A stretch of DNA of 64,000 nucleotides, taken from contig LNIY01000074.1 of assembly GCA_001449105.1 (NCBI GenBank), positions 1 through 64,000 on the forward strand, read 5' to 3'. A program made the translations under genes and the position numbers. The stretch is from Caulobacter vibrioides (GTDB lineage Bacteria > Pseudomonadota > Alphaproteobacteria > Caulobacterales > Caulobacteraceae). The notes under the pieces are model-generated. The model searched no databases. It was not told the origin of the DNA and saw nothing but the letters and a program-made list of their open reading frames with translations. Of this stretch, positions 1 through 64,000 are shown piece after piece (position 1 is the first letter of the stretch; every line of letters starts with the position of its first letter).

Positions 1-111
1 GGCTTTGCCGGGGGTTCCCCACCCGATCCCATTCCGAACTCGGTCGTTAAGTCCCCCTGGGCCAATGGTACTTCGTCTCAAGGCGCGGGAGAGTAGGTCG
101 CCGCCAGGTCC
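1..111 (+). rRNA. rrf: 5S ribosomal RNA, 3' part
   Basis: The sequence from the window edge reads through the conserved 5S core (CCCGATCCCATTCCGAACTC) and ends with the typical GAGTAGGTCGCCGCCAGGTC 3' strand. Only the first few bases of the gene lie outside the window. The initiator tRNA follows about 65 bases later, as in alphaproteobacterial rRNA operons. The exact 3' end is estimated from the family. Confidence 0.93.
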
Positions 112-177
112 GCTAAAAGGATGCATCCAGCAAAGATCCCAAAGTCCAGAACCCTACTTCACGATCAATACCCCTGC

Positions 178-254
<77 letters not shown>

Positions 255-265
255 AATCTTCTACG

Positions 266-295
266 AAAGCCCCCAGTTCATCGCTGGGGGCTTTT
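266..295 (+). terminator. Terminator of the rRNA operon
   Basis: GCCCCCAG and CTGGGGGC form an 8-bp GC stem around a 7-nt loop and are followed by TTTT. It lies 12 bases after tRNA-fMet and is a good intrinsic terminator for the 5S-tRNA transcript. Confidence 0.85.
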
Positions 296-340
296 GTCGT
301 TTCCGGCCTTGCCCCGGCCGTTTCGCGACGCGAGATGGAT

Positions 341-370
341 TTCATATTTGACGATCTAATTCATATATGA
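341..370 (+). promoter_or_regulatory. Direct-repeat candidate operator upstream of fucP
   Basis: Two near-identical 11-mers, TTCATATTTGA (341-351) and TTCATATATGA (360-370), lie 19 bases apart in an otherwise GC-rich gap, 53 bases before the fucP start. A TTGACG hexamer overlaps the first copy. The phased AT-rich repeats look like a binding site, plausibly for the IclR regulator encoded at the end of this operon. The regulator assignment is inference. Confidence 0.5.
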
Positions 371-422
371 TGCCTTGTCGGCAGGCGCTCCGCCAGAGAG
401 CGCGGCCGGGAGGAAACGCCTG

Positions 423-1736
423 ATGACCCAAGATTCCATAGTTCGCGATCAAGGGGCCCGCGCGGGCCTTGCGCCCCTGGTGCTGATCGTCGCGCTGTTC
501 TTCCTGTGGGGCGTGGCCAACAATCTCAACGACGTGCTGATCCCGCACCTGAAGAAGGCCTTCTTCCTCACCGACCTGCAGTCGGGCCTGGTGCAGTCGG
601 CCTTCTATCTCGGCTACTTCTTCCTGGCCCTGCCGGCGGGCCTGCTGATGCGCCGCTACGGCTACAAGGCCGCGGTGATCGTGGGCCTGGTGCTGTTCGG
701 GGCGGGGGCCCTGCTGTTCTGGCCGGCCGCCGAGCTGCGCCGCTACGAGCTTTTCCTGTCGGCCCTGTTCGTCATCGCCTCGGGCCTGGCGTTCCTGGAG
801 ACCTCGGCCAACCCGCTGATCACCGTGCTGGGCGACCCTGCCAAGGCCGAACAGCGGCTGAACCTGGCCCAGGCCTTCAACCCGCTGGGCGCGATCACCG
901 CCGTGGTGGTGGGCCGCCAGTTTATCCTGTCGGGCGTCGAGCCGACCAAGGCCGAATTCGCCGCCATGACCCCGGACCAGCTGTCGGCCTTCCAGGCGGC
1001 CGAGGCCCAGTCGACCCAGATCCCGTACCTGATCATCGCCGCCGTTGTGCTGACCTGGGCGCTGCTGGTGGCTTTCACGCGCTTTCCCGTCCAGGCCAGC
1101 CGCCCCGATCCGGAGGCGGCCGAGCACAAGGCCGACAAGCCGATCCTGGGCCTGTTTTCCCGCCCGCGCTTCCTGTTCGGGGTGGCGGCGCAGTTCTTCT
1201 ATGTCGGCGCCCAGGTGGGCGTGTGGAGCTACATGATCCGCTATGGCCAGGACCAGGTGGCGGGCATGGGCGAGAAGACCGCGGCGGCCTATCTGTCTTG
1301 GTCGCTGGTCGGCTTCATGGCCGGGCGCTTCGCCGGCACGGCCCTGATGAGCCGCATCGATCCCTCGCGGCTGATGGCGGTGTTCGCCGCGGCCAATGTC
1401 GGCCTGACCCTCGTGGCCGTGGCCGTCGGCGGCCACACCGGCCTGCTGGCCCTGGCGGCGACCAGCTTCTTCATGTCGATCATGTTCCCGACCATCTTCG
1501 CCGGCTCGCTGAAGGGCCTGGGGCCGCTGACCAAGACCGGCTCGTCGTTCCTGGTGATGAGCATCATCGGCGGGGCGGTGCTGACGGCGGTGATGGGCGC
1601 GTTGTCCGACGCCAGTTCGATCCGCACCGCGATCCTGGTGCCCTGCGCCTGCTTCGCCGTGGTCGGCCTGTTCGCCGTCACCGCCCGCCGGCGCGAGGTG
1701 AGCGCCCACGACGCCGTGCTGGCCGGAGGCCACTGA
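423..1736 (+). CDS. fucP: Sugar:H+ symporter, FucP-type MFS (L-fucose permease)
   Basis: Predicted 437-residue inner-membrane transporter of the FucP/GluP branch of the major facilitator superfamily, with about 12 hydrophobic segments. The N-terminal FFLWGVANNLNDVLIPHLKK stretch and the later ETSANPLI motif are hallmarks of the fucose/glucose/galactose:proton symporters. The ATG at 423 is chosen because GGAGGA lies about 9 bases upstream. An upstream in-frame ATG at 375 has no good ribosome site. It is first in a four-gene run with the zinc dehydrogenase, lactonase and IclR regulator, whose start overlaps its stop (ATGA). Substrate L-fucose is inferred from the neighbouring GH95 fucosidase and fucose pathway. 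Confidence 0.85.
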   Translation: MTQDSIVRDQGARAGLAPLVLIVALFFLWGVANNLNDVLIPHLKKAFFLTDLQSGLVQSAFYLGYFFLALPAGLLMRRYGYKAAVIVGLVLFGAGALLFWPAAELRRYELFLSALFVIASGLAFLETSANPLITVLGDPAKAEQRLNLAQAFNPLGAITAVVVGRQFILSGVEPTKAEFAAMTPDQLSAFQAAEAQSTQIPYLIIAAVVLTWALLVAFTRFPVQASRPDPEAAEHKADKPILGLFSRPRFLFGVAAQFFYVGAQVGVWSYMIRYGQDQVAGMGEKTAAAYLSWSLVGFMAGRFAGTALMSRIDPSRLMAVFAAANVGLTLVAVAVGGHTGLLALAATSFFMSIMFPTIFAGSLKGLGPLTKTGSSFLVMSIIGGAVLTAVMGALSDASSIRTAILVPCACFAVVGLFAVTARRREVSAHDAVLAGGH

Positions 1737-2761
1737 TGACGCCCGACGTGATGGATGTCCTGGTCTGCGCCGCGCCGGGCGAACTGGTGCTCGAGCGGCG
1801 GCCCACCCCCGAGCCGGCGGAAGGCGAGGTGCTGCTGCGCGTGCGCCGGGTGGGCGTCTGCGGCACCGACATGCACATCTATCGCGGGACCCAGCCCTAC
1901 CTGTCCTATCCCCGGGTGATGGGCCACGAGCTGTCGGGCGATGTGGTCACCGCGCCGGCGGGGAGCGACCTGGCGCCCGGCGACCACGCCTATGTCATGC
2001 CCTATCTGTCGTGCGGGACCTGTCCGGCCTGCGCCAAGGGCAAGACCAACTGCTGCATGAACATCCGCGTGCTGGGCGTGCACATGGACGGTGGGCTGGC
2101 CGAGTACCTGGCCGTGCCCGAGGGCTTCGTGCGCAAGGTCGAGGGCGTGGGGCTGGACGAGGCGGCCATGGTCGAGTTCCTGGCCATCGGCGCCCACGCC
2201 GTGCGCCGGGCGAGGATCGAGCCGGGCCAGGCGGCCCTGGTGGTCGGGGCAGGGCCGATCGGCATCGCCGCGGCCCTGTTCGCCAGGCTGGCCGGGGCGC
2301 GGGTCACGGTGCTGGACGGCCGGGCCGACCGCCTGGCCTTCTGCGCCGAGCACCTGGGCGTGGAGCGGACGGTGGCCCTGAGCGATGCGGCCGCGCAAAC
2401 CCTGTCCGGGCTGACCGACGGGGCCTTCTACGACGTGGTGTTCGACGCCACGGGCAATCCGGCGGCCATGCAGCAGGGCTTTTCCTATGTCGGCCACGGC
2501 GGGACCTATGTGCTGATCTCGGTGGTGGCGGCCGACATCACCTTCTCCGACCCCGAGTTCCACAAGCGCGAGATGTCGCTGCTGGGCAGCCGAAACGCCA
2601 CGATCGAGGATTTCGAGCACGTCCTGGCGACGATCCGCGCAGGCCAGGTGCCGACGGCGGCGCTGGCCAGCCACAGGGCCGATCTGCGCGACCTGGCGGA
2701 GGCGTTGCCGGGCTGGATGGAGCCGTCGGCGGGGGTGATCAAGGCCATCGTCGCGTGCTGA
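1736..2761 (+). CDS. Zinc-dependent medium-chain alcohol dehydrogenase
   Basis: A 341-residue MDR-family dehydrogenase, probably oxidising a sugar or sugar acid. Catalytic zinc ligands are visible as Cys42 and the GHE motif at 63-65. The structural zinc cluster is CGTCPACAKGKTNC (93-106), and the NAD(P) fold has GAGPIG at 171-176. It overlaps fucP by one base at TGATG and the lactonase start by 7 bases, so it is translated with both. In this pathway it could be an L-fucose 1-dehydrogenase feeding the lactonase, or duplicate a later oxidation. An aldo/keto reductase and an SDR in the divergent operon already cover the two expected oxidations, so its exact step is open. Confidence 0.8.
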   Translation: MTPDVMDVLVCAAPGELVLERRPTPEPAEGEVLLRVRRVGVCGTDMHIYRGTQPYLSYPRVMGHELSGDVVTAPAGSDLAPGDHAYVMPYLSCGTCPACAKGKTNCCMNIRVLGVHMDGGLAEYLAVPEGFVRKVEGVGLDEAAMVEFLAIGAHAVRRARIEPGQAALVVGAGPIGIAAALFARLAGARVTVLDGRADRLAFCAEHLGVERTVALSDAAAQTLSGLTDGAFYDVVFDATGNPAAMQQGFSYVGHGGTYVLISVVAADITFSDPEFHKREMSLLGSRNATIEDFEHVLATIRAGQVPTAALASHRADLRDLAEALPGWMEPSAGVIKAIVAC

Positions 2762-3558
2762 TCGACGCTCACTGCCACGTCTGGCGGATCGGGAAGAACG
2801 ACCACGAATGGCCCACGCCCGACCTGCCGGCGATCCATCGCGACTTCTCCCTGGACGACCTTCGCGGGGCGGGCGCTCCCGATGGCGCGGTGCTGGTGCA
2901 GTCGCAGCCGAGCGCGCGCGACACCGCCTGGCTGCTGGCGCTGGCCAAGGCCGATCCGCTGGCGCTGGGCGTGGTCGGCTGGACCGATCTGGCCGCGCCC
3001 GACGCGCCGGCAAGGATCAAGGCGCTGGCGAAGAACCCGAAGCTGAAGGGCCTGCGGCCGATGCTGCAGGACCTGCCGTCCGACTGGATCCTCGATCCCG
3101 CGCTGGAGCCGGCGATCAGGGCGATGATCGAGGCGGGGCTGGCCTTCGACGCCCTGGTGCGGCCTCGGCACCTGCCGTCCTTGCTGACGTTCGCGCGCCG
3201 CTGGCCGGCGCTGCGGGTGGTGGTCGACCACGGCGGCAAGCCGGCGATCGGGGAGGGGCGGCTGGAGCCCTGGCGCGATAACATCGCCGCCCTGGCGGCC
3301 GAGCCGGGCGTGCACGCCAAGCTCTCGGGCCTGCTGACCGAGGCCGGCCAGGCGCCGACCGCGGAAGCGCTCGCGCCCTATGCCGCCCATCTGCTGGCGG
3401 TCTTCGGCCCCGAACGGCTGATGTGGGGCAGCGACTGGCCGGTGCTGAACCTGGCCGGCGACTATGCGAGCTGGCGGGCGATGTGCGAGGCCTGGGTCCC
3501 GCCGGCCGGGCGAGCGGCGCTATTTGGCGAGACGGCGCGACGATTCTATCGCTTATAG
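2755..3558 (+). CDS. Amidohydrolase, probable L-fuconolactonase
   Basis: A 267-residue TIM-barrel metal hydrolase of the COG3618 family (L-fuconolactonase, L-rhamnonolactonase). It opens with the metal-binding HCH motif (His6, His8) and carries VDHGGKP and GSDWPV near the C-terminus, the expected third and fourth metal-site segments. The GTG at 2755 gives MLIDAHCHVW, the usual family N-terminus, and overlaps the dehydrogenase stop. Expected reaction: L-fucono-lactone plus water to L-fuconate in the cytoplasm. An L-rhamnono-lactone substrate is possible, but the GH95 and FucP context favours fucose. Confidence 0.82.
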   Translation: MLIDAHCHVWRIGKNDHEWPTPDLPAIHRDFSLDDLRGAGAPDGAVLVQSQPSARDTAWLLALAKADPLALGVVGWTDLAAPDAPARIKALAKNPKLKGLRPMLQDLPSDWILDPALEPAIRAMIEAGLAFDALVRPRHLPSLLTFARRWPALRVVVDHGGKPAIGEGRLEPWRDNIAALAAEPGVHAKLSGLLTEAGQAPTAEALAPYAAHLLAVFGPERLMWGSDWPVLNLAGDYASWRAMCEAWVPPAGRAALFGETARRFYRL

Positions 3559-3563
3559 AAGGC

Positions 3564-4343
3564 ATGTCCGACGCGTCCGCCAAGAAGCGAGAATATCGCG
3601 CACCCGCCCTGGAAAAGGGCCTCGACGTTCTGGAGCTCCTGGCCGCGCACCGGGGCGGCCTGACCCTGGCGCAGATATCGGCCGCGCTCGACCGGTCGTC
3701 CAGCGAGCTGTTCCGCATGGTCCAGGTGCTGGAGGCGCGGGGCTATGTCGGCCGCGCCGCCGAGGAGGACGGTCTCGTCCTGACCAACAAGCTCTTCTCC
3801 CTGGGCATGACCCGGGCGCCGGCCAAGGACCTGCTGGAAGCGGCCCTGCCGGAGATGCGGGCCTCGTCCCAGGCCACCAGCCAGTCGTGCCACCTGGCCG
3901 TGGCCAGCGGCGAACAGATGGTGGTGGTGGCGCGTATCGAGGCCCCGGGCGACCAGGGCTATTCCGTGCGCGTGGGCTATCGCCGCAAGATCGTCGAGGC
4001 GACGTCGGGCCTTGTGCTGTTCGCCTTCCAGCCCGAGCGGGTGCGCGAGCGCTGGGCCTCGCAGCTGCGCGACGGGATCTCCAAGGCGACCTGGGAGACC
4101 TTCCTGACCGCCGCCGCCCAGGCCCGAAAGGACGGCTACGTGCAGGCGGCCAGCTACGTGACCTCGGCGGTGATCGACCTGTCGGTGCCGGTCCACGGCG
4201 CAGACGGCGTCGTGGCGGCCCTGACCTGTCCCTATGTCGAGATGCCCAGCGCGATCTCGATGCCCGACACCATCGCCAACCTGCAGCGCCACGCCGCGGC
4301 CATCAGCGCCGAGATCGGCCCGACGGCGAGGAACGGGATCTAG
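3564..4343 (+). CDS. IclR-family transcriptional regulator of the fucose locus
   Basis: A 259-residue IclR regulator with an N-terminal winged helix (about residues 15-75, ALEKGLDVLELLA...LTLAQISAAL) and a C-terminal effector domain ending in the usual SAISMPDTIANLQRHAAAIS. It starts five bases after the lactonase stop and ends the fucP operon. Likely a local regulator sensing a pathway intermediate. Campylobacter fuc loci also carry an IclR gene. Its TAG stop shares a CTAG with the stop of the convergent glycosidase gene, so the two coding regions overlap by 4 bases. Confidence 0.88.
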   Translation: MSDASAKKREYRAPALEKGLDVLELLAAHRGGLTLAQISAALDRSSSELFRMVQVLEARGYVGRAAEEDGLVLTNKLFSLGMTRAPAKDLLEAALPEMRASSQATSQSCHLAVASGEQMVVVARIEAPGDQGYSVRVGYRRKIVEATSGLVLFAFQPERVRERWASQLRDGISKATWETFLTAAAQARKDGYVQAASYVTSAVIDLSVPVHGADGVVAALTCPYVEMPSAISMPDTIANLQRHAAAISAEIGPTARNGI

Positions 4344-5521
4344 AGCCCGGCCAGGTCGCGATCCATCGCCGCGCCGTCGAAGGGCACGACGATGATCTTG
4401 CTGCCGTGGCCGTTGTTTCCGGTCTGGTCGTCCTTGGGGGTGTCGACGACGGCGAAGGTCATGGCGACCACGTGGCCGTTCTCGATCACCACGCCGGGGC
4501 GTTCGAGCTTGTTCCAGTGGTTCTTCGTCCCGTCGGCATAGCGGATGAAGTCGGCGCCGGGCTCGTAGGCCAGGCCCTGGACCCGCCAGCCCGTGATCCC
4601 GTCGCGCGAGATCAGGTGATAGGCGCGGCGTTCGCGCCACTGGTTGACGACGATGTGGTGCCAGCCGCCGCTGTACCAGACGACGGGGTCCTCGAAGGCG
4701 CGCATGTCTCGCTGGGGGATGCCCTCTAGGCCGCGATAGACGCTGTCGCCCATCACCGTGTACGGCCCGAGGATCCCGGTTTTGCTGATCAGGATCTGTC
4801 CCGAGCGCGGCACGATCTGGTAGGCGCCGTCGGGCCGCAGCATGACGCTGAAATTGGCGGGACGGGCAGGCGTCGCCCCAGGGGTGTCGCGCAAGGCCAC
4901 GTCGCCAGGCGTCTTCACCAGCTGGAAGCGGCTCTGGTCGAGGCTGATCGTTCCCAACTGGGTCCAGGGGCCGTCGATGTCGTCGGACACGAAGACGTCG
5001 CCGCCGCGCGTCTCGCTGACCACGACGGCGTAGCGGCCGTCGTGCATTTTCAGGGCGGTGACGTTGTGGCCGAGGCCGCCCTGGTTGTCGGGCCAGATGA
5101 GGCCAAGGTCGCGATAGGGTCCATACAGGGTGTCGCTGATCGCGCTGACGCCCAGGGACTGGCCCCAGGCCTTATGGCCCAGCGCCTGGTCCCAGCGGCT
5201 GGCGAACATGCGGTACCTGCCGTCAGCGCCCTTGAGGATCTGGCCGTCCCAGTAGTTCCAGCGGGTCATGCCGGCGTCTTCCAGGCCGTTGCGCGGATCG
5301 CGCGGCCCGACCTCCGCCGCGCCCCAGGCCTTCGTGGACAGCTTTGTGCGCGGCATCGGCTTGAAGTAGCCGATGAAGGGCTTGGGTCCGAGCGTCGGCA
5401 CGGCCTCGGCGGCGGAGACCGGGGCGGGCGCGCCCTGCGCCGCCGCCACGCCGGGCTGGGTCAGCGGCAGGGCGAGCCAGGACAGCGCCGCCGCCAGGGC
5501 GAGCTTGCGGGTACGCGACAT
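4340..5521 (-). CDS. Exported glycoside hydrolase-like beta-propeller (GH43/GH117-like)
   Basis: A 393-residue protein with a Sec signal peptide (MSRTRKLALAAALSWLALPL, cleavage after about AAA27). The rest has repeated short blades such as NYWDGQILKG, YRMFASRWDQ and GPYRDLGLIWP, typical of five-bladed propeller glycosidases (clan GH-F or GH117-like). The start at 5521 has GGAG seven bases upstream. An ATG at 5563 overlaps the GH95 stop and would only lengthen the signal n-region. It is last in the minus-strand fucose operon, after the GH95 gene. I do not recognise a characterised family, so linkage specificity is unknown; a fucosyl or galactosyl link in the same glycan is likely. Confidence 0.68.
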   Translation of the reverse strand: MSRTRKLALAAALSWLALPLTQPGVAAAQGAPAPVSAAEAVPTLGPKPFIGYFKPMPRTKLSTKAWGAAEVGPRDPRNGLEDAGMTRWNYWDGQILKGADGRYRMFASRWDQALGHKAWGQSLGVSAISDTLYGPYRDLGLIWPDNQGGLGHNVTALKMHDGRYAVVVSETRGGDVFVSDDIDGPWTQLGTISLDQSRFQLVKTPGDVALRDTPGATPARPANFSVMLRPDGAYQIVPRSGQILISKTGILGPYTVMGDSVYRGLEGIPQRDMRAFEDPVVWYSGGWHHIVVNQWRERRAYHLISRDGITGWRVQGLAYEPGADFIRYADGTKNHWNKLERPGVVIENGHVVAMTFAVVDTPKDDQTGNNGHGSKIIVVPFDGAAMDRDLAGL

Positions 5522-5559
5522 CGATCTACTCCACCGGACTGTCTTCGAGGGCGAGGGCG

Positions 5560-7905
5560 TCATGCGCGCTTGAGCACGCCGTCACGCGCCACGAGGCGCA
5601 CGCGCTGGCCCTTGCTGAGGTCGAGGTCCAGCGTCGAGCCGGCCAGGACGACGGTGTGCCTGCCGGCCTCCCTGGCGGTCAGTACGGCCTCGGTCAGCTT
5701 GCCGCCGCTCCAGCGCACGTCGACGCCGACCGCGCCCCGGGCGCGCAGGCCGGTCATGGCGCCGGTCGGCCAGGCCGAGGGCAGGGCCGGCAGCAGGTAG
5801 ATACGGTCGTTGCGGCTTTGAATGACCATTTCCGTCATGCCCGAGGCGCCGCCGAAATTGCCGTCGATCTGGAACGGCGGGTGGGCGTCGAACATGTTGG
5901 GATAGGTGCGCTCGGGGCCGAGCAGCAGCCGCAGGATGCTGTGGGCCCGGTCGCCGTCGCCCAGCCGCGACCACAGGTTCAGGCGCCAGGCGATGGCCCA
6001 GCCTGTCGACAGGTCGCCGCGCGTGACCAGCGAGGTCTTGGCGGCCTTGGCGAGGTCGGGCGTGGTGTCGACCGATATCTGGTCGGACGGGAACAGGCCG
6101 TAGAGGTGCGAGACGTGGCGGTGATGGATGTCGTTGGCGTCGGCGTCCCAATCCTCCTGCCACTCCTGAAGCTGGCCGTCCTTGCCGATCTTGTAGGGCG
6201 CGAGCTTGTCGCGGGCGGTGCGGACCTCGGCGAGGAAGGCGGCGTCCGGACCCAGGATCGCCTCGGCCTTCAGGCAATTGTCGAACAGGTCGCGGATGAT
6301 CGCCTGGTCCATGGTCGGGCCCGCGACCAGGGACGAGCCGTGGCCGTGGTTGTTCTCGGGCGAGATCGACGGGTTGGTGACCAGCACGCCGAACTTCGGG
6401 TCGACCACCAGGGTGTCGAGGAAGAACCGGGCCGAGCCCTTCATCAGCGGATAGACGCGGGCCAGATAGGCCTTGTCGCGACTGTAGTCGTAGTGGTCCC
6501 AGACGTGCTTGCACAGCCAGGCGCCGCCGGTGGGCCAGACGCCGAACTTGGCCCCGTCGATCGGGCCGGTGGCTCGCCACAGGTCGGTGTTGTGGTGGGT
6601 GACCCAGCCGCGCGCGCCGTACATGGCCTTGGCCATGCGCTCGCCGGTCTGGGCGATGTCGGAAACCAGCGCGATCAGCGGTTCGACCAGTTCGGGCAGG
6701 TCGGTCGGCTCGGCCGGCCAGTAGTTCATCTCGGTGTTGATGTTGATCGTGTACTTGCCGCCCCAGGGCGCGAAGGTCTTGTCGTTCCAGATGCCCTGCA
6801 GGTTGGCCGGCTGGCTGCCCGGGCGCGAGCAGGCGATCAGCAGGTAGCGGCCGTACTGGAAGTAAAGCGCGGCCAGAGACGGATCGTCGGTGGTTGGCGA
6901 CTGGCGGATGCGCTCGTCGGTGGGCAGGAGGTCGGCGCGGGTGCGGCCGAAGTCGACGCCGACGCGGCGGAAGAGGGCGCGGTGATCGGCCTGGTGTTCG
7001 GCCAGGATCTTCGACCAGGGCTTGCCGGACAGCTTGGCCAGCGTGTCCTTGTTCAGCGCGGCCGGGTCGCCCGAGACGTCGTCGTAGCGGCGATAGCTGG
7101 TGGCGGCGGCGATCAGCAGCAGCACCTCGTCGGCGCCCGTCACCGACAGCTTGCCGCCGGAGCCCGAGACCTGGCCGCCCTTGGCGCGGACCTCGACGCG
7201 GGTCTCGAAGGTCAGGCGGGCGTCGATGCCCTGCGAGGCCTCGTTCTTGCCCGCGAGGATCAGGTGCGCGCCCTCGACCGACGAGACGGGCCTGGATTTC
7301 AGCGGCGAGGAAAAGGACAGGTCGACCGATACCGCGCCCTTGCGGCTGGCGGTCAGGCGCACGGCGATGACGCCGTCGGGATGGCTGGCGATCACTTCGC
7401 GCACATGGCTGACGCCGCCGGCGGTGAAGCGGGTCGTAGCGATGGCGCCGTCGAGGTCGAGATCGCGGACATAGGCCTGCCCGGCCTCGGGCAGGCCCGG
7501 GAAGTCGAGCTTCAGGTCGCCGATGGTCTGGTAGGACATCTGGCGCTTGGGCAGCGCCATGAACTTGGCGTCGGCCAGTTCGGTGGCCTTGACGTATTCG
7601 CCCGCGTCGATCAGGCGGCGGATCTCGGGCAGGGCGCCTTGGGCCTCGGGGTTGATCGGCTCGTACGGGCCGCCGGCCCAGAGGGTGTCTTCGTTGAGTT
7701 GCAGGCGCTCGGCCGCGACGCCGCCGAAGATCATGGCGCCCAGCTTGCCCGAGCCGACGGGCAGGGCCTCGACCCATTCCCTGGCCGGCTGGCGATACCA
7801 CAGGCGCGGGGCGGCGGCTTTCGAGGCGGCGGCCCGCGCGGGCGAGGCGGCGACCAGGGAGACGCCGGCGGTGGCGGCCAGGGCGGTTCTGCGGGTCACA
7901 TTCAT
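5560..7905 (-). CDS. GH95 alpha-L-fucosidase, exported by Tat
   Basis: A 781-residue glycoside hydrolase family 95 enzyme. The family N-terminus is clear (LWYRQPAREWVEALPVGSGK near 35-54, LQLNEDTLWAGGP at 68-80). Active-site blocks follow: NINTEMNYWPAE (388-399), QEW with the probable acid Glu581, HRHVSHLYGLFP (about 595-606) and DGNFG (681-685). A twin-arginine signal (TRRTALAATAG) ends at about residue 27, so it should work in the periplasm or outside. Expected activity is inverting release of L-fucose, mostly 1,2-linked; L-galactosidase activity is known in the family. It follows the mutarotase by 64 bases and is followed by the propeller glycosidase. Confidence 0.9.
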   Translation of the reverse strand: MNVTRRTALAATAGVSLVAASPARAAASKAAAPRLWYRQPAREWVEALPVGSGKLGAMIFGGVAAERLQLNEDTLWAGGPYEPINPEAQGALPEIRRLIDAGEYVKATELADAKFMALPKRQMSYQTIGDLKLDFPGLPEAGQAYVRDLDLDGAIATTRFTAGGVSHVREVIASHPDGVIAVRLTASRKGAVSVDLSFSSPLKSRPVSSVEGAHLILAGKNEASQGIDARLTFETRVEVRAKGGQVSGSGGKLSVTGADEVLLLIAAATSYRRYDDVSGDPAALNKDTLAKLSGKPWSKILAEHQADHRALFRRVGVDFGRTRADLLPTDERIRQSPTTDDPSLAALYFQYGRYLLIACSRPGSQPANLQGIWNDKTFAPWGGKYTININTEMNYWPAEPTDLPELVEPLIALVSDIAQTGERMAKAMYGARGWVTHHNTDLWRATGPIDGAKFGVWPTGGAWLCKHVWDHYDYSRDKAYLARVYPLMKGSARFFLDTLVVDPKFGVLVTNPSISPENNHGHGSSLVAGPTMDQAIIRDLFDNCLKAEAILGPDAAFLAEVRTARDKLAPYKIGKDGQLQEWQEDWDADANDIHHRHVSHLYGLFPSDQISVDTTPDLAKAAKTSLVTRGDLSTGWAIAWRLNLWSRLGDGDRAHSILRLLLGPERTYPNMFDAHPPFQIDGNFGGASGMTEMVIQSRNDRIYLLPALPSAWPTGAMTGLRARGAVGVDVRWSGGKLTEAVLTAREAGRHTVVLAGSTLDLDLSKGQRVRLVARDGVLKRA

Positions 7906-7969
7906 CTTGTCGCCGTGCCTCGTTCTGAAAGCGAAAACAATCGTGGTGTCGGGAAGAGCGGCCGCAAGC

Positions 7970-8314
7970 TCAGGGCTGCTCGGAGAGCGCGAAAATCCGG
8001 CGCATGCCGCGCCATTTCTCGTCGGGGGCGGCGCCGGGCAGGGGCTTCTGAAAGGTGGCCATCAGCCGCTCCCAGGCCCGCACGTCCTGCGAGCCCAGGT
8101 CGGCGGCCGCCTTGGCCTCCGGAGAAAAGTCCGGCCCGGTCTCCATGATCATGAAGAGGCGGTCGGCCGCCCGCCAGATTTCCATCTCCAGGATGCCCGC
8201 CTCGCGGATCGACCTGACCACGGGCTCGGGAACCGCGCCGGGGCGGTGCCAGGCCTCGTAGCGGGCGATCAGCTCGGCGTCGTCCTTGAGGTCGAGGGCC
8301 AGGCAGTGACGCAT
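7970..8314 (-). CDS. L-rhamnose mutarotase-family protein (L-fucose mutarotase)
   Basis: A 114-residue protein of the RhaM/COG3254 family, small dimeric ferredoxin-like enzymes that interconvert alpha and beta anomers of a 6-deoxy sugar. Features seen: MRHCLALDLKDD start, YEAWHRP, IREAGILEMEIWR and RLFMIMET. It sits between the FAH-family hydrolase (4 bases away) and GH95. A mutarotase of this family also lies in Campylobacter L-fucose loci. Its role would be to supply the anomer used by the fucose dehydrogenase. Confidence 0.87.
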   Translation of the reverse strand: MRHCLALDLKDDAELIARYEAWHRPGAVPEPVVRSIREAGILEMEIWRAADRLFMIMETGPDFSPEAKAAADLGSQDVRAWERLMATFQKPLPGAAPDEKWRGMRRIFALSEQP

Positions 8315-8318
8315 GGCG

Positions 8319-9170
8319 TCAGACCCGGGTCTCGGGAACGACGGACTGGCGCTGGACGCCCAGCTTCTCGATGCCCAGCTCCATGACGTCGCCGGGGACG
8401 AGATAGCGCGGCGGCTTCTGGCCCATGCCGACGCCGGGCGGGGTGCCGGTCGAGATCACGTCGCCCGGCTGCAGGCTCATGAACCGCGAGACGTAGGAGA
8501 CGAGGAAGGCCGGGCCGAAGACCATCGTCTTCGTCGAGCCGTCCTGGAAGGTCTGGCCGTTGACCTTAAGCCACATGGAGAGATTGCCGGCGTCGCCGAC
8601 CTCGTGCTGGGTGACCAGCCATGGGCCGAGCGGACCGAAGGTGTCGCAGCCCTTGCCCTTGTCCCAGGTGCCCGTGCCGTCGATCTGGAAGGCGCGTTCG
8701 GAGACGTCGTTGATCACGCAGTAGCCGGCCACGTGCTCCAGCGCCCGCTCCTCGGGCACATAGCGGGCCTCGGTCCCGATGACGACGCCCAGCTCGACCT
8801 CCCAGTCGAGCTTGGTCGAGCCGATCGGCTGGATGACCTCGTCGTTCGGGCCGACGATGGCGCTGGTGGCCTTGGTGAAGATCACCGGCTCGGTCGGCAC
8901 GGGCAGGCCGCTTTCGGCGGCGTGGTCGGCGTAGTTGAGGCCGATGCAGATGAACTTGCCGACCCGGCCGACGCAGGGACCCAGGCGCCCGGGCGTCTCG
9001 ACCCTGGGCAGGCCGGCGGGATCGAGGGCGGCCAGGCGCGCCAGGCCCTCGGGCGCCAAGGCCGCGCCGGCGACGTCGTCGATGATCCCCGACAGGTCGC
9101 GCACGACGCCGTCGGCGTCCAGCAGGCCCGGACGTTCCTGGCCCGTCGGGCCGTAGCGAAGCAGTTTCAT
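8319..9170 (-). CDS. FAH-family hydrolase, probable 2,4-diketo-3-deoxy-L-fuconate hydrolase
   Basis: A 283-residue fumarylacetoacetate hydrolase-fold enzyme. The metal site is in DWEVELGVVIG, and the family features IGLNYADHAAE, NDVSER and STGTPPGVG are present. A strong ribosome site (GGAGG) precedes the ATG. In the non-phosphorylating L-fucose and L-rhamnose pathways this family splits the 2,4-diketo-3-deoxy acid to pyruvate and L-lactate, the last step before central metabolism. The SDR dehydrogenase that makes its substrate lies directly upstream in the same operon. Confidence 0.87.
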   Translation of the reverse strand: MKLLRYGPTGQERPGLLDADGVVRDLSGIIDDVAGAALAPEGLARLAALDPAGLPRVETPGRLGPCVGRVGKFICIGLNYADHAAESGLPVPTEPVIFTKATSAIVGPNDEVIQPIGSTKLDWEVELGVVIGTEARYVPEERALEHVAGYCVINDVSERAFQIDGTGTWDKGKGCDTFGPLGPWLVTQHEVGDAGNLSMWLKVNGQTFQDGSTKTMVFGPAFLVSYVSRFMSLQPGDVISTGTPPGVGMGQKPPRYLVPGDVMELGIEKLGVQRQSVVPETRV

Positions 9171-9204
9171 CCTGGTTCCTCCCCGAACCTGGCGCCGCTG
9201 GAGC

Positions 9205-9933
9205 CTAGTTGATCCAGCCGCCGTCGATGATGTGGATCTGGCCCGTGGTGAAGGCCGACTCGTCGCTGGCCAGGTACAGCGCCAGCTGGGCCAGCTCTTC
9301 CGGCTTGCCCAGCCGTCCCATCGGCTGGCGGGCGGTGAAGGCCTTGTGGGCGGCTTCGTAGTCGCCGGTGTCGGCCAGGCGCTGGTTCAGCGACGGCGTG
9401 TCGACCGTGCCGGGACAGATGGCGTTGCAGCGGATCCCCTGGCCCACGAAGTCGGCGGCCACGGCCTTGGTCAGGCCGATGACGGCGGCCTTGGTGGCGC
9501 CGTAGGCGAAGCGACCCGGCACGCCTTTGATCGAGCTGGCCACCGAGGCCATGTTGACGATCGAGCCGCCGCCGCCCGCCAGCATGGCCGGCAGGAAGGC
9601 GCGGATGGCGCGGTACTGGGCCGTGACGTTGAGGTCGTTGGAGAACGCCCAGGCCTGCTCGTCGCAGTCGAGAATGGTGCCCGAATGGACGTAGCCGGCG
9701 CAGTTGAACAGCACGTCGATCGCGCCCAGCTCGGCGGCCAGGGCGTTGATGGCGTCGGGATCGCGCACGTCGAGCCTGCGGCCTTCGCAGCCCTCGACGC
9801 TCGCCAGCAGGTCGGCGTTGAGGTCGGTGGCGATCACCCGCGCGCCTTCGCGGGCGAACAGCTCGGCGCTGGCCTTGCCAATGCCCTGGGCGGCTGCCGT
9901 CACCAGGGCGGTCTTGCCTGAAAGTCTTCCCAT
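9205..9933 (-). CDS. SDR, probable 2-keto-3-deoxy-L-fuconate 4-dehydrogenase
   Basis: A 242-residue classical short-chain dehydrogenase. Cofactor motif TAAAQGIGK (12-20), NAG motif FNCAG (76-80), catalytic Ser130, Tyr144 and Lys148 (YGATK). An acidic residue at the end of beta-2 (ATDLN) points to NAD. The opening LSGKTALVTAAAQGIGKA and ending GQIHIIDGGW resemble the 2-keto-3-deoxy-L-fuconate dehydrogenases of Xanthomonas and the BDH2/DHRS6 group. It lies between the split dehydratase and the FAH hydrolase, the order expected from the pathway. Confidence 0.87.
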   Translation of the reverse strand: MGRLSGKTALVTAAAQGIGKASAELFAREGARVIATDLNADLLASVEGCEGRRLDVRDPDAINALAAELGAIDVLFNCAGYVHSGTILDCDEQAWAFSNDLNVTAQYRAIRAFLPAMLAGGGGSIVNMASVASSIKGVPGRFAYGATKAAVIGLTKAVAADFVGQGIRCNAICPGTVDTPSLNQRLADTGDYEAAHKAFTARQPMGRLGKPEELAQLALYLASDESAFTTGQIHIIDGGWIN

Positions 9934-9945
9934 CGGTGTCGCCCC

Positions 9946-11154
9946 TTAACTTACGCGCCGCAGCGGCAGGCAGGCCGGACCGATCGGGTCGAAGGCCTTG
10001 TAGGTGAGGATGAATTCCTGGTGGCCCAGCGCCTCGGACACCGTCCGCGCGCCACCGGCCACGGCCAGGACCAGGTCGAATATCTCGTCGCCGACCTCGT
10101 CGAGCGTGCCGCGGCCTTCCATGATCCGGCCGGCGTCGACATCCATGTCGCCGGAGAGCTTGCGGTAGGTCTCCGGGTTGGCGCAGACCTTGATCACCGG
10201 CGAGATGGCCGAGCCGACCACCGAGCCGCGGCCGGTGGTGAACAGGGTCAGGTGCGCCCCGCAGGCGATCAGCTCGACGATCTCGGCGTTGTCGGAGATG
10301 TTGGGAAAGCCGAACCGGACCTCGCCGTCGGGCACCACGTCGAGCAGGTAGAGCCCGCCGCTGACCGGCTGGTCGCCGGGCTTGAGGATGCCGACGATCG
10401 GAGCCGAGCCAGACTTGGAATAGGCCCCCATCGACTTTTCTTCCTGGGTGGTCAGCCCGCCCTCGGCGTTGCCGGGCGCGAAGCTGCCGTAGCCCATGAC
10501 GGTGTAGTAGGCCTCGGCCTTGCGGACGCTGGCCTCCAGCGCCAGGCCCAGTTCCGGCGTGATCGCTCGGTCGGCCATGATCTTCTCGCAGCCGACCAGC
10601 TCGCCGGTCTCCTCGAAGACGCAGGCCGCGCCGGCCGCGCCCAGGCGATCGAACGCCCGTCCGACGGCGGGGGTGGCGGGGATGCCGCTGGTGCCGTCAG
10701 AGCCGCCGCAGATCGTGCCGATGACCAGTTCGGAGACGTTCATCGGCACGCGCGGAGCCTGGTCGGCGACGGTCTTCAGGCGGGCGACGGCCTCGACGCC
10801 CTTGCGGACCGTCTCGGCCGTGCCGCCGCTCTCCTGGATGACCAGCACCTCCACGGGGCGGCCGCTGGCGGCGATGGCGGCGCGCAGGGCCTCGCGGTTG
10901 AAGCTCTCGCAGCCCAGCGAGATCAGCAGCACGCCGCCGATGTTGGGATGCGTGCCGATCGCCTGCATGACCTTCAGCGCGTAGGCGTTGGGATAGCAGC
11001 CGGGAAAGCCGATCAGGTGGACGTCGGCGTCGTCGCTCTTCGTGACGATCGTGCGGGCCACGTGGTGCGCGCACTCGACCAGGTAGGCCACGGCCACGAC
11101 GTTGCGGACGCCCTTGCGGCCGTCGGCGCGCAGGAAGCCCTGGAGCGCGCTCAT
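9946..11154 (-). CDS. UxaA-family dehydratase large subunit (probable L-fuconate dehydratase)
   Basis: A 402-residue protein matching the C-terminal catalytic part of altronate/galactarate dehydratases. Seen: GFPGCYPNAYA, LISLGCE, GTICGGSDGTSGI and SFAPGNAEGGLTTQEEKSMGA, with conserved Cys and metal-site stretches. The N-terminal SAF domain is a separate gene immediately upstream, overlapping by 4 bases. Expected reaction: L-fuconate to 2-keto-3-deoxy-L-fuconate. Campylobacter jejuni fuc loci also have UxaA split in two, which supports the assignment. It replaces the enolase-superfamily FucD used by Xanthomonas, which is absent from the window. Confidence 0.83.
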   Translation of the reverse strand: MSALQGFLRADGRKGVRNVVAVAYLVECAHHVARTIVTKSDDADVHLIGFPGCYPNAYALKVMQAIGTHPNIGGVLLISLGCESFNREALRAAIAASGRPVEVLVIQESGGTAETVRKGVEAVARLKTVADQAPRVPMNVSELVIGTICGGSDGTSGIPATPAVGRAFDRLGAAGAACVFEETGELVGCEKIMADRAITPELGLALEASVRKAEAYYTVMGYGSFAPGNAEGGLTTQEEKSMGAYSKSGSAPIVGILKPGDQPVSGGLYLLDVVPDGEVRFGFPNISDNAEIVELIACGAHLTLFTTGRGSVVGSAISPVIKVCANPETYRKLSGDMDVDAGRIMEGRGTLDEVGDEIFDLVLAVAGGARTVSEALGHQEFILTYKAFDPIGPACLPLRRVS

Positions 11155-11444
11155 GAGGGCTCACCCGTGGCCTGGCGGGTGTGGCTGGCGATGTAGTCGC
11201 TCTTCATGTTGTGCATGTGGACGTGGGCGCCGGGGGCGGCGGGAGCGGTCATCGAGCCGATCGACGCGCCGTACTTCAGCACCTTGTCGCCGACGGAAAG
11301 GGCATGGCGGGCGATCTTGTGGCCGACGGCGACGTCGTGCGGCGCGGCCAGGGACGCGCCGTCGATCTCGATCGCCTGGCCGGCGTGGATCGCGGCGGCC
11401 AGCACGAGGACGTTGTCGTCCGGATGCAGCAGGATCGGCTTCAC
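11151..11444 (-). CDS. UxaA-family dehydratase small (SAF domain) subunit
   Basis: A 97-residue SAF domain, the N-terminal module of altronate/galactarate dehydratases, here as its own polypeptide. Core features: HPDDNVLVLAAAI, VAVGHKIARHALSVGDKVLKYG and the closing HVHMHNM. The GTG start overlaps the aldo/keto reductase stop (GTGA) and its stop overlaps the large-subunit start (ATGA), so the three are translationally coupled. It should assemble with the large subunit to form the active dehydratase. Confidence 0.85.
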   Translation of the reverse strand: MKPILLHPDDNVLVLAAAIHAGQAIEIDGASLAAPHDVAVGHKIARHALSVGDKVLKYGASIGSMTAPAAPGAHVHMHNMKSDYIASHTRQATGEPS

Positions 11445-12472
11445 GCGGCGGCTCGCGCTGACGGGACCGGGGCGTCGGGGCGCAGCAGGCCTTCGGCGCG
11501 CAGGTCGTCCCAGAGACCGGCGGGGATGGGCGTTTCCATCCAGGCCAGGGCGTCGGCGACCTGGGTCGGACTAGCCATGCCGGGGATAACGCCGGCCACG
11601 GCCGGGTGGGCGAGGGGGAATTGCAGGGCCGCGGCGGCCAGCGGAACGCCATGGGCGGCGCAGACCCGGCGCAGGCTTTCCACCCGCGCCACGATCTCGG
11701 CACCGGCCGGGGCGTAGTTGTAGTGGATCGGGGCGCCGCCGGGGGCCTCGACCAGGGCGCCGGAGTTGAACGGCCCGCCGACGATGATCCCGACGCCTCG
11801 CGCCAGGCAGCGCGGCAGGAAGCCGTCCAGAGCGGTCTGTTCCAGCAGGGTGTAGCGGCCGGCCAGCAGGAAGACGTCGAGATCGACGTGGTCCAGCGCC
11901 TCGTCGCAGACGGCCTGCTCGTTGACGCCCAGGCCTATGGCGCCCACGATCCCGGCGTCCTTCAGTTCGCGCATGGCGCGGTAGCCGCCGTCGAGGAAGT
12001 CGCGCATGTGGCCGGCATGGGCCTGGCCATGGGTTTCGCGGCCCAGGTCGTGGGCCAGCAGCACGTCGACCCGGTCGCGGCGCAGGCGGCGCAGGCTGTC
12101 CTCGAACGCGCGCATGACGCCGTCGTAGCCATAGTCGAACACCGACTCGAACGGGGCGGCGTCGACGAAGCCGTGGCGCTCGCGCTCGTGGGTGTCGATG
12201 GGCTCCAGGCGGCGGCCGACCTTGGTGGAGACGACGACGTCGCGACCGGCCAGGGCCTGGCCCAGGCGGCTCTCGCTGAGGCCGAAGCCGTAGTGCGGGC
12301 CGGTGTCGAAATAGCCGATACCGGCGGCGAGGGCGGCGTCGATCACCGCGCGGGCCTGGGCGTCGGAAACAGGGGCGTAGAGATTGCCCACGGCCGCGCC
12401 GCCGAAGCCCAGCCGCGGCAGCCGCGCCAGGGCCTGCGATCGCTGTCGGGCGACATCCATCCGCGCTTCCAT
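11441..12472 (-). CDS. Aldo/keto reductase, probable L-fucose 1-dehydrogenase
   Basis: A 343-residue AKR of the D-threo-aldose/L-fucose/L-galactose dehydrogenase group. The catalytic tetrad is visible as Asp56 and Tyr61 (YFDTGPHYG), Lys84 (STKVGR) and His141 (LLAHDLG). Family blocks GFGGAAVGN, LSESRLGQAL and VIPGMASPTQV are present. It should oxidise L-fucose to the lactone with NAD(P). It is first in the long minus-strand catabolic operon. An internal ATG at 12460 (MDVARQ) is an alternative start. Confidence 0.83.
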   Translation of the reverse strand: MEARMDVARQRSQALARLPRLGFGGAAVGNLYAPVSDAQARAVIDAALAAGIGYFDTGPHYGFGLSESRLGQALAGRDVVVSTKVGRRLEPIDTHERERHGFVDAAPFESVFDYGYDGVMRAFEDSLRRLRRDRVDVLLAHDLGRETHGQAHAGHMRDFLDGGYRAMRELKDAGIVGAIGLGVNEQAVCDEALDHVDLDVFLLAGRYTLLEQTALDGFLPRCLARGVGIIVGGPFNSGALVEAPGGAPIHYNYAPAGAEIVARVESLRRVCAAHGVPLAAAALQFPLAHPAVAGVIPGMASPTQVADALAWMETPIPAGLWDDLRAEGLLRPDAPVPSARAAA

Positions 12473-12559
12473 CCCGTTTATTTATAAAATCGATGTTGCT
12501 GGTAAAATTCCATCGCTCGTTCGACGAGTCAATCCGCCAGCCATCAAGCGCAGGCGTCC
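12473..12559 (-). promoter_or_regulatory. Promoter region of the minus-strand fucose operon
   Basis: An AT-rich stretch directly upstream of the aldo/keto reductase. On the minus strand a TTGACT hexamer (12527-12532) precedes AT-rich sequence (AATTTTAC, TTTTATAAATAAA) running up to the start codon. The very short distance suggests a short leader. No exact copy of the fucP direct repeat is present, so shared control is not demonstrated. Confidence 0.35.
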
Positions 12560-12594
12560 GGGCAAAGAAAAAGGGCCCGCCGTGAAGCGGGCCC
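12560..12594 (-). terminator. Terminator of the TonB-receptor gene
   Basis: GGGCCCGC (12573-12580) and GCGGGCCC (12587-12594) pair in an 8-bp stem. On the minus strand the hairpin is followed by TTTTTCTTT. It ends transcripts from the receptor gene before the fucose operon promoter. The pyrimidine-rich tail fits minus-strand use only. Confidence 0.75.
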
Positions 12595-12618
12595 AGTTGG
12601 GGAAGGACCGTATCTGGT

Positions 12619-12768
12619 CGTCATCCCGGCCGTAGGTCCGCATTGCGGACCGTAGAGCCGGGACCCAGGGGCGGCCGCTTTGCGCTGGCCGCTGCCGGGC
12701 GGTGAACCTTGGCGTCGAGCCCAGTCCCCCTGGGTCCCGGATAAGCCCTGCGGGCTTTCCGGGATGAC
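12619..12768. repeat. Palindromic intergenic repeat, family D copy 1
   Basis: About 150 bases bounded by the inverted ends CGTCATCCCGG and CCGGGATGACG, with an inner pair CGGGACCCAGGGG / CCCCTGGGTCCCG. A second copy is at 18171-18307 with the same outer and inner arms but a diverged centre. It is non-coding and sits in the gap between the aldo/keto reductase start and the receptor stop. Confidence 0.85.
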
Positions 12769-12795
12769 GGGGATTGGGAGTTGAGGCTATCGGCT

Positions 12796-15240
12796 CTAGC
12801 GGCGCACGCGCAGGGTGACGCCGAAGGTGCGCGGATCGCCCAGCGTGCCGGTGATCGCGCCGGTGTTCGCAGCGCCGAGCGACAGGTAGTAGAGCTTGTC
12901 GAACACGTTGCGGCCCCAGACCTGCAGGTCCCAGCTGCCGTCTTCGGCGCCGATCCCGGCCCTCAGGTTCAGCAGGGTGTAGCCCTTGATCTTCGAGTAC
13001 TCGGAGTTCGAGGCGCTGGTGTAGTAGGACGACTTGTAGCTGGCGTCGTAGCCGGCATAGGCCACCAGGCCGTCGCTGCGCCAGGTTCCGGCGGCCTTGC
13101 GATACTCGCCGCCGGTCGAGGCGGCCCACAGCGACGCGCCGGGCAGGCGGCGGCCGGTGAGGTTGCAGTAGGTCGACAGCTGGATCTCGATCGGGCAGGC
13201 GGCCTGGGCGTAGCTGGTGTAGCTGGCGTCGTTGTAGGTGGTCGAGCCGTAGAGGGTCAGGCCCTGGACCGGCGCGGCCCGCAGGTCCAGCTCGACGCCG
13301 CGGCTGCGCACGCTGCCGGCGTTGGTCAGGTAGCTGGTGTTGTTGATCAGGTTGACGGCGGTGGTCTGGTAGCCGTCGTCCTCGGTCCAGAACAGGGCGA
13401 GGTTGGCGGTCAGGCGGCGGTCGAACCAGGTGCTCTTCAATCCGGCCTCGTAGGCGTCGATGGTCTCCGGATCGATGACCGGATCGACGGCGTTGGCGCC
13501 GGAGGTGTTGATGTTCGACAGGTTCAGGCCGCCGGCCTTGTAGCCCCGGGCGTAGGTCGCATAGACCAGCGGGCCGCCATCGAAGGTGTAGGCCAGGGTG
13601 ACGTTGCCGGTCAGGCTGTCGCCCGAGGTCTTGGAGGCGAACTTGTTGGCCGCGCCGAAGCGGGCGCGCAGGGCCAGGGCCGTGGCCTGGTCGGCGACGC
13701 TGAGGCCCGACAGGTCGGCGCCCCAGGCCGTCTGGTCGAACCAGCCGGTCATCTTCTCGTAGGTGTAGCGCAGGCCGCCGGTGATATCGAAGCGGTCGGT
13801 GACGTGCCAGGTTCCTTGCGCGAAGGCCGCCGCGCTGGTGGTCTCGGGGCTGGAGTGGCTGACGATCGAGTAGTTGTTCAGCGCCGCCGCCCGCACCGTG
13901 GCCGAAGCCGCCGCCGGGGCCAGCAGCCAGTCGGCCGCCGCCGGGCCGTAGTAGTTGACCGCCTCGGCCTCGAGGTCCTGCCAGAAGTAGTAGAGGCCGG
14001 CCACGTAATCGAGCTTGCGGTCGCCTTCCGAGCGGATGCGCAGTTCCTGGCTGAACTGCTGCTGGTCGTTGTCCTGGTGGGCGTCGATGATCGCCGAGAC
14101 CGTGGTGCCGTCGGCGTCGTTGTGCGGGCGCCAGTGCCAGCCGCGCCAGGCGGTGACCGAGGTGATCGTCGCGTCGGCCAGCTTGTAGTCGACGATCGCC
14201 GAGACCCCGCCGTGGGTTTCGAAATAGCTGTTCTTGGTGTTGACCGAGACGCGGCGCGCCTCCGGATCGATCGGCGGCGGCGTGAAGCCGACGCGCGCCG
14301 TGCGGGCCAGATAGCCGTTCGGATAGGCCGCGCCGCTGTCGGCGTAGTTGGTGAAGAGGCCGGTCAGCACGCTGGCGGCGGTGTTGGAATACTGCTGGCC
14401 GTAGTCGCCCGACAGCTTGATCGAGAGGGTCTCGTTCGGCGTCAGCAGGAACTGCACCCGGCCGCCGAAGTCGTGATAGTCCTGGGTTTTCGACCCGTCA
14501 TAGACGTTGGTCATGTAGCCGCCGCGCTGGGTGTTGGCCAGCGAGACGCGGTAGGCCAGCTTGTCCTCGACGATCGGACCCGAGGCGATCAGGTGGGCCT
14601 GGAAGTAGTCGTAGTTGCCGCCGGTGACGTCGGCGCTGAACTCCGGCGTGAACTTCGGCTCCTTGGTGGCGATGACGAGCGCGCCGGCCGAGGTGTTCTT
14701 GCCGAACAGCGTGCCCTGCGGACCGCGCAGCACCTGCACGGAGTCGAGGTCGGCCAGGTCGAACACCGCCTGGCCCGGACGGCCCAGATACACCTGATCC
14801 AGATAGACGCCGACCGCCGATTGCAGGCCGTCGTTGTAGACCGAGACGTTGTTGCCCAGGCCCCGGATGTTGATGCTGGTGTTGCGCGGGTTGGTGACGC
14901 TGACCGAGAGGCTGGGCGACAGGGTCTGCAGGTCGCGGACGTTGAAGGCGCGGGCCGCTTCGAGCTGGGCGCCGCCGAAGGCCGAGACGGCCACCGGCAC
15001 GGTCTGGGCGTCTTCGTCGCGGCGGCGGGCGGTGACGACCACGGCGTCCAGGCCCACGGCGTCGTCGGTCGCGGCGGAGGCCGGTTCGGGCGCTGCCGGC
15101 GTTTCGGCGGCGAAGGCGGGCGCGGCGCCGGCCATCAGCGCGGCGCACGAGGCGGCCAAGGCCAGGCGACGCAGCGTCGCGTCGTGGTTGTGATCTTTGC
15201 GAGTATTCGCCTGGTGGATAGAAACGAGTACGCCCGACAT
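12796..15240 (-). CDS. TonB-dependent outer-membrane receptor of the fucose-glycan locus
   Basis: An 814-residue TonB-dependent receptor. After a signal peptide (hydrophobic LALAASCAALMAG, cleavage near AFA) comes a TonB-box-like DAVVVTARRR. The plug domain follows (SVTNPRNTSINIRGLG, VQVLRGPQGTLFGKNTSAG), then a 22-stranded barrel ending in TFGVTLRVRR. The start at 15240 is the nearest ATG to the signal; the first residues are uncertain. It is divergent from the sulfatase and lies inside the fucose locus, so it probably imports sulfated or fucosylated oligosaccharides across the outer membrane. Substrate is inference. Confidence 0.87.
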   Translation of the reverse strand: MSGVLVSIHQANTRKDHNHDATLRRLALAASCAALMAGAAPAFAAETPAAPEPASAATDDAVGLDAVVVTARRRDEDAQTVPVAVSAFGGAQLEAARAFNVRDLQTLSPSLSVSVTNPRNTSINIRGLGNNVSVYNDGLQSAVGVYLDQVYLGRPGQAVFDLADLDSVQVLRGPQGTLFGKNTSAGALVIATKEPKFTPEFSADVTGGNYDYFQAHLIASGPIVEDKLAYRVSLANTQRGGYMTNVYDGSKTQDYHDFGGRVQFLLTPNETLSIKLSGDYGQQYSNTAASVLTGLFTNYADSGAAYPNGYLARTARVGFTPPPIDPEARRVSVNTKNSYFETHGGVSAIVDYKLADATITSVTAWRGWHWRPHNDADGTTVSAIIDAHQDNDQQQFSQELRIRSEGDRKLDYVAGLYYFWQDLEAEAVNYYGPAAADWLLAPAAASATVRAAALNNYSIVSHSSPETTSAAAFAQGTWHVTDRFDITGGLRYTYEKMTGWFDQTAWGADLSGLSVADQATALALRARFGAANKFASKTSGDSLTGNVTLAYTFDGGPLVYATYARGYKAGGLNLSNINTSGANAVDPVIDPETIDAYEAGLKSTWFDRRLTANLALFWTEDDGYQTTAVNLINNTSYLTNAGSVRSRGVELDLRAAPVQGLTLYGSTTYNDASYTSYAQAACPIEIQLSTYCNLTGRRLPGASLWAASTGGEYRKAAGTWRSDGLVAYAGYDASYKSSYYTSASNSEYSKIKGYTLLNLRAGIGAEDGSWDLQVWGRNVFDKLYYLSLGAANTGAITGTLGDPRTFGVTLRVRR

Positions 15241-15466
15241 CGCGAGGAGCCCCCATAAACGGTAAGAACAACCGCAGAAAACGACGATCAATGACGCGTC
15301 GGCGGGCCCTTCGCCGATGCGTCGTCGTTGCGGTGCGGAGGGAGCTTTAAAACCCAACTACTCCGATCGGCATTACAGAAATTCTCAACAGGGCGTTTCG
15401 AAATTGTCGTAAGAGCCCTCCGCGCCGGAGGCCTTAGGGGGAAGGGAGAACACGAGGGAAAGCGTC
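15241..15466. promoter_or_regulatory. Divergent promoter region, TonB receptor / sulfatase
   Basis: A 226-base gap between divergent starts. It contains AT-rich sequence and two GAAATT hexamers (15378 and 15400) 22 bases apart, each followed by a -TC core (GAAATTCTC, GAAATTGTC). This could be an operator repeat serving both directions. GAGGGA about seven bases upstream sets the sulfatase start. No confident -35/-10 pair was identified. Confidence 0.35.
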
Positions 15467-17239
15467 ATGAAGATCCATCGAACGACCCTGCGCGGACGCC
15501 TGTTGGCCGGCGCCCTGATCGCGGCGACCAGCTTGGTGGGCGGCCTCGCCTGCGCCGCGGAGCCTGCGGCTGCGGCCGCTACCCGCGCGGTCGAGAAGCG
15601 TCCGAACTTCTTGGTCATCGTCGCCGATGACTTGGGCTATTCTGATCTCGGAGCGTTCGGCGGCGAGATCGAGACGCCCAACCTCGACGCCCTGGCCAAG
15701 GCCGGCGTGCGGCTGTCGGGCTTCCACACCGCGCCGACCTGCTCGCCGACCCGTTCGATGCTGATGACCGGGTCCGACAACCACCAGGTGGGCCTGGGCT
15801 CGATGGCCGAGGTGCTGACCCCCGGCCAGAAGGGCAGGCCGGGCTACGAGGGCTATCTGAACGAGCGCTCGGTGACCGTGGCCGAGCTGCTGCGCGACAG
15901 CGGCTATCGCACCCTGATGGCCGGCAAGTGGCACCTGGGCCTGGCCGACGACCAGTCGCCGACGGCGCGCGGCTTCGAGCGCTCCTACGCCCTGCTGCAA
16001 GGGCTGCAGAACCACTTCGGCGAGGACCAGACCGAGGCCTACAAGGCCGCCGGAGCGGCCTCGACCTTCCGCGAGGACGGCAAGGTGGTGACCTATCCCA
16101 AGGGCGTCTACTCGGCCGACTTCTACGGCGACAAGATGGCCCAGTTCATTCGCGAGGGGGCGGGCGACGGGCGGCCGTTCTTCGCCTACCTGACCTTCAC
16201 CGAACCGCATTGGCCGTTGCAGGCCCCGCCCGAGACCATCGCCAAGTACAAGGGCCGCTACGACGCCGGCTATGAGGTGTTGCGCGAGCAGCGATTGGCG
16301 AAGCTCAAGGCGCTGGGCCTGGTTCCCAAGGACGTCAAGCCGCACCCGTTCATCGACACCCCGGCCTGGAAATCGCTGAGCCCCGCCGAGAAGAAGGACC
16401 AGTCGCGCCGCATGGAGATCTATGCGGCCATGGTCGACCGCATGGACCAGAACATCGGCAAGGTGGTCGCCGCGCTGAAGGCCTCGGGCCAGTACGACAA
16501 CACCGTCATCGTCTTCCTGTCGGACAACGGCGCCGAGGGCAGCCGCATCGACACCGTGCGCGGCGTCGCCGACCCGGCCAAGATCGCGACCCTGGGCATC
16601 GACAACAGCTTCGACAACCTGGGCGCCGGCTCCTCGCACGTGGGCTACGGCCCCGGCTGGGCGCAGGCGGCCACCGCGCCGACCCGCCAGGTGAAGGGCT
16701 ACACCACCGAGGGCGGCATCCACACGCCCGCCATCGTCGAGGGGCCGGGCGTCAAGGGCGACGGCCGCATCGTCGACTCCCTGGCCCACGTGTCCGACGT
16801 CGAGGCCACGGTGCTGGAGCTGGCCGGGGTGAAGCGTCCGGAGACCTATCGCGGCCGGGCGGTCGCCCCGGCCATCGGCCGTTCGTGGGTGGCGGCCCTG
16901 TCCAGCCCCGACGCCGCCGTGCGCGGGCCGCAGGACGTCGTGAACTGGGAGCTGTTCTTCCGCCGGGCCGTGCGCCAGGGCGAGTGGAAGGCGGTCTATC
17001 TGCCGTCGGCCCCGGGCGGGGCGGCCTATTCGCGCGAGGCGGTGCTGCCCGCCAACTGGCAGCTCTTCAACCTCAAGAGCGATCCGGCAGAAGCCGTCGA
17101 CCTGGCGTCAAGCCAGCCGGACAAGCTGAAGGAGCTGGTCGAGGCCTGGAACCGCTACGCCGCGCAGAACGGCGTGGTCCTGCCGCCGCCGCCGCCCGCC
17201 GCCGGAACGGCCGCGCCCGCCAAGGCCGGCGCGCGCTGA
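15467..17239 (+). CDS. Formylglycine-dependent sulfatase, exported
   Basis: A 590-residue type I arylsulfatase-family enzyme with an N-terminal signal peptide (residues 1 to about 30, ending ACA). The modification motif CSPTR is at 92-96, so Cys92 should become formylglycine. Metal-site residues are Asp54 and Asp55 (VADDLGYSD) and the later SDNGAEGS, and GKWHLG is present. It removes sulfate esters, presumably from sulfated fucose or galactose of a fucoidan-like glycan, before GH95 can act. Its stop overlaps the maturase start (TGATG), so enzyme and activator are made together. Confidence 0.9.
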   Translation: MKIHRTTLRGRLLAGALIAATSLVGGLACAAEPAAAAATRAVEKRPNFLVIVADDLGYSDLGAFGGEIETPNLDALAKAGVRLSGFHTAPTCSPTRSMLMTGSDNHQVGLGSMAEVLTPGQKGRPGYEGYLNERSVTVAELLRDSGYRTLMAGKWHLGLADDQSPTARGFERSYALLQGLQNHFGEDQTEAYKAAGAASTFREDGKVVTYPKGVYSADFYGDKMAQFIREGAGDGRPFFAYLTFTEPHWPLQAPPETIAKYKGRYDAGYEVLREQRLAKLKALGLVPKDVKPHPFIDTPAWKSLSPAEKKDQSRRMEIYAAMVDRMDQNIGKVVAALKASGQYDNTVIVFLSDNGAEGSRIDTVRGVADPAKIATLGIDNSFDNLGAGSSHVGYGPGWAQAATAPTRQVKGYTTEGGIHTPAIVEGPGVKGDGRIVDSLAHVSDVEATVLELAGVKRPETYRGRAVAPAIGRSWVAALSSPDAAVRGPQDVVNWELFFRRAVRQGEWKAVYLPSAPGGAAYSREAVLPANWQLFNLKSDPAEAVDLASSQPDKLKELVEAWNRYAAQNGVVLPPPPPAAGTAAPAKAGAR

Positions 17240-18153
17240 TGCGGCGCGGCCTTCCCGGCGCCGTGGCGGTGGTCGCGCTGGTCGCAGGCCTGACGGCCGG
17301 CGGCTTCACGACCGCCGACCCGGCCGGCGTCGAGGCGGCGGCGATCCGCGCCGCGCCGCCAGGCGCCTGCAAGGCCCGGGAAGGTCGCGCTTTCATACCG
17401 GCCGGCGAGGTGTCGCTGGGCGAGGACGGTCCGGGGCGGCCGGGCAGGGCGGTGGCGGTCGAGGGCTTCTGGCTGGATCGCCACGAGGTCACCAATCGCC
17501 AGTTCGCCGCCTTCGTCGACGCCACCGGCTATGTCACCCAGGCCGAGCGCGACGGAGCCTCGGCGGTGTTCGTCCAGCCCGAGCATCTGTCGGGCATGGA
17601 CGATGCGGGCCAATGGTGGAAGCTGGTGCGCAAGGCCAACTGGCGCCGGCCGCACGGCGGCGGAGCCGACGACCTTGCCCATGCCGACGAGCCGGTGGTT
17701 CACGTGGCCTATGCCGACGCGGTCGCCTACGCCCGCTGGGCCGGCGGGCGCCTGCCGACCGAGGCGCAGTGGGAGCGGGCGGCCCGCGGCGACCAGTCAG
17801 GGCCGCGCGCGCCGCAGGCCTGGGCCTATGACGACGACGGCAAGCCGACCGCCAACACCTGGCAGGGCGAGTTCCCGCTGGCTCAGGCGAACGAAGACCA
17901 CTTCACGGGCCTGGCGCCCGTCGGCTGCTTTTCGCCCAACGCTTTTGGCCTGGTCGACATGATCGGCAACGTCTGGGAGTGGACGGCCAGCCCCGCCGGA
18001 ACCTCTGGCGTCGAACGCCTGATCAAGGGCGGCTCGTTCCTCTGCGCCTTCAACTATTGCGCCAACTTCCGCCCCGCCGCCTGGCAGGCGCAGGAGGAGG
18101 GCATCGGGACCTCGCACGTGGGCTTCCGGGTGGCTTACGAAAGGGCGGGGTGA
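17239..18153 (+). CDS. Formylglycine-generating enzyme (SUMF1 type), membrane-anchored or exported
   Basis: A 304-residue FGE-sulfatase domain protein. It converts the CxPxR cysteine of the sulfatase to formylglycine with oxygen. The active-site cysteine pair is intact in GGSFLCAFNYC (Cys269 and Cys274). Family blocks FWLDRHEVTNRQF, RLPTEAQWERAARG, GLVDMIGNVWEWT and a terminal HVGFRV are present. The N-terminus has a hydrophobic export or anchor segment (AVAVVALVAGLTAGG, about 8-22), which suggests periplasmic maturation rather than the cytoplasmic activation seen in many bacteria. It follows the sulfatase with a one-base overlap. Confidence 0.88.
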   Translation: MRRGLPGAVAVVALVAGLTAGGFTTADPAGVEAAAIRAAPPGACKAREGRAFIPAGEVSLGEDGPGRPGRAVAVEGFWLDRHEVTNRQFAAFVDATGYVTQAERDGASAVFVQPEHLSGMDDAGQWWKLVRKANWRRPHGGGADDLAHADEPVVHVAYADAVAYARWAGGRLPTEAQWERAARGDQSGPRAPQAWAYDDDGKPTANTWQGEFPLAQANEDHFTGLAPVGCFSPNAFGLVDMIGNVWEWTASPAGTSGVERLIKGGSFLCAFNYCANFRPAAWQAQEEGIGTSHVGFRVAYERAG

Positions 18154-18170
18154 GTAGCCGCCCCAAAGCG

Positions 18171-18307
18171 CGTCATCCCGGCCGAAGCGAAGCGCAGAGC
18201 CGGGACCCAGGGGCCGCCGCCATGTGGCGGCCGCCGGGCGCTCGATCGACCCACCGAGCCCAGTCCCCTGGGTCCCGGATAACGGCTTCGCCGTTTCCGG
18301 GATGACG
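18171..18307. repeat. Palindromic intergenic repeat, family D copy 2
   Basis: About 137 bases with the same inverted outer arms (CGTCATCCCGG ... CCGGGATGACG) and inner CCGGGACCCAGGGG / CCCCTGGGTCCCGG arms as 12619-12768. It lies between the convergent ends of the FGE and GH43-like genes and may also act as a bidirectional terminator. Confidence 0.85.
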
Positions 18308-18323
18308 ATGAGAGGTTTCGGCG

Positions 18324-19355
18324 CTAGCCGATCAGTTCCCGTGCATCCCCGTCCAGGTCGATGCGCTGCCTGACGATCTCCAGCCGATCCCCCGCGTCGC
18401 GCATCTCGTAGAGCTTGCCGCGAGCGTTCTTGAACGGGCGGTGGACCACCATCATCAGCTGGCCGTCGAAGCGGGTGAACAGCATGCCGTGGCCGCTGTC
18501 GTGGCGGACCAGCGGCGGCAGCTGCTCCCACGGGCCTTCCAGCCGTCCCGTCGTCGAGCGCGCCTGGGACTGGACGTAGCCGTCCTTGTCGTAGCTGGAC
18601 CACAGCATCAGCAGCTGGCCGGTATTCGTCGTGAACAGCTGCGGGCCGTCGGTGACGTAGGCCAGATCGCCCTCGGGCTGCTTCTTGCCGTCGGCCCATG
18701 GCGCCTGGCTGGCGGTGAACAGCGTGCGGGGCGGACCGGCGGCGGCCAGATCGTCACTCAAGGGCAAGGCCTCGATCGCCCCGTCGCCCACCTGCAGCCA
18801 TTCGCGCGAATAGACGTACCAGGGCTTGCCGTCGGGAGCGACGTAGAGCGTGCCGTCCAGGGTCATCAGATCCTTCGGCGCGACCGGCTCGCCGTCGCGA
18901 ACCACGGTGAACGGACCCTCCGGACTGTCGGCGACCGCCAGGATCGTGCCGCGCCGGTAGGGCTTGCGCTTGCCGGCCGGCGGCAGCAGGGCGGCCTCGT
19001 CGTGGAAGGTGGTCAGCAGGAACCAGCGGCCCCGCCATTGATGGACCTCGGGCGCCCAGGCGCCGCCCTTGAACCAGGCGTCGGTGGGCGCCTGGAACAC
19101 GCAGCGCGGCTTTTCCCAATTCAGCAGGTCGCGGCTGACGTACATCATCACGCCCAGGCCCGGCGCGCCGCTGAGCCGCGCGATGTTGGAGGTGTAGAGC
19201 CGATAGAGCCCGGCCTTCTCGTCGGCGACCATGAACGGGTCGTGCAGCGGCATGTTGGGCAGGCGCAGCGTCGGCTCGGCGCGGGCGGCGGCGGGCGACA
19301 GGGCCAGGGCGGCGGCCCCGAGGGCCAGCGCCCGTCGCGAGGTGTCGATGGGCAT
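18324..19355 (-). CDS. GH43-like exported glycosidase
   Basis: A 343-residue family-43-type beta-propeller glycosidase. A twin-arginine signal (SRRALALGAAALAL, cleavage near ARA26) exports it. Probable catalytic base Asp39 is in HDPFMVAD. GAWAPEVHQWRGRWFLL, LDGTLYV (Asp167) and VTDGPQLF (about 234-241) match the later active-site segments of propeller subfamilies that carry DGP in place of EGP. Possible substrates are arabinofuranosyl, galactofuranosyl or related side chains. It is convergent with the FGE gene and is the last gene of the glycan locus; specificity is unproven. Confidence 0.75.
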   Translation of the reverse strand: MPIDTSRRALALGAAALALSPAAARAEPTLRLPNMPLHDPFMVADEKAGLYRLYTSNIARLSGAPGLGVMMYVSRDLLNWEKPRCVFQAPTDAWFKGGAWAPEVHQWRGRWFLLTTFHDEAALLPPAGKRKPYRRGTILAVADSPEGPFTVVRDGEPVAPKDLMTLDGTLYVAPDGKPWYVYSREWLQVGDGAIEALPLSDDLAAAGPPRTLFTASQAPWADGKKQPEGDLAYVTDGPQLFTTNTGQLLMLWSSYDKDGYVQSQARSTTGRLEGPWEQLPPLVRHDSGHGMLFTRFDGQLMMVVHRPFKNARGKLYEMRDAGDRLEIVRQRIDLDGDARELIG

Positions 19356-19565
19356 GCTTCCTCCGGGCGACGCGTTACGAAGCGCGATCTAGGAAGACAT
19401 GGCGGCGCTTTGCAACGGCGAGGGCAGGGGGCAAGCTGTCGGCGTTGTCGCGGTGTGCGGCAAAGGTCGTGCTGGCCTATCGGTGTTTTAGGGCATAAAC
19501 CTCGGCCGATAACGAAGCATGCGACAGAGGCTGGCCTAAAACAGCCTCGCCCTAGGAGGAACGCG
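19356..19565. promoter_or_regulatory. Divergent promoter region, GH43-like gene / carboxylase
   Basis: A 210-base gap separating the accessory locus from the core genome. The right end carries AGGAGG seven bases before a TTG, which decides the carboxylase start. The AT-rich GGTGTTTTAGGGCATAAACC segment (around 19482) could be part of the carboxylase promoter. Nothing else was recognised. Confidence 0.3.
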
Positions 19566-21533
19566 TTGATCGAGTCGGTTCTGATCGCCAATCGCGGCGA
19601 GATCGCGCGCCGGATCATCCGCACCGCGCGCGAGATGGGCGTGCGCACGATCGCCGTCCACTCGGAGGCCGACACCAACGCCCCGTTCGTGATGGAGGCC
19701 GACATGGCCATCCTGATCGGCGGCTCGCCGGCCCGCGAAAGCTATCTCGACCCCGCCAAGATCCTGGCCGCCGCCCGCCAGACCGGCGCCGAGGCGATCC
19801 ACCCCGGCTACGGCTTTCTCTCGGAGAACGCCGACTTCGCCCAGGCCGTGACAGACGCTGGCCTCGTCTGGATCGGCCCGCCGCCGTCGGCCATCCGCGC
19901 CATGGGCCTGAAGGACGCCGCCAAGAAGCTCATGATCCAGGCTGGCGTGCCGACCACGCCCGGCTACCTGGGCGACGACCAGTCGGTCGAACGGCTGACC
20001 GTCGAGGCCGGAAAGATCGGCTTCCCTGTGCTGATCAAGGCCGTGGCCGGCGGCGGCGGCAAGGGCATGCGCAAGGTCGATCGCGCGGAAGACTTCGTCG
20101 AGGCCCTGGGCTCGTGCCGCCGCGAGGCCGCCGCCAGCTTCGGCGACGACCGCGTGCTGCTGGAGAAGTGGGTCACCCGCCCGCGCCACATCGAGGTGCA
20201 GGTGTTCGGCGACCAGTTCGGCGACGTCGTCCACCTGTTCGAGCGCGACTGCTCGCTGCAGCGCCGCCACCAGAAGGTAATCGAGGAGGCCCCGGCCCCC
20301 GGCATGGACGAGGAGACCCGCGAGGCGGTGTGCGGCGCGGCGGTGCGCGCGGCCCAGGCCGTCGGCTATGTGGGCGCGGGCACTGTGGAGTTCATCGCCG
20401 ACGCCAGCGAGGGCCTGCGCGCCGACCGCATCTGGTTCATGGAGATGAACACCCGCCTGCAGGTCGAGCATCCGGTCACCGAGATGGTCACCGGCCAGGA
20501 CCTGGTCGAATGGCAGTTGCGCGTCGCCTCGGGCGAGCCCCTGCCGCTGGCCCAGGACGAGATCGAGCTGCAGGGCTGGGCCATGGAGGCGCGCCTCTAC
20601 GCCGAGAACCCGGCGACCGGCTTCCTGCCGTCGACCGGTCCGCTGAAGCATTTTCGCCTGCCGGAAGGCGACGTCCGCGTCGACAGCGCGGTCGAGGAGG
20701 GCGGCGAGGTCACCGCCTTCTACGACCCGATGATCGCCAAGCTGATCGCCCACGGCGTCGACCGCGAGGACGCGGCCCATCGGCTGGCCGAGGCCTGCAA
20801 GCTGGTCGAGGTCTATCCGGTCAAGACCAACGCCGCCTTCCTGGCCGCCTGCGCCAGCCATCCCGACTTCGTCGAGGGGGCGATCGACACCGGCTTCATC
20901 GCCGCGCGGCTGGACGAGCTGACCGAGCGGACGTTCAGCGACGCTCCGACCCTGGCGGCGATCGGCCAGCGGCTCGAGACCTTCATGGCCGCCGACCAGC
21001 CCAAGGCCGATCCCTGGGCCAGCGCACCCTCGCGCCTGCTGGGCTTCCGCATGGGCGCGCCGCGCGCGGCCATGAACCTGCCGCTGACGGTGGACGGCGC
21101 CCGGACGCCGCTGCGCGTGGGCCTGGTGACCGGGGCCGGCGACGACTGGTCGTGGGACATCACCGTCGAGGACGGCCGGCCGCTGGACGACGTCGACGTG
21201 CTGCCCGGCGTCTACGGCCGCGATCCGCTCTACGTGTTCGAGGGCGGCGACGTGCGCGAGTTCGACTTCGCGCCCCAGGTCGGCGGCGGCGCCCATGGCG
21301 CGGCGTCGGATGGCGCGATCCTGTCGCCGATGCCGGGCAAGGTGGTGTCGGTGGCGGTGCAGGCCGGCCAGGCGGTCACCAAGGGCCAGACCCTGCTGGT
21401 GCTGGAAGCCATGAAGATGGAGCACGCCCTGGCCGCCCCCTTCGACGGCGTGGTCGGCGAGCTGTCTGCCGTGGCCGGCGGCCAGGTGGCCGAAGGCGTG
21501 GTGCTGGCGCGGCTGGAGGCGTCGGAGCACTAA
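19566..21533 (+). CDS. Biotin-dependent acyl-CoA carboxylase alpha subunit (methylcrotonyl/propionyl type)
   Basis: A 655-residue protein with an N-terminal biotin carboxylase (IANRGEIARRIIRTA, ATP-grasp loop GGGGKGMR, MEMNTRLQVEHPVTE), a linker domain, and a C-terminal biotinyl domain with EAMKMEH whose Lys is biotinylated. It partners a carboxyltransferase beta subunit not in this window. The length and architecture fit methylcrotonyl-CoA carboxylase alpha; a propionyl- or acetyl-CoA substrate is possible. The start is TTG at 19566 because AGGAGG lies seven bases upstream and the protein then opens LIESVLIANRGEIA. Confidence 0.88.
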   Translation: MIESVLIANRGEIARRIIRTAREMGVRTIAVHSEADTNAPFVMEADMAILIGGSPARESYLDPAKILAAARQTGAEAIHPGYGFLSENADFAQAVTDAGLVWIGPPPSAIRAMGLKDAAKKLMIQAGVPTTPGYLGDDQSVERLTVEAGKIGFPVLIKAVAGGGGKGMRKVDRAEDFVEALGSCRREAAASFGDDRVLLEKWVTRPRHIEVQVFGDQFGDVVHLFERDCSLQRRHQKVIEEAPAPGMDEETREAVCGAAVRAAQAVGYVGAGTVEFIADASEGLRADRIWFMEMNTRLQVEHPVTEMVTGQDLVEWQLRVASGEPLPLAQDEIELQGWAMEARLYAENPATGFLPSTGPLKHFRLPEGDVRVDSAVEEGGEVTAFYDPMIAKLIAHGVDREDAAHRLAEACKLVEVYPVKTNAAFLAACASHPDFVEGAIDTGFIAARLDELTERTFSDAPTLAAIGQRLETFMAADQPKADPWASAPSRLLGFRMGAPRAAMNLPLTVDGARTPLRVGLVTGAGDDWSWDITVEDGRPLDDVDVLPGVYGRDPLYVFEGGDVREFDFAPQVGGGAHGAASDGAILSPMPGKVVSVAVQAGQAVTKGQTLLVLEAMKMEHALAAPFDGVVGELSAVAGGQVAEGVVLARLEASEH

Positions 21534-21536
21534 TCT

Positions 21537-21570
21537 CCGTAAAATCCCCGCTTTCGCGGGGATTTTACGG
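21537..21570. terminator. Bidirectional terminator with CCCCGC repeat core
   Basis: A perfect 15-bp inverted repeat, CCGTAAAATCCCCGC / GCGGGGATTTTACGG, around a TTTC loop. AT-rich outer arms give U-tracts in both directions. It lies between convergent genes, four bases after the carboxylase stop. The core CCCCGC...GCGGGG resembles the family A intergenic repeats. Confidence 0.8.
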
Positions 21571-21582
21571 GTAACTTATCGG

Positions 21583-22887
21583 CTAAGCCGGCGCCCTCGC
21601 CAGCTCGCCGCTGTCCTCGTCCTCGCTCTCGTCGAGCGCCCCGAGCTCGCCCCGGGCCCGCGCCGCCTTGCCGTACAGCAGCTCGAACAGCGGGCTGGCC
21701 ATCAGGGTGGTGACGATCGCCATCAGCACCAGCATCGAGAACAGCGCCGGGCCGATGATGCCCTTCTGCAGGCCGATGTTGATGATGATCAGCTCCATCA
21801 GGCCGCGGGCGTTCATCAGGGCGCCGATGCCGCAGGCGGTGGCGTTGTCCTGGCCGGTCAGGCGCGCGGCGGCCCAGCAGGCGCCGCCCTTGGCCAGGAT
21901 CGAGCCGGCCAGGATCACCAGGGTCACGGCGACCAGGCCGAAGCTGTTGACCATGGTCAGCTGGGTGTGCAGCCCCGAGAAGGTGAAGAACATCGGCAGC
22001 AGCAGCACGACCGCGAACGGCTCCAGCTGCTTCTTGACCTCGCGGCTCAGCACGCCGCGCGGCAGCACCGTGCCCAGGATGAAGCCGCCGAACACCGCGT
22101 GGATGCCCACCGCGTCCATCGCCCAGGCGGACAGCGCGAACAGCATGACCACGACGCCCAGCATGTTGGGCGTGACCTTGCCCTCGCGCTCGGCCCAGCG
22201 GCCTAGCGGCGCCAGCAGCTTGGGGCCCAAGGTCAGCATGAAGGCCACGAAGAGCAGGCCCCCGACGATGGCCTTGACCGCCACGGCCGGGCCGCCGCCG
22301 AAGGTGGCCAGCACGATGGCCAGCACCGTCCAGGCGCCGGCGTCGTCGATGGCCCCCGCCGACAGCGACAGCGTGCCCAGCGGCGTCTTCGACAGGCCCC
22401 GCTCGTGGATGATGCGGGCCAGCATCGGGAAGGCGGTGATCGAGATCGCCGCGCCCATGAACAGCGTGGCCTGGAAGGTGTCGATGCCCTTGCCGAACAG
22501 GCCCAGGTGCAGCAGCCACGGCGCGATGGCCACGGCCACCAGGAACGGCGCGGCCATTCCCGACAGCGACACGGCCGCCGCGCTCTTGGCGTTGCTCTTG
22601 AAGTGCTCGGCCTGGAAGCCGAGGCCGACCAGGAACATGTAGAGGCCCACGCCCAGCTGGGCGCCGACATAGAGGACGCTCTTGGAGTCCTTGGGGAACA
22701 GCATGTGCTGCAGGTCGGGCGCCAGCAGGCCGAACAGCGACGGCCCCAGCAGCACCCCGGCGATCATCTCGCCCACGACCTGGGGCTGGCCCAGATACTT
22801 CTTGGCGAGCCAGCCGACCAGCCGGCTGATCGCGATGATCACGAACATCTGCAAAAAGAAGACAACGCTGAGCTCAGCCGCCGTCAT
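21583..22887 (-). CDS. CPA2-family monovalent cation:proton antiporter (Kef/NapA type)
   Basis: A 434-residue inner-membrane protein with about 12-13 hydrophobic segments and no RCK/TrkA-N regulatory domain. CPA2 features include GEMIAGVLLGPSLFG, the discontinuous helix region AGAIDDAGAWTVL with the two ion-site aspartates, and MNARGLMELIIINIG. It likely exchanges Na+ or K+ for protons. The ATG at 22887 is chosen over the GTG at 22893 because GGGGGA then lies at a normal distance. The C-terminus is acidic (DESEDEDSGE). Confidence 0.82.
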   Translation of the reverse strand: MTAAELSVVFFLQMFVIIAISRLVGWLAKKYLGQPQVVGEMIAGVLLGPSLFGLLAPDLQHMLFPKDSKSVLYVGAQLGVGLYMFLVGLGFQAEHFKSNAKSAAAVSLSGMAAPFLVAVAIAPWLLHLGLFGKGIDTFQATLFMGAAISITAFPMLARIIHERGLSKTPLGTLSLSAGAIDDAGAWTVLAIVLATFGGGPAVAVKAIVGGLLFVAFMLTLGPKLLAPLGRWAEREGKVTPNMLGVVVMLFALSAWAMDAVGIHAVFGGFILGTVLPRGVLSREVKKQLEPFAVVLLLPMFFTFSGLHTQLTMVNSFGLVAVTLVILAGSILAKGGACWAAARLTGQDNATACGIGALMNARGLMELIIINIGLQKGIIGPALFSMLVLMAIVTTLMASPLFELLYGKAARARGELGALDESEDEDSGELARAPA

Positions 22888-23052
22888 GGTCACGTCCCCC
22901 GAAATCGCGCCGTCCTCGACGGTCGCCGTCTCTTCCCTGAGACTCCGATATCACCGGTTCGGGACCTGACCTAGGGGTTACATGATAGCGTTGTCACTTC
23001 GTCGCCGAGCGTCGGCGCTTGCGCCGGGACCGGAGCGCGCTAAATCGGCTCC

Positions 23053-23451
23053 ATGGCTCTGCACATGATCAAGCTGGTCGTCGGCTGCGACACGATCGAC
23101 GACCTCGTCGCCTGGCACAAGGAAGGCCATCCGTGGGTGATGCATACCCGGATGACGCCCAAGCGGATCGACGAGATCCTCGACGGGGGCTCGCTGTACC
23201 GGGTGTTCAAGGGCCAGGTGCTGTGCCGCCAGACCATCCTGGCCGTCGACACGGTGGGCGAGGGGCAGAACGCCCGCTGCGAGGTGAGCGTCGACCCGAC
23301 CATCGTGCGCGTCGCGCCGCAGCCGCGCCGGGCCTTCCAGGGATGGCGCTATCTCAAGCCCGAGGACGCGCCGCCGGACCTGACCGAGGGCGAGGCCGCC
23401 GACATGCCGCCGGAACTGGCTCGCCAGTTGCGGGAGCTGGGCGCCTGGTGA
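23053..23451 (+). CDS. DUF1489-family protein
   Basis: A 132-residue cytoplasmic protein recognised as DUF1489, widespread in alphaproteobacteria and without assigned function. Characteristic stretches are MIKLVVGCDTIDDL, WVMHTRMTPKR and FQGWRYLKPEDAPPDL. No catalytic motif or membrane segment is seen. The ATG at 23053 or 23065 may be used. It stands alone on the plus strand beside panC. Confidence 0.8.
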   Translation: MALHMIKLVVGCDTIDDLVAWHKEGHPWVMHTRMTPKRIDEILDGGSLYRVFKGQVLCRQTILAVDTVGEGQNARCEVSVDPTIVRVAPQPRRAFQGWRYLKPEDAPPDLTEGEAADMPPELARQLRELGAW

Positions 23452-23518
23452 TCGCTTAGCGGATCGTCAACCCAAGAGTGTGAAGCTTTCCGCTCGACCT
23501 TCTTAGGGGAGAGCGAAG

Positions 23519-23608
23519 ATGCGACTGGCCTATATGGCGCTCGGCATGGGTCTGCTGTTCCTGGCGATGGTGATCGCCGTCGGCATATCCCTGCTGGCGA
23601 AAGGGTAG
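23519..23608 (+). CDS. Small single-pass membrane protein (29 aa)
   Basis: An open frame of 29 codons with AGGGGAGAG upstream of its ATG. It is almost entirely one hydrophobic helix (MRLAYMALGMGLLFLAMVIA through VGISLLAKG) with Arg2 and Lys28 at the ends. No homologue is recognised. Good ribosome site, third-position GC bias and a full transmembrane helix argue that it is translated. It lies 67 bases after the DUF1489 gene and could share its transcript. Confidence 0.5.
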   Translation: MRLAYMALGMGLLFLAMVIAVGISLLAKG

Positions 23609-23632
23609 GGCGCCAGCTCGGGCGCCGCCCAT

Positions 23633-24481
23633 TCAAGCGCCCATGTTGTCGATCAGGCGGGTCTTGCCCAGCCAGGCGGCCGCCAGCAGGCGCGCCTTCG
23701 CGCCGTTGAGCGCGTCCGGCCCCAGGCGCGACAGGTCGTCGGCGTCGCGGAAGTCGAAATAGTCCACCTGACGGAAGCCGGCGGCGGCCAGGGCGGCCTT
23801 GCCGGCGGCCTCGGCCGTCTCGATGCGCTCGCCGGCCTGGACGGCGGCGATGGCGGCCTTCATGGCGTCGGGCAGGGCCACGGCGGCGGCGCGCTCCTGC
23901 GCCGACAGGTAGGCGTTGCGCGAGGACAGGGCCAGGCCGTCCTCGGCCCTTGCGGTCGGCGCGCCGACGATCTCGACGGGCAAATCAAGGTCGCGGGTCA
24001 CGCGGCGGATGACCTGAAGCTGCTGGTAGTCCTTCTCGCCGAAGACGGCGATGTCGGGCTGCGCCTGGATCAGCAGCTTGGTGACCACGGTGGCGACGCC
24101 GCCGAAGAACTGCGGGCGGGCCGCGCCCTCCAGCGGTTCGGAAACGCCGGTCAGGTTGATCGTGGTCGAGAAGCCCTGCGGATACATCTCGGCCGCGTTC
24201 GGGGCGAACAGCAGGTCGCAGCCGGCGCTTTCCAGCAGCTCGGCGTCGCGGGCCTCGCCGCGCGGATAGGCGTCGAAGTCCTCGTGCGGGGCGAACTGCT
24301 TGGGGTTGACGAAGACGCTGGCGACCGTGCGCTTGACCTTGGTCTGGGCCAGGCGGACCAGCGACAGGTGACCCTCGTGCAGCGCGCCCATGGTCGGGAT
24401 CAGGCCCACCTGCTCGCCGGCGGCCTTCCAGGCGCGGACCTGCTCACGCAATTCGGCGACGGTGCGGACGATACGGGTCAT
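23633..24481 (-). CDS. panC: Pantothenate synthetase
   Basis: A 282-residue PanC. It condenses pantoate and beta-alanine with ATP to form pantothenate in coenzyme A synthesis. The nucleotide site shows PTMGALHEGH (29-38, HxGH type), and the later block ALSSRNAYLS matches the KMSKS-like loop. VASVFVNPKQFAPHEDFDAY and VFGEKDYQQLQV are family signatures. The ATG at 24481 matches the usual start MTRIVRTVAELR; longer in-frame extensions lack these features. It is divergent from mipZ. Confidence 0.93.
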   Translation of the reverse strand: MTRIVRTVAELREQVRAWKAAGEQVGLIPTMGALHEGHLSLVRLAQTKVKRTVASVFVNPKQFAPHEDFDAYPRGEARDAELLESAGCDLLFAPNAAEMYPQGFSTTINLTGVSEPLEGAARPQFFGGVATVVTKLLIQAQPDIAVFGEKDYQQLQVIRRVTRDLDLPVEIVGAPTARAEDGLALSSRNAYLSAQERAAAVALPDAMKAAIAAVQAGERIETAEAAGKAALAAAGFRQVDYFDFRDADDLSRLGPDALNGAKARLLAAAWLGKTRLIDNMGA

Positions 24482-24684
24482 GTCGGGGGACTCTGCTGCG
24501 GCGCAAAAAACGAGCGTTCGGACGCGCGGCTTATGGCCGATATGGGACATCGGGTCCACCTGCGACACCGAGTCTGTGGACGCCGGGCGCCATAAGATTG
24601 ACGCTAGGAGCGCGCAGGGCGTTTCATGCGCGTTAAGATTTTGGTTAGATTCGCCCGAGTCGGGCGGAACGAAGGATGAAGCCT
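24482..24684 (+). promoter_or_regulatory. panC/mipZ divergent promoter region
   Basis: A 203-base gap. About 40 bases before the mipZ start is an AT-rich run with GTTAAG and GTTAGA repeats (24632-24649) that could hold a promoter element. GAAGGA about eight bases upstream supports the ATG at 24685. No standard CtrA box with a 7-base spacer was found. Confidence 0.3.
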
Positions 24685-25521
24685 ATGGCCGAAACGCGCG
24701 TGATCGTCGTCGGCAACGAAAAGGGCGGGGCCGGCAAGTCCACCATCGCTATGCACCTCATGACGTCGCTGCTGTACGGCGGCGCCCGGGTGGCGATCAT
24801 GGACCTGGACCTGCGCCAGTGCACCAGCATGCGGTTCTGCGAGAACCGCGCGGCCTGGCTGGCCGGCAACGACGTCAAGCTGCCGATGCCGCAGACCTTC
24901 CGTCTCAGCGACGACGACATCGCCCTGGCCGCCGGATCCGAGGCCGAGCAGGTCGCCGCCTTCGAGAAGGCGTTCCTGGCCGCGCGCGAGGTCGCCGACT
25001 TCGTGCTGATCGACACCCCCGGGGGCGACACCCAGATCACGCGCATGGCCCACGGCCTGGCCGACCTGATCGTCACCCCGATGAACGACAGCTTCGTCGA
25101 TTTCGACATGCTGGGCCATGTCGACCCGGTGACCATGGAGCTGCAGAAGCCCAGCCTCTATTCCCAGACGGTGTGGGAGGCCCGTAAGGCCCGCGCCATG
25201 GCCGGCCAGCGCCAGCCGCTGGACTGGGTGGTGCTGCGCAACCGCCTGGCCACCACCGAGGCCCGTAACCGCAAGCGCCTGGAAGACCGCCTGACGGCCC
25301 TGGCCAAGCGGGTCGGCTTCCGCATGGGTCCCGGCCTGCGCGACCGCGTGATCTATCGCGAGCTGTTCCCGTTCGGCCTGACCATCGCCGACCTGTCGAC
25401 CCAGGTGCGCCCGGTGCCGGTGTCTCTGCAGCATCTGGCCGCGCGCCAGGAACTGCGGGCCCTGATGCACTCGCTTGGCCTCTCGGCCTTCTCGGGCGAA
25501 ACTCTGCTCGCCGCCCAGTAA
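24685..25521 (+). CDS. mipZ: MipZ, division-plane positioning ATPase
   Basis: A 278-residue ParA/MinD-type P-loop ATPase. It forms a bipolar gradient through ParB and DNA binding and inhibits FtsZ polymerisation away from midcell. The opening AETRVIVVGNEKGGAGKST carries the deviant Walker A with signature Lys13. DTPGGD is the Walker B/switch region, and NDSFVDFDMLG plus VVLRNRLATTEARNRKRLED are MipZ-specific. The tail after VIYRELFPFGLTIADL is less familiar. Start at 24685 rather than the ATG at 24676 by ribosome-site spacing. The J-protein gene follows at 24 bases. Confidence 0.96.
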   Translation: MAETRVIVVGNEKGGAGKSTIAMHLMTSLLYGGARVAIMDLDLRQCTSMRFCENRAAWLAGNDVKLPMPQTFRLSDDDIALAAGSEAEQVAAFEKAFLAAREVADFVLIDTPGGDTQITRMAHGLADLIVTPMNDSFVDFDMLGHVDPVTMELQKPSLYSQTVWEARKARAMAGQRQPLDWVVLRNRLATTEARNRKRLEDRLTALAKRVGFRMGPGLRDRVIYRELFPFGLTIADLSTQVRPVPVSLQHLAARQELRALMHSLGLSAFSGETLLAAQ

Positions 25522-25545
25522 GTCGGGGCGGCGGCGGGTCCGCGC

Positions 25546-25977
25546 ATGCTCTTTTATCTGATCCTCGGCGCGGTGGTCGTCGCCTGGCTGCTGTGGGGCA
25601 AGCGCAAGCCGCTGCTCGTCGGCGACGGCTGGCGCATCGGCGCGGGCGTGGCCTCGGCGGCCGCCTTCGCCGCGGCCGCCTACACCGGCATCCGCAGCCA
25701 GTGGCCGATGGCCATCGCGCTCGGTGTGGTGGGGCTGTGGTGCGCCACCTCGGCCCGCCAGCGGCCGGTGGTCCGCAAGGTCTCCGAGCCCGGCAAGGCC
25801 CAGCTGTCGGCCAGCGAGGCTCGCTCGATCCTCGGCGTCGACGCCCAGGCCGGCCCCGACGAGATCCAGGCCGCCTACGCCCGTTTGATCCGCCTGGCTC
25901 ATCCCGACAAGGGCGGTACGGCGGGTCTGGCCGCCCAGCTCAACGCGGCGCGGGACCGGTTGCTGAAGGGGCGGTGA
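25546..25977 (+). CDS. Membrane-anchored J-domain protein
   Basis: A 143-residue protein with one or two hydrophobic N-terminal helices (LILGAVVVAWLLWG and about 30-70) and a short C-terminal J domain (about 88-143). The HPD signature is seen in RLAHPDKGGT. The layout resembles mitochondrial Pam18/Tim14-type proteins: membrane tether plus cytoplasmic J domain that should stimulate DnaK/Hsp70. It lies 24 bases after mipZ, so co-transcription is likely. Its client is unknown. Confidence 0.82.
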   Translation: MLFYLILGAVVVAWLLWGKRKPLLVGDGWRIGAGVASAAAFAAAAYTGIRSQWPMAIALGVVGLWCATSARQRPVVRKVSEPGKAQLSASEARSILGVDAQAGPDEIQAAYARLIRLAHPDKGGTAGLAAQLNAARDRLLKGR

Positions 25978-26026
25978 GGGGGGCTTGTCGGCTGGACCTT
26001 ATTGCTGATCGTGGTCCTCCTCCGTT

Positions 26027-26125
26027 CATCCCCGCGAAGGCGGGGATCCAAGCGGGCTTTCAGGATGAAGCGCGTTCGACCATCGCCCCGCTCAATCGGC
26101 TTGGATCCCCGCCTTCGCGGGGATG
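26027..26125. repeat. Paired palindromic repeat, family A copy 1
   Basis: Two inverted copies of a unit containing CCCCGCGAAGGCGGGGATCC flank about 50 bases of non-repeated DNA. Each unit is itself a hairpin. A single unit recurs at 30968-30993. It is non-coding and occupies the gap between the convergent J-protein and carboxypeptidase genes. Confidence 0.85.
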
Positions 26126-26159
26126 CTCGGTAGAGGGCGGAAGCGGTGCACTTAAGCAC

Positions 26160-26195
26160 AAAGAAAAAGCCGGCGACCGCGAGGTCGCCGGCTTT
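26160..26195 (-). terminator. Terminator of the D,D-carboxypeptidase gene
   Basis: A 13-bp stem, AAAGCCGGCGACC / GGTCGCCGGCTTT, with a 4-nt loop. On the minus strand it is followed by TTTTTCTTT. It lies 25 bases after the stop codon of the carboxypeptidase gene. Confidence 0.85.
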
Positions 26196-26219
26196 GTTGT
26201 TTCGAAGCGTCCCGGCGGA

Positions 26220-27542
26220 TCAGCGCGGGGCGATGCCCATGCAGGGCTGGCGCTTGGCGGTGATCGCCGAGCAGGCGGCGCGGGCGGCCTCGGCGGTCAT
26301 GCCCGGGAACTGGGCGCGGAAGGCCCCGCCGGCGGCGCTGACCACGGCGCCCTCGGCGTCGGCCACGGCCTTGGTGAAGCGGTCGCGGACGATGCCCAGC
26401 TGTTTGTTGGCCAGGCTCTTGGACTGGAAGGCGCCGACCTGGACGCTCCATTCGCCCTTGACCTTCTTCGGCGTGGCCTTGGGAGCCGGCTTCACGGTCT
26501 CCTTGGCGGCCTTGAGGGTGGGGGAGACCCGCACCGGGGCGGGCTTGGGGTTGTCGGTCAGCACGATCTTCAGGCCGGCCTGGTCGCCGTCGCCCTCTTC
26601 AGACGAGGGACGCATGATCGGGCCGGTGGGATCTTCTTCGTACAGGTTGGCGGCGATGCTGGTGCGCTCGCCGTGCGAGCGGCGCTTCATCACGTCGAAG
26701 CCCGTGGTCAGCAGGTCTTCCATGTTGTTGTCGCGCCAGGCGGTCGAAGAGCCGCCCAGGACCACGGCGATCAGGCGGCGACCGTCGCGCACGGCCGAGC
26801 CGGCGAGGTTGTAGCCCGAGGCGTTGGTGTAGCCGGTCTTCAGGCCGTCGAAGCCTTCCATGCTGGAGAGCAGGCGGTTGTGGCCGCGGACGTAGCCGCC
26901 GCGGAACTCGAAGCCCTTGAGGCTGAAGTAGGAATAGTACTGCGGGAAGTCGCGCATCGTGGCGCGCGACAGGATGGCCAGGTCGCGCGCGGTGCTGATC
27001 TGGCGGCTGTCGGGCAGGCCCGAGGCGTTGACGAAGCGGGTGTTGCGCATGCCCAGCTCCTGGCCCCGCAGGGTCATCAGGGCGGCGAAGCGGCTTTCGC
27101 TGCCGCCCAGCTTTTCGGCCATGGCAGTGGCGATGTCGTTGGCCGACTTCACGGCCATGGCGCGAATCGCCTCGTCGACGCTGAGGCTGTCGCCCGGACG
27201 CAGGCCCATCTTGGTGGGGGCCTGGGCGGCGGCGCGCGGCGAGATCGGCACGCGGTCGGTGAGCTTCAGGCGGCCTTCGCTGAGCGCCTCGAAGGTCAGG
27301 TACAGCGTCATCACCTTGGTGACCGAAGCCGGATAGCGCGGGCTGTCGGCGCGCTTGTCGTACAGCACCTCGCCCGAGTTGGCGTCGATCACGATGGCCG
27401 CGTACTTGGGTTCGGCGGCGTTCAGCTGCAGGTACGGGATCTGAGCCGAAGCGACGGTGGGAGCAGCGACGCCGACCAGCGAAGCCGCGGCGAGGCCGAC
27501 GGCGACGAGGAGGCGACGGGCGGAGTTAAGCTTGGCGAACAT
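26220..27542 (-). CDS. D-alanyl-D-alanine carboxypeptidase (S11) with SPOR domain
   Basis: A 440-residue low-molecular-mass penicillin-binding protein. A signal peptide ends near ASA33. The active-site triad is complete: SVTK (Ser73), SAN (133-135) and KTG (235-237). After a Pro/Ala/Lys linker (about 330-365) comes a C-terminal SPOR domain (GEWSVQVGAFQSKSLANKQL), which binds denuded glycan at division sites. It trims stem-peptide D-Ala in the periplasm. Start at 27542 (MFAKLNSARR) gives a normal signal; upstream in-frame starts do not. Confidence 0.9.
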   Translation of the reverse strand: MFAKLNSARRLLVAVGLAAASLVGVAAPTVASAQIPYLQLNAAEPKYAAIVIDANSGEVLYDKRADSPRYPASVTKVMTLYLTFEALSEGRLKLTDRVPISPRAAAQAPTKMGLRPGDSLSVDEAIRAMAVKSANDIATAMAEKLGGSESRFAALMTLRGQELGMRNTRFVNASGLPDSRQISTARDLAILSRATMRDFPQYYSYFSLKGFEFRGGYVRGHNRLLSSMEGFDGLKTGYTNASGYNLAGSAVRDGRRLIAVVLGGSSTAWRDNNMEDLLTTGFDVMKRRSHGERTSIAANLYEEDPTGPIMRPSSEEGDGDQAGLKIVLTDNPKPAPVRVSPTLKAAKETVKPAPKATPKKVKGEWSVQVGAFQSKSLANKQLGIVRDRFTKAVADAEGAVVSAAGGAFRAQFPGMTAEAARAACSAITAKRQPCMGIAPR

Positions 27543-27734
27543 GCGACAAACGTCCGTCATTTGAACTGAGCGGTTCCGCACCGCCACACGCGTGAGAGCT
27601 AGCATGCGCGTTGTCGCCTTACGCCAAAGTAAACAACTGGTGAGCGATTTCGCCGCACATTAAGATAAAACTTAGGCGTTGCGGCAACGCTTCGCTGCCT
27701 GGGCGTTCAGAGCACGGAGCAGCTTCACCTAGGG
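27543..27734. promoter_or_regulatory. Carboxypeptidase/phasin divergent region, left part
   Basis: The first 190 bases of a 336-base gap. It has an AT-rich stretch around 27655-27680 (ACATTAAGATAAAACTTAGG) that may hold the promoter of the minus-strand carboxypeptidase gene. No further structure was recognised here. Confidence 0.25.
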
Positions 27735-27778
27735 TTATGGTGCGCTGCACAAAATCGTTTGACTGCTGCACTGCAACA
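27735..27778 (+). promoter_or_regulatory. Candidate PhaR operator upstream of phasin
   Basis: Two TGC-rich motifs, GGTGCGCTGCAC (27739-27750) and CTGCTGCACTGCA (27763-27775), about 24 bases apart and ending about 100 bases before the phasin start. TGC-rich palindromes of the CTGCNNTGCA type are known PhaR targets upstream of phaP in other alphaproteobacteria. The link here is by resemblance only. Confidence 0.4.
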
Positions 27779-27878
27779 TGAGAAAACCATGTCGTCCCAA
27801 CGCATGGCGCGGGATCGCGGCCGGAAAACCCTAACAAGGTCGCGTCGTCCCACCATGACCCGCCCAGGAGCCCTCCCC

Positions 27879-28313
27879 ATGGCCGTCACCGAGACCCTGA
27901 AGAGCACCGTCGAGCAATACTCCACCGCCAGCAACCAAGCGTTCAAGGATGGTGTCGAGAAGTCGCTGGCCGCCCTGGCCGAAGCCAACACCCATTCGAA
28001 GAAGAACCTGGAAGCCGTCGTCGCCTCGGTGACCGCCGCGACCAAGGGCGCCGAAGCCCTGGGCGCCGAAGCCTTCGCCTACTCGAAGAAGGCCGCTGAG
28101 GATCAAGTCGCCGCGGCCAAGGCCCTGGCCGGCGCCAAGAGCGTGCAGGAAGCCGTCGAGCTGCAGACCGCCTGGGCCAAGTCGGCGCTGGAAGCCTACA
28201 TCGCCCAGGTCAGCAAGGCCTCGGAGATCGTCTCGGCCTCGATCAAGGACTCGGTGAAGCCGCTGAACGAGCGCGTCACCGCCACGGTCGAGAAGTTCCA
28301 GGCCGCTCGCTAA
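27879..28313 (+). CDS. phaP: Phasin-family protein
   Basis: A 144-residue amphipathic helical protein of the Phasin_2 family, coating polyhydroxyalkanoate granules. It is almost all Ala, Lys and Glu helices without membrane segments (TASNQAFKDGVEKSLAALAE, AEAFAYSKKAAEDQV, ASIKDSVKPLNERV). The start at 27879 has AGGAG eight bases upstream. Upstream in-frame ATGs add a basic, non-phasin extension. It is followed by an ordinary terminator and then by three tandem terminator-like repeats, fitting a strongly expressed gene. Confidence 0.87.
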   Translation: MAVTETLKSTVEQYSTASNQAFKDGVEKSLAALAEANTHSKKNLEAVVASVTAATKGAEALGAEAFAYSKKAAEDQVAAAKALAGAKSVQEAVELQTAWAKSALEAYIAQVSKASEIVSASIKDSVKPLNERVTATVEKFQAAR

Positions 28314-28328
28314 GCAAAGCTATTCGGA

Positions 28329-28352
28329 ACGGCCCCGCTTGCGGGCCGTTTC
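28329..28352 (+). terminator. Phasin terminator-like hairpin
   Basis: ACGGCCC and GGGCCGT pair around CGCTTGC just after the phasin stop and are followed by a weak TTTC run. It is the first of several hairpins between phasin and ridA. Confidence 0.6.
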
Positions 28353-28372
28353 GCAAGTCTACCCAGCCTTCA

Positions 28373-28491
28373 GGCTCGGACCTCGCGGTCCGGGCCTTTT
28401 TTCTTGTGCGCCTTGGCTCAAACCCCGCGTCCGGGCCTTTTTTCTTGTGCCCCTTGGCCCGGACCCTGCGTCCGGGCCTTTTTTCTTGTGC
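28373..28491 (+). repeat. Three tandem 41-bp terminator repeats
   Basis: The block GTCCGGGCCTTTTTTCTTGT begins at 28388, 28429 and 28470, an exact 41-base period. Each unit places a GC hairpin before TTTTTT. Unit 1 forms GGCTCGGACC/GGTCCGGGCC (10 bp with one G-U), unit 3 forms GGCCCGGAC/GTCCGGGCC (9 bp perfect), and unit 2 has two mismatches. The array probably acts as a multi-stage intrinsic terminator insulating ridA from phasin transcription. Confidence 0.85.
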
Positions 28492-28539
28492 GAAGGCTCC
28501 CCCTTGCTAAGCATGCGCACTCGGTAAGGGAGCGTTTGA

Positions 28540-28998
28540 ATGTCGAAGGTGGAAGAGCGTCTGGCGGGTCTGGGGATTACGCTGCCGCAGCCGGTGGCCC
28601 CGGTGGCCAACTACGTGCCGTTCGTGCGGTCCGGGAACCTCGTCCACATCTCCGGCCAGATTTCGATCGATCCGGCCGGCGGCATCAAGGGCACGGTCGG
28701 CGTCGACGTCGACCTGGAGACCGCCCAGAAAGCCGCGCGCCTGTGCGGCGTCAACCTGCTGGCCCAGATCAAGGCCGCCGTCGGCGACCTCGACAAGGTG
28801 GCCCGGGTGGTCAAGCTCGGCGGCTTCGTGCAGGCCGGTCCCGACTTCATCGACATCCCCAAGGTCATCAACGGCTGCTCGGACCTGATGGTCGAGGTGT
28901 TCGGCGACGCCGGCCGTCACGCGCGCTCGGCCGTGGGCGTCTACAAGCTGCCGCTGGGCTTCGCCGTCGAGGTCGACGCGGTGGTGGAGGTCTTCTGA
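28540..28998 (+). CDS. RidA/YjgF-family protein
   Basis: A 152-residue member of the RidA (YjgF/YER057c) family, trimeric enzymes that hydrolyse reactive enamine/imine intermediates. Seen: LVHISGQIS, the sub-unit interface stretch, and the terminal HARSAVGVYKLPLGFAVEVDAVVEV with the usual Arg. It is the longer YoaB/TdcF-like version starting with VEERLAGLGITLP. AAGGGAG precedes the ATG. The GDPD gene begins one base before its stop ends (TGATG), so they form an operon. Confidence 0.88.
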   Translation: MSKVEERLAGLGITLPQPVAPVANYVPFVRSGNLVHISGQISIDPAGGIKGTVGVDVDLETAQKAARLCGVNLLAQIKAAVGDLDKVARVVKLGGFVQAGPDFIDIPKVINGCSDLMVEVFGDAGRHARSAVGVYKLPLGFAVEVDAVVEVF

Positions 28999-29771
28999 TG
29001 CGCGCGCGTCCGCGGCCCGGGACCGAGGTGTTCGGCGAGGCGTGGGAGCGCCTCTTCGATCCGCCGATCGCGCACCGGGGCCTTTGGACGCAGGGCGGCG
29101 CGCCCGAGAACTCGCTGGCCGCCTTCCAGGCCGCCTGCGCCAGGGGCTATTCCATCGAGCTGGACGTCCAGCTGACGGCCGACGGCCAGGCGGTGGTCTT
29201 CCACGACGACCGGCTGGAGCGCCTGACGGGCGCCGAAGGGCGCCTGCGCGACCATACCGCCGCCGAACTGGGCGCGCTGAAGCTGTCGGGCACGGACGAG
29301 ACCATCCCGACCCTGGCCGACGCCCTGGCGGTGATAGGCCATCGGGCCATGGTCCAGATCGAGCTGAAGACCCCGTTCGGCGAAGTGGGGGAACTGGAGA
29401 AGAAGGTCTCGGAGATCCTGATCGACCACAACGGCCCGATCGCCGTGATCGGCTTCAACCCGTACTCCCACGCCTGGTTCGCCGACCACAATCCGCAGGT
29501 CCTGCGCGGCCTGGATTCCTATAGCTGGAACGACGAGAACGCCCGCAAGCTGGCGCCGGAGCTGCGCCGGTCGCTGGCGGCGCTGGAGCAGGTCGAGATC
29601 GCCCGGCCCGATTTCCTGGCGCTGGGCCTCGACATGCTGCCCAGCCCCCGCGCCGACGTCTTCCGCGCCAAGGGCATGCCGATCGTCGCCTGGACGGTGC
29701 GCTCGCCCGAACAGTGGGACGCCGTCTCCGACCATTGCGACAACCTGATCTTCGAGGGCTTCGCTGCGTGA
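28998..29771 (+). CDS. Glycerophosphodiester phosphodiesterase
   Basis: A 257-residue GDPD TIM barrel. It hydrolyses glycerophosphodiesters to glycerol-3-phosphate and an alcohol. Active-site residues: His26-Arg27 (IAHRG), Glu37-Asn38 (APENS), Glu54 and Asp56 (IELDVQ) and His69 (FHDD), with a late IELK and VVAWTVR. No signal peptide is seen, so it is cytoplasmic. It overlaps ridA by one base and the following acyltransferase by four (GTGA). Confidence 0.88.
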   Translation: MRARPRPGTEVFGEAWERLFDPPIAHRGLWTQGGAPENSLAAFQAACARGYSIELDVQLTADGQAVVFHDDRLERLTGAEGRLRDHTAAELGALKLSGTDETIPTLADALAVIGHRAMVQIELKTPFGEVGELEKKVSEILIDHNGPIAVIGFNPYSHAWFADHNPQVLRGLDSYSWNDENARKLAPELRRSLAALEQVEIARPDFLALGLDMLPSPRADVFRAKGMPIVAWTVRSPEQWDAVSDHCDNLIFEGFAA

Positions 29772-30928
29772 GTTCGCTTAAGGCGGAGGTGCGTGTCCAC
29801 CGCCGCATCGCCGATATCGGCCGCGAGGCCTGGGACGCCTGCGCCGGGTCCTCTGGCGACCCCTTCGTCAGCTTCGACTTCCTCGACATCCTCGAAGAGA
29901 GCGGCTGCGCGGCCGATCGCACGGGCTGGGCGCCGCACCACGTCAGCGTCGCCGATGTCGACGGCCGCATAGCCGGGGTTATGCCGCTCTATCTGAAGAG
30001 CCACAGCCAGGGCGAATACGTCTTCGATCACGCCTGGGCCGACGCCTACGAGCGGGCAGGGGGCGATTACTATCCCAAGCTCCAGTGCTCGGCGCCGTTC
30101 TCGCCGGTGACGGGGCCGCGCCTGATCGCCAGGCCTGACGTGGATCCGGACGAGGCGCGCTCGGCCCTGCTGGGCGGGGCGCTGACCCTGTGCGAGCGCA
30201 TCGGCGCCTCGTCGCTGCACGTGACCTTTCCGACGCAGGACGAGTGGGACTGGATGGGCGATCGCGGCCTGCTGCGCCGGCAGGACCAGCAGTATCACTG
30301 GGAGAACGCCGGTTACGCCACGTTCGACGATTTCCTGGCGGCCCTGTCGTCCAACCGCCGCAAGACCATCCGCCGCGAGCGCCGTGACGCCCAGGACGGG
30401 CTGGAGATCGTCGCCCTGACTGGCGGCGAGCTGGCCGACGAGCACTGGGACGCCTTCTTCGGCTTCTACATGGACACCGGCGCCCGTAAGTGGGGCCGGC
30501 CCTATCTGAACCGGCGGTTCTTCTCGCTGCTGCACGAGCGGATGGCCGACAAGGTGCTGCTGATCCTGGCCCGCCGGCCGGGCGGGCCGTGGATCGCCGG
30601 CGCGTTGAACCTGATCGGCCGTGACTGCCTCTATGGCCGCCACTGGGGCTGCACGCAGGACGTGCCGTTCCTGCATTTCGAGCTCTGCTACTATCAGGCC
30701 ATCGAGCACGCGATCCGCCTTGGCCTGCCGCGCGTCGAAGCCGGGGCGCAGGGCCAGCACAAGATCGCCCGCGGCTATCTGCCCAGCCCCGTCTACTCGG
30801 CCCACTGGATCGCCGATCCGGCCCTGCGCGAGCCCGTGGCCCGCTACCTGGAGCGCGAGCGCGAGGCGGTGGAAGAGGACATGGTGATGCTCACCGAGGA
30901 GTTCTCACCGTTCAGGCACGAGGCCTAG
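29768..30928 (+). CDS. FemAB/GNAT-like acyltransferase (peptidogalycan family, PF04339)
   Basis: A 386-residue protein of the PF04339 group, with a double GNAT-like fold related to FemAB aminoacyl transferases. Stretches seen: MPLYLKSHSQGEYVFDHAWA, SSLHVTFPT, HWENAGYATFDDFLAALSSN, RRKTIRRERR and FELCYYQAIEHAI, common in this family. The donor and acceptor are unknown. The GTG start at 29768 overlaps the GDPD stop, so it is translationally coupled. The stop TAG is the first triplet of the inverted-end element at 30926. Confidence 0.8.
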   Translation: MSSLKAEVRVHRRIADIGREAWDACAGSSGDPFVSFDFLDILEESGCAADRTGWAPHHVSVADVDGRIAGVMPLYLKSHSQGEYVFDHAWADAYERAGGDYYPKLQCSAPFSPVTGPRLIARPDVDPDEARSALLGGALTLCERIGASSLHVTFPTQDEWDWMGDRGLLRRQDQQYHWENAGYATFDDFLAALSSNRRKTIRRERRDAQDGLEIVALTGGELADEHWDAFFGFYMDTGARKWGRPYLNRRFFSLLHERMADKVLLILARRPGGPWIAGALNLIGRDCLYGRHWGCTQDVPFLHFELCYYQAIEHAIRLGLPRVEAGAQGQHKIARGYLPSPVYSAHWIADPALREPVARYLEREREAVEEDMVMLTEEFSPFRHEA

Positions 30929-31068
30929 GTCGGATCGACATTCAATAATTTGGTCGCTTTCACCGAGTTTCCCCGCGAAGGCGGGGATCCAAGCTGCGTT
31001 TCAGGACACGGCGCAGCCGCGAGCAACCGATTGAGGGCACGGCCATTGATGAATGTCGATCAGCCCTA
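30926..31068. repeat. Element with 18-nt inverted ends, copy 1 (stop-codon element)
   Basis: About 143 bases. The left end is TAGGTCGGATCGACATTC (30926-30943) and the right end is its imperfect reverse complement (31051-31068), with 12 bases perfectly inverted (GATCGACATTCA). Inside is one family A unit (30968-30993). Its left TAG is the stop of the acyltransferase gene and its right CTA is the stop of the convergent membrane-protein gene. The second copy is at 48127-48283. Confidence 0.75.
30968..30993. repeat. Palindromic repeat, family A copy 2
   Basis: A single unit TTTCCCCGCGAAGGCGGGG followed by ATCCAAGC, the same unit found twice at 26027-26125. It is nested inside the inverted-end element. 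Confidence 0.8.
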
Positions 31069-31488
31069 GAACACGTCGGCCGGGTTTTCGGCGATGCGGT
31101 AGGGCAGGCCCAGCGGCGCCCAGTTCATCTTGCGCCAGTGCGGCAGAACGAGCGCCAGGTAGACGGCGGTGGGAACGATCAGCGCGAGCACGCCCGTCAT
31201 CGGATAGTTGTCGGTCCAGTGCGGGTTTTGGATGAAACGCCAGACCATGAAGCCGGCGACCAAGGCGGTTTGCACGATCGGCGCCCAGCGGCTGAGCCGC
31301 GGCAGCGCGACTATCTGGTAGACGATGGCCGCCGTCTCGATTCCGGCCAGGCTCAGCCATAGCGGCGTCAACGCGCCGTCGAGCTTGGAAACGGTCCAGA
31401 AGCCGATGAGCTTGATCGTCAACCCGATCAGGAAGCACCCGACAGTGATCTTGATCGACAGGGGCGTGCGGACCGAACGAGCTTCCAT
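31066..31488 (-). CDS. Small four-helix membrane protein, unknown function
   Basis: A 140-residue integral membrane protein with about four hydrophobic segments (ITVGCFLIGLTIKLIGFW, LWLSLAGIETAAIVYQIVAL, PIVQTALVAGFMVW, YPMTGVLALIVPTAVYLALV). No family is recognised. The ATG at 31488 (MEARSVRTPL) begins just before the first helix; the longer frame upstream encodes Arg-rich non-coding-like sequence. It ends in the inverted-end element. It is downstream of the stress-type flavin protein by 47 bases and may be co-transcribed. Confidence 0.65.
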   Translation of the reverse strand: MEARSVRTPLSIKITVGCFLIGLTIKLIGFWTVSKLDGALTPLWLSLAGIETAAIVYQIVALPRLSRWAPIVQTALVAGFMVWRFIQNPHWTDNYPMTGVLALIVPTAVYLALVLPHWRKMNWAPLGLPYRIAENPADVF

Positions 31489-31535
31489 GACCCTGCTAAA
31501 GCAGAGCTTGCGCCGTCCGCCAAGCTCGACGTCGG

Positions 31536-32021
31536 CTAGTGCAGGCTGACCTCGGCCACCTTGTCGCGATAGTCGCGCTTGGGGTCGTGGCCCAGCATCA
31601 TCCGCATGCCGGCGAACAGGCTGTTCTCGTTGAGCCAGATGCGCGCATGCCCGGGATCGAAGCGCAGCAGGCGCAGGTTCGGATCGGTCTTGCCCGTGAA
31701 CCAGGCGGCGACGAACGGGCTCCACAGGCCGTCGATGGCCTGGCGGTCATTGTCGATCCGCAGGCGTCCGTCGATCTCGGCGAACAGGTCGTGGCCCTTC
31801 GAGGAAAAGTGCATCACCGCGTCGCGCTCGTGGTCGAGAGCGGCGACCAGGTCGCAGTCGGCCGAGGTGAAGATCCAAAGCGGGCCGCCTTGCTCGCTTT
31901 CCATCAGGGCGGTCATCGGCTGGCTGTGGCCGCCCTCGACGTCCGGCAGGCCCAGCATGACGGTGCGGTCGGCCTTCAGGGCCTTCCAGAACTTGGTGGT
32001 GAGATCGGCTTCCTTGGACAT
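31536..32021 (-). CDS. Pyridoxamine 5'-phosphate oxidase-like general stress protein
   Basis: A 161-residue split-barrel flavin-binding-type protein of the general stress protein 26 group. Seen: TVMLGLPDVEGGHSQPMTALM, GPLWIFTSADCDLV, AVMHFSSKGHDLFAEIDG and LWSPFVAAWFTGKTDPNLRLLRF. It probably binds FMN or F420-like cofactor, but a substrate is unknown. A GGAAC-N17-CGTT sequence directly upstream matches the alphaproteobacterial EcfG/SigT general-stress promoter, agreeing with the family. Confidence 0.85.
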   Translation of the reverse strand: MSKEADLTTKFWKALKADRTVMLGLPDVEGGHSQPMTALMESEQGGPLWIFTSADCDLVAALDHERDAVMHFSSKGHDLFAEIDGRLRIDNDRQAIDGLWSPFVAAWFTGKTDPNLRLLRFDPGHARIWLNENSLFAGMRMMLGHDPKRDYRDKVAEVSLH

Positions 32022-32043
32022 GGTCTTGTCCTCCCGCCGTCAA

Positions 32044-32069
32044 AACGTGGGCGCGCCCGGCGCCGTTCC
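32044..32069 (-). promoter_or_regulatory. EcfG/SigT-type general stress promoter
   Basis: On the minus strand GGAAC (32065-32069) and CGTT (32044-32047) are separated by 17 bases, the alphaproteobacterial EcfG consensus spacing. It lies 23 bases before the start of the pyridoxamine-oxidase-like stress gene, leaving a short leader that contains GGGAGG. Confidence 0.65.
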
Positions 32070-32071
32070 CG

Positions 32072-32662
32072 TCACGACCGCTCCCTGGCCGCCTTCAGCA
32101 GCGCCTTCACCTCGTCGTCGACCTCGTTCGGCGAGGTCAGGGTCAGCTTGGCCTTCAGCCGTTCGGACCAGCTTTCGTTCTTCGGCTCGGAAAGGCGAGG
32201 GGAGGCGTCGGGCGTCAGGGCAAGGCCCAGCGAAACCGTCCCGCCCTTCACCGGCCTGGCGGCGGCGAACTGCACCTTGCCGGACCAGGCGGTGAAGGCC
32301 TTGCGCTGGCCGGTGACGAGGTCGGGGAAATCGGCGACGGCCGCTTCGATCGCCTCGAGGATCGCGGTCGAGGCCGGGTCGGTCCACAGCGCCGCGCGCA
32401 GGCCGGCGGCGTCGTCCCAGCCCAGTTCGGAAGGAAAGGCCACGCCCAGGATGTGGGCGGCGCGGTTCACGCCCAGGCCGTGGCTGGTCTTCAGCCAGTC
32501 GACGCGGGCCTTGGGTCTGGTCTCCTTGCAGTCGCGGCGGACGATCTCGACCCATTGCTCCAGGGTCTTGCCGGTGTCGCGCTCCAGGCTGGCCTGCACC
32601 GAGGCGAACCACTTCTTCTGGCGTTCGGTCAGGCCTTGGCCCGTCTCGTCGGTCTTGCCCAC
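32072..32662 (-). CDS. DUF4287/DUF5655 domain protein
   Basis: A 196-residue cytoplasmic protein. The first 75 residues (ERQKKWFASVQASLERDTGK, LEQWVEIVRRDCKETRPKAR, WLKTSHGLGVNRAAHIL) match DUF4287, and the rest (DFPDLVTGQRKAFTAWSGKV through LTLTSPNEVDDEVKALLKAA) matches DUF5655. The pair often occurs together; function is unknown. The GTG at 32662 is preceded by GAGGGGG. It is divergent from the HIT gene and could supply read-through to the stress gene. Confidence 0.78.
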   Translation of the reverse strand: MGKTDETGQGLTERQKKWFASVQASLERDTGKTLEQWVEIVRRDCKETRPKARVDWLKTSHGLGVNRAAHILGVAFPSELGWDDAAGLRAALWTDPASTAILEAIEAAVADFPDLVTGQRKAFTAWSGKVQFAAARPVKGGTVSLGLALTPDASPRLSEPKNESWSERLKAKLTLTSPNEVDDEVKALLKAARERS

Positions 32663-32716
32663 GCTTGCGCCCCCTCGCTGGTTTGCTAGAGCCTGTCCCA
32701 CGCAATGGAGACGGTC

Positions 32717-33148
32717 ATGAGCCTCAACGGAACCTACGACCCGGACAACATCTTCGCCAAGATCGTTCGCGGCGAGATCCCGAGCGTGAAGGTGTTCGAG
32801 GACGACGAGGTCCTGGCCTTCATGGACGCCTTCCCGCAGTCGAAGGGGCATCTGCTGGTGATCTCCAAGACCTCCAAGGCGCGCAATGTGCTGGAGGCCG
32901 AGCCCAAGACCCTGGGCCGGCTGATCGGCGCCGTGCAGAAGGCGACCCGAGCGGTGACCAAGGCCCTGAAGCCCGACGGCGTGGTGGTCACCCAGTTCAA
33001 CGGCGCTCCGGCCGGCCAGACCGTCTTCCACCTGCACTTCCATGTCATTCCCCGCTACGACGGCGAGGCCCTGGGCCGGCACGGCGGCGGCATGGCCGAT
33101 GCCGAGGAACTGAAGGCCCTGGCCGAGAAGATCAGCGCGGCGCTCTGA
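32717..33148 (+). CDS. HIT-family hydrolase
   Basis: A 143-residue histidine-triad protein, nucleotide phosphoramidase/hydrolase type (Hint branch). The triad HLHFHV is at His105, His107 and His109. DNIFAKIVRGEIP and HLLVISKTSKARNVLE are typical. GGAGAC precedes the ATG at 32717; an ATG at 32705 would add four residues. Divergent from the DUF4287 gene. Confidence 0.9.
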   Translation: MSLNGTYDPDNIFAKIVRGEIPSVKVFEDDEVLAFMDAFPQSKGHLLVISKTSKARNVLEAEPKTLGRLIGAVQKATRAVTKALKPDGVVVTQFNGAPAGQTVFHLHFHVIPRYDGEALGRHGGGMADAEELKALAEKISAAL

Positions 33149-33200
33149 AGCTTCAGGTTGCCGGGCCTGGCGAACCTCGCCATACGGAGGCGGGGGCTGC

Positions 33201-33491
33201 ATGAAACTTCATACGATCACCTGGATCCTGCTTGCGGCGGCCGGCGTGCAGCTGGCCGTGCTGGCGGCCAACGTCTTGGGCATCGCCTATGCGGCCGGCG
33301 AGGCGTCGCGGATGTCGGGCTATGGCGGCGTCGAGAGCGGGATCCTGCAGGCCTGGCTCGGCCAGTCGCTGGGGGACGCATTGCGACGCCTGGGCGGGAT
33401 CGTGGTCAACGCCGGCCTGGCCGGCTGGGTCGAGTTCCTGTCTCGCACCTATCGGGATTTGCGCGCGGGCGACGCGCTGGGAGAAGCTTGA
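33201..33491 (+). CDS. Small membrane protein, unknown function
   Basis: A 96-residue protein with an N-terminal hydrophobic helix (ITWILLAAAGVQLAVLAANV) and a second weaker one near 65-80 (RRLGGIVVNAGLAGWVEFL), ending in a charged tail. GGAGGCGGGGG precedes the ATG. No family recognised. It overlaps the next small membrane gene by one base (TGATG), and both end in a similar helix plus FLSRTYRDLR or YLFRIWSEVK tail, so they look like distant paralogues or partners. Confidence 0.65.
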   Translation: MKLHTITWILLAAAGVQLAVLAANVLGIAYAAGEASRMSGYGGVESGILQAWLGQSLGDALRRLGGIVVNAGLAGWVEFLSRTYRDLRAGDALGEA

Positions 33492-33787
33492 TGTCCGACG
33501 CCCTGAACGCTCCCGCCGATCACACCCTGGCCTTCATTCGTCGCCTTCATCCGGTGACCCGCATCGTCGCCGCGGCCGGCATCGTCAGCCTCTGCGGCGA
33601 CCTGATGCAGGTGGTCGGCATCGTCTCGGCTTTCCAGCAGGGAGCGGCCACCCAGCCGCTCGGCGGCGCCATCGCGTCGGTCCTGACCAGCTTCGGATAC
33701 ACCATCGGCTATGTCGGCGCGGCGGCGACGGTGGAGTACCTGTTCCGCATCTGGAGCGAAGTGAAGGCGATCCGCGAGCGCGGCTGA
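33491..33787 (+). CDS. Small membrane protein, partner of the preceding gene
   Basis: A 98-residue protein with two hydrophobic segments (IVAAAGIVSLCGDLMQVVGIV and IASVLTSFGYTIGYVGAAATV) and a basic C-terminal tail (FRIWSEVKAIRERG). No function is recognised. It is translationally coupled to the preceding gene through a TGATG overlap. Confidence 0.65.
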   Translation: MSDALNAPADHTLAFIRRLHPVTRIVAAAGIVSLCGDLMQVVGIVSAFQQGAATQPLGGAIASVLTSFGYTIGYVGAAATVEYLFRIWSEVKAIRERG

Positions 33788-34003
33788 GCCGTCTGGCGGC
33801 GACGTTCCAACCGATTGCCGTCGGCCTATGCCCGGGCCCCTTCAATCGGAGGCGGTGGTTTGCCGCAGGCGGGAGCCTCCCGCGTTCCGAGCGAACCGGC
33901 GGGCAATTCCAGCGTCCCACGTCGCCATAGCCGGGGGGCGATGGACGCTCGCCCGCGCCGATAGCCCAGGGCGCGGCGGCGGAACGCCACCCGAACGCCA
34001 CCC

Positions 34004-34333
34004 TTACGGCAGCAGCTTGATCAGGGCGGTCGAGATCGACACCAGCACCGCCATGCCGCCCAGCAGAGCCCAGCCCTGAAGGCGGATCTTCTCGCTGAGA
34101 TCGGCACGGATGCGGGCTTCGGTGAGGGCGATTTCGCTGCGGACCTGCGCGATATCGCTCTTGAGCTCGGTCTTGGTCGCCAGAAGCTCAGAGCGGGTGG
34201 CGAGGTCCGAGATGTCGGGAAGCATCGTCGTCTGCTGCACCAGTTCCACGACGGCCTCGGCCGCGCGCGCCTCCATCCCCGCTTCACGCAGGCGCTTGGA
34301 AGCGCTCAGGGTGTCGAAAGGGACGTTGCTCAT
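34004..34333 (-). CDS. DUF1640-like coiled-coil membrane protein
   Basis: A 109-residue protein. The N-terminal part (FDTLSASKRLREAGMEARAA) resembles DUF1640/CCDC90 proteins. A long coiled coil (about 45-85, LLATKTELKSDIAQVRSEIA) follows, then one C-terminal transmembrane helix (LLGGMAVLVSISTALIKLL). Tail-anchored topology is likely. Function unknown. Related genes are frequent and multi-copy in alphaproteobacteria. Confidence 0.72.
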   Translation of the reverse strand: MSNVPFDTLSASKRLREAGMEARAAEAVVELVQQTTMLPDISDLATRSELLATKTELKSDIAQVRSEIALTEARIRADLSEKIRLQGWALLGGMAVLVSISTALIKLLP

Positions 34334-34464
34334 GCACTCACGCTAGTCGTTTGTTCTCGTTTTGTCTACATCTTTGGCGGGAGGCGCGGCCTCGCCCGAA
34401 CCTTTCCCCGCCTGGCGCTTTCCCCTCCGAGAGCCAAGCTTCAGCGTCTCGCGAAGGACAGAGA

Positions 34465-34902
34465 ATGACCGATCCCCTGGCCCGGCGGGGCCTCTATCGT
34501 CTCGTCTACGCCAGCCGGGCGACCGATCCCGCGGCCATCGACGAGACCTTGCGGGCGGTGGTGGCCAAGTCGATCCAGAACAATCGCATCGACGATATCA
34601 CTGGTTTCCTGGCGGCCGGGGAGGGGCGTTTCCTGCAGGTGCTGGAGGGGCCGGGCCAGACCGTCGCGCAGGCCTATCATCGGATCGGCGCCGATCCGCG
34701 TCACGACGAGATCGTGCTGATCGCCGACGGTCCGGCCGAGCGGCGCCTGTTCACCGACTGGAACATGGGTCAGCGCCGGCTGGAGGCGGAGGACGCCTCG
34801 GCGCTGTCGGAGGTGGGGCTGGAGCACTTCACGCCCGCCGGCCTCGACGAGGAGCGGGCCGTCCGCCTGCTGTCGCTGCTGGGCGCGCGACATCTGCGCT
34901 GA
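34465..34902 (+). CDS. BLUF-domain blue-light sensor, stand-alone
   Basis: A 145-residue protein consisting of a single BLUF domain that binds FAD. The photocycle residues are all present: Tyr15 (LVYAS), Asn39/Asn40 near the flavin, Gln58 (FLQVLEG) and Trp99/Met101 (TDWNMG). The last 30 residues form a short helix region. There is no output domain, so it would signal by protein interaction. GAAGGACAGAGA precedes the ATG. It is convergent with clpA across a shared terminator. Confidence 0.88.
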   Translation: MTDPLARRGLYRLVYASRATDPAAIDETLRAVVAKSIQNNRIDDITGFLAAGEGRFLQVLEGPGQTVAQAYHRIGADPRHDEIVLIADGPAERRLFTDWNMGQRRLEAEDASALSEVGLEHFTPAGLDEERAVRLLSLLGARHLR

Positions 34903-34922
34903 GGAAGAGTTCGCCAAAGAAA

Positions 34923-34946
34923 AAGGCCCGGATCGCTCCGGGCCTT
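34923..34946. terminator. Bidirectional terminator, BLUF gene / clpA
   Basis: AAGGCCCGGA and TCCGGGCCTT form a 10-bp stem with a TCGC loop. A-rich sequence on the left (AAAGAAAAAGG) gives a U-tract on the minus strand, and CTTCT follows on the plus strand. It sits between convergent genes. Confidence 0.8.
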
Positions 34947-34971
34947 CTCCAGTCTCAAGCGGCTCTTGGCC

Positions 34972-37293
34972 TTACTCGGCCAGGGCCGGCTCCTCGGCGT
35001 CGTCCGACTTGCCGGACTTGCCTTCCGAGGCGCTTTCGATCTCGAAGCCGATCTTGCCGTTGTCGAGCACCACCTTGACGTGGCCCCCGCGGACGAGGCG
35101 GCCGAACAGGATGTCGTCGGCCAGCGGCTTCTTGATGTGCTCCTGGATGACGCGGGCCAGGGGCCGTGCGCCGTAGAGCTCGTCGAAGCCGTTCTTGGCC
35201 AGCCAGTCGGCCGCGTCGTCGGCCAGCTCGATCGTGATGTTGCGGTCGGCGAGTTGCGCCTCCAGCTGCATGACGAACTTCTGGACGACCTGGCGGATGA
35301 TCTCCGGCGTCAGCGGCTTGAAGGCCACGACGGCGTCCAGGCGGTTGCGGAACTCCGGCGTGAACAGGCGCTTCAGCGCGGCGTCCTCTTCACCCTCGAC
35401 CTTCGAGCGGCCGAAGCCGATCGAGTTGCGCTGGGCGTCCGAGGCCCCCGCGTTGGTGGTCATGATCAGGACCACGTTGCGGAAGTCGACCTTCTTGCCG
35501 TTGCTGTCGGTGAGCGTCCCATTGTCCATCACCTGCAGCAGGATGTTGTAGACATCCCCGTGCGCCTTCTCGATCTCGTCGAGCAGGACGACGGCGTGCG
35601 GGTGCTGGTCGACCGCGTCGGTCAGCTGACCGCCCTGGTCGAAGCCGACATAGCCGGGAGGGGCGCCGATCAGGCGGCTCACGGTATGGCGTTCCATGTA
35701 CTCCGACATGTCGAAGCGCAGCATCTCGATGCCCAGGGTCTGGGCCAGCTGCTTGGCGGCTTCGGTCTTGCCCACGCCCGTCGGGCCGCTGAACAGGTAC
35801 GAGCCGATCGGCTTGTTCGGTTCGCGCAGGCCGGCGCGGGCCAGCTTCATGGCGGCTGACAGCTGGGTCAGGGCCTCTTCCTGGCCGAACACCGCGCGCT
35901 TCAGGTCGTTCTCGAGTTCCTTCAGGGCCTCGGTGTCCGACTTGCTGACCGACTTGGGCGGGATGCGGGCGATCTTGGCGACGACGGCCTCGATCTCCTT
36001 GACGCCGATGGTCTTCTTGCGGCGGCTTTCCGGCAGCAGCATCTGGCCCGCGCCCGCCTCGTCGATCACGTCGATCGCCTTGTCGGGCAGCTTGCGGTCG
36101 GTGATGTACTTGGCCGACAGCTCCACCGCGACCTTCAGGGCCTCGGCGGTGTACTTCAGCTTATGGAAGTCCTCGTAGTAGGTCTTCAGGCCCTTGAGGA
36201 TCTTGATGGTGTCTTCCACCGTCGGTTCGTTCACGTCGATCTTCTGGAAGCGACGGACCAGGGCCCGGTCCTTCTCGAAGTGCTGGCGGAACTCCTTGTA
36301 GGTCGTCGAGCCCATGCAGCGCAGGGTGCCCGAGGCCAGGGCCGGCTTCAGCAGGTTGGAGGCGTCCATGGCCCCGCCGCTGGTGGCGCCGGCGCCGATG
36401 ACGGTGTGGATCTCGTCGATGAACAGCACCGCGTTGGGGTGGCTCTCGAGTTCCTTGACCACCTGCTTGACGCGTTCCTCGAAGTCGCCGCGATAGCGGG
36501 TGCCGGCCAGCAGCGCGCCCATGTCGAGCGAGTAGATGGTGGCTTCCGCCAGGACTTCAGGGACCTGGTGGGTGATGATCTTGCGCGCCAGGCCTTCGGC
36601 GATGGCGGTCTTGCCGACGCCGGGGTCGCCCACCAGCAGCGGGTTGTTCTTGGTGCGGCGGCACAGGATCTGGATCGCGCGTTCCACTTCGTTCGCGCGG
36701 CCGATCAGCGGGTCGACCTTGCCCTGGCGGGCCTTTTCGTTGAGGTCGACGCAGTAGGCCTCGAGGGCCTCGCCGCCGGTCTTGGTGTTGGGCTTTTCCT
36801 GATCTTCCTCGACCGCGGTCGCGCCCTTGGCGGCCTTGGGCTCGGACGCGCCGGCCTTCTTGGCGATGCCGTGGGCGATGAAGTTCACCGCGTCGTACCG
36901 CGTCATGTCCTGCTCCTGCAGGAAGTAGGCGGCGTGGCTCTCGCGTTCGGAGAAGATGGCGACCAGGACGTTGGCGCCGGTCACTTCCTCGCGGCCGGAC
37001 GACTGGACGTGGATGACCGCGCGCTGGATCACGCGCTGGAAGCCGGCCGTGGGCTTGGCGTCCTCCTCGTCGTCGACCACCAGGGACGACAGTTCGACGT
37101 CGAGATAGTTGACCAGGCTCTTCTTCAGGGCGGACAGGTCCACGTCGCAGGCGCGCATCACGCCGGCGGCGTCGTCGTCGTCCGTCAGCGACAACAGTAG
37201 GTGTTCGAGGGTCGCGTACTCATGCTTTCGCTGATTGGCGTACGCGACTGCGCGGTGCAGGGATTCTTCGAGAGGACGCGAAAAAGAGGGCAA
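34972..37293 (-). CDS. clpA: ClpA, ATP-dependent Clp protease unfoldase subunit
   Basis: A 773-residue Hsp100 ATPase that unfolds substrates for ClpP, with ClpS as N-end adaptor. It has the Clp N domain (about 1-145), AAA module 1 with [11 protein letters not shown] module 2 with GPTGVGKT, and the ClpP-docking loop SIGFG. The TTG at 37293 is chosen: it gives [20 protein letters not shown], the usual family start, with GAGGAG at the right distance. A longer frame starts 33 bases upstream. It follows clpS by 11 bases, so the two are one operon. Confidence 0.95.
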
Positions 37294-37304
37294 GGGGAGG
37301 CTCC

Positions 37305-37631
37305 TCAATCCTTTTCCATGGTGCACTGCAGCGGGTGCTGATGTCTGCGGGCTGAGTCGATCACTTGAGCGACCTTGGTCTCGGCGACTTCGTAAGTGAA
37401 TACGCCGCAGACCCCGACGCCGTTCTGGTGAACGTGCAACATGATCCGTGTCGCGTCTTCGCGCGACTTGTTGAAGAACCGTTCGAGCACGTAAACGACG
37501 AACTCCATGGGGGTGTAGTCGTCGTTCAGGATCAGTACGCGATAAAGCGAGGGCTTCTGCGTCTTCGGCTTCACTTCCGTGACGACCGAAGAGCCCGCGC
37601 CTGTATTCCCGCCTTGCTTTCGCTCGGCCAT
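37305..37631 (-). CDS. clpS: ClpS, ClpA adaptor for N-end rule substrates
   Basis: A 108-residue adaptor that delivers N-degron proteins to ClpA. The disordered N-terminus ([20 protein letters not shown]) is followed by the core with [20 protein letters not shown], whose Asn-Asp and Met line the pocket, and [21 protein letters not shown]. The start at 37631 has GGGAGAA upstream; an ATG 42 bases further up adds an atypical segment. It is first in the clpS-clpA operon. Confidence 0.95.
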
Positions 37632-37851
37632 CGACCGCTTTCTCCCGGCGGGAAGCAAATCACCCGCCTTCATGAATTAGATATGGAAAAGCGGCGGCTT
37701 TGGAAGAGGCCGCCGCCCGACTGCGCCGCTTTAGCACAGGGGCGCCGTCGAAATCGGCTTCACGTTTGGGAGAGCGGCGAAGGTGGCCTGTGCGTTCCCG
37801 CGGCGAGGCTGCGAAATGGTGTGCGGCGCGTTGTCGCGCAAGGGGCAAAGA
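37632..37851. promoter_or_regulatory. Region upstream of clpS
   Basis: The first 220 bases of a 363-base gap. It should contain the clpS promoter; an AT-rich stretch (CATGAATTAGATATGGAAAAG, near 37670) lies about 40 bases upstream of the start. There is a GC hairpin near 37690-37715 (GCGGCGGC...GCCGCCGC). No gene was found here. Confidence 0.3.
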
Positions 37852-37986
37852 ACCCTCTCCCTGAAGGGAGAGGTGTCGGCGAAGCCGACGGAGAGGGAGG
37901 TGGCTGATGAGCCGGCGGCCTCTTCGACGTCAGCGGATACTTCCCCCTCCGGCCCTCCGGGCCACCTCCCCCTTCAGGGGGAGGGT
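37852..37986. repeat. Palindromic intergenic repeat, family C copy 1
   Basis: About 135 bases bounded by ACCCTCTCC and GGAGGGT arms. The left half has CTCTCCCTGAAGGGAGAG and TCGGCGAAGCCGA, and the right half has CCGGCCCTCCGGGCC and CTCCCCCTTCAGGGGGAG. Copies 2 and 3 (50365-50494, 61124-61258) use the same modules. It lies between clpS and the convergent-side methyltransferase end. Confidence 0.85.
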
Positions 37987-37994
37987 CTCGGGCG

Positions 37995-38789
37995 TCAGCC
38001 CGTCACCGTGTAGATCATGATCCCGGTGGCCACCGACAGGTTCAGGCTGTCGGCGCGGCCGCGCATCGGGATCTTGACGTTGACGTCGCAGGCGGCGGCC
38101 AGTTCGGGCGGCAGGCCCTGCTGCTCGTTGCCCATCAGGATCAGCGACGGCTTCACGTAGTCGGCGCTCTTGTGGTCGACGGTGGCGGTCAGCAGGGTGC
38201 CGACGACCGAGCCCGGCCATTCCTCGCGCCAGGCCAGGAACTCCTGCACGCTGGCCTTGGCGATCTTCACCGCGAAGACCGAGCCCATGGTCGCCCGCAC
38301 GCCTTCGACGGAATAGGGATCGACGCAGTCGCCGACCAGGATCACCCCGCCGGCGCCGGCCGCGTCGGCCGTGCGGATGATGGTGCCCAGATTGCCCGGA
38401 TCGCGAACGGCCTGGAGGGCCACCCAGCAGTCGGCGCTCTGCGGCACGATGGCCGACAGCGGCGTGTAGACCTGGCGGAAGACGCCGACGACCGCCTGCG
38501 GATTGTCGCGGCGCGAGACCTTTTCCAGGATCTCGCGGTTGACCTCGATGACCTCGCCGCCGGCCGCGGCGCAGGCCTTGGCGGCCTTCTGCAGCATCGG
38601 GTGGTCGGCCGCGTCGGGGCCGTACATCAGGATCTTCGGCGCGTGGCCGCAGTCGATCGCCTCGATGACGATCTTCAGGCCTTCGGCCAGGAACAGGCCG
38701 CTGTCCTCGCGCTCCTTGCGCATGTGCAGGGCGCGGACGGCTTTCACCGTGGCGTTGGTCAGGGAGGTGACGGTCTTGACGTTGCTCAT
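37995..38789 (-). CDS. TrmH/SpoU-family RNA 2'-O-methyltransferase
   Basis: A 264-residue SPOUT methyltransferase, with an N-terminal substrate-binding domain (LTNATVKAVRALHMRKERED, LFLAEGLKIVIEA) and the trefoil-knot catalytic domain. Motif 1 is RDPGNLGTIIRTADA, motif 2 is LILMGNEQQGLPPEL, and motif 3 is IPMRGRADSLNLSVATGIMI. Its target is probably a 23S rRNA or tRNA ribose, not decided by sequence alone. It lies six bases after the next methyltransferase gene, in one operon. Confidence 0.88.
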   Translation of the reverse strand: MSNVKTVTSLTNATVKAVRALHMRKEREDSGLFLAEGLKIVIEAIDCGHAPKILMYGPDAADHPMLQKAAKACAAAGGEVIEVNREILEKVSRRDNPQAVVGVFRQVYTPLSAIVPQSADCWVALQAVRDPGNLGTIIRTADAAGAGGVILVGDCVDPYSVEGVRATMGSVFAVKIAKASVQEFLAWREEWPGSVVGTLLTATVDHKSADYVKPSLILMGNEQQGLPPELAAACDVNVKIPMRGRADSLNLSVATGIMIYTVTG

Positions 38790-38794
38790 GTCGA

Positions 38795-39706
38795 TCAGGC
38801 CTCCGACGACCAGCGGGCGAAGAAGGACAGGCCGATCTGGCGGTCGCCGCGATCCTCCACGAGGGACAGCTCGCCCCAGTCGATGACACCCGCCCGCCCG
38901 TCCAGCGCCTGGGCCAGCAGGCCCGACATCGCAGCCCCCGAGACGCGGGCGGCATAGGCGTTCATCAGCAGGAAGTCGCCGTCTTCCGCCAGCAGCTGGG
39001 CGCAGTCGGCCGCGAGCGCCGGCAGGTCCTCGAACAGGCGCCAGACCTCGCCGTCGGGACCACGGCCGAACTTCGGCGGGTCCAGGATGACGCCGTCATA
39101 GACGTTGCCGCGCCGAACCTCGCGGGCGACGAAGCGGCGGGCGTCCTCGACGATCCAGCGGATCGGCTTTTCGGCCAGCCCTGCGAAGGCGGCGTTCTCG
39201 CGCGCGAAGCCGACCGACTTCTTGGAGGCGTCGACGTGGGTGACGTGGGCGCCGGCCGCGGCGCAGACCAGGCTGGCCACGCCGGTGTAGCCGAACAGGT
39301 TCAGGATCTTGGGCTGACGGCCGCGGGCTTTCACGAAGGCGCGCACGCGCTCGTCCTGCCAGGCCCAGTTCGCGGCCTGCTCGGGGAAGAAGGCCAGGTG
39401 GCGGAACGGCGTGAACTGGCCGTGGAACTTGGCCTCGCCCCAGGCCAGGTCGAACTTCTCGATCGGCTTGCCGCGGAAGCGCCAGCGGCCGGCCTCGTCC
39501 TCGTCGGACGGATCGAACACGGCGTCGGCCTCGTCCCAGGCGCTGGCCGGCAAGCGCGGCTCCCAGAAGCACTGCGGTTCGGGGCGCACGACGGTGTAGC
39601 GGCCGTAGCGCTCCAGCTTCTTGCCGCGACCGCTGTCGAGCAGGGCGTAGTCGGCCCAGCCGGTGGTGCGCATGACGAGGGGAGAGGCGGCGATGGTCGG
39701 ATGCAT
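38795..39706 (-). CDS. Class I SAM-dependent RNA methyltransferase (RlmI/RsmJ-like)
   Basis: A 303-residue Rossmann methyltransferase of the PF10672 group related to the C-terminal part of RlmI. An N-terminal beta-rich segment (WADYALLDSGRGKKLERYGR) precedes motif I NLFGYTGVASL and motif IV DPPKFGRGP. The Asp-Pro-Pro-Lys motif suggests base methylation of RNA. The start at 39706 (MHPTIAASPLVM) lies 17 bases after the glycosyltransferase stop. The operon order is glycosyltransferase, this gene, TrmH-type gene. Confidence 0.83.
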   Translation of the reverse strand: MHPTIAASPLVMRTTGWADYALLDSGRGKKLERYGRYTVVRPEPQCFWEPRLPASAWDEADAVFDPSDEDEAGRWRFRGKPIEKFDLAWGEAKFHGQFTPFRHLAFFPEQAANWAWQDERVRAFVKARGRQPKILNLFGYTGVASLVCAAAGAHVTHVDASKKSVGFARENAAFAGLAEKPIRWIVEDARRFVAREVRRGNVYDGVILDPPKFGRGPDGEVWRLFEDLPALAADCAQLLAEDGDFLLMNAYAARVSGAAMSGLLAQALDGRAGVIDWGELSLVEDRGDRQIGLSFFARWSSEA

Positions 39707-39723
39707 GGCTTCGCCATACGCGC

Positions 39724-41136
39724 TCAGGCCAAGCGTCGTCCAGCCCGAGGCGCATGCGGGGTCTTGTCCCAGTGGTGCGGACGCCGCACGAACTGCCACA
39801 GCGCATGGCATCCGGCCCAGCCCTGGGCGAGCCAGATCAAGGGCAGGCCCAGGAGGTCCAGCGCCTTGGCCGAGCCGCCCGCGCGTCGTCGGCCGACCAC
39901 CGCCGCGATCGCCGAACCGCTCCAGGCATAGGTGAAGAGCACCAGGCCCGCCTCGTCGATCAAGGCATGGCCGTCGGGGGCGAGGTCGAGCACGAGCGCC
40001 AGCACGACGCCCGCGAAGATCGGCGCATGCAGGTGCACCGAGGCCAGGGACAGGAAGAGCGTGGCGAACAGCGCCAGGGCCACGCGCGGCCGCCGCACGG
40101 CCGGGCCGCGCAGATGCACCAGCAGGGTCGCCAGATGCCCCTTGATCCAGCGCGCCCGCTGCGGCCGCCAGGCCTTCCAGGTGGTGGGAGCCGTCTCCAG
40201 CGTCGGGTGGTCGATGACGTCGAGGCCGTAGCCGGCCGCCGCCAGCCGGAAGCCGACGTCGGCGTCTTCCGTTACGTTGAAGGCGTCCCAGCCGCCGACG
40301 GCCCGCAGGGGAGCGACGGCGAAGTGGTTGCTGGTGCCGCCCAGCGGAAAGGCCAGCCGCCAGCGGGCCAGGGCCGGCAGCAGCACCTCGAAATGGGCGG
40401 CGTACTCCTGCTGGAACTGGCGGGGCAGAAAGCCGGCGATGGCCGGGATCTCGATGCGCAGCGGCGCCTGCAGGCAGGCCAGGTTCGCGGGCCCCGCGGC
40501 GAAGCGGGCGGCGGCCTCGCGCAGTTGCCGCGGATCGGGCGCATCCTCGGCGTCGTAGATCACCAGCAACTCGCCCCGCGCCCGTTCCAGCGCGTGGTTG
40601 CAGGCGCGCGGTTTGGTCTTGGGACCGCCGGGCGGGACGATCAGCACCTGGATGAAGGCGGGCAGGTCGAGCGCATGAAAGGCGGCGATGGTCTCGCCGT
40701 CGTCGGCCTCCAGCACGATCAGGACCTGCAGGCGATCGCGCGGGTAGTCGAGACGGCCGAGATTGGTCACCAGCTCGGCCGCCACCGAGGCTTCCTTGTA
40801 GAGCGGCGCGAGCACCGTATAGGCGGGCAGGGCGGCGTCGGGCAGGGGCGGGACCTTCGTCCCGCGGCGCGGCGTCAGGGCGGCGGCCAGCCGCAGCGTC
40901 GCCAGCAGGGCGAAGAGGCCAAGGCTCGCCCACTTCAAGACCGCGAGCATGGCTCCGGGCGTGATCGCCAGGCTGGCAAGGAGCGCCAGCAGCAGCGCCA
41001 GGCCCGCCGCGCCCTGGGCGGGGCTCAGCCGCCGGTGCGCGCCGTCGGCGACGGGACGCGGCGCGACCAGGGGCGGATCGGGCAGGATCGCATGATCCAG
41101 CCCATCGACGTGCAGCCGCCGTTCCTCGCGCGCCAT
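39724..41136 (-). CDS. Membrane glycosyltransferase family 2 (processive type)
   Basis: A 470-residue GT2 with two N-terminal helices (AGLALLLALLASLAITPGAM onwards), a catalytic domain and three to four C-terminal helices. Catalytic motifs are YDAEDAPD (D,D), the TEDADVGFRL motif and QRARWIKGH (Q/RxxRW), as in cellulose- and BcsA/NdvC-like enzymes. The acceptor polysaccharide is unknown. The ATG at 41136 follows GGGGGA. It is divergent from the TetR gene. Confidence 0.83.
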   Translation of the reverse strand: MAREERRLHVDGLDHAILPDPPLVAPRPVADGAHRRLSPAQGAAGLALLLALLASLAITPGAMLAVLKWASLGLFALLATLRLAAALTPRRGTKVPPLPDAALPAYTVLAPLYKEASVAAELVTNLGRLDYPRDRLQVLIVLEADDGETIAAFHALDLPAFIQVLIVPPGGPKTKPRACNHALERARGELLVIYDAEDAPDPRQLREAAARFAAGPANLACLQAPLRIEIPAIAGFLPRQFQQEYAAHFEVLLPALARWRLAFPLGGTSNHFAVAPLRAVGGWDAFNVTEDADVGFRLAAAGYGLDVIDHPTLETAPTTWKAWRPQRARWIKGHLATLLVHLRGPAVRRPRVALALFATLFLSLASVHLHAPIFAGVVLALVLDLAPDGHALIDEAGLVLFTYAWSGSAIAAVVGRRRAGGSAKALDLLGLPLIWLAQGWAGCHALWQFVRRPHHWDKTPHAPRAGRRLA

Positions 41137-41315
41137 CGTGTCCCCCAACCCCTGGCCCGAACCTGGGCCTTTCGGCGGGAGCGACTCGATAAACTCAACT
41201 ATAAAGTGTCAAATGGAAAAATACGCATTCTACGTGAAACCGGCGTTACGCTTGTCGGCCCTGGGTGATTCCCGTTTAGTGTCAGGTCGGGGAAGAGGGA
41301 AGGACGTACCGCATC
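41137..41315. promoter_or_regulatory. Glycosyltransferase/TetR divergent promoter region
   Basis: A 179-base gap with a clearly AT-rich centre (41187-41236, GATAAACTCAACTATAAAG, GAAAAATACGCATT). It likely holds both promoters and a TetR operator, but no clean palindrome was identified. Confidence 0.35.
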
Positions 41316-41954
41316 GTGACCGTCGCGTTGAAGAAGCCGCCCAGGTCCGCCCGCAAGCCGAAGGGCGACGGGCACATGCGCCGGGGCGAGATCCTGGCCG
41401 CCGCCGAGAAGATCTTCATCGCCGAGGGCTATGCCGGAGCGACGATCCGCAAGATCGCCGACGCGGTGGGCGTGTCCTCGACTGCGCTTTACATGCACTT
41501 CCGCGACAAGGACCAGATCCTGCTGGAGATCGGCAAGGAGGCCATCGAGCAGCTTCTGTCGATCAACGTCGCCCTGTCGCAGGAGCCGATCGACGCGGTG
41601 GAGAAGGTGCGGCGCATGCTCGACGCCTACATGCGCTTCGCCTTCGAGAACCCCAACACCTACCAGCTGGTGTTCTGCGGCTCGAACGAGGCGATCTCGG
41701 TGGAGAAGCAGCAGGCGGTGTCCGATCTCGGCGACCGCTGCTTCGACGAGTTCAGCGGCCCGATCCGCGAGATCGCCGCCGCCGGCCGCCTGAAGACCGG
41801 CACCGCCGAGAGCGCCGCCCAGGTGCTGTGGGCCGCCTGCCACGGCATCGTCTCGCTGGTCATCACCAAGCCCAGCCGCAACTGGGCGCCGCCCGAAGAG
41901 CTGATGCAGGTCACGCTGGACGGGGTGATGCACGGCCTGATCGCCGACAGGTAG
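41316..41954 (+). CDS. TetR-family transcriptional regulator
   Basis: A 212-residue TetR regulator. The helix-turn-helix is at about 20-67 (MRRGEILAAAEKIFIAEGYA, IRKIADAVGVSSTALYMHFR). The C-terminal domain is of the WHG type (QVLWAACHGIVSLVITKPS). The GTG start is the first codon in frame after a purine-rich site. It stands alone upstream of the porin pair, and its target is unknown. Confidence 0.87.
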   Translation: MTVALKKPPRSARKPKGDGHMRRGEILAAAEKIFIAEGYAGATIRKIADAVGVSSTALYMHFRDKDQILLEIGKEAIEQLLSINVALSQEPIDAVEKVRRMLDAYMRFAFENPNTYQLVFCGSNEAISVEKQQAVSDLGDRCFDEFSGPIREIAAAGRLKTGTAESAAQVLWAACHGIVSLVITKPSRNWAPPEELMQVTLDGVMHGLIADR

Positions 41955-42100
41955 TGGGGCTGCCGGGGCGGGTGACAAACGGTCGCACCCGCGAAATTTC
42001 CCCGTGCCGACTGAAGCTTAGCCGCCTCGCGCAAATACAACGCCGTTCGATGGCGCGGCGGTGGTAGCGGGTTAACACTTGGCCCCTACAGCCCCGCCGC

Positions 42101-43384
42101 ATGAACAAACTTCATGTTGTGTGTGCGGGCCTCGCGGCCCTGGCCTGGGCTAGCGGCGCGAGCGCCGAGGAGGCGTCGCTGCTGGATGCGGTGAAGGCCG
42201 GCAAGCCGCTGCTGGAGATCCGCGCCCGCTTCGAGCGCTACGAACAGACCAAGACCGCCACCCTGCGCAACAACGCCGAGGGCACGACGGTGCGCACGCG
42301 CTTCGGCTGGGAGACCGGCGCCTGGCATGACGTGAAGGCCCTGATCGAGTTCGACGACGTCCGCCGCGTCGGCCCCGAGCACTTCGCCATCACCGCCCCG
42401 GGCGTCTCCACGCCGCTGAACGGCGCCGACAAGGCCCGCTTCCCGGCGATCAACGATCCCAACGTCACCGAGGTGAACCGCGCCCAGCTGCAATGGACGC
42501 CCAGCAAGGCGCTGCAGCTGACCGCCGGCCGCCAGAAGATCCAGTTCGACGACCAGCGCTTCGTCGCCGCCGCCGCCTGGCGTCAGGACGAGCAGACCTA
42601 TGACGGCCTGCGCGCCGACCTGTCGCTGAGCCGCTTCAAGGGAACCTACGTCTACGTGACCCGGGTCAACCGGGCGCTGGGCGAGCGGCGCGACTGGGAC
42701 AGCGACAGCCATTTCCTCAACACCAGCTGGACCTTTGGCGAGGCCTTGAAAGCCACCGCCTTCGTCTACGCCCTGGATTTCTCGGACTCGCCGCTGAACA
42801 CCTCGATCACCAAGGGCGTGCGTGGCGCGGGCAAGGCCAAGGCCGGCCCCTACACCCTGACCTATTCCGGCGGCTTCGCCCGCCAGAGCGACTATCACCG
42901 CGCCACCGCCGACTATGAGCTCGACTATCTGGGCGGCGAGATCGCGGCCACGCGCGGGATCTATACGGCCCAGCTGGGCTACCACGCGCTGGAGGGCGAC
43001 GGCACGCGGGGCTTCGGCGCGCCGCTGGGCGCGGCTCACGGCTTCTATGGCTGGGCCGACGCCTTTTCGTCGCTGGGCGGCAACAAGAGCTTCGCCACCG
43101 GCCTCGACGACCTGAACTTCACCGTTACGCTCAAGCCGAAGATCAAGGTCCGCAACTTCTCCAGCCCCGAGCTGCTGGTTCGCTACCACGACTTCGACGA
43201 CGACCGTACGGGCGCCGACCTCGGTCATGAGTGGAACGCCCAGCTGACCGCGACCATCGCTCCCAAGCTGTCGGCCCAGCTGAAGTATGCGGGATTCGAC
43301 CGGGTGCAGAGCGTGCCGACCGGAACCCTGACGCCGCCCGCGTCGCGCAAGAAGGTGTGGTTCACCCTCGAGTACAAGCTCTGA
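42101..43384 (+). CDS. Alginate-export-family outer-membrane porin, copy 1
   Basis: A 427-residue beta-barrel protein of the AlgE-like 'alginate export' family with a signal peptide (cleavage after ASA22). Alternating-strand sequence runs to a terminal aromatic-bearing strand (VWFTLEYKL). It is a close paralogue of 43684-45051: both share GKPLLEIR/GKPILEVR, RDWDSDSH, FVYALDF and the same C-terminus. Position before a nitrate-type ABC transporter suggests a nitrate or anion porin rather than polysaccharide export. Confidence 0.82.
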   Translation: MNKLHVVCAGLAALAWASGASAEEASLLDAVKAGKPLLEIRARFERYEQTKTATLRNNAEGTTVRTRFGWETGAWHDVKALIEFDDVRRVGPEHFAITAPGVSTPLNGADKARFPAINDPNVTEVNRAQLQWTPSKALQLTAGRQKIQFDDQRFVAAAAWRQDEQTYDGLRADLSLSRFKGTYVYVTRVNRALGERRDWDSDSHFLNTSWTFGEALKATAFVYALDFSDSPLNTSITKGVRGAGKAKAGPYTLTYSGGFARQSDYHRATADYELDYLGGEIAATRGIYTAQLGYHALEGDGTRGFGAPLGAAHGFYGWADAFSSLGGNKSFATGLDDLNFTVTLKPKIKVRNFSSPELLVRYHDFDDDRTGADLGHEWNAQLTATIAPKLSAQLKYAGFDRVQSVPTGTLTPPASRKKVWFTLEYKL

Positions 43385-43405
43385 GATCGTCCGTGAGGAG
43401 AGGAG

Positions 43406-43426
43406 GGCGCCCGGTTTGCGGGCGCC
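43406..43426 (+). terminator. Hairpin after porin 1
   Basis: GGCGCCCG and CGGGCGCC pair (8 bp, loop GTTTG) 22 bases after the porin 1 stop. There is no T-run, so it may be a weak terminator or an mRNA-stabilising hairpin. Confidence 0.4.
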
Positions 43427-43436
43427 GCCCAAGCTT

Positions 43437-43451
43437 TGGGCGCCGTGCTGC
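43437..43451 (+). promoter_or_regulatory. Sigma-54-like promoter candidate
   Basis: TGGGCGCCGTGCTGC keeps the GG-N10-GC spacing of -24/-12 promoters and matches TGG and TGC of the consensus. It lies about 95 bases upstream of the ANTAR-type leader hairpins. Nitrogen genes with NtrC control often use this arrangement. GC-rich DNA makes chance matches possible. Confidence 0.35.
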
Positions 43452-43545
43452 TGCGCAAAAACCGGCGCCGCACCTGCGAAACGACCGATAACGACGGTTT
43501 GTCGATTGCCGTCCCCCGGCGGTCGGTGCGTCCCTGATCACGACA

Positions 43546-43665
43546 CGCGGGGCAACGACGTTCCGCGAGGGGGCCGCAAGGCCCCGACGCCGACGACGGG
43601 GTCGGCGACTGTTTTGGACAACGACGTCCGGAGGGGGCTCACGCTCTCGCCGGGCGTTTTTTTTT
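43546..43665 (+). ncRNA. ANTAR-type (NasT/NasR) antiterminator leader with overlapping terminator
   Basis: Two hairpins carry the identical hexaloop AACGAC, with A at loop position 1 and G at position 4, the ANTAR RNA signature. P1 is CGCGGGGC-AACGAC-GTTCCGCG (43546-43567, 8 bp with two G-U pairs). P2 is TTTGGAC-AACGAC-GTCCGGA (43613-43632, 7 bp). The 3' arm of P2 is also the 5' arm of an intrinsic terminator, CGTCCGG / CCGGGCG (43625-43656), followed by nine T. P2 and terminator are mutually exclusive. The next gene starts 18 bases later. Two further hairpins lie between P1 and P2. Confidence 0.8.
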
Positions 43666-43683
43666 GGCCTGAGGGGAAGAGGC

Positions 43684-45051
43684 ATGAAGACGACGAGGGC
43701 CGGGCTTACGCTCGGCGCTGGGCTCGCGGCGCTGCTGTGGGCCACGGGAACGCACGCCCAGACGACAACGGAAACCGCACCGCCGGCCGCCGAGCCGGAG
43801 GCCGTGGCGGAAGCGGCCGAACCGCCGCCGCCGCCCGCGCCGCCGCCGACGTTCAGCGACCAGGTGCTGGCCGGAAAGCCGATCCTGGAGGTCCGCTTCC
43901 GCTACGAGGGCGTCGACCAGGCCAACCTGCGCGACAAGGCCTCGGCCTATACGGTGCGCACGCGCCTGGGCTGGGAGACCGGCGACTTCCACGGCCTCAA
44001 GGGCCTGATCGAGTTCGAGGACGTCCGCCAGGTCGGCCCCGAGCACTACGCCGTCAACGTGCCGGGGGCGACCACGCCGCCGCTGAACGGCGCCGACAAG
44101 GCTCGCTATCCGATCGTCAATGATCCTGACGTCACCGAGGTCAACCGCGCCCAGGTGACCTGGACGGCCGGCGCGGCCTTCCAGCTGACGGCCGGTCGCC
44201 AGCGCATCGTGCTGGACGACCAGCGCTTCGTCGGCGGCGTGGCCTGGCGCCAGGACGAGCAGACCTTCGACGGCGTCCGCGCCGACTTCGCCCTGGGACG
44301 GGTGAAGGGGACCTACGCCTACCTCACCCACGTCAACCGCATCCTCGGCGAGCTGCGCGACTGGGACAGCGACAGCCACCTGCTGAACGTCACCTGGTCG
44401 CCGGCCGAGGCGCTGCGCCTGCAAGGCTTCGTCTACGCGCTGGATTTCGGAAATTCGCCGATCAACTCGTCGATCACCAAAGGCGCCAAGGCCTCGGGCA
44501 AGACCTGGGTCGGGCTCTATCAACTGGCCTACGGCGCGACCTTCGCCCGTCAGAGCGACTGGCACGGCAATACGGCCAGCTACGACCTCGACTATTGGGC
44601 GGGCGAGGTGGCGGGAACCTTCGACATCTACACCGCCCGCCTGGCCTACGAGCAGCTGGAGGGCGACGGGACGCGCGGCTTCACCACGCCGCTGGGCACC
44701 GTCCACGCCTTCAACGGCTGGTCGGACTCCTGGGTCTCGCCGGGCGGCAACAAGAGCTTCGCCGACGGCCTGAAGGACCTGAACCTCGGGCTCAACGTCA
44801 AGCCGCGCTTCAAGAAGACGTACTTCTTCAACAGCGACCTCCTGGTCCGCTACCACGACTTCGACGACCAGCGCACCGGGGCCGACCTCGGCCACGAGTG
44901 GGAGGTCCAGCTGACCGCGGCGATCACGCCCAAGCTGACCCTGCTGCTGAAGTACGCCGACTTCCAGCGCGAGACGACCGTGCCGGCCGGGACCCTGGCC
45001 CCGCCCGCGTCGCGGACCAAGGCCTGGTTCTCCCTCGAATACAAGCTCTGA
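43684..45051 (+). CDS. Alginate-export-family outer-membrane porin, copy 2
   Basis: A 455-residue outer-membrane barrel protein, paralogue of the preceding porin. It has a signal peptide (cleavage after HAQ26) and an extra Ala/Glu/Pro-rich linker (about 27-58, with PPPPPAPPP) before the barrel. The terminal strand is AWFSLEYKL. It is the first gene of the operon controlled by the ANTAR-type leader and continues into the nitrate-type ABC transporter, so it probably forms the outer-membrane path for the same substrate. Confidence 0.82.
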   Translation: MKTTRAGLTLGAGLAALLWATGTHAQTTTETAPPAAEPEAVAEAAEPPPPPAPPPTFSDQVLAGKPILEVRFRYEGVDQANLRDKASAYTVRTRLGWETGDFHGLKGLIEFEDVRQVGPEHYAVNVPGATTPPLNGADKARYPIVNDPDVTEVNRAQVTWTAGAAFQLTAGRQRIVLDDQRFVGGVAWRQDEQTFDGVRADFALGRVKGTYAYLTHVNRILGELRDWDSDSHLLNVTWSPAEALRLQGFVYALDFGNSPINSSITKGAKASGKTWVGLYQLAYGATFARQSDWHGNTASYDLDYWAGEVAGTFDIYTARLAYEQLEGDGTRGFTTPLGTVHAFNGWSDSWVSPGGNKSFADGLKDLNLGLNVKPRFKKTYFFNSDLLVRYHDFDDQRTGADLGHEWEVQLTAAITPKLTLLLKYADFQRETTVPAGTLAPPASRTKAWFSLEYKL

Positions 45052-45065
45052 GACGGATGGCGATC

Positions 45066-46367
45066 ATGACCAAGACCGACAAGACCGCCCCGCTGGGCGC
45101 TTCCCTGGGCGTCTCGCGCCGCACGGCCCTGATCGGGGCCGCCGCCACCCTCGCCGCCGTCAAGGCCGCGTTCCCGGCCGGGGCCCATGCCGCCGGGCCG
45201 GGACCCGAAACCGCCAAGGCGCGCCTGGGCTTCATCGCCCTGACCGACTCGTCGCCGCTGATCATCGCCAAGGAACGCGGCTTCTTCGCCAAGCACGGCC
45301 TGCCCGACGTCGAGGTGGTCAAGCAGGCCTCGTGGGCCGCCACGCGCGACAATCTGGTGCTGGGCTCGGGCGGGGGCGGCATAGACGGGGCGCACATCCT
45401 GTCGCCCATGCCGCTGCAGTTCAGCCTGGGCGTCCAGACCGGCGGCAAGCCCTTGCCGATGTACGTGCTGGCCAGGCTCAACACCAACGGCCAGGCGATC
45501 TCGGTCGGCAACGACCTGAAGGCGGTGAAGGTCGGCCTCCAGGCCGGCGGGGCCAAGGCCAAGTTCGCCCAGCTGAAGGCCTCGGGGAACATCGCCAAGG
45601 TCGCCATGACCTTCCGAGGCGGCACCCACGACCTGTGGGTCAGGTACTGGCTGGCCGCGGCGGGCATCAATCCGGACGTGGACGTCTCGACCATCGTCAT
45701 CCCGCCGCCGCAGATGGTGGCCAACCTTAAGGCCGGCACCCAGGACGCCTTCTGCGTGGGCGAGCCGTGGAACGGCCAGACCGTCAACCAGCGCATCGGC
45801 TACACCGCCACCACCACCAGCGAGCTCTGGATGAACCATCCGGAGAAGGCGCTGGGCATGCGGGCCGACTGGGTCGACCGCTATCCGCGCGCCGCCCAGG
45901 CCCTGACCGCCGCCGTGCTGGAGGCCCAGATGTGGTGCGACAAGCCGGCCAACAAGGCGGCCATGTGCTCGATCGTCTCGGGCCGGCAGTACATCAACGT
46001 GCCGATGGGCGACATCCTGCCCCGCCAGCAGGGCGTCATCGACTACGGCGACGGCCGTAAGGTCACGGGCTCGCCGCACGTCATGAAGTTCTGGGCCGAC
46101 AACGCCAGCTTCCCCTTCAAGTCGCACGACCTGTGGTTCGTCACCGAGAACATCCGCTGGGGCGTGATCGGGCAGGGGGTCAACAAGCAGGCCCTGGTCA
46201 ACAAGGTCAATCGTTCGGACATCTGGCGTGCGGCCGCCAAGAGCATCGGCCAGAGCGGTCCGGCCGGCGACAGCCGCGGCCCCGAGCGGTTCTTCGACGG
46301 CAAGGTGTTCGATCCGGCCAATCCGGGCGCCTACCTCGCCAGCCAGCCCATCAAGAAGCTCGTCTGA
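45066..46367 (+). CDS. nrtA: Nitrate-type ABC transporter substrate-binding protein
   Basis: A 433-residue NrtA/CmpA-family binding protein with a twin-arginine signal (VSRRTALIGAAATLAAVKAA). Seen: GFIALTDSSPLIIAKERGFF, WAATRDNLVLGS, GIDGAHILSPMP, MTFRGGTHDLWVRYWLAAAG and AFCVGEPWNGQ, typical of nitrate, nitrite, cyanate or bicarbonate binders. The alphaproteobacterial context and the ANTAR-type leader favour nitrate. An ATG at 45057 is an alternative start. The gap to the porin stop is 14 bases. Confidence 0.88.
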   Translation: MTKTDKTAPLGASLGVSRRTALIGAAATLAAVKAAFPAGAHAAGPGPETAKARLGFIALTDSSPLIIAKERGFFAKHGLPDVEVVKQASWAATRDNLVLGSGGGGIDGAHILSPMPLQFSLGVQTGGKPLPMYVLARLNTNGQAISVGNDLKAVKVGLQAGGAKAKFAQLKASGNIAKVAMTFRGGTHDLWVRYWLAAAGINPDVDVSTIVIPPPQMVANLKAGTQDAFCVGEPWNGQTVNQRIGYTATTTSELWMNHPEKALGMRADWVDRYPRAAQALTAAVLEAQMWCDKPANKAAMCSIVSGRQYINVPMGDILPRQQGVIDYGDGRKVTGSPHVMKFWADNASFPFKSHDLWFVTENIRWGVIGQGVNKQALVNKVNRSDIWRAAAKSIGQSGPAGDSRGPERFFDGKVFDPANPGAYLASQPIKKLV

Positions 46368-46390
46368 GGAAGGGGCCAGAAGGAAGGGAG

Positions 46391-47329
46391 ATGATCATGA
46401 CCTATCCCAAGCCCGACTTCGCCGAGGCCGCGCCCGTCGCGGCTTCGACGGCGACTTCGGTTGCGGTCGCCTCGCCGGCAACGGCGTCGGCGACGGCGGC
46501 CGCGCCGGCCGCTCCGAAGATCCCCGGAGCGGCCGGCCTCGGCCGGCGGGCGGGGGCGCTGGCCGCCGCCGTCCTGCCGCCGGCCCTGACCCTGCTGGTG
46601 GTGATGGCGGTCTGGCAGGGCCTGTGCGGCGACTCCTACGAGGGCCTGCCGTCGCCCTCGCGGATCTGGCTGGAGTCCAAGGAGCTGATCGTCGACCCGT
46701 TCTACGACCGGGGCGGGGTCGACAAGGGCCTGTTCTGGCACGTGCTGACCAGCCTGAAGCGGGTGGCCGTCGGCTTCTCGATCTCGGCGGTGGTCGGGAT
46801 CGGCCTCGGTGTGCTGATCGGCGCCAACCGCTGGGCGCACCGGGGCCTGGATCCGATCTTCCAGGTGCTGCGCACCGTGCCGCCGCTGGCCTGGCTGCCG
46901 ATTTCGCTGGCGGCCTTCCACGAGGCCAATCCCTCGGCCCTGTTCGTGATCTTCGTCACCTCGATCTGGCCGATCATCATCAACACCGCCGTCGGGGTGC
47001 GGAACATTCCCGAGGACTATCGCAATGTCGCCCGGGTGCTGCGGCTGTCGCCGATCGAATACTTCTTCAAGATCCTGCTGCCCTCGACCACGCCCTACAT
47101 CTTCACGGGCCTGCGGATCGGGGTGGGCATGAGCTGGCTGGCCATCGTCGCCTCCGAGATGCTGCTGGGCGGCGTCGGCGTCGGCTTCTTCATCTGGGAC
47201 CAGTACAACGCCTCGCGCATCTCCGACATCGTCGTGGCCCTGGCGTGGGTCGGCCTGACCGGCTTCTTCCTGGACCGCATCGTCGCCCTCCTGGGCCGCA
47301 TCGTCTCGCGTGGAAACGCGGCGAGCTGA
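46391..47329 (+). CDS. nrtB: Nitrate-type ABC transporter permease
   Basis: A 312-residue BPD_transp_1 permease with about six helices and the EAA loop region (VARVLRLSPIEYFFKILLPS, TPYIFTGLRIGVGMSWLAIV). It forms the inner-membrane channel with the ATPase. The first 45 residues are an unusual Ala/Ser/Thr/Val/Pro-rich low-complexity extension, absent from the core family. AGGAAGGGAG precedes the ATG; the ATG at 46397 is equally possible. The gap to nrtA is 23 bases. Confidence 0.88.
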   Translation: MIMTYPKPDFAEAAPVAASTATSVAVASPATASATAAAPAAPKIPGAAGLGRRAGALAAAVLPPALTLLVVMAVWQGLCGDSYEGLPSPSRIWLESKELIVDPFYDRGGVDKGLFWHVLTSLKRVAVGFSISAVVGIGLGVLIGANRWAHRGLDPIFQVLRTVPPLAWLPISLAAFHEANPSALFVIFVTSIWPIIINTAVGVRNIPEDYRNVARVLRLSPIEYFFKILLPSTTPYIFTGLRIGVGMSWLAIVASEMLLGGVGVGFFIWDQYNASRISDIVVALAWVGLTGFFLDRIVALLGRIVSRGNAAS

Positions 47330-47343
47330 GAAGGACAAGCATC

Positions 47344-48129
47344 ATGGGCAAGGCCTATCTCTCCATCGAGAACCTCGGCGTCACCTTCGGGCACGGCGCG
47401 GGCGCTTCGGAAGTGCTGCGCGGCGTCGAGCTGCAGGTGGCCAAGGGCGAGTTCGTCTCGATCATCGGCCACTCGGGCTGCGGCAAGTCGACCCTGCTGA
47501 ACGTGGTGGCGGGCCTCGTGCCGGCCACGATCGGGGCGGTGATCCTCGACGGCGAGGCCGTCTCCGCGCCGGGGCCGGAGCGGGCGGTGGTGTTCCAGAA
47601 CCACTCGCTGCTGCCGTGGCTGTCGGTGCGCGAGAACGTGCAGCTGGCGGTCGACAAGGTGTTCGCCGGCAAGAAGTCGGCGGCCGAGCGCCGCGAGTGG
47701 ACGCTGCACAACCTCGACCTGGTCAAGATGACCCACGCCAAGGACAAGCGGCCCTCGGAGATATCGGGAGGCATGAAGCAGCGGGTCGGCATCGCCCGGG
47801 CGCTGGCCATGCAGCCCAAGGTGCTGCTGCTGGACGAGCCGTTCGGGGCGCTGGACGCCCTGACCCGCGCCCACCTGCAGGACAGCGTCATGGAGATCCA
47901 GGCGAGCCTGAGCAACACCGTGCTGATGGTCACCCACGACGTCGACGAGGCGGTGCTGCTGTCGGATCGCATCGTGATGATGACCAATGGTCCCCGCGCC
48001 ACCATCGGCGAGGTGCGTCCCGTGGACCTGGCCCGGCCGCGCGACCGTCTGGCCGTGGCGGAGGACGCTTCGTACGTCCACGCCCGGGCGGCGGTGATCG
48101 AGTTCCTCTACACCCGGCGGGCGGCCTGA
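47344..48129 (+). CDS. nrtD: Nitrate-type ABC transporter ATP-binding protein
   Basis: A 261-residue NrtD/SsuB/TauB-type ATPase that powers import. Walker A GHSGCGKST, Q-loop FQNHSLLPWLSV, signature EISGGMKQRVGIARAL, Walker B VLLLDEPFGALD and H-loop VTHDVDEA are all intact. It lacks the extra NrtA-like domain of NrtC. It ends the operon directly at the inverted-end element, whose outer end overlaps its TGA stop. Confidence 0.92.
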   Translation: MGKAYLSIENLGVTFGHGAGASEVLRGVELQVAKGEFVSIIGHSGCGKSTLLNVVAGLVPATIGAVILDGEAVSAPGPERAVVFQNHSLLPWLSVRENVQLAVDKVFAGKKSAAERREWTLHNLDLVKMTHAKDKRPSEISGGMKQRVGIARALAMQPKVLLLDEPFGALDALTRAHLQDSVMEIQASLSNTVLMVTHDVDEAVLLSDRIVMMTNGPRATIGEVRPVDLARPRDRLAVAEDASYVHARAAVIEFLYTRRAA

Positions 48130-48283
48130 GGGCGGATCGACATTCAAGGCTGGAGCGTGGTCCTCGTCCTTCGACAGGCTCAGGATGAGGACCATTTACA
48201 GGCCTAGATCGTAGAAAAACCTCATCCTGAGCCTGTCGAAGGACGAGGTTTTCGTCTCAGATTTCGAATGTCGATCCGACCTA
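48127..48283. repeat. Element with 18-nt inverted ends, copy 2 (stop-codon element)
   Basis: About 157 bases. The right end, read on the minus strand, is TAGGTCGGATCGACATTC, identical over 18 bases to the left end of copy 1. The left end is TGAGGGCGGATCGACATTC. A family B repeat pair fills the middle. The ends again provide the stop codons of both flanking convergent genes (TGA of nrtD, TAG of the GntR gene). Confidence 0.78.
48159..48250. repeat. Paired palindromic repeat, family B copy 1
   Basis: Inverted copies of CCTCGTCCTTCGACAGGCTC and AGGATGAGG separated by about 25 bases. The same unit pair occurs at 63663-63752. It is non-coding and nested in the inverted-end element. Confidence 0.85.
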
Positions 48284-48922
48284 GGCCGTCAGCTGCTGGC
48301 GCAGGTCGGCCAGCGTGCCCTCGATGTGCTCGGCGAGCAGCGTCTCCACCCGCGCCGCGTCGCCGGCCTTCCAGGCGTCGAGTATGGCGCGGTGCTCGCG
48401 GCTGGCGCGCTCGTCGCGGCCCAGGGGCTCCAGGTGGATGCGCACATAGCGCTCCGACAGGATCTGCAGCCGCTCGATCAGCTGGCTGGTGATGTGCCCT
48501 CCGGGGCGGATCAGGGCCATGTGGAAGGCGCGGTTGCAGGTCACGTGGTCGCCCTGCGGCTTGCCTAGCTCCGCTTCCAGCGCCGCCAGCGCTGTCTCGG
48601 CCCGCAGGTGGTCGTCGGGCACGGCCTTCAGGGCCGCCTCGGCCGCCGCGCCGGGCTCCAGCTTCAGGCGCAGGGCGAAGACCTCGCTGGCCTCCTCGGT
48701 CGAGGCCTGGCGAACCACGTAGCCCTTGTTGGGATAGGAGCTCAGCAGGCCGTCCTGCTCCAGCCGGCTCAGGGCCTCGCGCAGGGGGATCTTGGAGACG
48801 CCCAGCTCGGCGGCGATGGTGTCCTGCCGGAGCGCCGTTCCCGGCGGCATGTCGCCCGTGAGGATCCTCCGTCGCACGATCTCGTAGGTCTGGTCGGACA
48901 GGGTGCGGACGACGATACTCAT
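48281..48922 (-). CDS. GntR-family (FadR/FCD) transcriptional regulator
   Basis: A 213-residue GntR regulator. The winged helix (about 1-70: LSDQTYEIVRRRILTGDMPP, AELGVSKIPLREALSRLEQD, GYVVRQ) is followed by an FCD effector domain with metal-site type residues (CNRAFHMALI, ASREHRAILDAW, LAEHIEGTL). The start is the ATG at 48922. It is divergent from the M24 peptidase gene and may regulate it; the target is not shown. Confidence 0.87.
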   Translation of the reverse strand: MSIVVRTLSDQTYEIVRRRILTGDMPPGTALRQDTIAAELGVSKIPLREALSRLEQDGLLSSYPNKGYVVRQASTEEASEVFALRLKLEPGAAAEAALKAVPDDHLRAETALAALEAELGKPQGDHVTCNRAFHMALIRPGGHITSQLIERLQILSERYVRIHLEPLGRDERASREHRAILDAWKAGDAARVETLLAEHIEGTLADLRQQLTA

Positions 48923-49149
48923 GCGCTGCGAACTGTGCCCCAATTCGGCGCCCCCGCGCCGAGACGGCCCCTATACCAGAATATCCAGGGGGCCGGATTA
49001 AACCTCGGTCATATCCGGCCGCCTGCAAAGTCGCTTGGATTGTATCGGTGCATGCGGCGGCCAGGTCGCCCGCCCGATGACCGGCGAATCCGGCGATCCT
49101 GCCCGCTTCGAGATCGACCTTCGGGTCGCGACAGCACGAGGAACACTGC
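48923..49149. promoter_or_regulatory. GntR/M24 peptidase divergent region
   Basis: A 227-base gap between divergent genes with no gene in it. GATTAAACCTCGGTCATATCC near 49000 is the most AT-rich part. GAGGAAC about seven bases upstream sets the peptidase start. An ATATCCAGGGGGCCGGATTAAACC segment may contain an operator, but no clean repeat is seen. Confidence 0.25.
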
Positions 49150-50358
49150 ATGACCCTGGGCGTGGGCGGATCGACCATGGCCGCCGAACTGGCCGGCCTC
49201 TCGCCGCGCGCCGGCCGTCCGCCGGCCATCGGCGCGGCCGAGTACGAAGCCCGCCTGGAGAAGGCGAGGGAGCTGACCCGCGCCCTGGGCGCCGACGCCC
49301 TGCTGATCGGGGCCGGAGCCTCGCTGCGCTACTTCACCGGCGTGCCGTGGGGCGCGACCGAACGGCTGGTCGCCCTGCTGCTGCCGGTGGACGGCGCGCC
49401 GATGATGATCTGTCCGGCCTTCGAGCTGGGCTCGCTGCAGGCCGACCTGAAGATCGAGGTCGAGATCCGCCTGTGGCAGGAGCACGAGAGCCCCGCCGCC
49501 CTGGTCGGCCGCGCGCTGGCCGAGCTTGGCGCCGACGTCCTGGCCCTCGACCCGGCCGCGCCGTTCTCGCTGTTCTCGGCCCTGCGGCAGGCCGCGCCGT
49601 CGCTGTCGGTCAAGGACGCCGGCACGGTGGTCGACGGCTGCCGGGGCGTGAAGTCGGCGGCCGAGCTGGCCCTGCTGAGCTACGCCAAGGCCATCACGCT
49701 GGACGTCCATCGCCGCGCCGGCGCGGTGCTGGCGCCGGGCGTGCGGGCCAGCGAGGTCAAGCGCTTCATCGACGAGGCCCATCGCGCCGCGAGCGGCGGC
49801 GGTTCGACCTTCTGCGCGGTGCAGTTCGGCGAGGCCACGGCCTATCCGCACGGCCTGCCGGGCGACCAGGCGCTGGCCGAGGGCGACCTGGTGCTGATCG
49901 ACACCGGCTGCCAGGTCGAGGGCTACCAGGCCGACATCACCCGCACCTACGTGTTCGGGACGCCCGGCGCCGAGCACCGCCGGATCTGGGAGATCGAGCA
50001 CGAGGCGCAAGGCGCGGCCTTCGCCGCCGTCCGTCCGGGCCTGCCGTGCGAAGCCATCGACGCGGCGGCCCGGAAGGTGCTCGAGCGCCACGGCCTTGGC
50101 CCAGACTACGCCCTGCCGGGCCTGCCGCACCGCACCGGCCATGGCATCGGCCTGTCGATCCACGAAGGACCCTATCTGGTGCGGGGCGACGCCACGCCGC
50201 TGGCGCCGGGCATGTGCTTTTCCAACGAGCCGATGATCGTCATTCCCGGCCGCTTCGGCGTGCGCCTGGAAGACCACATGTACGTCACCCCCGACGGCGC
50301 GGCCTGGTTCACCCCGCCGTCGCCGTCGATCGACGACCCGTTCGGACTGAGGGGGTAG
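49150..50358 (+). CDS. M24-family metallopeptidase (Xaa-Pro aminopeptidase-like)
   Basis: A 402-residue creatinase/aminopeptidase-P-type protein with an N-terminal domain (YEARLEKARELTRALGADAL, LRYFTGVPWGATERLV) and the pita-bread catalytic domain. Metal ligands are visible in LIDTGCQ, DITRTY, HRTGHGIGL, SNEPMIVI and LEDHMYV. It likely removes an N-terminal residue before proline or acts on a modified dipeptide. No signal peptide is seen. Beside a GntR gene, suggesting substrate-induced expression. Confidence 0.87.
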   Translation: MTLGVGGSTMAAELAGLSPRAGRPPAIGAAEYEARLEKARELTRALGADALLIGAGASLRYFTGVPWGATERLVALLLPVDGAPMMICPAFELGSLQADLKIEVEIRLWQEHESPAALVGRALAELGADVLALDPAAPFSLFSALRQAAPSLSVKDAGTVVDGCRGVKSAAELALLSYAKAITLDVHRRAGAVLAPGVRASEVKRFIDEAHRAASGGGSTFCAVQFGEATAYPHGLPGDQALAEGDLVLIDTGCQVEGYQADITRTYVFGTPGAEHRRIWEIEHEAQGAAFAAVRPGLPCEAIDAAARKVLERHGLGPDYALPGLPHRTGHGIGLSIHEGPYLVRGDATPLAPGMCFSNEPMIVIPGRFGVRLEDHMYVTPDGAAWFTPPSPSIDDPFGLRG

Positions 50359-50364
50359 GCCAGA

Positions 50365-50494
50365 GATCCTCCCCCAGAAGGGGGAGGTGGCCCGGAGGGC
50401 CGGAGGGGGAAGTGTCTGATGAGCTCAGGGTATCGCCACGTCAGAAACCAATTCCCCCTCAGTCGCTTCGCGACAGCTCCCCCTTCAGGGGGAG
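50365..50494. repeat. Palindromic intergenic repeat, family C copy 2
   Basis: About 130 bases with CTCCCCC-AGAA-GGGGGAG and GGCCCGGAGGGCC modules on the left and GTCGCTTCGCGAC plus CTCCCCCTTCAGGGGGAG on the right. It lies between two convergent peptidase genes. Confidence 0.85.
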
Positions 50495-50520
50495 CATCTC
50501 GATAGAGGGCCTGCGGAGGA

Positions 50521-52026
<1,506 letters not shown>

Positions 52027-52100
52027 GTAGAAGGCCTTGCGGATGAAGCGATGGGAAGTCGCTTACACCCGCCTTGGGGCGAAGACGAGGCGGCGCCGCT

Positions 52101-52301
52101 TCAGAACCGGCGGCGCTTCAGGGAGGCAAAGGCGTCCAGCATCACCGCCGCCAGGTGGCTCTGGCTGCGCGCGAAGGCCGGATCGGCGGCCTCTCCCGAC
52201 AGCCGCATGCCGTCGGGGCGAGAGACGCTCCAGGTGCAGCGGCCGGCGGCGATGTCGAGCTCGACCTGGCAGTCGGAAGCGGGCGGGGCGGCGGTCAGCA
52301 T
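52101..52301 (-). CDS. Small hypothetical protein
   Basis: A 66-residue cytoplasmic protein (MLTAAPPASDCQVELDIAAG, with WSVSRPDGMRLSGEAADPAF and an LKRRRF end). A strong AGGAGA ribosome site lies six bases upstream of its ATG, which is the main support. No domain or homologue is recognised. It lies between the M49-like peptidase and the sensor kinase genes, all on the minus strand. Confidence 0.6.
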   Translation of the reverse strand: MLTAAPPASDCQVELDIAAGRCTWSVSRPDGMRLSGEAADPAFARSQSHLAAVMLDAFASLKRRRF

Positions 52302-52391
52302 GGAAGTCTCCTGGCCGGGATGGCGAGATCAGACCTTACGGACCGCATGCGGCGTCCTGATGGACCCGACATGGAGATTTCGTGCAGACGA

Positions 52392-53987
52392 TCAGGCCGC
52401 CGGCAGGCTGAGGGCGAAGCGCGCGCCTTCGGGGCCGGCCACATAGGCCGCGTCGCCGCCGTGGGCGCGGGCCAGCGAGCGGGCGATCGACAGGCCAAGG
52501 CCCGTGCCGCCCTGGGCCCGTCGGGTGGTGAAGAACGGCTCGAACAGCCGCGCGGCGTCGGCGTTCGCCACGCCGGGACCATCGTCGGCGACTTCCAGCA
52601 CCACGGTCCGGCCGTCCTGGCGCGCGCCGATCGTCACCTTGCCGGCGCCGGCCTGGCGGCTGTTCTCGACCAGCACGGTCAGCACCGTCTCGATCATCGC
52701 CAGCGGGGCGGCGACGGGCGGCAGGCCTTCGGGCAGCTCGGCGGTCACGGCGAAGGCGGGGGTGGACAGGGCGGCGGCCACGGCCTTGGCGGCCGCCAGC
52801 GGCGCGGCGGCGACTCCGGCCTCGGGTGTGGCCATGTCGGCGCGGGCAAGCTCCAGCAGCCGTCCGACCAGCGCCGAAAGGCGGGCGTTGTCGGCGGCGA
52901 TGTTCGCGAGAAAGCGCTCGCGCTCGGCCTGGCTCATGGTCGGATAGTGGTCCTGCAGAAGCTCGATGGCACCGCGCACCCCGGCCAGCGGCGTCTTGAA
53001 CTCGTGGCTCAGCGCGGCGGCGAAGTCGCGCAGATAGCGCGAGCGCTTGTCGATCGCCTCGGCCATGGCGCGGAAGTCGTCATAGAGCGCCTGGATCTCG
53101 ACGGCGGCGGTTCTGGGCGTCTCCGGCGGCGCCTCGCCCCGGCCGCCGGCCATGGCCCGGGTGGCGGCGCTGAGCTGCTCGATCGGCCGGGTCACCCCGC
53201 GCGAAACCAGGCCCGCCAGGCCGAACAGCACCAGCAGTATGACCCCCGCGCCCAGCAGCAGCTTGCCGCGATCCTCGTGCAGACCCTTGAACAGGCCGCG
53301 CGGCGAGCGCGACAGCAGCAGCACCCCGACCGTCCGGCCGTCGACCACCACCGGGCGGGCGTGGTGCAGGCGCACCGCCGAGGCCCGGCTGAACAGCTCC
53401 CAGACCGAGCGCTGGCGGTACTGGCCTATGCGGCGCAGCACGGTGTCGGACCGGCCGGCCAGCGCCTGGCGCACCTCGGGCAGGGCCGACAGGTCGCCGC
53501 CGGTCCCCAGGCCCCGCACCACGCGGCCCTGGCTGTCGGTCAGGACGATGGCGGCCAGGGTGCTGCGGGTGGTGTCGGCGAAGATGTGGTCCAGCCGCGC
53601 GGCGGCGGCCGTCGCGTCGCCCGACGGCGGGGCGGCGCTGGGCGCGGGGGAGGGGCGTTCGGGCAGGATCCGCGCGGCCGACAGGTCGATGCTCGGCTTC
53701 TCGGGGCGGTAGTAGTCGGGGTCTTCCGGATCCGGCTCGGGCAGGGCGCTGGTCGCCGGCGCGCCGGGCCAAAGCGCGGCCGCCGTGGCTGCCAGGGCCG
53801 CGCCCTGGGCGGTCAGCTCGGCCTCGGTCTGGCGCACCAGGGTGTTCTCGTAGCTGCGCAGGAACACCCCGCCGATCGCCGGCATGCAGGCGGCGAACAG
53901 CAGCACCGCCAGCAGGATGCTGCGCAGCCGCAGCGCCGGCCAGCGGCGCTTGATCCTGTCCTTGAGGACCGTGAGGGCGGCGATCAC
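52392..53987 (-). CDS. Sensor histidine kinase (CreC-like)
   Basis: A 531-residue membrane kinase. A first helix (LRSILLAVLLFAACMPAIGG) and a second (LLLGAGVILLVLFGLAGLVS) bracket a periplasmic sensor region of about 200 residues. Then HAMP (VTRPIEQLSAATRAMA), HisKA with phosphorylated His328 (LSHEFKTPLAGVRGAIE) and HATPase_c (VLVENSRQAG, DDGPGV, GGTGLGLSIAR). GTG at 53987 overlaps the response-regulator stop (GTGA). It pairs with the OmpR regulator upstream and the DUF4173 protein, the CreBCD-type arrangement. Confidence 0.88.
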   Translation of the reverse strand: MIAALTVLKDRIKRRWPALRLRSILLAVLLFAACMPAIGGVFLRSYENTLVRQTEAELTAQGAALAATAAALWPGAPATSALPEPDPEDPDYYRPEKPSIDLSAARILPERPSPAPSAAPPSGDATAAAARLDHIFADTTRSTLAAIVLTDSQGRVVRGLGTGGDLSALPEVRQALAGRSDTVLRRIGQYRQRSVWELFSRASAVRLHHARPVVVDGRTVGVLLLSRSPRGLFKGLHEDRGKLLLGAGVILLVLFGLAGLVSRGVTRPIEQLSAATRAMAGGRGEAPPETPRTAAVEIQALYDDFRAMAEAIDKRSRYLRDFAAALSHEFKTPLAGVRGAIELLQDHYPTMSQAERERFLANIAADNARLSALVGRLLELARADMATPEAGVAAAPLAAAKAVAAALSTPAFAVTAELPEGLPPVAAPLAMIETVLTVLVENSRQAGAGKVTIGARQDGRTVVLEVADDGPGVANADAARLFEPFFTTRRAQGGTGLGLSIARSLARAHGGDAAYVAGPEGARFALSLPAA

Positions 53988-54697
53988 GCCCCGGCGCTCT
54001 CGCTCGAGCCCTGGCACGGACCCAGGCGATAGCCGATCCCCGGGCGGGTCTCGACCACGTCGCTGCCGCCCAGCTTGGCGAACTTGGCGCGCAGGTTGCG
54101 CACGTGGCTGTCGATGGTGCGGTCGGTCAGGGCGAAGCCCGGGCCGCGCAGCTTGTCGATGATCGCGTCGCGGCTGAACACCCGGCGCGGGGCGCTGGCC
54201 AGGGTCCAGAGGATGCCGAATTCGGTGACGGTCAGCGCCGCCTCGGCGGTCCCCCAGGCCGCGCGCCAGGCGTCGGCCTCCAGGCTGAGGCGGCCATGGC
54301 TGACCAGCTTGGGCTCCTCGGCGGGCGGCGCGGCGCCGGCGCGGCGCAGGATGGCGCTGACCCTGGCCGTGACCTCGCGCGGGCTGAACGGCTTGACCAC
54401 GTAGTCGTCGGCGCCCAGCTCGATGCCCAGCACCCGGTCGATCTCGTCGTCGCGCGACGACAGCAGAAGCACCGGCAGTTGGCCCTCGGCGCGGATCCTG
54501 CGGCAGACGTCCAGGCCGTTCAGGCGCGGCATGTTGATGTCCAGCACGACCAGGGCCGGCTTGTGGGCCGCGATCGCCTCCAGCGCCGCCTCGCCGTCGG
54601 CGGCCTCGACCGTGGCGTAGCCGGCCTTGCCCAGGGCGAAGGCCAGCAGCTCGCGGATGTGCGGCTCGTCGTCGACGATCAGGATCGGTTGAGTCAT
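53984..54697 (-). CDS. OmpR-family response regulator (CreB-like)
   Basis: A 237-residue regulator with receiver domain (acidic DDE 9-11, phospho-acceptor Asp53 in VVLDINMP, Lys102 in VVKPFS) and a C-terminal winged helix (about 135-230, TEFGILWTLASAPRRVFSRD, TIDSHVRNLRAKFAKLG). It overlaps the DUF4173 gene by four bases (ATGA) and the kinase by four (GTGA), so the three are one translationally coupled operon. Confidence 0.92.
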   Translation of the reverse strand: MTQPILIVDDEPHIRELLAFALGKAGYATVEAADGEAALEAIAAHKPALVVLDINMPRLNGLDVCRRIRAEGQLPVLLLSSRDDEIDRVLGIELGADDYVVKPFSPREVTARVSAILRRAGAAPPAEEPKLVSHGRLSLEADAWRAAWGTAEAALTVTEFGILWTLASAPRRVFSRDAIIDKLRGPGFALTDRTIDSHVRNLRAKFAKLGGSDVVETRPGIGYRLGPCQGSSESAGA

Positions 54698-56259
54698 GGC
54701 GCAGATGTTCCGCTTGCGACGTCCGGGGTCAACGGGGCGGGCGCCGGTTCTGCGCTCTCGGGACCCATGGGGCGGCCCTGGCAGTCGAAGGTCCCTTCCG
54801 GAGCCGAGAGGTTCGCATCGCGCGGGACCAGCGCCAGGGCGGTCCGCAGGCGGCGCTCGCCGCGCCAGGTCCAGCTGCGCCAGTCGCTCTGGCGGGCGGA
54901 GAGGTCGTGCAGCACCGTCTCTCGCGACCAGGCCACGCGGACGGCCAGCGGCGGCGGCAGGGGCGTCGCCCGCAGCCGGCTGAGCGCCACGACCGAGGAG
55001 TCGCCCAGGCGCTCAAGGTAGCAGACGTCGAGTTCGGTTCCGCGCCCGCCCGCCTCCTTGGCGTGGCCGGCGTTCCAGCTGGCCGCCACAGCGCCGATGT
55101 CGACGACGGCGCACCCGGCCAGCACTACGGCCGTCGCGGCGACATTGGCGTCGACCAGCCACGAGCCGCTCTTGCCGCGCAGCATCCGCCAGCAGATCAG
55201 CAGCAGGCCCACGCCCACCAGCGCCATCCAGATCAGCGCCGCGATACGCAGGCGGGTCAGGCCGTAGGCCTCGACATAGTCCAGCGTGCGCAGGATCGAC
55301 GAGGCGACGAGGAACAGGTTCTGGCCCACCCACAGCACCACCAGCCGCCGCAGCCAGCTAGACCTCGCCGTCGCCGAGCCCGGGGCCAGGGCGACCAGCA
55401 CGAAGAGCCCGGCCAGCAGGGCCGTGGCGATCAGGGCGTAGGCGCCGCGATGGGCGTAGTCCGCCAGGGTCACGCCCTGCGGCAGCGGCGCGCGCGACCA
55501 CAGGAAGGCGATGTCCAGGCCGTTCTGCAGGGCGAATAGCGCGTTGAACACCACCAGCGAAAGACCCACCGACGCGACGCTGACGCCGGGCAGGGGCGTG
55601 CCGGATCCGACCGGCAGGCCCTGCGTCCGCCGCAGAAAGCGCGGCCGCAGCAACGCCCAGGCGCAGGCCGCCATCACGGCGGCGAACACCAGTCGCGCCC
55701 CATCGAAAGGCGGCAGCCGCAGCTGGCCCAGGGCCTGGGCGATCACCGGATTGGCGGTGGTGAAGAGGCCCAGGAACACCAGGCCGCCGACGGTCGGCAG
55801 CACCAGCATCGGCAGGAGTCGCATCATCACCTGGCCGCCGGCGGTGCGATGCCTGCGCAGGGCCAGGAAATCGAGGACCGGCGCCGCCAGGCTCATGGCC
55901 AGCCAGAAGCCTAGCCGCTGGGTCCAGCGCCAGGCGCCGTCCAGCTTTCCGGCGCGGGCGGCCAGCACAGCGACACCGAGCGAAAGCGTGCAGAACGCGA
56001 ACGCCAGCCGTCCCTGCGCCTCGATCAGCAGCCCGGCGAACGCCGCCGCTAGCAGTAGCGCCGGCCAGGCCTTGCGCGAGGCGGGGTGGAGAAGGGCGAC
56101 CGCCAGCACCGCCAGCAGCAGGAAGAGGCCAAGACCCGCCCCGGGCGCATGGCGGTAGAGCAGCTGGTCGGCGGCCAGCACCAGCGCGGCGGCCGTGATG
56201 GGCTTCATCCAGAACGGCGCTCGGATCTGTTTGGGGCGGAGCGGTCGAAGGGCTGGCAT
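54694..56259 (-). CDS. DUF4173 membrane protein
   Basis: A 521-residue protein with about 12 hydrophobic segments in its first 400 residues and an extra-membrane C-terminal part of about 120 residues (LDVCYLERLGDSSVVALSRL through FDCQGRP). It matches the DUF4173 family (PF13687), often found beside two-component systems. The role is unknown; the last part may be a sensor or binding domain for the coupled kinase. The start at 56259 (MPALRPLRPKQIRAP) precedes the first helix. First gene of the operon. Confidence 0.8.
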   Translation of the reverse strand: MPALRPLRPKQIRAPFWMKPITAAALVLAADQLLYRHAPGAGLGLFLLLAVLAVALLHPASRKAWPALLLAAAFAGLLIEAQGRLAFAFCTLSLGVAVLAARAGKLDGAWRWTQRLGFWLAMSLAAPVLDFLALRRHRTAGGQVMMRLLPMLVLPTVGGLVFLGLFTTANPVIAQALGQLRLPPFDGARLVFAAVMAACAWALLRPRFLRRTQGLPVGSGTPLPGVSVASVGLSLVVFNALFALQNGLDIAFLWSRAPLPQGVTLADYAHRGAYALIATALLAGLFVLVALAPGSATARSSWLRRLVVLWVGQNLFLVASSILRTLDYVEAYGLTRLRIAALIWMALVGVGLLLICWRMLRGKSGSWLVDANVAATAVVLAGCAVVDIGAVAASWNAGHAKEAGGRGTELDVCYLERLGDSSVVALSRLRATPLPPPLAVRVAWSRETVLHDLSARQSDWRSWTWRGERRLRTALALVPRDANLSAPEGTFDCQGRPMGPESAEPAPAPLTPDVASGTSAP

Positions 56260-56367
56260 CGGAAGGTCCCCAGGGTTTGGAGCCTTCTCGATAATCGCCG
56301 CGCTTGCAGGGGCGGCGGCGACGGCGTGCACGGTCCGACCGCTGGCCGTGCAGATCCGGTGCAGACG

Positions 56368-56397
56368 AAAAAAGGGCGGCGCGAGATCGCGCCGCCC
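56368..56397 (-). terminator. Terminator of hsp20
   Basis: GGGCGGCGCGA and TCGCGCCGCCC form an 11-bp stem with a 2-nt loop. On the minus strand seven T follow. It lies about 45 bases after the hsp20 stop. Confidence 0.85.
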
Positions 56398-56442
56398 GAA
56401 AGTCGGAGGGGGAATTCAGAGAGAGAAAGCGGTCGGTCGCCG

Positions 56443-56919
56443 TTAGGCGGCCTTTTCACCTTCGATCAGGCTGGAGGCGTCGCCGTCGACGGTGGCGGCG
56501 CCGGCGTTGATCGGGATGGTCCGGGGCTTGAGGGCCTCGGGCAGTTCGCGCTTCAGCGAGATCGACAGCAGGCCGTCGGCCAGGGCGGCGTCGGTCACCA
56601 CCACATAGTCGGCCAGCTGGAAGCGGCGGTCGAAATTGCGCTCGGCGAGGCCGCGATGCAGGTAGCGCTTGGCTTCGTCATTGGCGGCCTTGCGGCCCGA
56701 GACGGTCAGCAGGCCTTCCTTGGCCTCGATCGACAGCTCTTCCGGCTTGAAGCCGGCGACGGCGATCTCGATGCGGTAGGAATTCTCGTCGGTGCGCTCG
56801 ATGTTGTAGGGCGGATAGCCGGAGGCGGCTTCGGTCTTGGCGGCGGCGTCAAGTTGCGCGGCCAGGCGGTCGAAGCCGACGAGCGAGCGGTACAGCGGCG
56901 AAAGGTCGATAGTACGCAT
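56443..56919 (-). CDS. Small heat-shock protein (Hsp20/IbpA family)
   Basis: A 158-residue alpha-crystallin-domain chaperone that holds unfolding proteins. The domain (about 38-130) carries YNIERTDENSYRIEIAVAGF, LLTVSGRK, LHRGLAERNFDRRFQLADYV and LKRELPEALKPR with the C-terminal IPI motif (RTIPINAG). It resembles the IbpA-like class A sHsps of alphaproteobacteria. A sigma-32-type promoter and a ROSE-like thermosensor leader lie upstream, so heat control should be both transcriptional and translational. Confidence 0.93.
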   Translation of the reverse strand: MRTIDLSPLYRSLVGFDRLAAQLDAAAKTEAASGYPPYNIERTDENSYRIEIAVAGFKPEELSIEAKEGLLTVSGRKAANDEAKRYLHRGLAERNFDRRFQLADYVVVTDAALADGLLSISLKRELPEALKPRTIPINAGAATVDGDASSLIEGEKAA

Positions 56920-57030
56920 AAGTGTAGAACCTTCTCTTCAAGCAAGGTTGCAGTCAGTGTTCGAACCTTCGACGACCCGAGATCGGCCTCGTCTGTGATC
57001 CGGAAGGCCCGGCTATCCAGCGCCTTCGGT
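56920..57030 (-). ncRNA. ROSE-like RNA thermometer in the hsp20 leader
   Basis: The hsp20 leader is about 110 nt. Its last hairpin, AACCTT / AAGGTT (56928-56949), buries the ribosome site AGAAGG opposite CCTTGCT, the anti-Shine-Dalgarno arrangement of ROSE elements, where UUGCU faces AGGA. The start codon lies eight bases downstream. Upstream GC-rich sequence can form additional stems. Identification is by eye. Confidence 0.7.
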
Positions 57031-57034
57031 TGAA

Positions 57035-57063
57035 TAGTTGGGAGGTCGTTTTTCGACTTCAAG
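57035..57063 (-). promoter_or_regulatory. Sigma-32 (heat-shock) promoter of hsp20
   Basis: On the minus strand CTTGAA (57058-57063) and CCCAACTA (57035-57042) are 15 bases apart, close to the sigma-32 consensus CTTGAA-N13-17-CCCCATNT. Transcription would begin near 57028, giving the ROSE-like leader. Confidence 0.7.
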
Positions 57064-57205
57064 GGGTGCGGCGTTTTTGAATGCCGCCGCCGTCGATCAT
57101 GGGGCGGGCGACTTGAACGGAGGACGGGGCCAAGGGGGCGGAATCGCTTGATCGGCCGCCACCCAAGGTTAAGGTCCGTCACCTCGACGACGACGGAGAC
57201 AGACC

Positions 57206-58048
57206 ATGCCCGCCCGCCGCCACTTCCTCATCCTCGCCGCCCTCGCGGCGCTCGCGCCCGCCACCGGCGCCCTGGCCGCCGACGCCGCCCTCAAGGCCGC
57301 CGTCGCCTCGCCCGACCGCACGCCCGCCAGCGTCGCCCGCGACGGGGCCCGCCATCCCTACGAGAGCCTCGCGTTCTGGGGCCTCAAGCCCGGCCAGACG
57401 GTGATCGAGGTCTCGCCCGGCGGCGGCTACTGGACCGAGATCCTCGCGCCCTACGCCAAGGCCACCAAGGGAACCTATGTGGCCGGCGTCGCCGACCTGG
57501 CCAATCCCAAGCTGTCGGAAGGCGCCCGCAAGGGCCGCGCGGCCTTCGAGGCCCGCTTCGCCGACGAGGCCAAGTACGGCAAGGTCAAGTTCGTCGACTT
57601 CGGCCCCGTGGCCGCGCCGCTGGGCGCGCCGGGCTCGGCCGACGTGGTGCTGACCGCCCGCAACGTCCATAACTGGACGGTCCAGCCCGGCACGGCCGAC
57701 AAGCTGTTCGCCGACTTCTTCGCCGTGCTGAAGCCGGGCGGCGTGCTGGCCGTCGAGGAGCACCGCGCCGATCCGGCCGACGAGAAGAGCGCCGGGGCCA
57801 ACGGCTATCTGTCGACCGCCACGGTCGTGGCGCTGGCCGAGAAGGCTGGCTTCAAGCTCGACGCCAAGTCCGAGATCAACGCCAACCCCAAGGACACCAA
57901 GGACCACCCCTTCGGCGTCTGGACCCTGCCGCCCGTCCGCCAGTCGGCGCCGTCGGGCCAGCCGGCCGATCCGAACTTCGATCGCGCCAAGTACGACGCC
58001 ATCGGCGAGAGCGACCGCATGACCCTGCGGTTCAAGAAGCCCGCGTGA
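57206..58048 (+). CDS. Exported methyltransferase-fold protein (COG4798-like), copy 1
   Basis: A 280-residue protein with a Sec signal peptide (FLILAALAALAPATGALAA, cleavage near residue 25) followed by a class I methyltransferase fold (LKPGQTVIEVSPGGGYWTEI as motif I, VVLTARNVHNW, FAVLKPGGVLAVEEHRAD). Conserved C-terminal block INANPKDTKDHPFGVWTLPP. Annotated widely as predicted methyltransferase; the signal peptide sits oddly with a SAM-using enzyme. It precedes a lipoprotein paralogue. Confidence 0.82.
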   Translation: MPARRHFLILAALAALAPATGALAADAALKAAVASPDRTPASVARDGARHPYESLAFWGLKPGQTVIEVSPGGGYWTEILAPYAKATKGTYVAGVADLANPKLSEGARKGRAAFEARFADEAKYGKVKFVDFGPVAAPLGAPGSADVVLTARNVHNWTVQPGTADKLFADFFAVLKPGGVLAVEEHRADPADEKSAGANGYLSTATVVALAEKAGFKLDAKSEINANPKDTKDHPFGVWTLPPVRQSAPSGQPADPNFDRAKYDAIGESDRMTLRFKKPA

Positions 58049-58070
58049 GCCGGCGTCATTTGGTCCCGGA

Positions 58071-58126
58071 GCCCGCGCTCCGCGGGCGTCCTTGGGTCCA
58101 AGCGCCCGCGTTCCGCGGGCGTCTTT
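58071..58126 (+). terminator. Tandem terminator hairpins after methyltransferase copy 1
   Basis: Two nearly identical hairpins, GCCCGCG-CTC-CGCGGGC (58071-58087) and GCCCGCG-TTC-CGCGGGC (58104-58120). The second is followed by GTCTTTTC. They form a double terminator between the two paralogues. Confidence 0.7.
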
Positions 58127-58157
58127 TCGCCAAGGTCGCGGTCTAGGGCTGGGATCC

Positions 58158-59081
58158 ATGCGTAACGGGGGATCGATGGACCCAGTCTCTTCCTGGTCGC
58201 GTCGCGGCCTGCTCGTGGCTGCCGGCGCGGCGGGCCTCGTCGGCTGCGGCCGCAAGAAGGACGAACCGGCCGCCAAGGCCGAGGCGCCCAAGCCCGCCGC
58301 CGTGGCCAAGGGCGGGGCCTCCACCCTGGCCGGCGCGGTGGCCGGCGACTGGCGCAGCAGCGCCGACAAGGCCCGCGACGCCTGGCGCCATCCGGTGCAG
58401 AGCCTGGAGTTCTGGGAGATCAGGCCCGGCCAGACGGTGGTCGAGTTCTGGCCCGGCGCGGGCTGGTACACCGAGATCCTGGCGCCGTTCCTGGCCTCCA
58501 CGGGCGGCAAGCTTTACGAGGCGGTGCTGGAGGCCGATCCGGCCGATCCCGCCGCCGCCGAGATCGTGGCCGCCTATCGTCGCAAGCTGGAGGCCAAGCC
58601 CAAGCTCTACGGCAAGGTCGACATCACCACCTTCGGCCGCGCCAGCGGGCCTGTGGCGCCGGCCGGCAGCGCCGACCGCGTGCTGTTCCTGCGCAACCTG
58701 CACAACTGGATGGCCGGCGGCATCGCCGAGAAGGCCTTCAAGGACGCCCTGGCGGCGCTGAAGCCCGGCGGCGTCCTGGGCGTCGAGGAGCATCGGGGCG
58801 AGCCCGGCCGCGTGCAGGACGTGCTGGCCGCCGACGGCTACGTCCAGCAGGCCTATGTCGAGCAGCTGGCCAAGGAGGCGGGGTTCGAGCTGGCGGGATC
58901 CAGCGAGATCAACGCCAATCCCAAGGACACCAAGGACCATCCGTTCGGCGTCTGGACCCTGCCGCCCACGCGCCTGTCGGCGCCGCGCGGCGAGCCGGCC
59001 GAACCCGACTTCGACCACGCCAAGTATGACGCCATAGGGGAGAGCGACCGCATGACCCTGAAGTTCGTGAAGCCGAAATGA
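58158..59081 (+). CDS. Exported methyltransferase-fold lipoprotein (COG4798-like), copy 2
   Basis: A 307-residue paralogue of copy 1, sharing GQTVVEFWPGAGWYTEILAP, FLRNLHNW, ALKPGGVLGVEEHRGE and the INANPKDTKDHPFGVWTLPP block. Its N-terminus is different: a twin-arginine motif (SWSRRGLLVAAGAAG) with lipobox LVGCG, then an Ala/Lys/Pro linker. It should be a lipoprotein facing the periplasm. The second ATG at 58176 is an alternative start. It overlaps the next gene by four bases (ATGA). Confidence 0.82.
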   Translation: MRNGGSMDPVSSWSRRGLLVAAGAAGLVGCGRKKDEPAAKAEAPKPAAVAKGGASTLAGAVAGDWRSSADKARDAWRHPVQSLEFWEIRPGQTVVEFWPGAGWYTEILAPFLASTGGKLYEAVLEADPADPAAAEIVAAYRRKLEAKPKLYGKVDITTFGRASGPVAPAGSADRVLFLRNLHNWMAGGIAEKAFKDALAALKPGGVLGVEEHRGEPGRVQDVLAADGYVQQAYVEQLAKEAGFELAGSSEINANPKDTKDHPFGVWTLPPTRLSAPRGEPAEPDFDHAKYDAIGESDRMTLKFVKPK

Positions 59082-59743
59082 GCGCCCGCATCGCGCGCCG
59101 CGCGCTCATCGCCGCCGCCCTGACGCTGGTCGCCGGCGCGGCCTTCGCCCAGGCCGGCAAGACGGCGCCCGCCGACAAGGTCTTCAGCTATCTGGAGAAC
59201 TTCCTGAAGGTGCCCGCGCAGGAGCGCTCGCGCACACGGGTGGCCTTCGCCGTGTCGCGCGACGGCAAGCCGGCGGCGGGCCTGAAGGCGACCCTGGTCG
59301 AGGCCAGCGGCGCGCGCACGCCGCTGCCGATCGGCGCCGACGGCCGCTTCGAGCGGCTGCCGACCCTGGCCCAGCTGCAGGGGGAGTCGAAGGTCGAGTT
59401 CGAGGCTCCGGCCGACGCCAAGTTCGGTTCGACCCTGATCATCGAGCCGGTCCTGAAGCCGGCCGCCGAGTACGAGATCGCCGAGCTGAAGACGGTGCTG
59501 GACTCCACCAACGGCGTCATCGGCAAGGCCGCCGGACCCATGGCCATGCTGGCCCCGAAGATGACCGGCTTCGGGTTTCCGGGCGCGGCGGGCGGCGTCG
59601 TGGTGGGGGCGGACGGCAAGTCCCAGCCCCTGCCGTTGTCGGGAAAGACGCCCATCCTGCGCCTCGCCGACTTCAAGGGCGCGACCCGCGTACGGCTGTC
59701 CGGAACCCCTGCGCGCGTAGGCTTCATCCAGAGCAAAAAATAG
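59078..59743 (+). CDS. Exported protein, unknown function
   Basis: A 221-residue protein with a Sec signal (RRALIAAALTLVAGAAFAQA). The rest is rich in short beta-like stretches (GLKATLVEASGARTPLPIGA, STLIIEPVLKPAAEYEIAEL) and a Gly-rich run (KMTGFGFPGAAGGVVVGADG). No family is recognised. It is translationally coupled to the methyltransferase-like lipoprotein, which suggests a shared periplasmic job. Confidence 0.7.
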   Translation: MSARIARRALIAAALTLVAGAAFAQAGKTAPADKVFSYLENFLKVPAQERSRTRVAFAVSRDGKPAAGLKATLVEASGARTPLPIGADGRFERLPTLAQLQGESKVEFEAPADAKFGSTLIIEPVLKPAAEYEIAELKTVLDSTNGVIGKAAGPMAMLAPKMTGFGFPGAAGGVVVGADGKSQPLPLSGKTPILRLADFKGATRVRLSGTPARVGFIQSKK

Positions 59744-59852
59744 CGTGGAGAGCGTCTGAACGGTGTTTACTTGCGGCCCGGCTCCGGCCAGGGTGGCGCC
59801 CAAGTTTTCACGCGCAGAACGCTCAAGCGCAGAAAAGAGGGAGACAGCGTTT

Positions 59853-60161
59853 ATGGCCACGTTGCAGGAAATCACCGACAAGATCAAAACCGCCGTGGGC
59901 GACGACAGCGGCCTGGGCAAGAGCCTGAAGTTCGACCTGAAGGGCGAAGGCGTCATCCTCATCGACGGCGGTTCGGTCACCAACGAGGACGGCCCGGCCG
60001 ACCTGACCATGACCCTGTCGAAGGAAGACTTCCTGGCTATCGGCGCCGGCTCGCTCGACCCGACCATGGCCGTCATGACCGGCAAGCTGAAGCTGTCGGA
60101 CATGGGCGCGGCGATGGCGCTGCAGTCCAAGATGGCGGCGCTGTTCTCGAAGCTCCGCTAA
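59853..60161 (+). CDS. SCP2 sterol-carrier-type lipid-binding protein
   Basis: A 102-residue single SCP2 domain (LQEITDKIKTAVGDDSGLGK, VTNEDGPADLTMTLSKEDF, GSLDPTMAVMTGKLKLSDMG), a lipid or acyl-CoA binding fold. AAGAGGGAGA precedes the ATG. The alpha/beta hydrolase gene follows by three bases, so it may present lipid to that enzyme. Confidence 0.85.
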   Translation: MATLQEITDKIKTAVGDDSGLGKSLKFDLKGEGVILIDGGSVTNEDGPADLTMTLSKEDFLAIGAGSLDPTMAVMTGKLKLSDMGAAMALQSKMAALFSKLR

Positions 60162-60164
60162 GCC

Positions 60165-61124
60165 ATGGGGGAAGCCGCGCCTCTGGTCTCGATTCCCGAG
60201 GCGCCGGTTCCCGACCACGGCCAGGCCGAATGGTTTGCCGGCGCGGATGGGGCGACCCTCCGCGCCGCTCTGTTTTCGCCGGAAGGATTTTCGCCTGAAG
60301 GAAAAGCGCGGGGCTCGGTGGTCGTCAGCCCCGGCCGCAGCGAACCGATCGAGAAGTACTACGAGGTCGTCTCCGACCTCCTGGCGCGGGGCTTTGTCGT
60401 CCTCGTGCACGACTGGCGAGGGCAGGGGCTCTCGCACCGGGCCTTGCCCGATCGCCTCAAGGGCCATGCGGCCGGCTTCCACGACTTCGTCGGCGACTAC
60501 CAGGCGCTGTTGGCGGCTTTCGACACCCGCCTGCCCAAGCCCTGGATCGCCCTGGGACACTCGATGGGCGGCTGCCTGACCAGCCTGGTCCTGGCCCACG
60601 GCGAGACCCGTTTTTCCGCCTGCGTGCTGTCGGCGCCGATGCTGGGTCTCAACACCGGCGGCAAGCCCGCGGCCATGGCCCGGGCCCTGGCCTGGCTGGC
60701 GTCCCGCACGCCCCTGCGCGGCGGCTACGTGCTGGGCGATGTCGGCGACCCGTTCAAGCACGTCTTCCCGCAGGACGCCCTGACCCACGATGCGGCCCGC
60801 TATGCCCGCCACCAGGCCCAGATCCGCGCCTGTCCCGAGATCGCGCTCGGCGGCATCACCTGGGGCTGGACCGATTTCGCCTTCAGCGCCTGCGAGTGGC
60901 TGGCCCGCAGCAAGGGCGTCGAGGCCATTACGATCCCGGTGACCATCGTCGGGGCGGGGATCGACACCCGTGTCCTGACCTCGGCCCAGAAGGCGATCGC
61001 CGACCGCATTCCCAAGGGTCGCTACATCGAGATCGAGGACGCCTTCCACGAGATCCTGATCGAGACCGACGACCGCCGCGCCCGGTTCTGGGCGGCTTTT
61101 GATGAGACGGTGGCCAGCCTCTAG
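60165..61124 (+). CDS. Alpha/beta hydrolase, lysophospholipase-like
   Basis: A 319-residue hydrolase of the PldB/monoacylglycerol lipase type. Nucleophile elbow GHSMGG (Ser in ALGHSMGGCLTS), oxyanion region VSPGRSEPIEKYYEVV, DWRGQGLS and a late DAFHEIL with the catalytic His. No signal peptide, so cytoplasmic. Follows the SCP2 gene in the same operon. Confidence 0.85.
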   Translation: MGEAAPLVSIPEAPVPDHGQAEWFAGADGATLRAALFSPEGFSPEGKARGSVVVSPGRSEPIEKYYEVVSDLLARGFVVLVHDWRGQGLSHRALPDRLKGHAAGFHDFVGDYQALLAAFDTRLPKPWIALGHSMGGCLTSLVLAHGETRFSACVLSAPMLGLNTGGKPAAMARALAWLASRTPLRGGYVLGDVGDPFKHVFPQDALTHDAARYARHQAQIRACPEIALGGITWGWTDFAFSACEWLARSKGVEAITIPVTIVGAGIDTRVLTSAQKAIADRIPKGRYIEIEDAFHEILIETDDRRARFWAAFDETVASL

Positions 61125-61258
61125 ATCCTCCCCCTGTGGGGGAGGTGGCCCGGAGGGCCGGAGGGGGGACGTTTTCAGCTTTCGAGGCGGCGGCGGGCTC
61201 ATCAGCCACACCCCCCCTCCGTCGGCTTCGCCGACACCTCCCCCAGAGGGGGAGGGTC
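61124..61258. repeat. Palindromic intergenic repeat, family C copy 3
   Basis: About 135 bases with CTCCCCCTGTGGGGGAG and GGCCCGGAGGGCC on the left and TCGGCTTCGCCGA plus CTCCCCCAGAGGGGGAG on the right, the same modules as 37852 and 50365. It lies between convergent genes. Confidence 0.85.
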
Positions 61259-61267
61259 TTTTGACCC

Positions 61268-62107
61268 TTATTTCGCCGAACGCTTCAGGGCCACCAGCGC
61301 CTCGTCCAGCACGCGCTGGTCGCCGGCGATGGCCATCTGGCCGCCGTGCTGGCCGATCGGCGCGCCGCGCCAGTCGGTGACGACGCCGCCGGCGCCTTCG
61401 ATCAGGGGGATGGCGGCCTCGACGTCCCAGCTCTTGAGACCGGCCTCGATGACCATGTCCATCGTGCCGGCCGCGACCATGGCGTAGGCGTAGGCGTCGC
61501 AGCCCAGGCGGGCCAGCTTGGCGGCCGCGCGCACTTGGCGCCAGGCGCCCAGCTCGGCGCCGTCGAAGCAGGCCTCGGGATCGGTTGTGGCGATGATGGC
61601 GTCGGTCAGCAGGGCGCAGGGGCGCACGCGCACGGCTTTTTCGCCGCCGCGCGACAGCAGGCGCGAGCCGAGGGCGGGCGAGCCGACATAGAGCTCGCCG
61701 ATATAGGGCTGGCCGATGGAGCCCAGAACGGGACGGCCCTGGTGGCGCAGGCCGATCAGGGTGGTCCACAGCGGCAGGCCCGAGATGAAGGCGCGGGTGC
61801 CGTCGACGGGGTCCAGCACCCAGACGAACTCGGCGTCCGGACGGTCCTCGCCGTATTCCTCGCCGATCACGCCGTGCTCGGGAAAGCGCTCGGTGATCAG
61901 CTTGCGGATCGCCGCTTCGGCGCCGCGGTCGGCCTCGGTGACGGGGTCGAACGCCGCGTGGGTGTCGCGCGGCAGGTTCTTGCCCGCGGCCTTGTCCTCC
62001 AGCCCGTGGTCGGACCGGAACAGCGGCAGGATCGCCCCCGCGGAGGCGCTGTTGAGCTCGACGATGAAGGCGTCGAGGGCGGCGAGGCGATCGGCGGAGA
62101 GCGTCAT
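61268..62107 (-). CDS. hisN: Histidinol-phosphatase, inositol-monophosphatase type (HisN)
   Basis: A 279-residue IMPase-fold phosphatase. Metal sites are in GEEYGED, the DPVDGT motif (VLDPVDGTRAFISG) and WDVEAAIPL. RAFISGLPLWTTLIGL and the late GAGGVVTDWRG match the HisN subgroup, which removes phosphate from L-histidinol phosphate. Inositol or other phosphatase activity remains possible. Confidence 0.87.
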   Translation of the reverse strand: MTLSADRLAALDAFIVELNSASAGAILPLFRSDHGLEDKAAGKNLPRDTHAAFDPVTEADRGAEAAIRKLITERFPEHGVIGEEYGEDRPDAEFVWVLDPVDGTRAFISGLPLWTTLIGLRHQGRPVLGSIGQPYIGELYVGSPALGSRLLSRGGEKAVRVRPCALLTDAIIATTDPEACFDGAELGAWRQVRAAAKLARLGCDAYAYAMVAAGTMDMVIEAGLKSWDVEAAIPLIEGAGGVVTDWRGAPIGQHGGQMAIAGDQRVLDEALVALKRSAK

Positions 62108-62159
62108 GGGGCAGGGCTTTAGCGCGCCCGCGCCCGTGACGCTACTCCACTGAAGCGCG

Positions 62160-62552
62160 TCAGGCCTCCAGCTGCTCGACGCCGTTCAGCGACTTGGCCA
62201 GGTCCAGCAGCCGGCGGCGCGGACGCTCGCCCAGCAGGTAGTAGGCCCGGATCAGGTCGATGGTTTCCTTGCGGGCGAACATCTCGCCGCCTTCGGAGTC
62301 GTTGCTGGCCGCCGGCGCGGTGTCGCGGGCGATGGCCGACAGGCCGTCGTAGAAGTAGCCGACCGGCACTTCCAGCGCTTCGGACAGTTGCCACAGGCGA
62401 GCGGCCGAGATGCGGTTGGCGCCGCATTCGTACTTCTGGATCTGCTGGAAGCGCACGCCGACGGCGCCGGCCAGTTGCTGCTGGGTCAGGCCGAGCAGCC
62501 GGCGACGGCGGCGAAGGCGCTTGCCCAGGTGAGTGTCGATGTCGTTGCCCAT
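62160..62552 (-). CDS. XRE-family helix-turn-helix regulator
   Basis: A 130-residue regulator with an HTH_3 domain (about 10-65: LGKRLRRRRRLLGLTQQQLA, VGVRFQQIQKYECGANRISA) and a short C-terminal part ending LLDLAKSLNGVEQLEA. Such proteins are common in Caulobacterales. The start at 62552 (MGNDIDTHLG) is the first ATG adjoining the domain. The divergent neighbour is the LpxL-like gene. Confidence 0.87.
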   Translation of the reverse strand: MGNDIDTHLGKRLRRRRRLLGLTQQQLAGAVGVRFQQIQKYECGANRISAARLWQLSEALEVPVGYFYDGLSAIARDTAPAASNDSEGGEMFARKETIDLIRAYYLLGERPRRRLLDLAKSLNGVEQLEA

Positions 62553-62715
62553 GATGTGGACCCTTGACCCCCGATGGCTTTCCCCCGTCCCGAAACGGAA
62601 CGGTCTGCCCTGACAGCCGCAAGTCGCGCGCCAAGCGAAGCTCGCTCGCCCGAGGAGGAGCGCAAGCAGCGGCGCCACAGTTCCGCCGCCGGCCAAGTCG
62701 AGCTAGTAAGGGCCG
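62553..62715. promoter_or_regulatory. XRE/LpxL-like divergent region
   Basis: A 163-base gap between divergent genes, GC-rich throughout with no gene. AAGGGCCG just precedes the LpxL-like start. No operator palindrome was identified. Confidence 0.2.
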
Positions 62716-63651
62716 ATGTCCGACACTCGTGTTTCCCCCACCCAAGACTTCTTCTGGCGCCTGGAGGCGTTCGGCTACGACCTGTTCATGGGCCTGTTCC
62801 GGCTGCTGGGCGTGGACGCGGCCTCGGCGCTGGGCGGATGGTTCGGGCGCACGTTCGGACCGCTGAGCGGCGCCCACAAGGTGGCCGACCGCAACCTGCG
62901 CCTGGCCTTCCCGGAAAAGGACGCCGCCTGGCGCGCCGACATGCTGCGCAGGCAGTGGGACGGCCTTGGCCGGACCTTCGGCGAGTTCCCGCTGATGGAC
63001 AAGCTTCTGCCCTCGACGGGCCGGGTAGAGGTGGTGAACGTCGAGCGCCTGGCCCAGATCGCCCGTGACAACGAGCCGGTGGTGTTCGTTTCGGGCCACC
63101 TGTCGAACTGGGAGGTGATGCCGGCGGCGATCGTCGATTCCGGCGTCACCTGCCAGATGACCTACCGCGCGGCCAACAACCCCTACATCGACGAGCGCAT
63201 CAAGAAGAGCCGCTTCCGCTATGGCGTGCGCCTGTTCGCGCCCAAGGGCGGCGACGGCGCGCGCGAACTGCTCGACGCCATGAAGCGCGGCGAGTCGGTG
63301 GCGCTGATGAACGACCAGAAGTTCAACGGCGGCGTCGCGGCCCCGTTCTTCGGCCACGACTCGCGCACCGCGCCTGGGCCCACGCGCCTGGCGATCCGCT
63401 TTGGCACGGTGCTGCAGCCGATGTCGGTGCAGCGCACCAAGGGCGCGCATTTCCGCGCCGTGGTCCACGACCCGATCGTCCCGCCCAGCACCGGCGACCG
63501 CACCGCCGACATCGAGGCCGGCGTGCGGATGATCAACGCCTTCATGGAAGACCGCATCCGCGAGCGGCCGGAAGAGTGGTTCTGGGTCCACCGCCGCTGG
63601 CCCAACGAGGTCTATGCGGCGCTGCTGGCGGGGGAGATCCCCACGAACTGA
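62716..63651 (+). CDS. Lysophospholipid acyltransferase, LpxL/HtrB-like
   Basis: A 311-residue inner-membrane-associated acyltransferase of the LpxL/LpxM family. It acylates lipid A precursors or related lipids. The catalytic HX4(D/E) motif is SGHLSNWE. Other blocks are MTYRAANNPYIDERI, FFGHDSRTAPGPTRLAIRFG and EEWFWVHRRWPNE. A weak N-terminal helix (FGYDLFMGLFRLLGV) fits a membrane anchor. AAGGGCCG precedes the ATG. Confidence 0.87.
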   Translation: MSDTRVSPTQDFFWRLEAFGYDLFMGLFRLLGVDAASALGGWFGRTFGPLSGAHKVADRNLRLAFPEKDAAWRADMLRRQWDGLGRTFGEFPLMDKLLPSTGRVEVVNVERLAQIARDNEPVVFVSGHLSNWEVMPAAIVDSGVTCQMTYRAANNPYIDERIKKSRFRYGVRLFAPKGGDGARELLDAMKRGESVALMNDQKFNGGVAAPFFGHDSRTAPGPTRLAIRFGTVLQPMSVQRTKGAHFRAVVHDPIVPPSTGDRTADIEAGVRMINAFMEDRIRERPEEWFWVHRRWPNEVYAALLAGEIPTN

Positions 63652-63662
63652 GGCGTTTTGCG

Positions 63663-63752
63663 TCTTCCTCGCCCTTCGACAGGCTCAGGGTGAGGAAGAA
63701 GGCGGACGCTATAGTCGAAACCTCATCCTGAGCCTGTCGAAGGACGAGGTTT
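63663..63752. repeat. Paired palindromic repeat, family B copy 2
   Basis: Inverted units CCTCGCCCTTCGACAGGCTC and GAGCCTGTCGAAGGACGAGG separated by about 20 bases. Same family as 48159-48250. It lies between convergent genes. Confidence 0.85.
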
Positions 63753-63758
63753 CGCTCG

Positions 63759-64000
63759 CTACAGCTCGATCGCACCCTTGTCGGTGCCGCGACGGAACGG
63801 GCCGCCGTAGTGGGGGTCCTGGCGGCGGCGGCGGCAGGGGCCGAAATAGTCGGCGCTGCGGATGAACGGCCGCGGCTTGAAGATCACCATGTCGATGCGG
63901 TCGAGCAGCGAACGGGCGGTGACCGGCTTGACGACGATCTCGGTGACGCCGGCGTCGCGCGCCTCGAACACCCGGTGCCGTTCGGCGAAGCCCGTCAGCA
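63759..64000 (-). CDS. CheY-like response regulator, C-terminal part
   Basis: The last 80 codons of a receiver-domain protein that continues past the window edge. It reads LTGFAERHRVFEARDAGVTE and VVKPVTARSLLDRI, with the conserved Lys of the receiver fold in IVVKPV. A basic, unusual tail follows (IFKPRPFIRSADYFGPCRRR, ending KGAIEL). No output domain is present after the receiver, so it looks like a single-domain regulator. Confidence 0.75.
   Translation of the reverse strand, partial: LTGFAERHRVFEARDAGVTEIVVKPVTARSLLDRIDMVIFKPRPFIRSADYFGPCRRRRQDPHYGGPFRRGTDKGAIEL

Follow-up and report, generated by a model that had tools for sequence, protein, structure and literature searches.

A probable NasT-responsive antitermination leader with additional linker hairpins upstream of a nitrate-type porin-ABC transporter operon in Caulobacter

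The RNA leaders recognized by ANTAR proteins have been described as dual hairpins joined by a tight linker. In the EutV leaders of Enterococcus faecalis (eutP and others) there are two hexaloop hairpins with A at loop position 1 and G at position 4 (A1/G4), the second overlapping an intrinsic terminator, and ANTAR binding results in read-through (PMC3369931, PMC8934654). The EutV linker measures 5-12 nt, a linker of 14 nt cripples induction (PMC3369931) and the insertion of 20 further nt abolishes antitermination in vitro (PMC8934654), while a curated actinobacterial set used linkers of 2-25 nt (PMC8164766). The structure of EutV with its RNA shows G4 stacked on Tyr164 and no specific contact for A1 (PMC8934654); a change of A1 lowered both induction and binding (PMC3369931). 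Nitrate-responsive ANTAR antitermination acts on nitrate assimilation genes in the NasR-nasF system of Klebsiella oxytoca, where NasR possesses its own nitrate-sensing domain (PMC3369931, PMC5424462). One alphaproteobacterial target of NasT is the nasABGHC leader of Paracoccus denitrificans (PMC5424462), an organism in which nitrate or nitrite dissociates NasS-NasT (PMC3795266, PMC5424462). Here the hairpins HI and HII are located 137 and 91 bp upstream of nasA; HI is required for induction, whereas nitrate still induced almost normally when the second hairpin had been mutated (PMC5424462). Furthermore, loss of nasT in Bradyrhizobium caused a rise in the narK-bjgb-flp genes, for which NasT hairpins are predicted (PMC6759348). 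This rise, taken together with the second-hairpin result from Paracoccus, implies that predicted NasT hairpins need not mean activation.

We describe here a comparable leader in a window of 64,000 nucleotides (the whole stretch of DNA analysed) from Caulobacter vibrioides; the named loci whose NrtA is 97% identical to that of the window are likewise from Caulobacter. Its forward strand contains a first ANTAR-type hairpin (H1, 43546-43567; cgcggggc-AACGAC-gttccgcg, 8 bp, loop at 43554-43559), a spacer hairpin with a GCAA tetraloop (S1, 43570-43585), a middle hexaloop hairpin with the loop GACGGG at 43595-43600 (M, 43588-43607) and an antiterminator hairpin (H2, 43612-43633; ggac-AACGAC-gtcc, loop at 43620-43625), whose stem has a 4-bp core (43616-43619 with 43626-43629) that grows to 8 bp if weak pairs are added. 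These are followed by an intrinsic terminator (43623-43665), with a hairpin at 43623-43658 and nine T at 43657-43665, after which 18 bases (43666-43683) remain before the ATG of porin 2 at 43684. The 5' arm of the terminator hairpin starts inside the H2 loop and includes the 3' strand of the H2 stem, and H2 and the terminator are thus mutually exclusive. An initial annotation of this DNA had recorded the two AACGAC hexaloop hairpins with A1 and G4, the overlap of the terminator 5' arm with the second of them and the position of the leader 18 bases before porin 2-nrtA-nrtB-nrtD, all of which stood up to our analysis; S1 and M were absent from that annotation. Based on its hairpins, the overlap of H2 and the terminator, its conservation and covariation, and the single ANTAR match of the genome with its NasS neighbor, we consider it very probable that the porin 2-nrtABD operon has, at 43542-43665, an antitermination leader of the ANTAR type that responds to NasT.

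The initial annotation had also equated this arrangement with the known architecture of ANTAR-bound RNAs. This holds for the hexaloop pair and the terminator overlap, in both of which the leader resembles those of EutV, but not for the linker. The two AACGAC loops of H1 and H2 are 66 nt apart, and the linker from H1 to the core stem of H2 spans 48 nt (43568-43615; 44 nt with H2 fully extended) with two extra conserved hairpins, one of them a further hexaloop hairpin, as against 5-12 nt in EutV leaders (PMC3369931) and 2-25 nt in the actinobacterial set. The M-H2 linker of 8 nt (4 nt if H2 is fully extended) does fit the short range if M is counted as an ANTAR hairpin. As the published ranges describe other sets and provide no residue-level definition, the leader is better viewed as a variant than as excluded from the ANTAR leaders. 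Wide spacing is shared with HI and HII of Paracoccus; however, that leader controls a reductase operon whereas the Caulobacter leader would control a porin-ABC importer, and the accessible part of the Paracoccus report mentions neither a middle hexaloop nor a GNRA hairpin (PMC5424462). The likeness to NasR-nasF is in nitrate-responsive control, with the difference that in Caulobacter sensing would fall to a separate NasS (PMC3369931, PMC5424462). Two other ANTAR-related RNAs also exceed a plain hairpin pair, namely EutX/Rli55, which has an additional G4 hexaloop (PMC8934654), and the PPE1-5' RNA, which binds the ANTAR protein PdtaR and for which three hairpins are predicted (PMC8131098), but these are described as trans-acting protein-titrating RNAs, unlike the Caulobacter RNA, which is a leader with a terminator. 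Within the open-licence section of PubMed Central we found no ANTAR antitermination leader with three hexaloops, with a folded linker this long, or in Caulobacter. The leader thus appears to be a switch of a known kind, with more hairpins and a wider H1-H2 gap than the textbook cases.

The controlled operon begins with porin 2 of the Alginate_exp family (43684-45051; PF13372), which follows the leader in all 14 congeners with an NrtA ortholog, and continues on the same strand with genes for the nitrate-binding protein NrtA (45057-46367; PF13379), the nitrate ABC permease NrtB (46391-47329; TIGR01183, 325 bits against a cut-off of 209) and the nitrate ABC ATPase NrtD (47344-48129; TIGR01184, 338 bits against a cut-off of 292). 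Among solved structures NrtA is closer to nitrate NrtA (2g29, 521 bits) than to a bicarbonate transporter (2i48, 368 bits). The identity of the transporter given in the initial annotation is therefore upheld, and as judged by these sequence relationships the operon is of the nitrate type. Porin 1 (42101-43384) and porin 2 constitute a tandem of Alginate_exp-family porins, about 55-63% identical across copies; besides the window, a separate upstream porin 1 is seen only in L033, L034, L035 and L037, while porin 2 is present in 14/14 relatives. The word TGCTGNGCAA, which occurs at 43449 in the window, is found 233-242 bases before porin 2 in 10/15 genomes and 200-205 bases before narK in 10/18, and is possibly a shared activator site.

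Since the porin 1 gene that lies before the leader stops at 43384, and since the loop word AACGAC is common in the window (39 sites against 21.3 expected), the structure could in principle be a plain terminator of porin 1 in which hexaloop hairpins have arisen by chance. We regard this as highly improbable, because the leader is kept, with A1/G4 in every case, where no separate porin 1 was found upstream (L036, L038, L039 and L041-L046; with only 863 bases upstream, L040 cannot be assigned). When a script searched the window on both strands for a pair of A1/G4 hexaloop hairpins with a T-run behind them, the leader was the sole match. The H2 core pattern on its own is useless, having 48 matches in the genome against 41 in a reversed control; among the 28 H2-core match loci of the genome that were scanned, an upstream hexaloop and a T-run occur together only at the leader in the window. 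The 191-nt fold is moderately better than those of shuffled sequences (z -2.29; 5 of 200 shuffles equally good). Folding and an ANTAR covariance model had been put forward as checks in the initial annotation. In minimum-energy folds of growing transcripts H1, S1, M and H2 appear in turn, H2 being seen for ends between 43629 and 43650; once the transcript reaches 43656 the terminator takes over, and at 43665 the leader reaches -68.0 kcal/mol with the terminator versus -61.9 with H2 forced. The covariance check, for its part, produced no match over the leader for any Rfam family at gathering score in a search of the whole window. Searches by E-value over 43380-43700 and the nasS-narK gap yielded nothing above chance, the best match having an E-value of 0.84, far under its gathering score, and that in the gap being chrB-a, whose 18.9 bits stay below its gathering score of 43.9. 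We therefore built a covariance model (R1) of our own. With the fold and the loop word being weak indicators, it is the comparative evidence that we take as strong and decisive support for the leader exceeding chance.

This evidence comes from 61 genomes, namely that of the window, 36 congeners and 24 others from the order. An NrtA ortholog, defined by a match above 800 bits, is present in 15 of them (our genome and 14 of the 36 congeners), and the leader precedes the porin in all 15. A1 and G4 are invariant in both the H1 and H2 loops of these 15 leaders. The H1 loop varies at positions 5 and 6 (AACGAA, AACGAT, AACGGC) and its stem covaries, and the H2 loop is AATGGC in L041, again with A1 and G4 retained. 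In the alignment of the 15 leaders (A2) standard pairs occupy 97.7% of cells and two-sided changes are seen at 12 of 29 pairs. Its covariation score of 0.343, compared to 0.197 +/- 0.015 after shuffling, was reached by none of 500 shuffles, which take no account of relatedness among the leaders; the count of further pair types is a weaker point, being matched by 26 of 500. In the terminator the nine outer pairs are formed in 100% of cells and the inner stem shows two-sided changes, whereas the H2 stem is invariant across the leaders with no covariation of its own. Being nearly invariant, the outer terminator and H2 stems are backed by conservation and not by covariation.

As the initial annotation stated, the window is devoid of a gene for an ANTAR protein. 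It had further held that lack of such a protein in the whole genome would speak against its reading; the genome contains one ANTAR match, NasT on contig C140 (72.9 bits against a cut-off of 27.3), which adjoins nasS within a nitrate-assimilation operon, and the reading is not refuted. The nasT gene overlaps that for the NasS-type protein (PF13379, 280 bits; its PDB relatives belong to nitrate transport), and the two constitute a nasS-nasT pair with a NasS of the NrtA family. Downstream on the same strand is a gene for a NarK-type transporter (TIGR00886, 297.5 bits, just below the cut-off of 311.7). It is followed, still on that strand, by nirB (TIGR02374, 901 bits), an ORF at 7571-7924 that we read as nirD, a gene for a molybdopterin oxidoreductase with a BFD domain that we read as nasA, and cobA (TIGR01469). 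The nasA candidate stays under the cut-off of every NCBIfam model (formate dehydrogenase alpha 477 bits, NasC 420 bits). On the other side of nasT-nasS are a TOBE/HTH ModE-type gene, modA and modB. Structures matched by NasT are 1s8n, 6wsh, NasR (4akk) and AmiR (1qo0), of which we take the first to be Rv1626 and the second to be EutV. In the alignment to EutV the receiver of NasT shows Ala (VVIA) in place of the Asp of the VLMD segment. EutV is activated by phosphorylation, whereas Caulobacter NasT lacks Asp at that position, a difference consistent with regulation by NasS instead of a kinase.

An ANTAR match is found in 30 of the 61 genomes (29 over the cut-off), including all 15 with the leader, and none of the 31 genomes without one has an nrtA ortholog. 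Thus, all 14 congeners with an NrtA ortholog possess both the leader and an ANTAR gene, which supports the reading as an ANTAR leader. In 6 of the 15 (G003, G006, G008, G027, G031, G032) nasT is within 4.3 kb of nrtA on one contig, with the gene order nasT-nasS-leader-porin-nrtABD in G006; in the other 9, G000 included, the two are on different contigs or far apart. An alternative reading, namely an attenuator read by another RNA-binding protein or by the ribosome, draws on the binding of NasT to the leader being deduced by analogy, and on the peaks that NtrC shows in C. crescentus at nasT and in the promoter region of narK (PMC10274813), which indicate that the nitrate pathway is also controlled at initiation. 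However, the A1/G4 hexaloops at both positions and the co-occurrence with an ANTAR gene make such a reader very improbable.

A conserved non-coding element is also present before narK in the nasS-narK gap of C140 (about 11634-11781 of L002, minus strand). It is kept in 18 of 21 nasT loci, those in which narK follows (our genome and 17 of the 20 fetched). Its first hairpin has a hexaloop with A1 and G4 in 18/18 (ggac-AACGGC-gtcc, with gaac/gttc in other species) and is succeeded by two more hairpins with mostly six-base loops; CTGCCAGAG/CTCTCGCAG, which have diverged in L174-L176, enclose these two, and there is no T-run. The element is a possible second NasT target, which would need to act without an intrinsic terminator. 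Control of narK translation through pairing of the Shine-Dalgarno sequence with the third hairpin was considered and rejected, as on reading the pairing is broken in L167 and L169.

By analogy to the published work on NasS-NasT and EutV, we propose that in the absence of nitrate NasS would keep hold of NasT, and that H1, S1, M and, for a short time, H2 would form during synthesis of the RNA. The terminator hairpin would then oust H2 and end transcription before porin 2, such that the default would be no expression of porin-nrtABD. With nitrate, NasS would free NasT, whose dimer might settle on the upstream hexaloops (H1, and perhaps M) before moving onto, or clamping, H2. As long as NasT held H2 the terminator would be unable to form and the operon would be read. 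NasT thus probably grips the row of hairpins and lets transcription past the stop signal.

The linker hairpins merit separate consideration. The H1-H2 linker spans 46-50 nt in the 15 leaders. S1 shows two-sided changes at 4 of its 6 pairs, with the outermost pair broken in 5 of 15 leaders, and a GNRA loop in 14 of 15 (GCAA, GCGA, GAGA and GTAA, with TTGA in L036). In M all 6 of the stem pairs counted show two-sided changes. We read the M loop in 22 leaders, from which L050 and L238 (identical stretches) and L052 (a 5-nt loop) were set aside, leaving 19 distinct Caulobacter leaders with a loop of 6-7 nt. All 19 have G at position 4, and 18 have G at position 1, where the remaining leader has C, every other position being variable; as the window and its five closest relatives (6 of the 19) share one M loop by descent, the independent cases number fewer than 19. 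The M loop is 25 nt upstream of the H2 loop, a spacing like that of compact dual-hairpin leaders (25-26 nt in those of Methylobacterium nrtA, 17-22 nt in other Rhizobiales).

With less certainty than attaches to the leader as a whole, M may serve as a third hexaloop for NasT, or S1 and M may merely draw H1 near H2. In favor of the former, we tentatively suggest that alphaproteobacterial NasT leaders include a multi-hexaloop class with three ANTAR-binding hairpins in a row, along which a NasT dimer would be recruited and then passed to the antiterminator hairpin, bridging long distances stepwise. The Caulobacter M loop with its predominant G1 would still be bound since recognition would rest on G4; the EutV-RNA contacts, with G4 stacked and A1 free of a specific contact, imply that a loop keeping G4 could be bound, perhaps more weakly. 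The contrary proposal, which concerns only the role of M and which we hold just as tentatively, is that H1 and H2 alone bind NasT and that S1 and M are structural elements shortening the path between them. Consistent with this, S1 carries a tetraloop, M has a 5-nt loop in L052 (titled Phenylobacterium, with a Caulobacter-like leader), and in the Phenylobacterium-like L056, L058, L059, L063 and L064 the H1-H2 distance is 62-66 nt (73 in L069), yet the best M loop is of 4 or 5 nt, while L057 has lost S1 and M altogether, with H1 at -26. Less easily accommodated by purely structural roles are the G4 of M, which persists in 19/19 though all stem pairs change, and the A1/G4 middle loops of Asticcacaulis, Reyranella and L055. 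We give the relay through M and the strut equal weight, each somewhat under one half, and leave the remainder to mixtures and to other readers of the RNA.

The spread of three-hexaloop leaders was assessed in 44 leaders, 15 from our own set and 29 of 80 named loci; L049, L051 and L054 were left out as copies of genomes in our set, and 48 further named loci because their leader was compact or they had one hexaloop at most. For 28 of the 80 the script called no leader. By the automatic count, three A1/G4 loops occur in 5/6 leaders of Asticcacaulis, 3/4 of Reyranella/Rhizobium Q54, 3/3 of Microvirga, 1/9 of the Phenylobacterium-like group, 0/18 of Caulobacter (here including L052) and 0/4 of others, against an expectation of 0.05 or fewer per group in dinucleotide shuffles of the counted stretches. 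L065, L101 and L244 appear to be three-hexaloop leaders by eye, outside this automatic count. The cases with loops ending in T, for example AATGAT and AACGAT (Reyranella and Microvirga) or ATCGCT (L244), are weakened by the potential pairing of A1 with position 6, which would leave a tetraloop. As three A1/G4 hexaloops are present in most of the Asticcacaulis, Reyranella and Microvirga leaders examined, we seem to be dealing with an ANTAR leader variant that has several hexaloops. Many Phenylobacterium-like leaders have an M loop of 4 or 5 nt, with A1/G4 retained in H1 and H2; the middle hairpin may accordingly take the form of a full hexaloop, of a hexaloop with G4 or of a plain spacer, or may be missing. 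This pattern would fit either an ancestral three-hexaloop leader that later decayed or a spacer sometimes turned into a binding site. In L242 (about 1570-1600), from another genus of the same family, the antiterminator hairpin has the loop GATGAC, whose G1 is a natural exception to A1. L244 (minus strand), from another family of the order, has a compact leader with possible hexaloops AATGGC, ATCGCT and AACGAC at 47, 27 and 0 nt from the last loop, the middle one of which could equally be a tetraloop.

R1, which was built from A2 and run on 44 of the 80 named loci, gave two matches in our genome, a strong one (E 2.8e-35) and another on C85 that is weak (E 0.054). Of the 398 genomes of the order it detected 18 at E <= 1e-3, and 12 of these, our own included, belong to the genus; L231, L232, L234, L235, L236, L239 and L240 were left out as repeats of leaders already in the set, and at least one of the weakest matches, L247 (E 6.5e-4 in the same search), looks false, with no hexaloop pair on reading, and was dropped. 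Across the class 22 of 385 genomes matched at E <= 0.1, mostly weakly. A pattern of the middle hairpin plus H2 matched 87 of 385 alphaproteobacterial genomes, with the control columns matching too, and was not used as evidence.

For nitrate uptake in Caulobacter, our observations point to a likely switch together with its sensor pair and target operon. They also suggest that scans restricted to short linkers and to A1/G4 in every loop could miss NasT targets. With canonical loops 66 nt apart and a covarying G4 hexaloop hairpin between them, the leader offers a natural way to test which bases of the loops are important, and whether two hairpins are gripped together by the protein or the protein is handed on from hairpin to hairpin, as in a published model (PMC8934654). 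If the multi-hexaloop relay were true, recruitment would be physically separate from antitermination, and the model of ANTAR action on one hexaloop at a time would become testable within a single leader.
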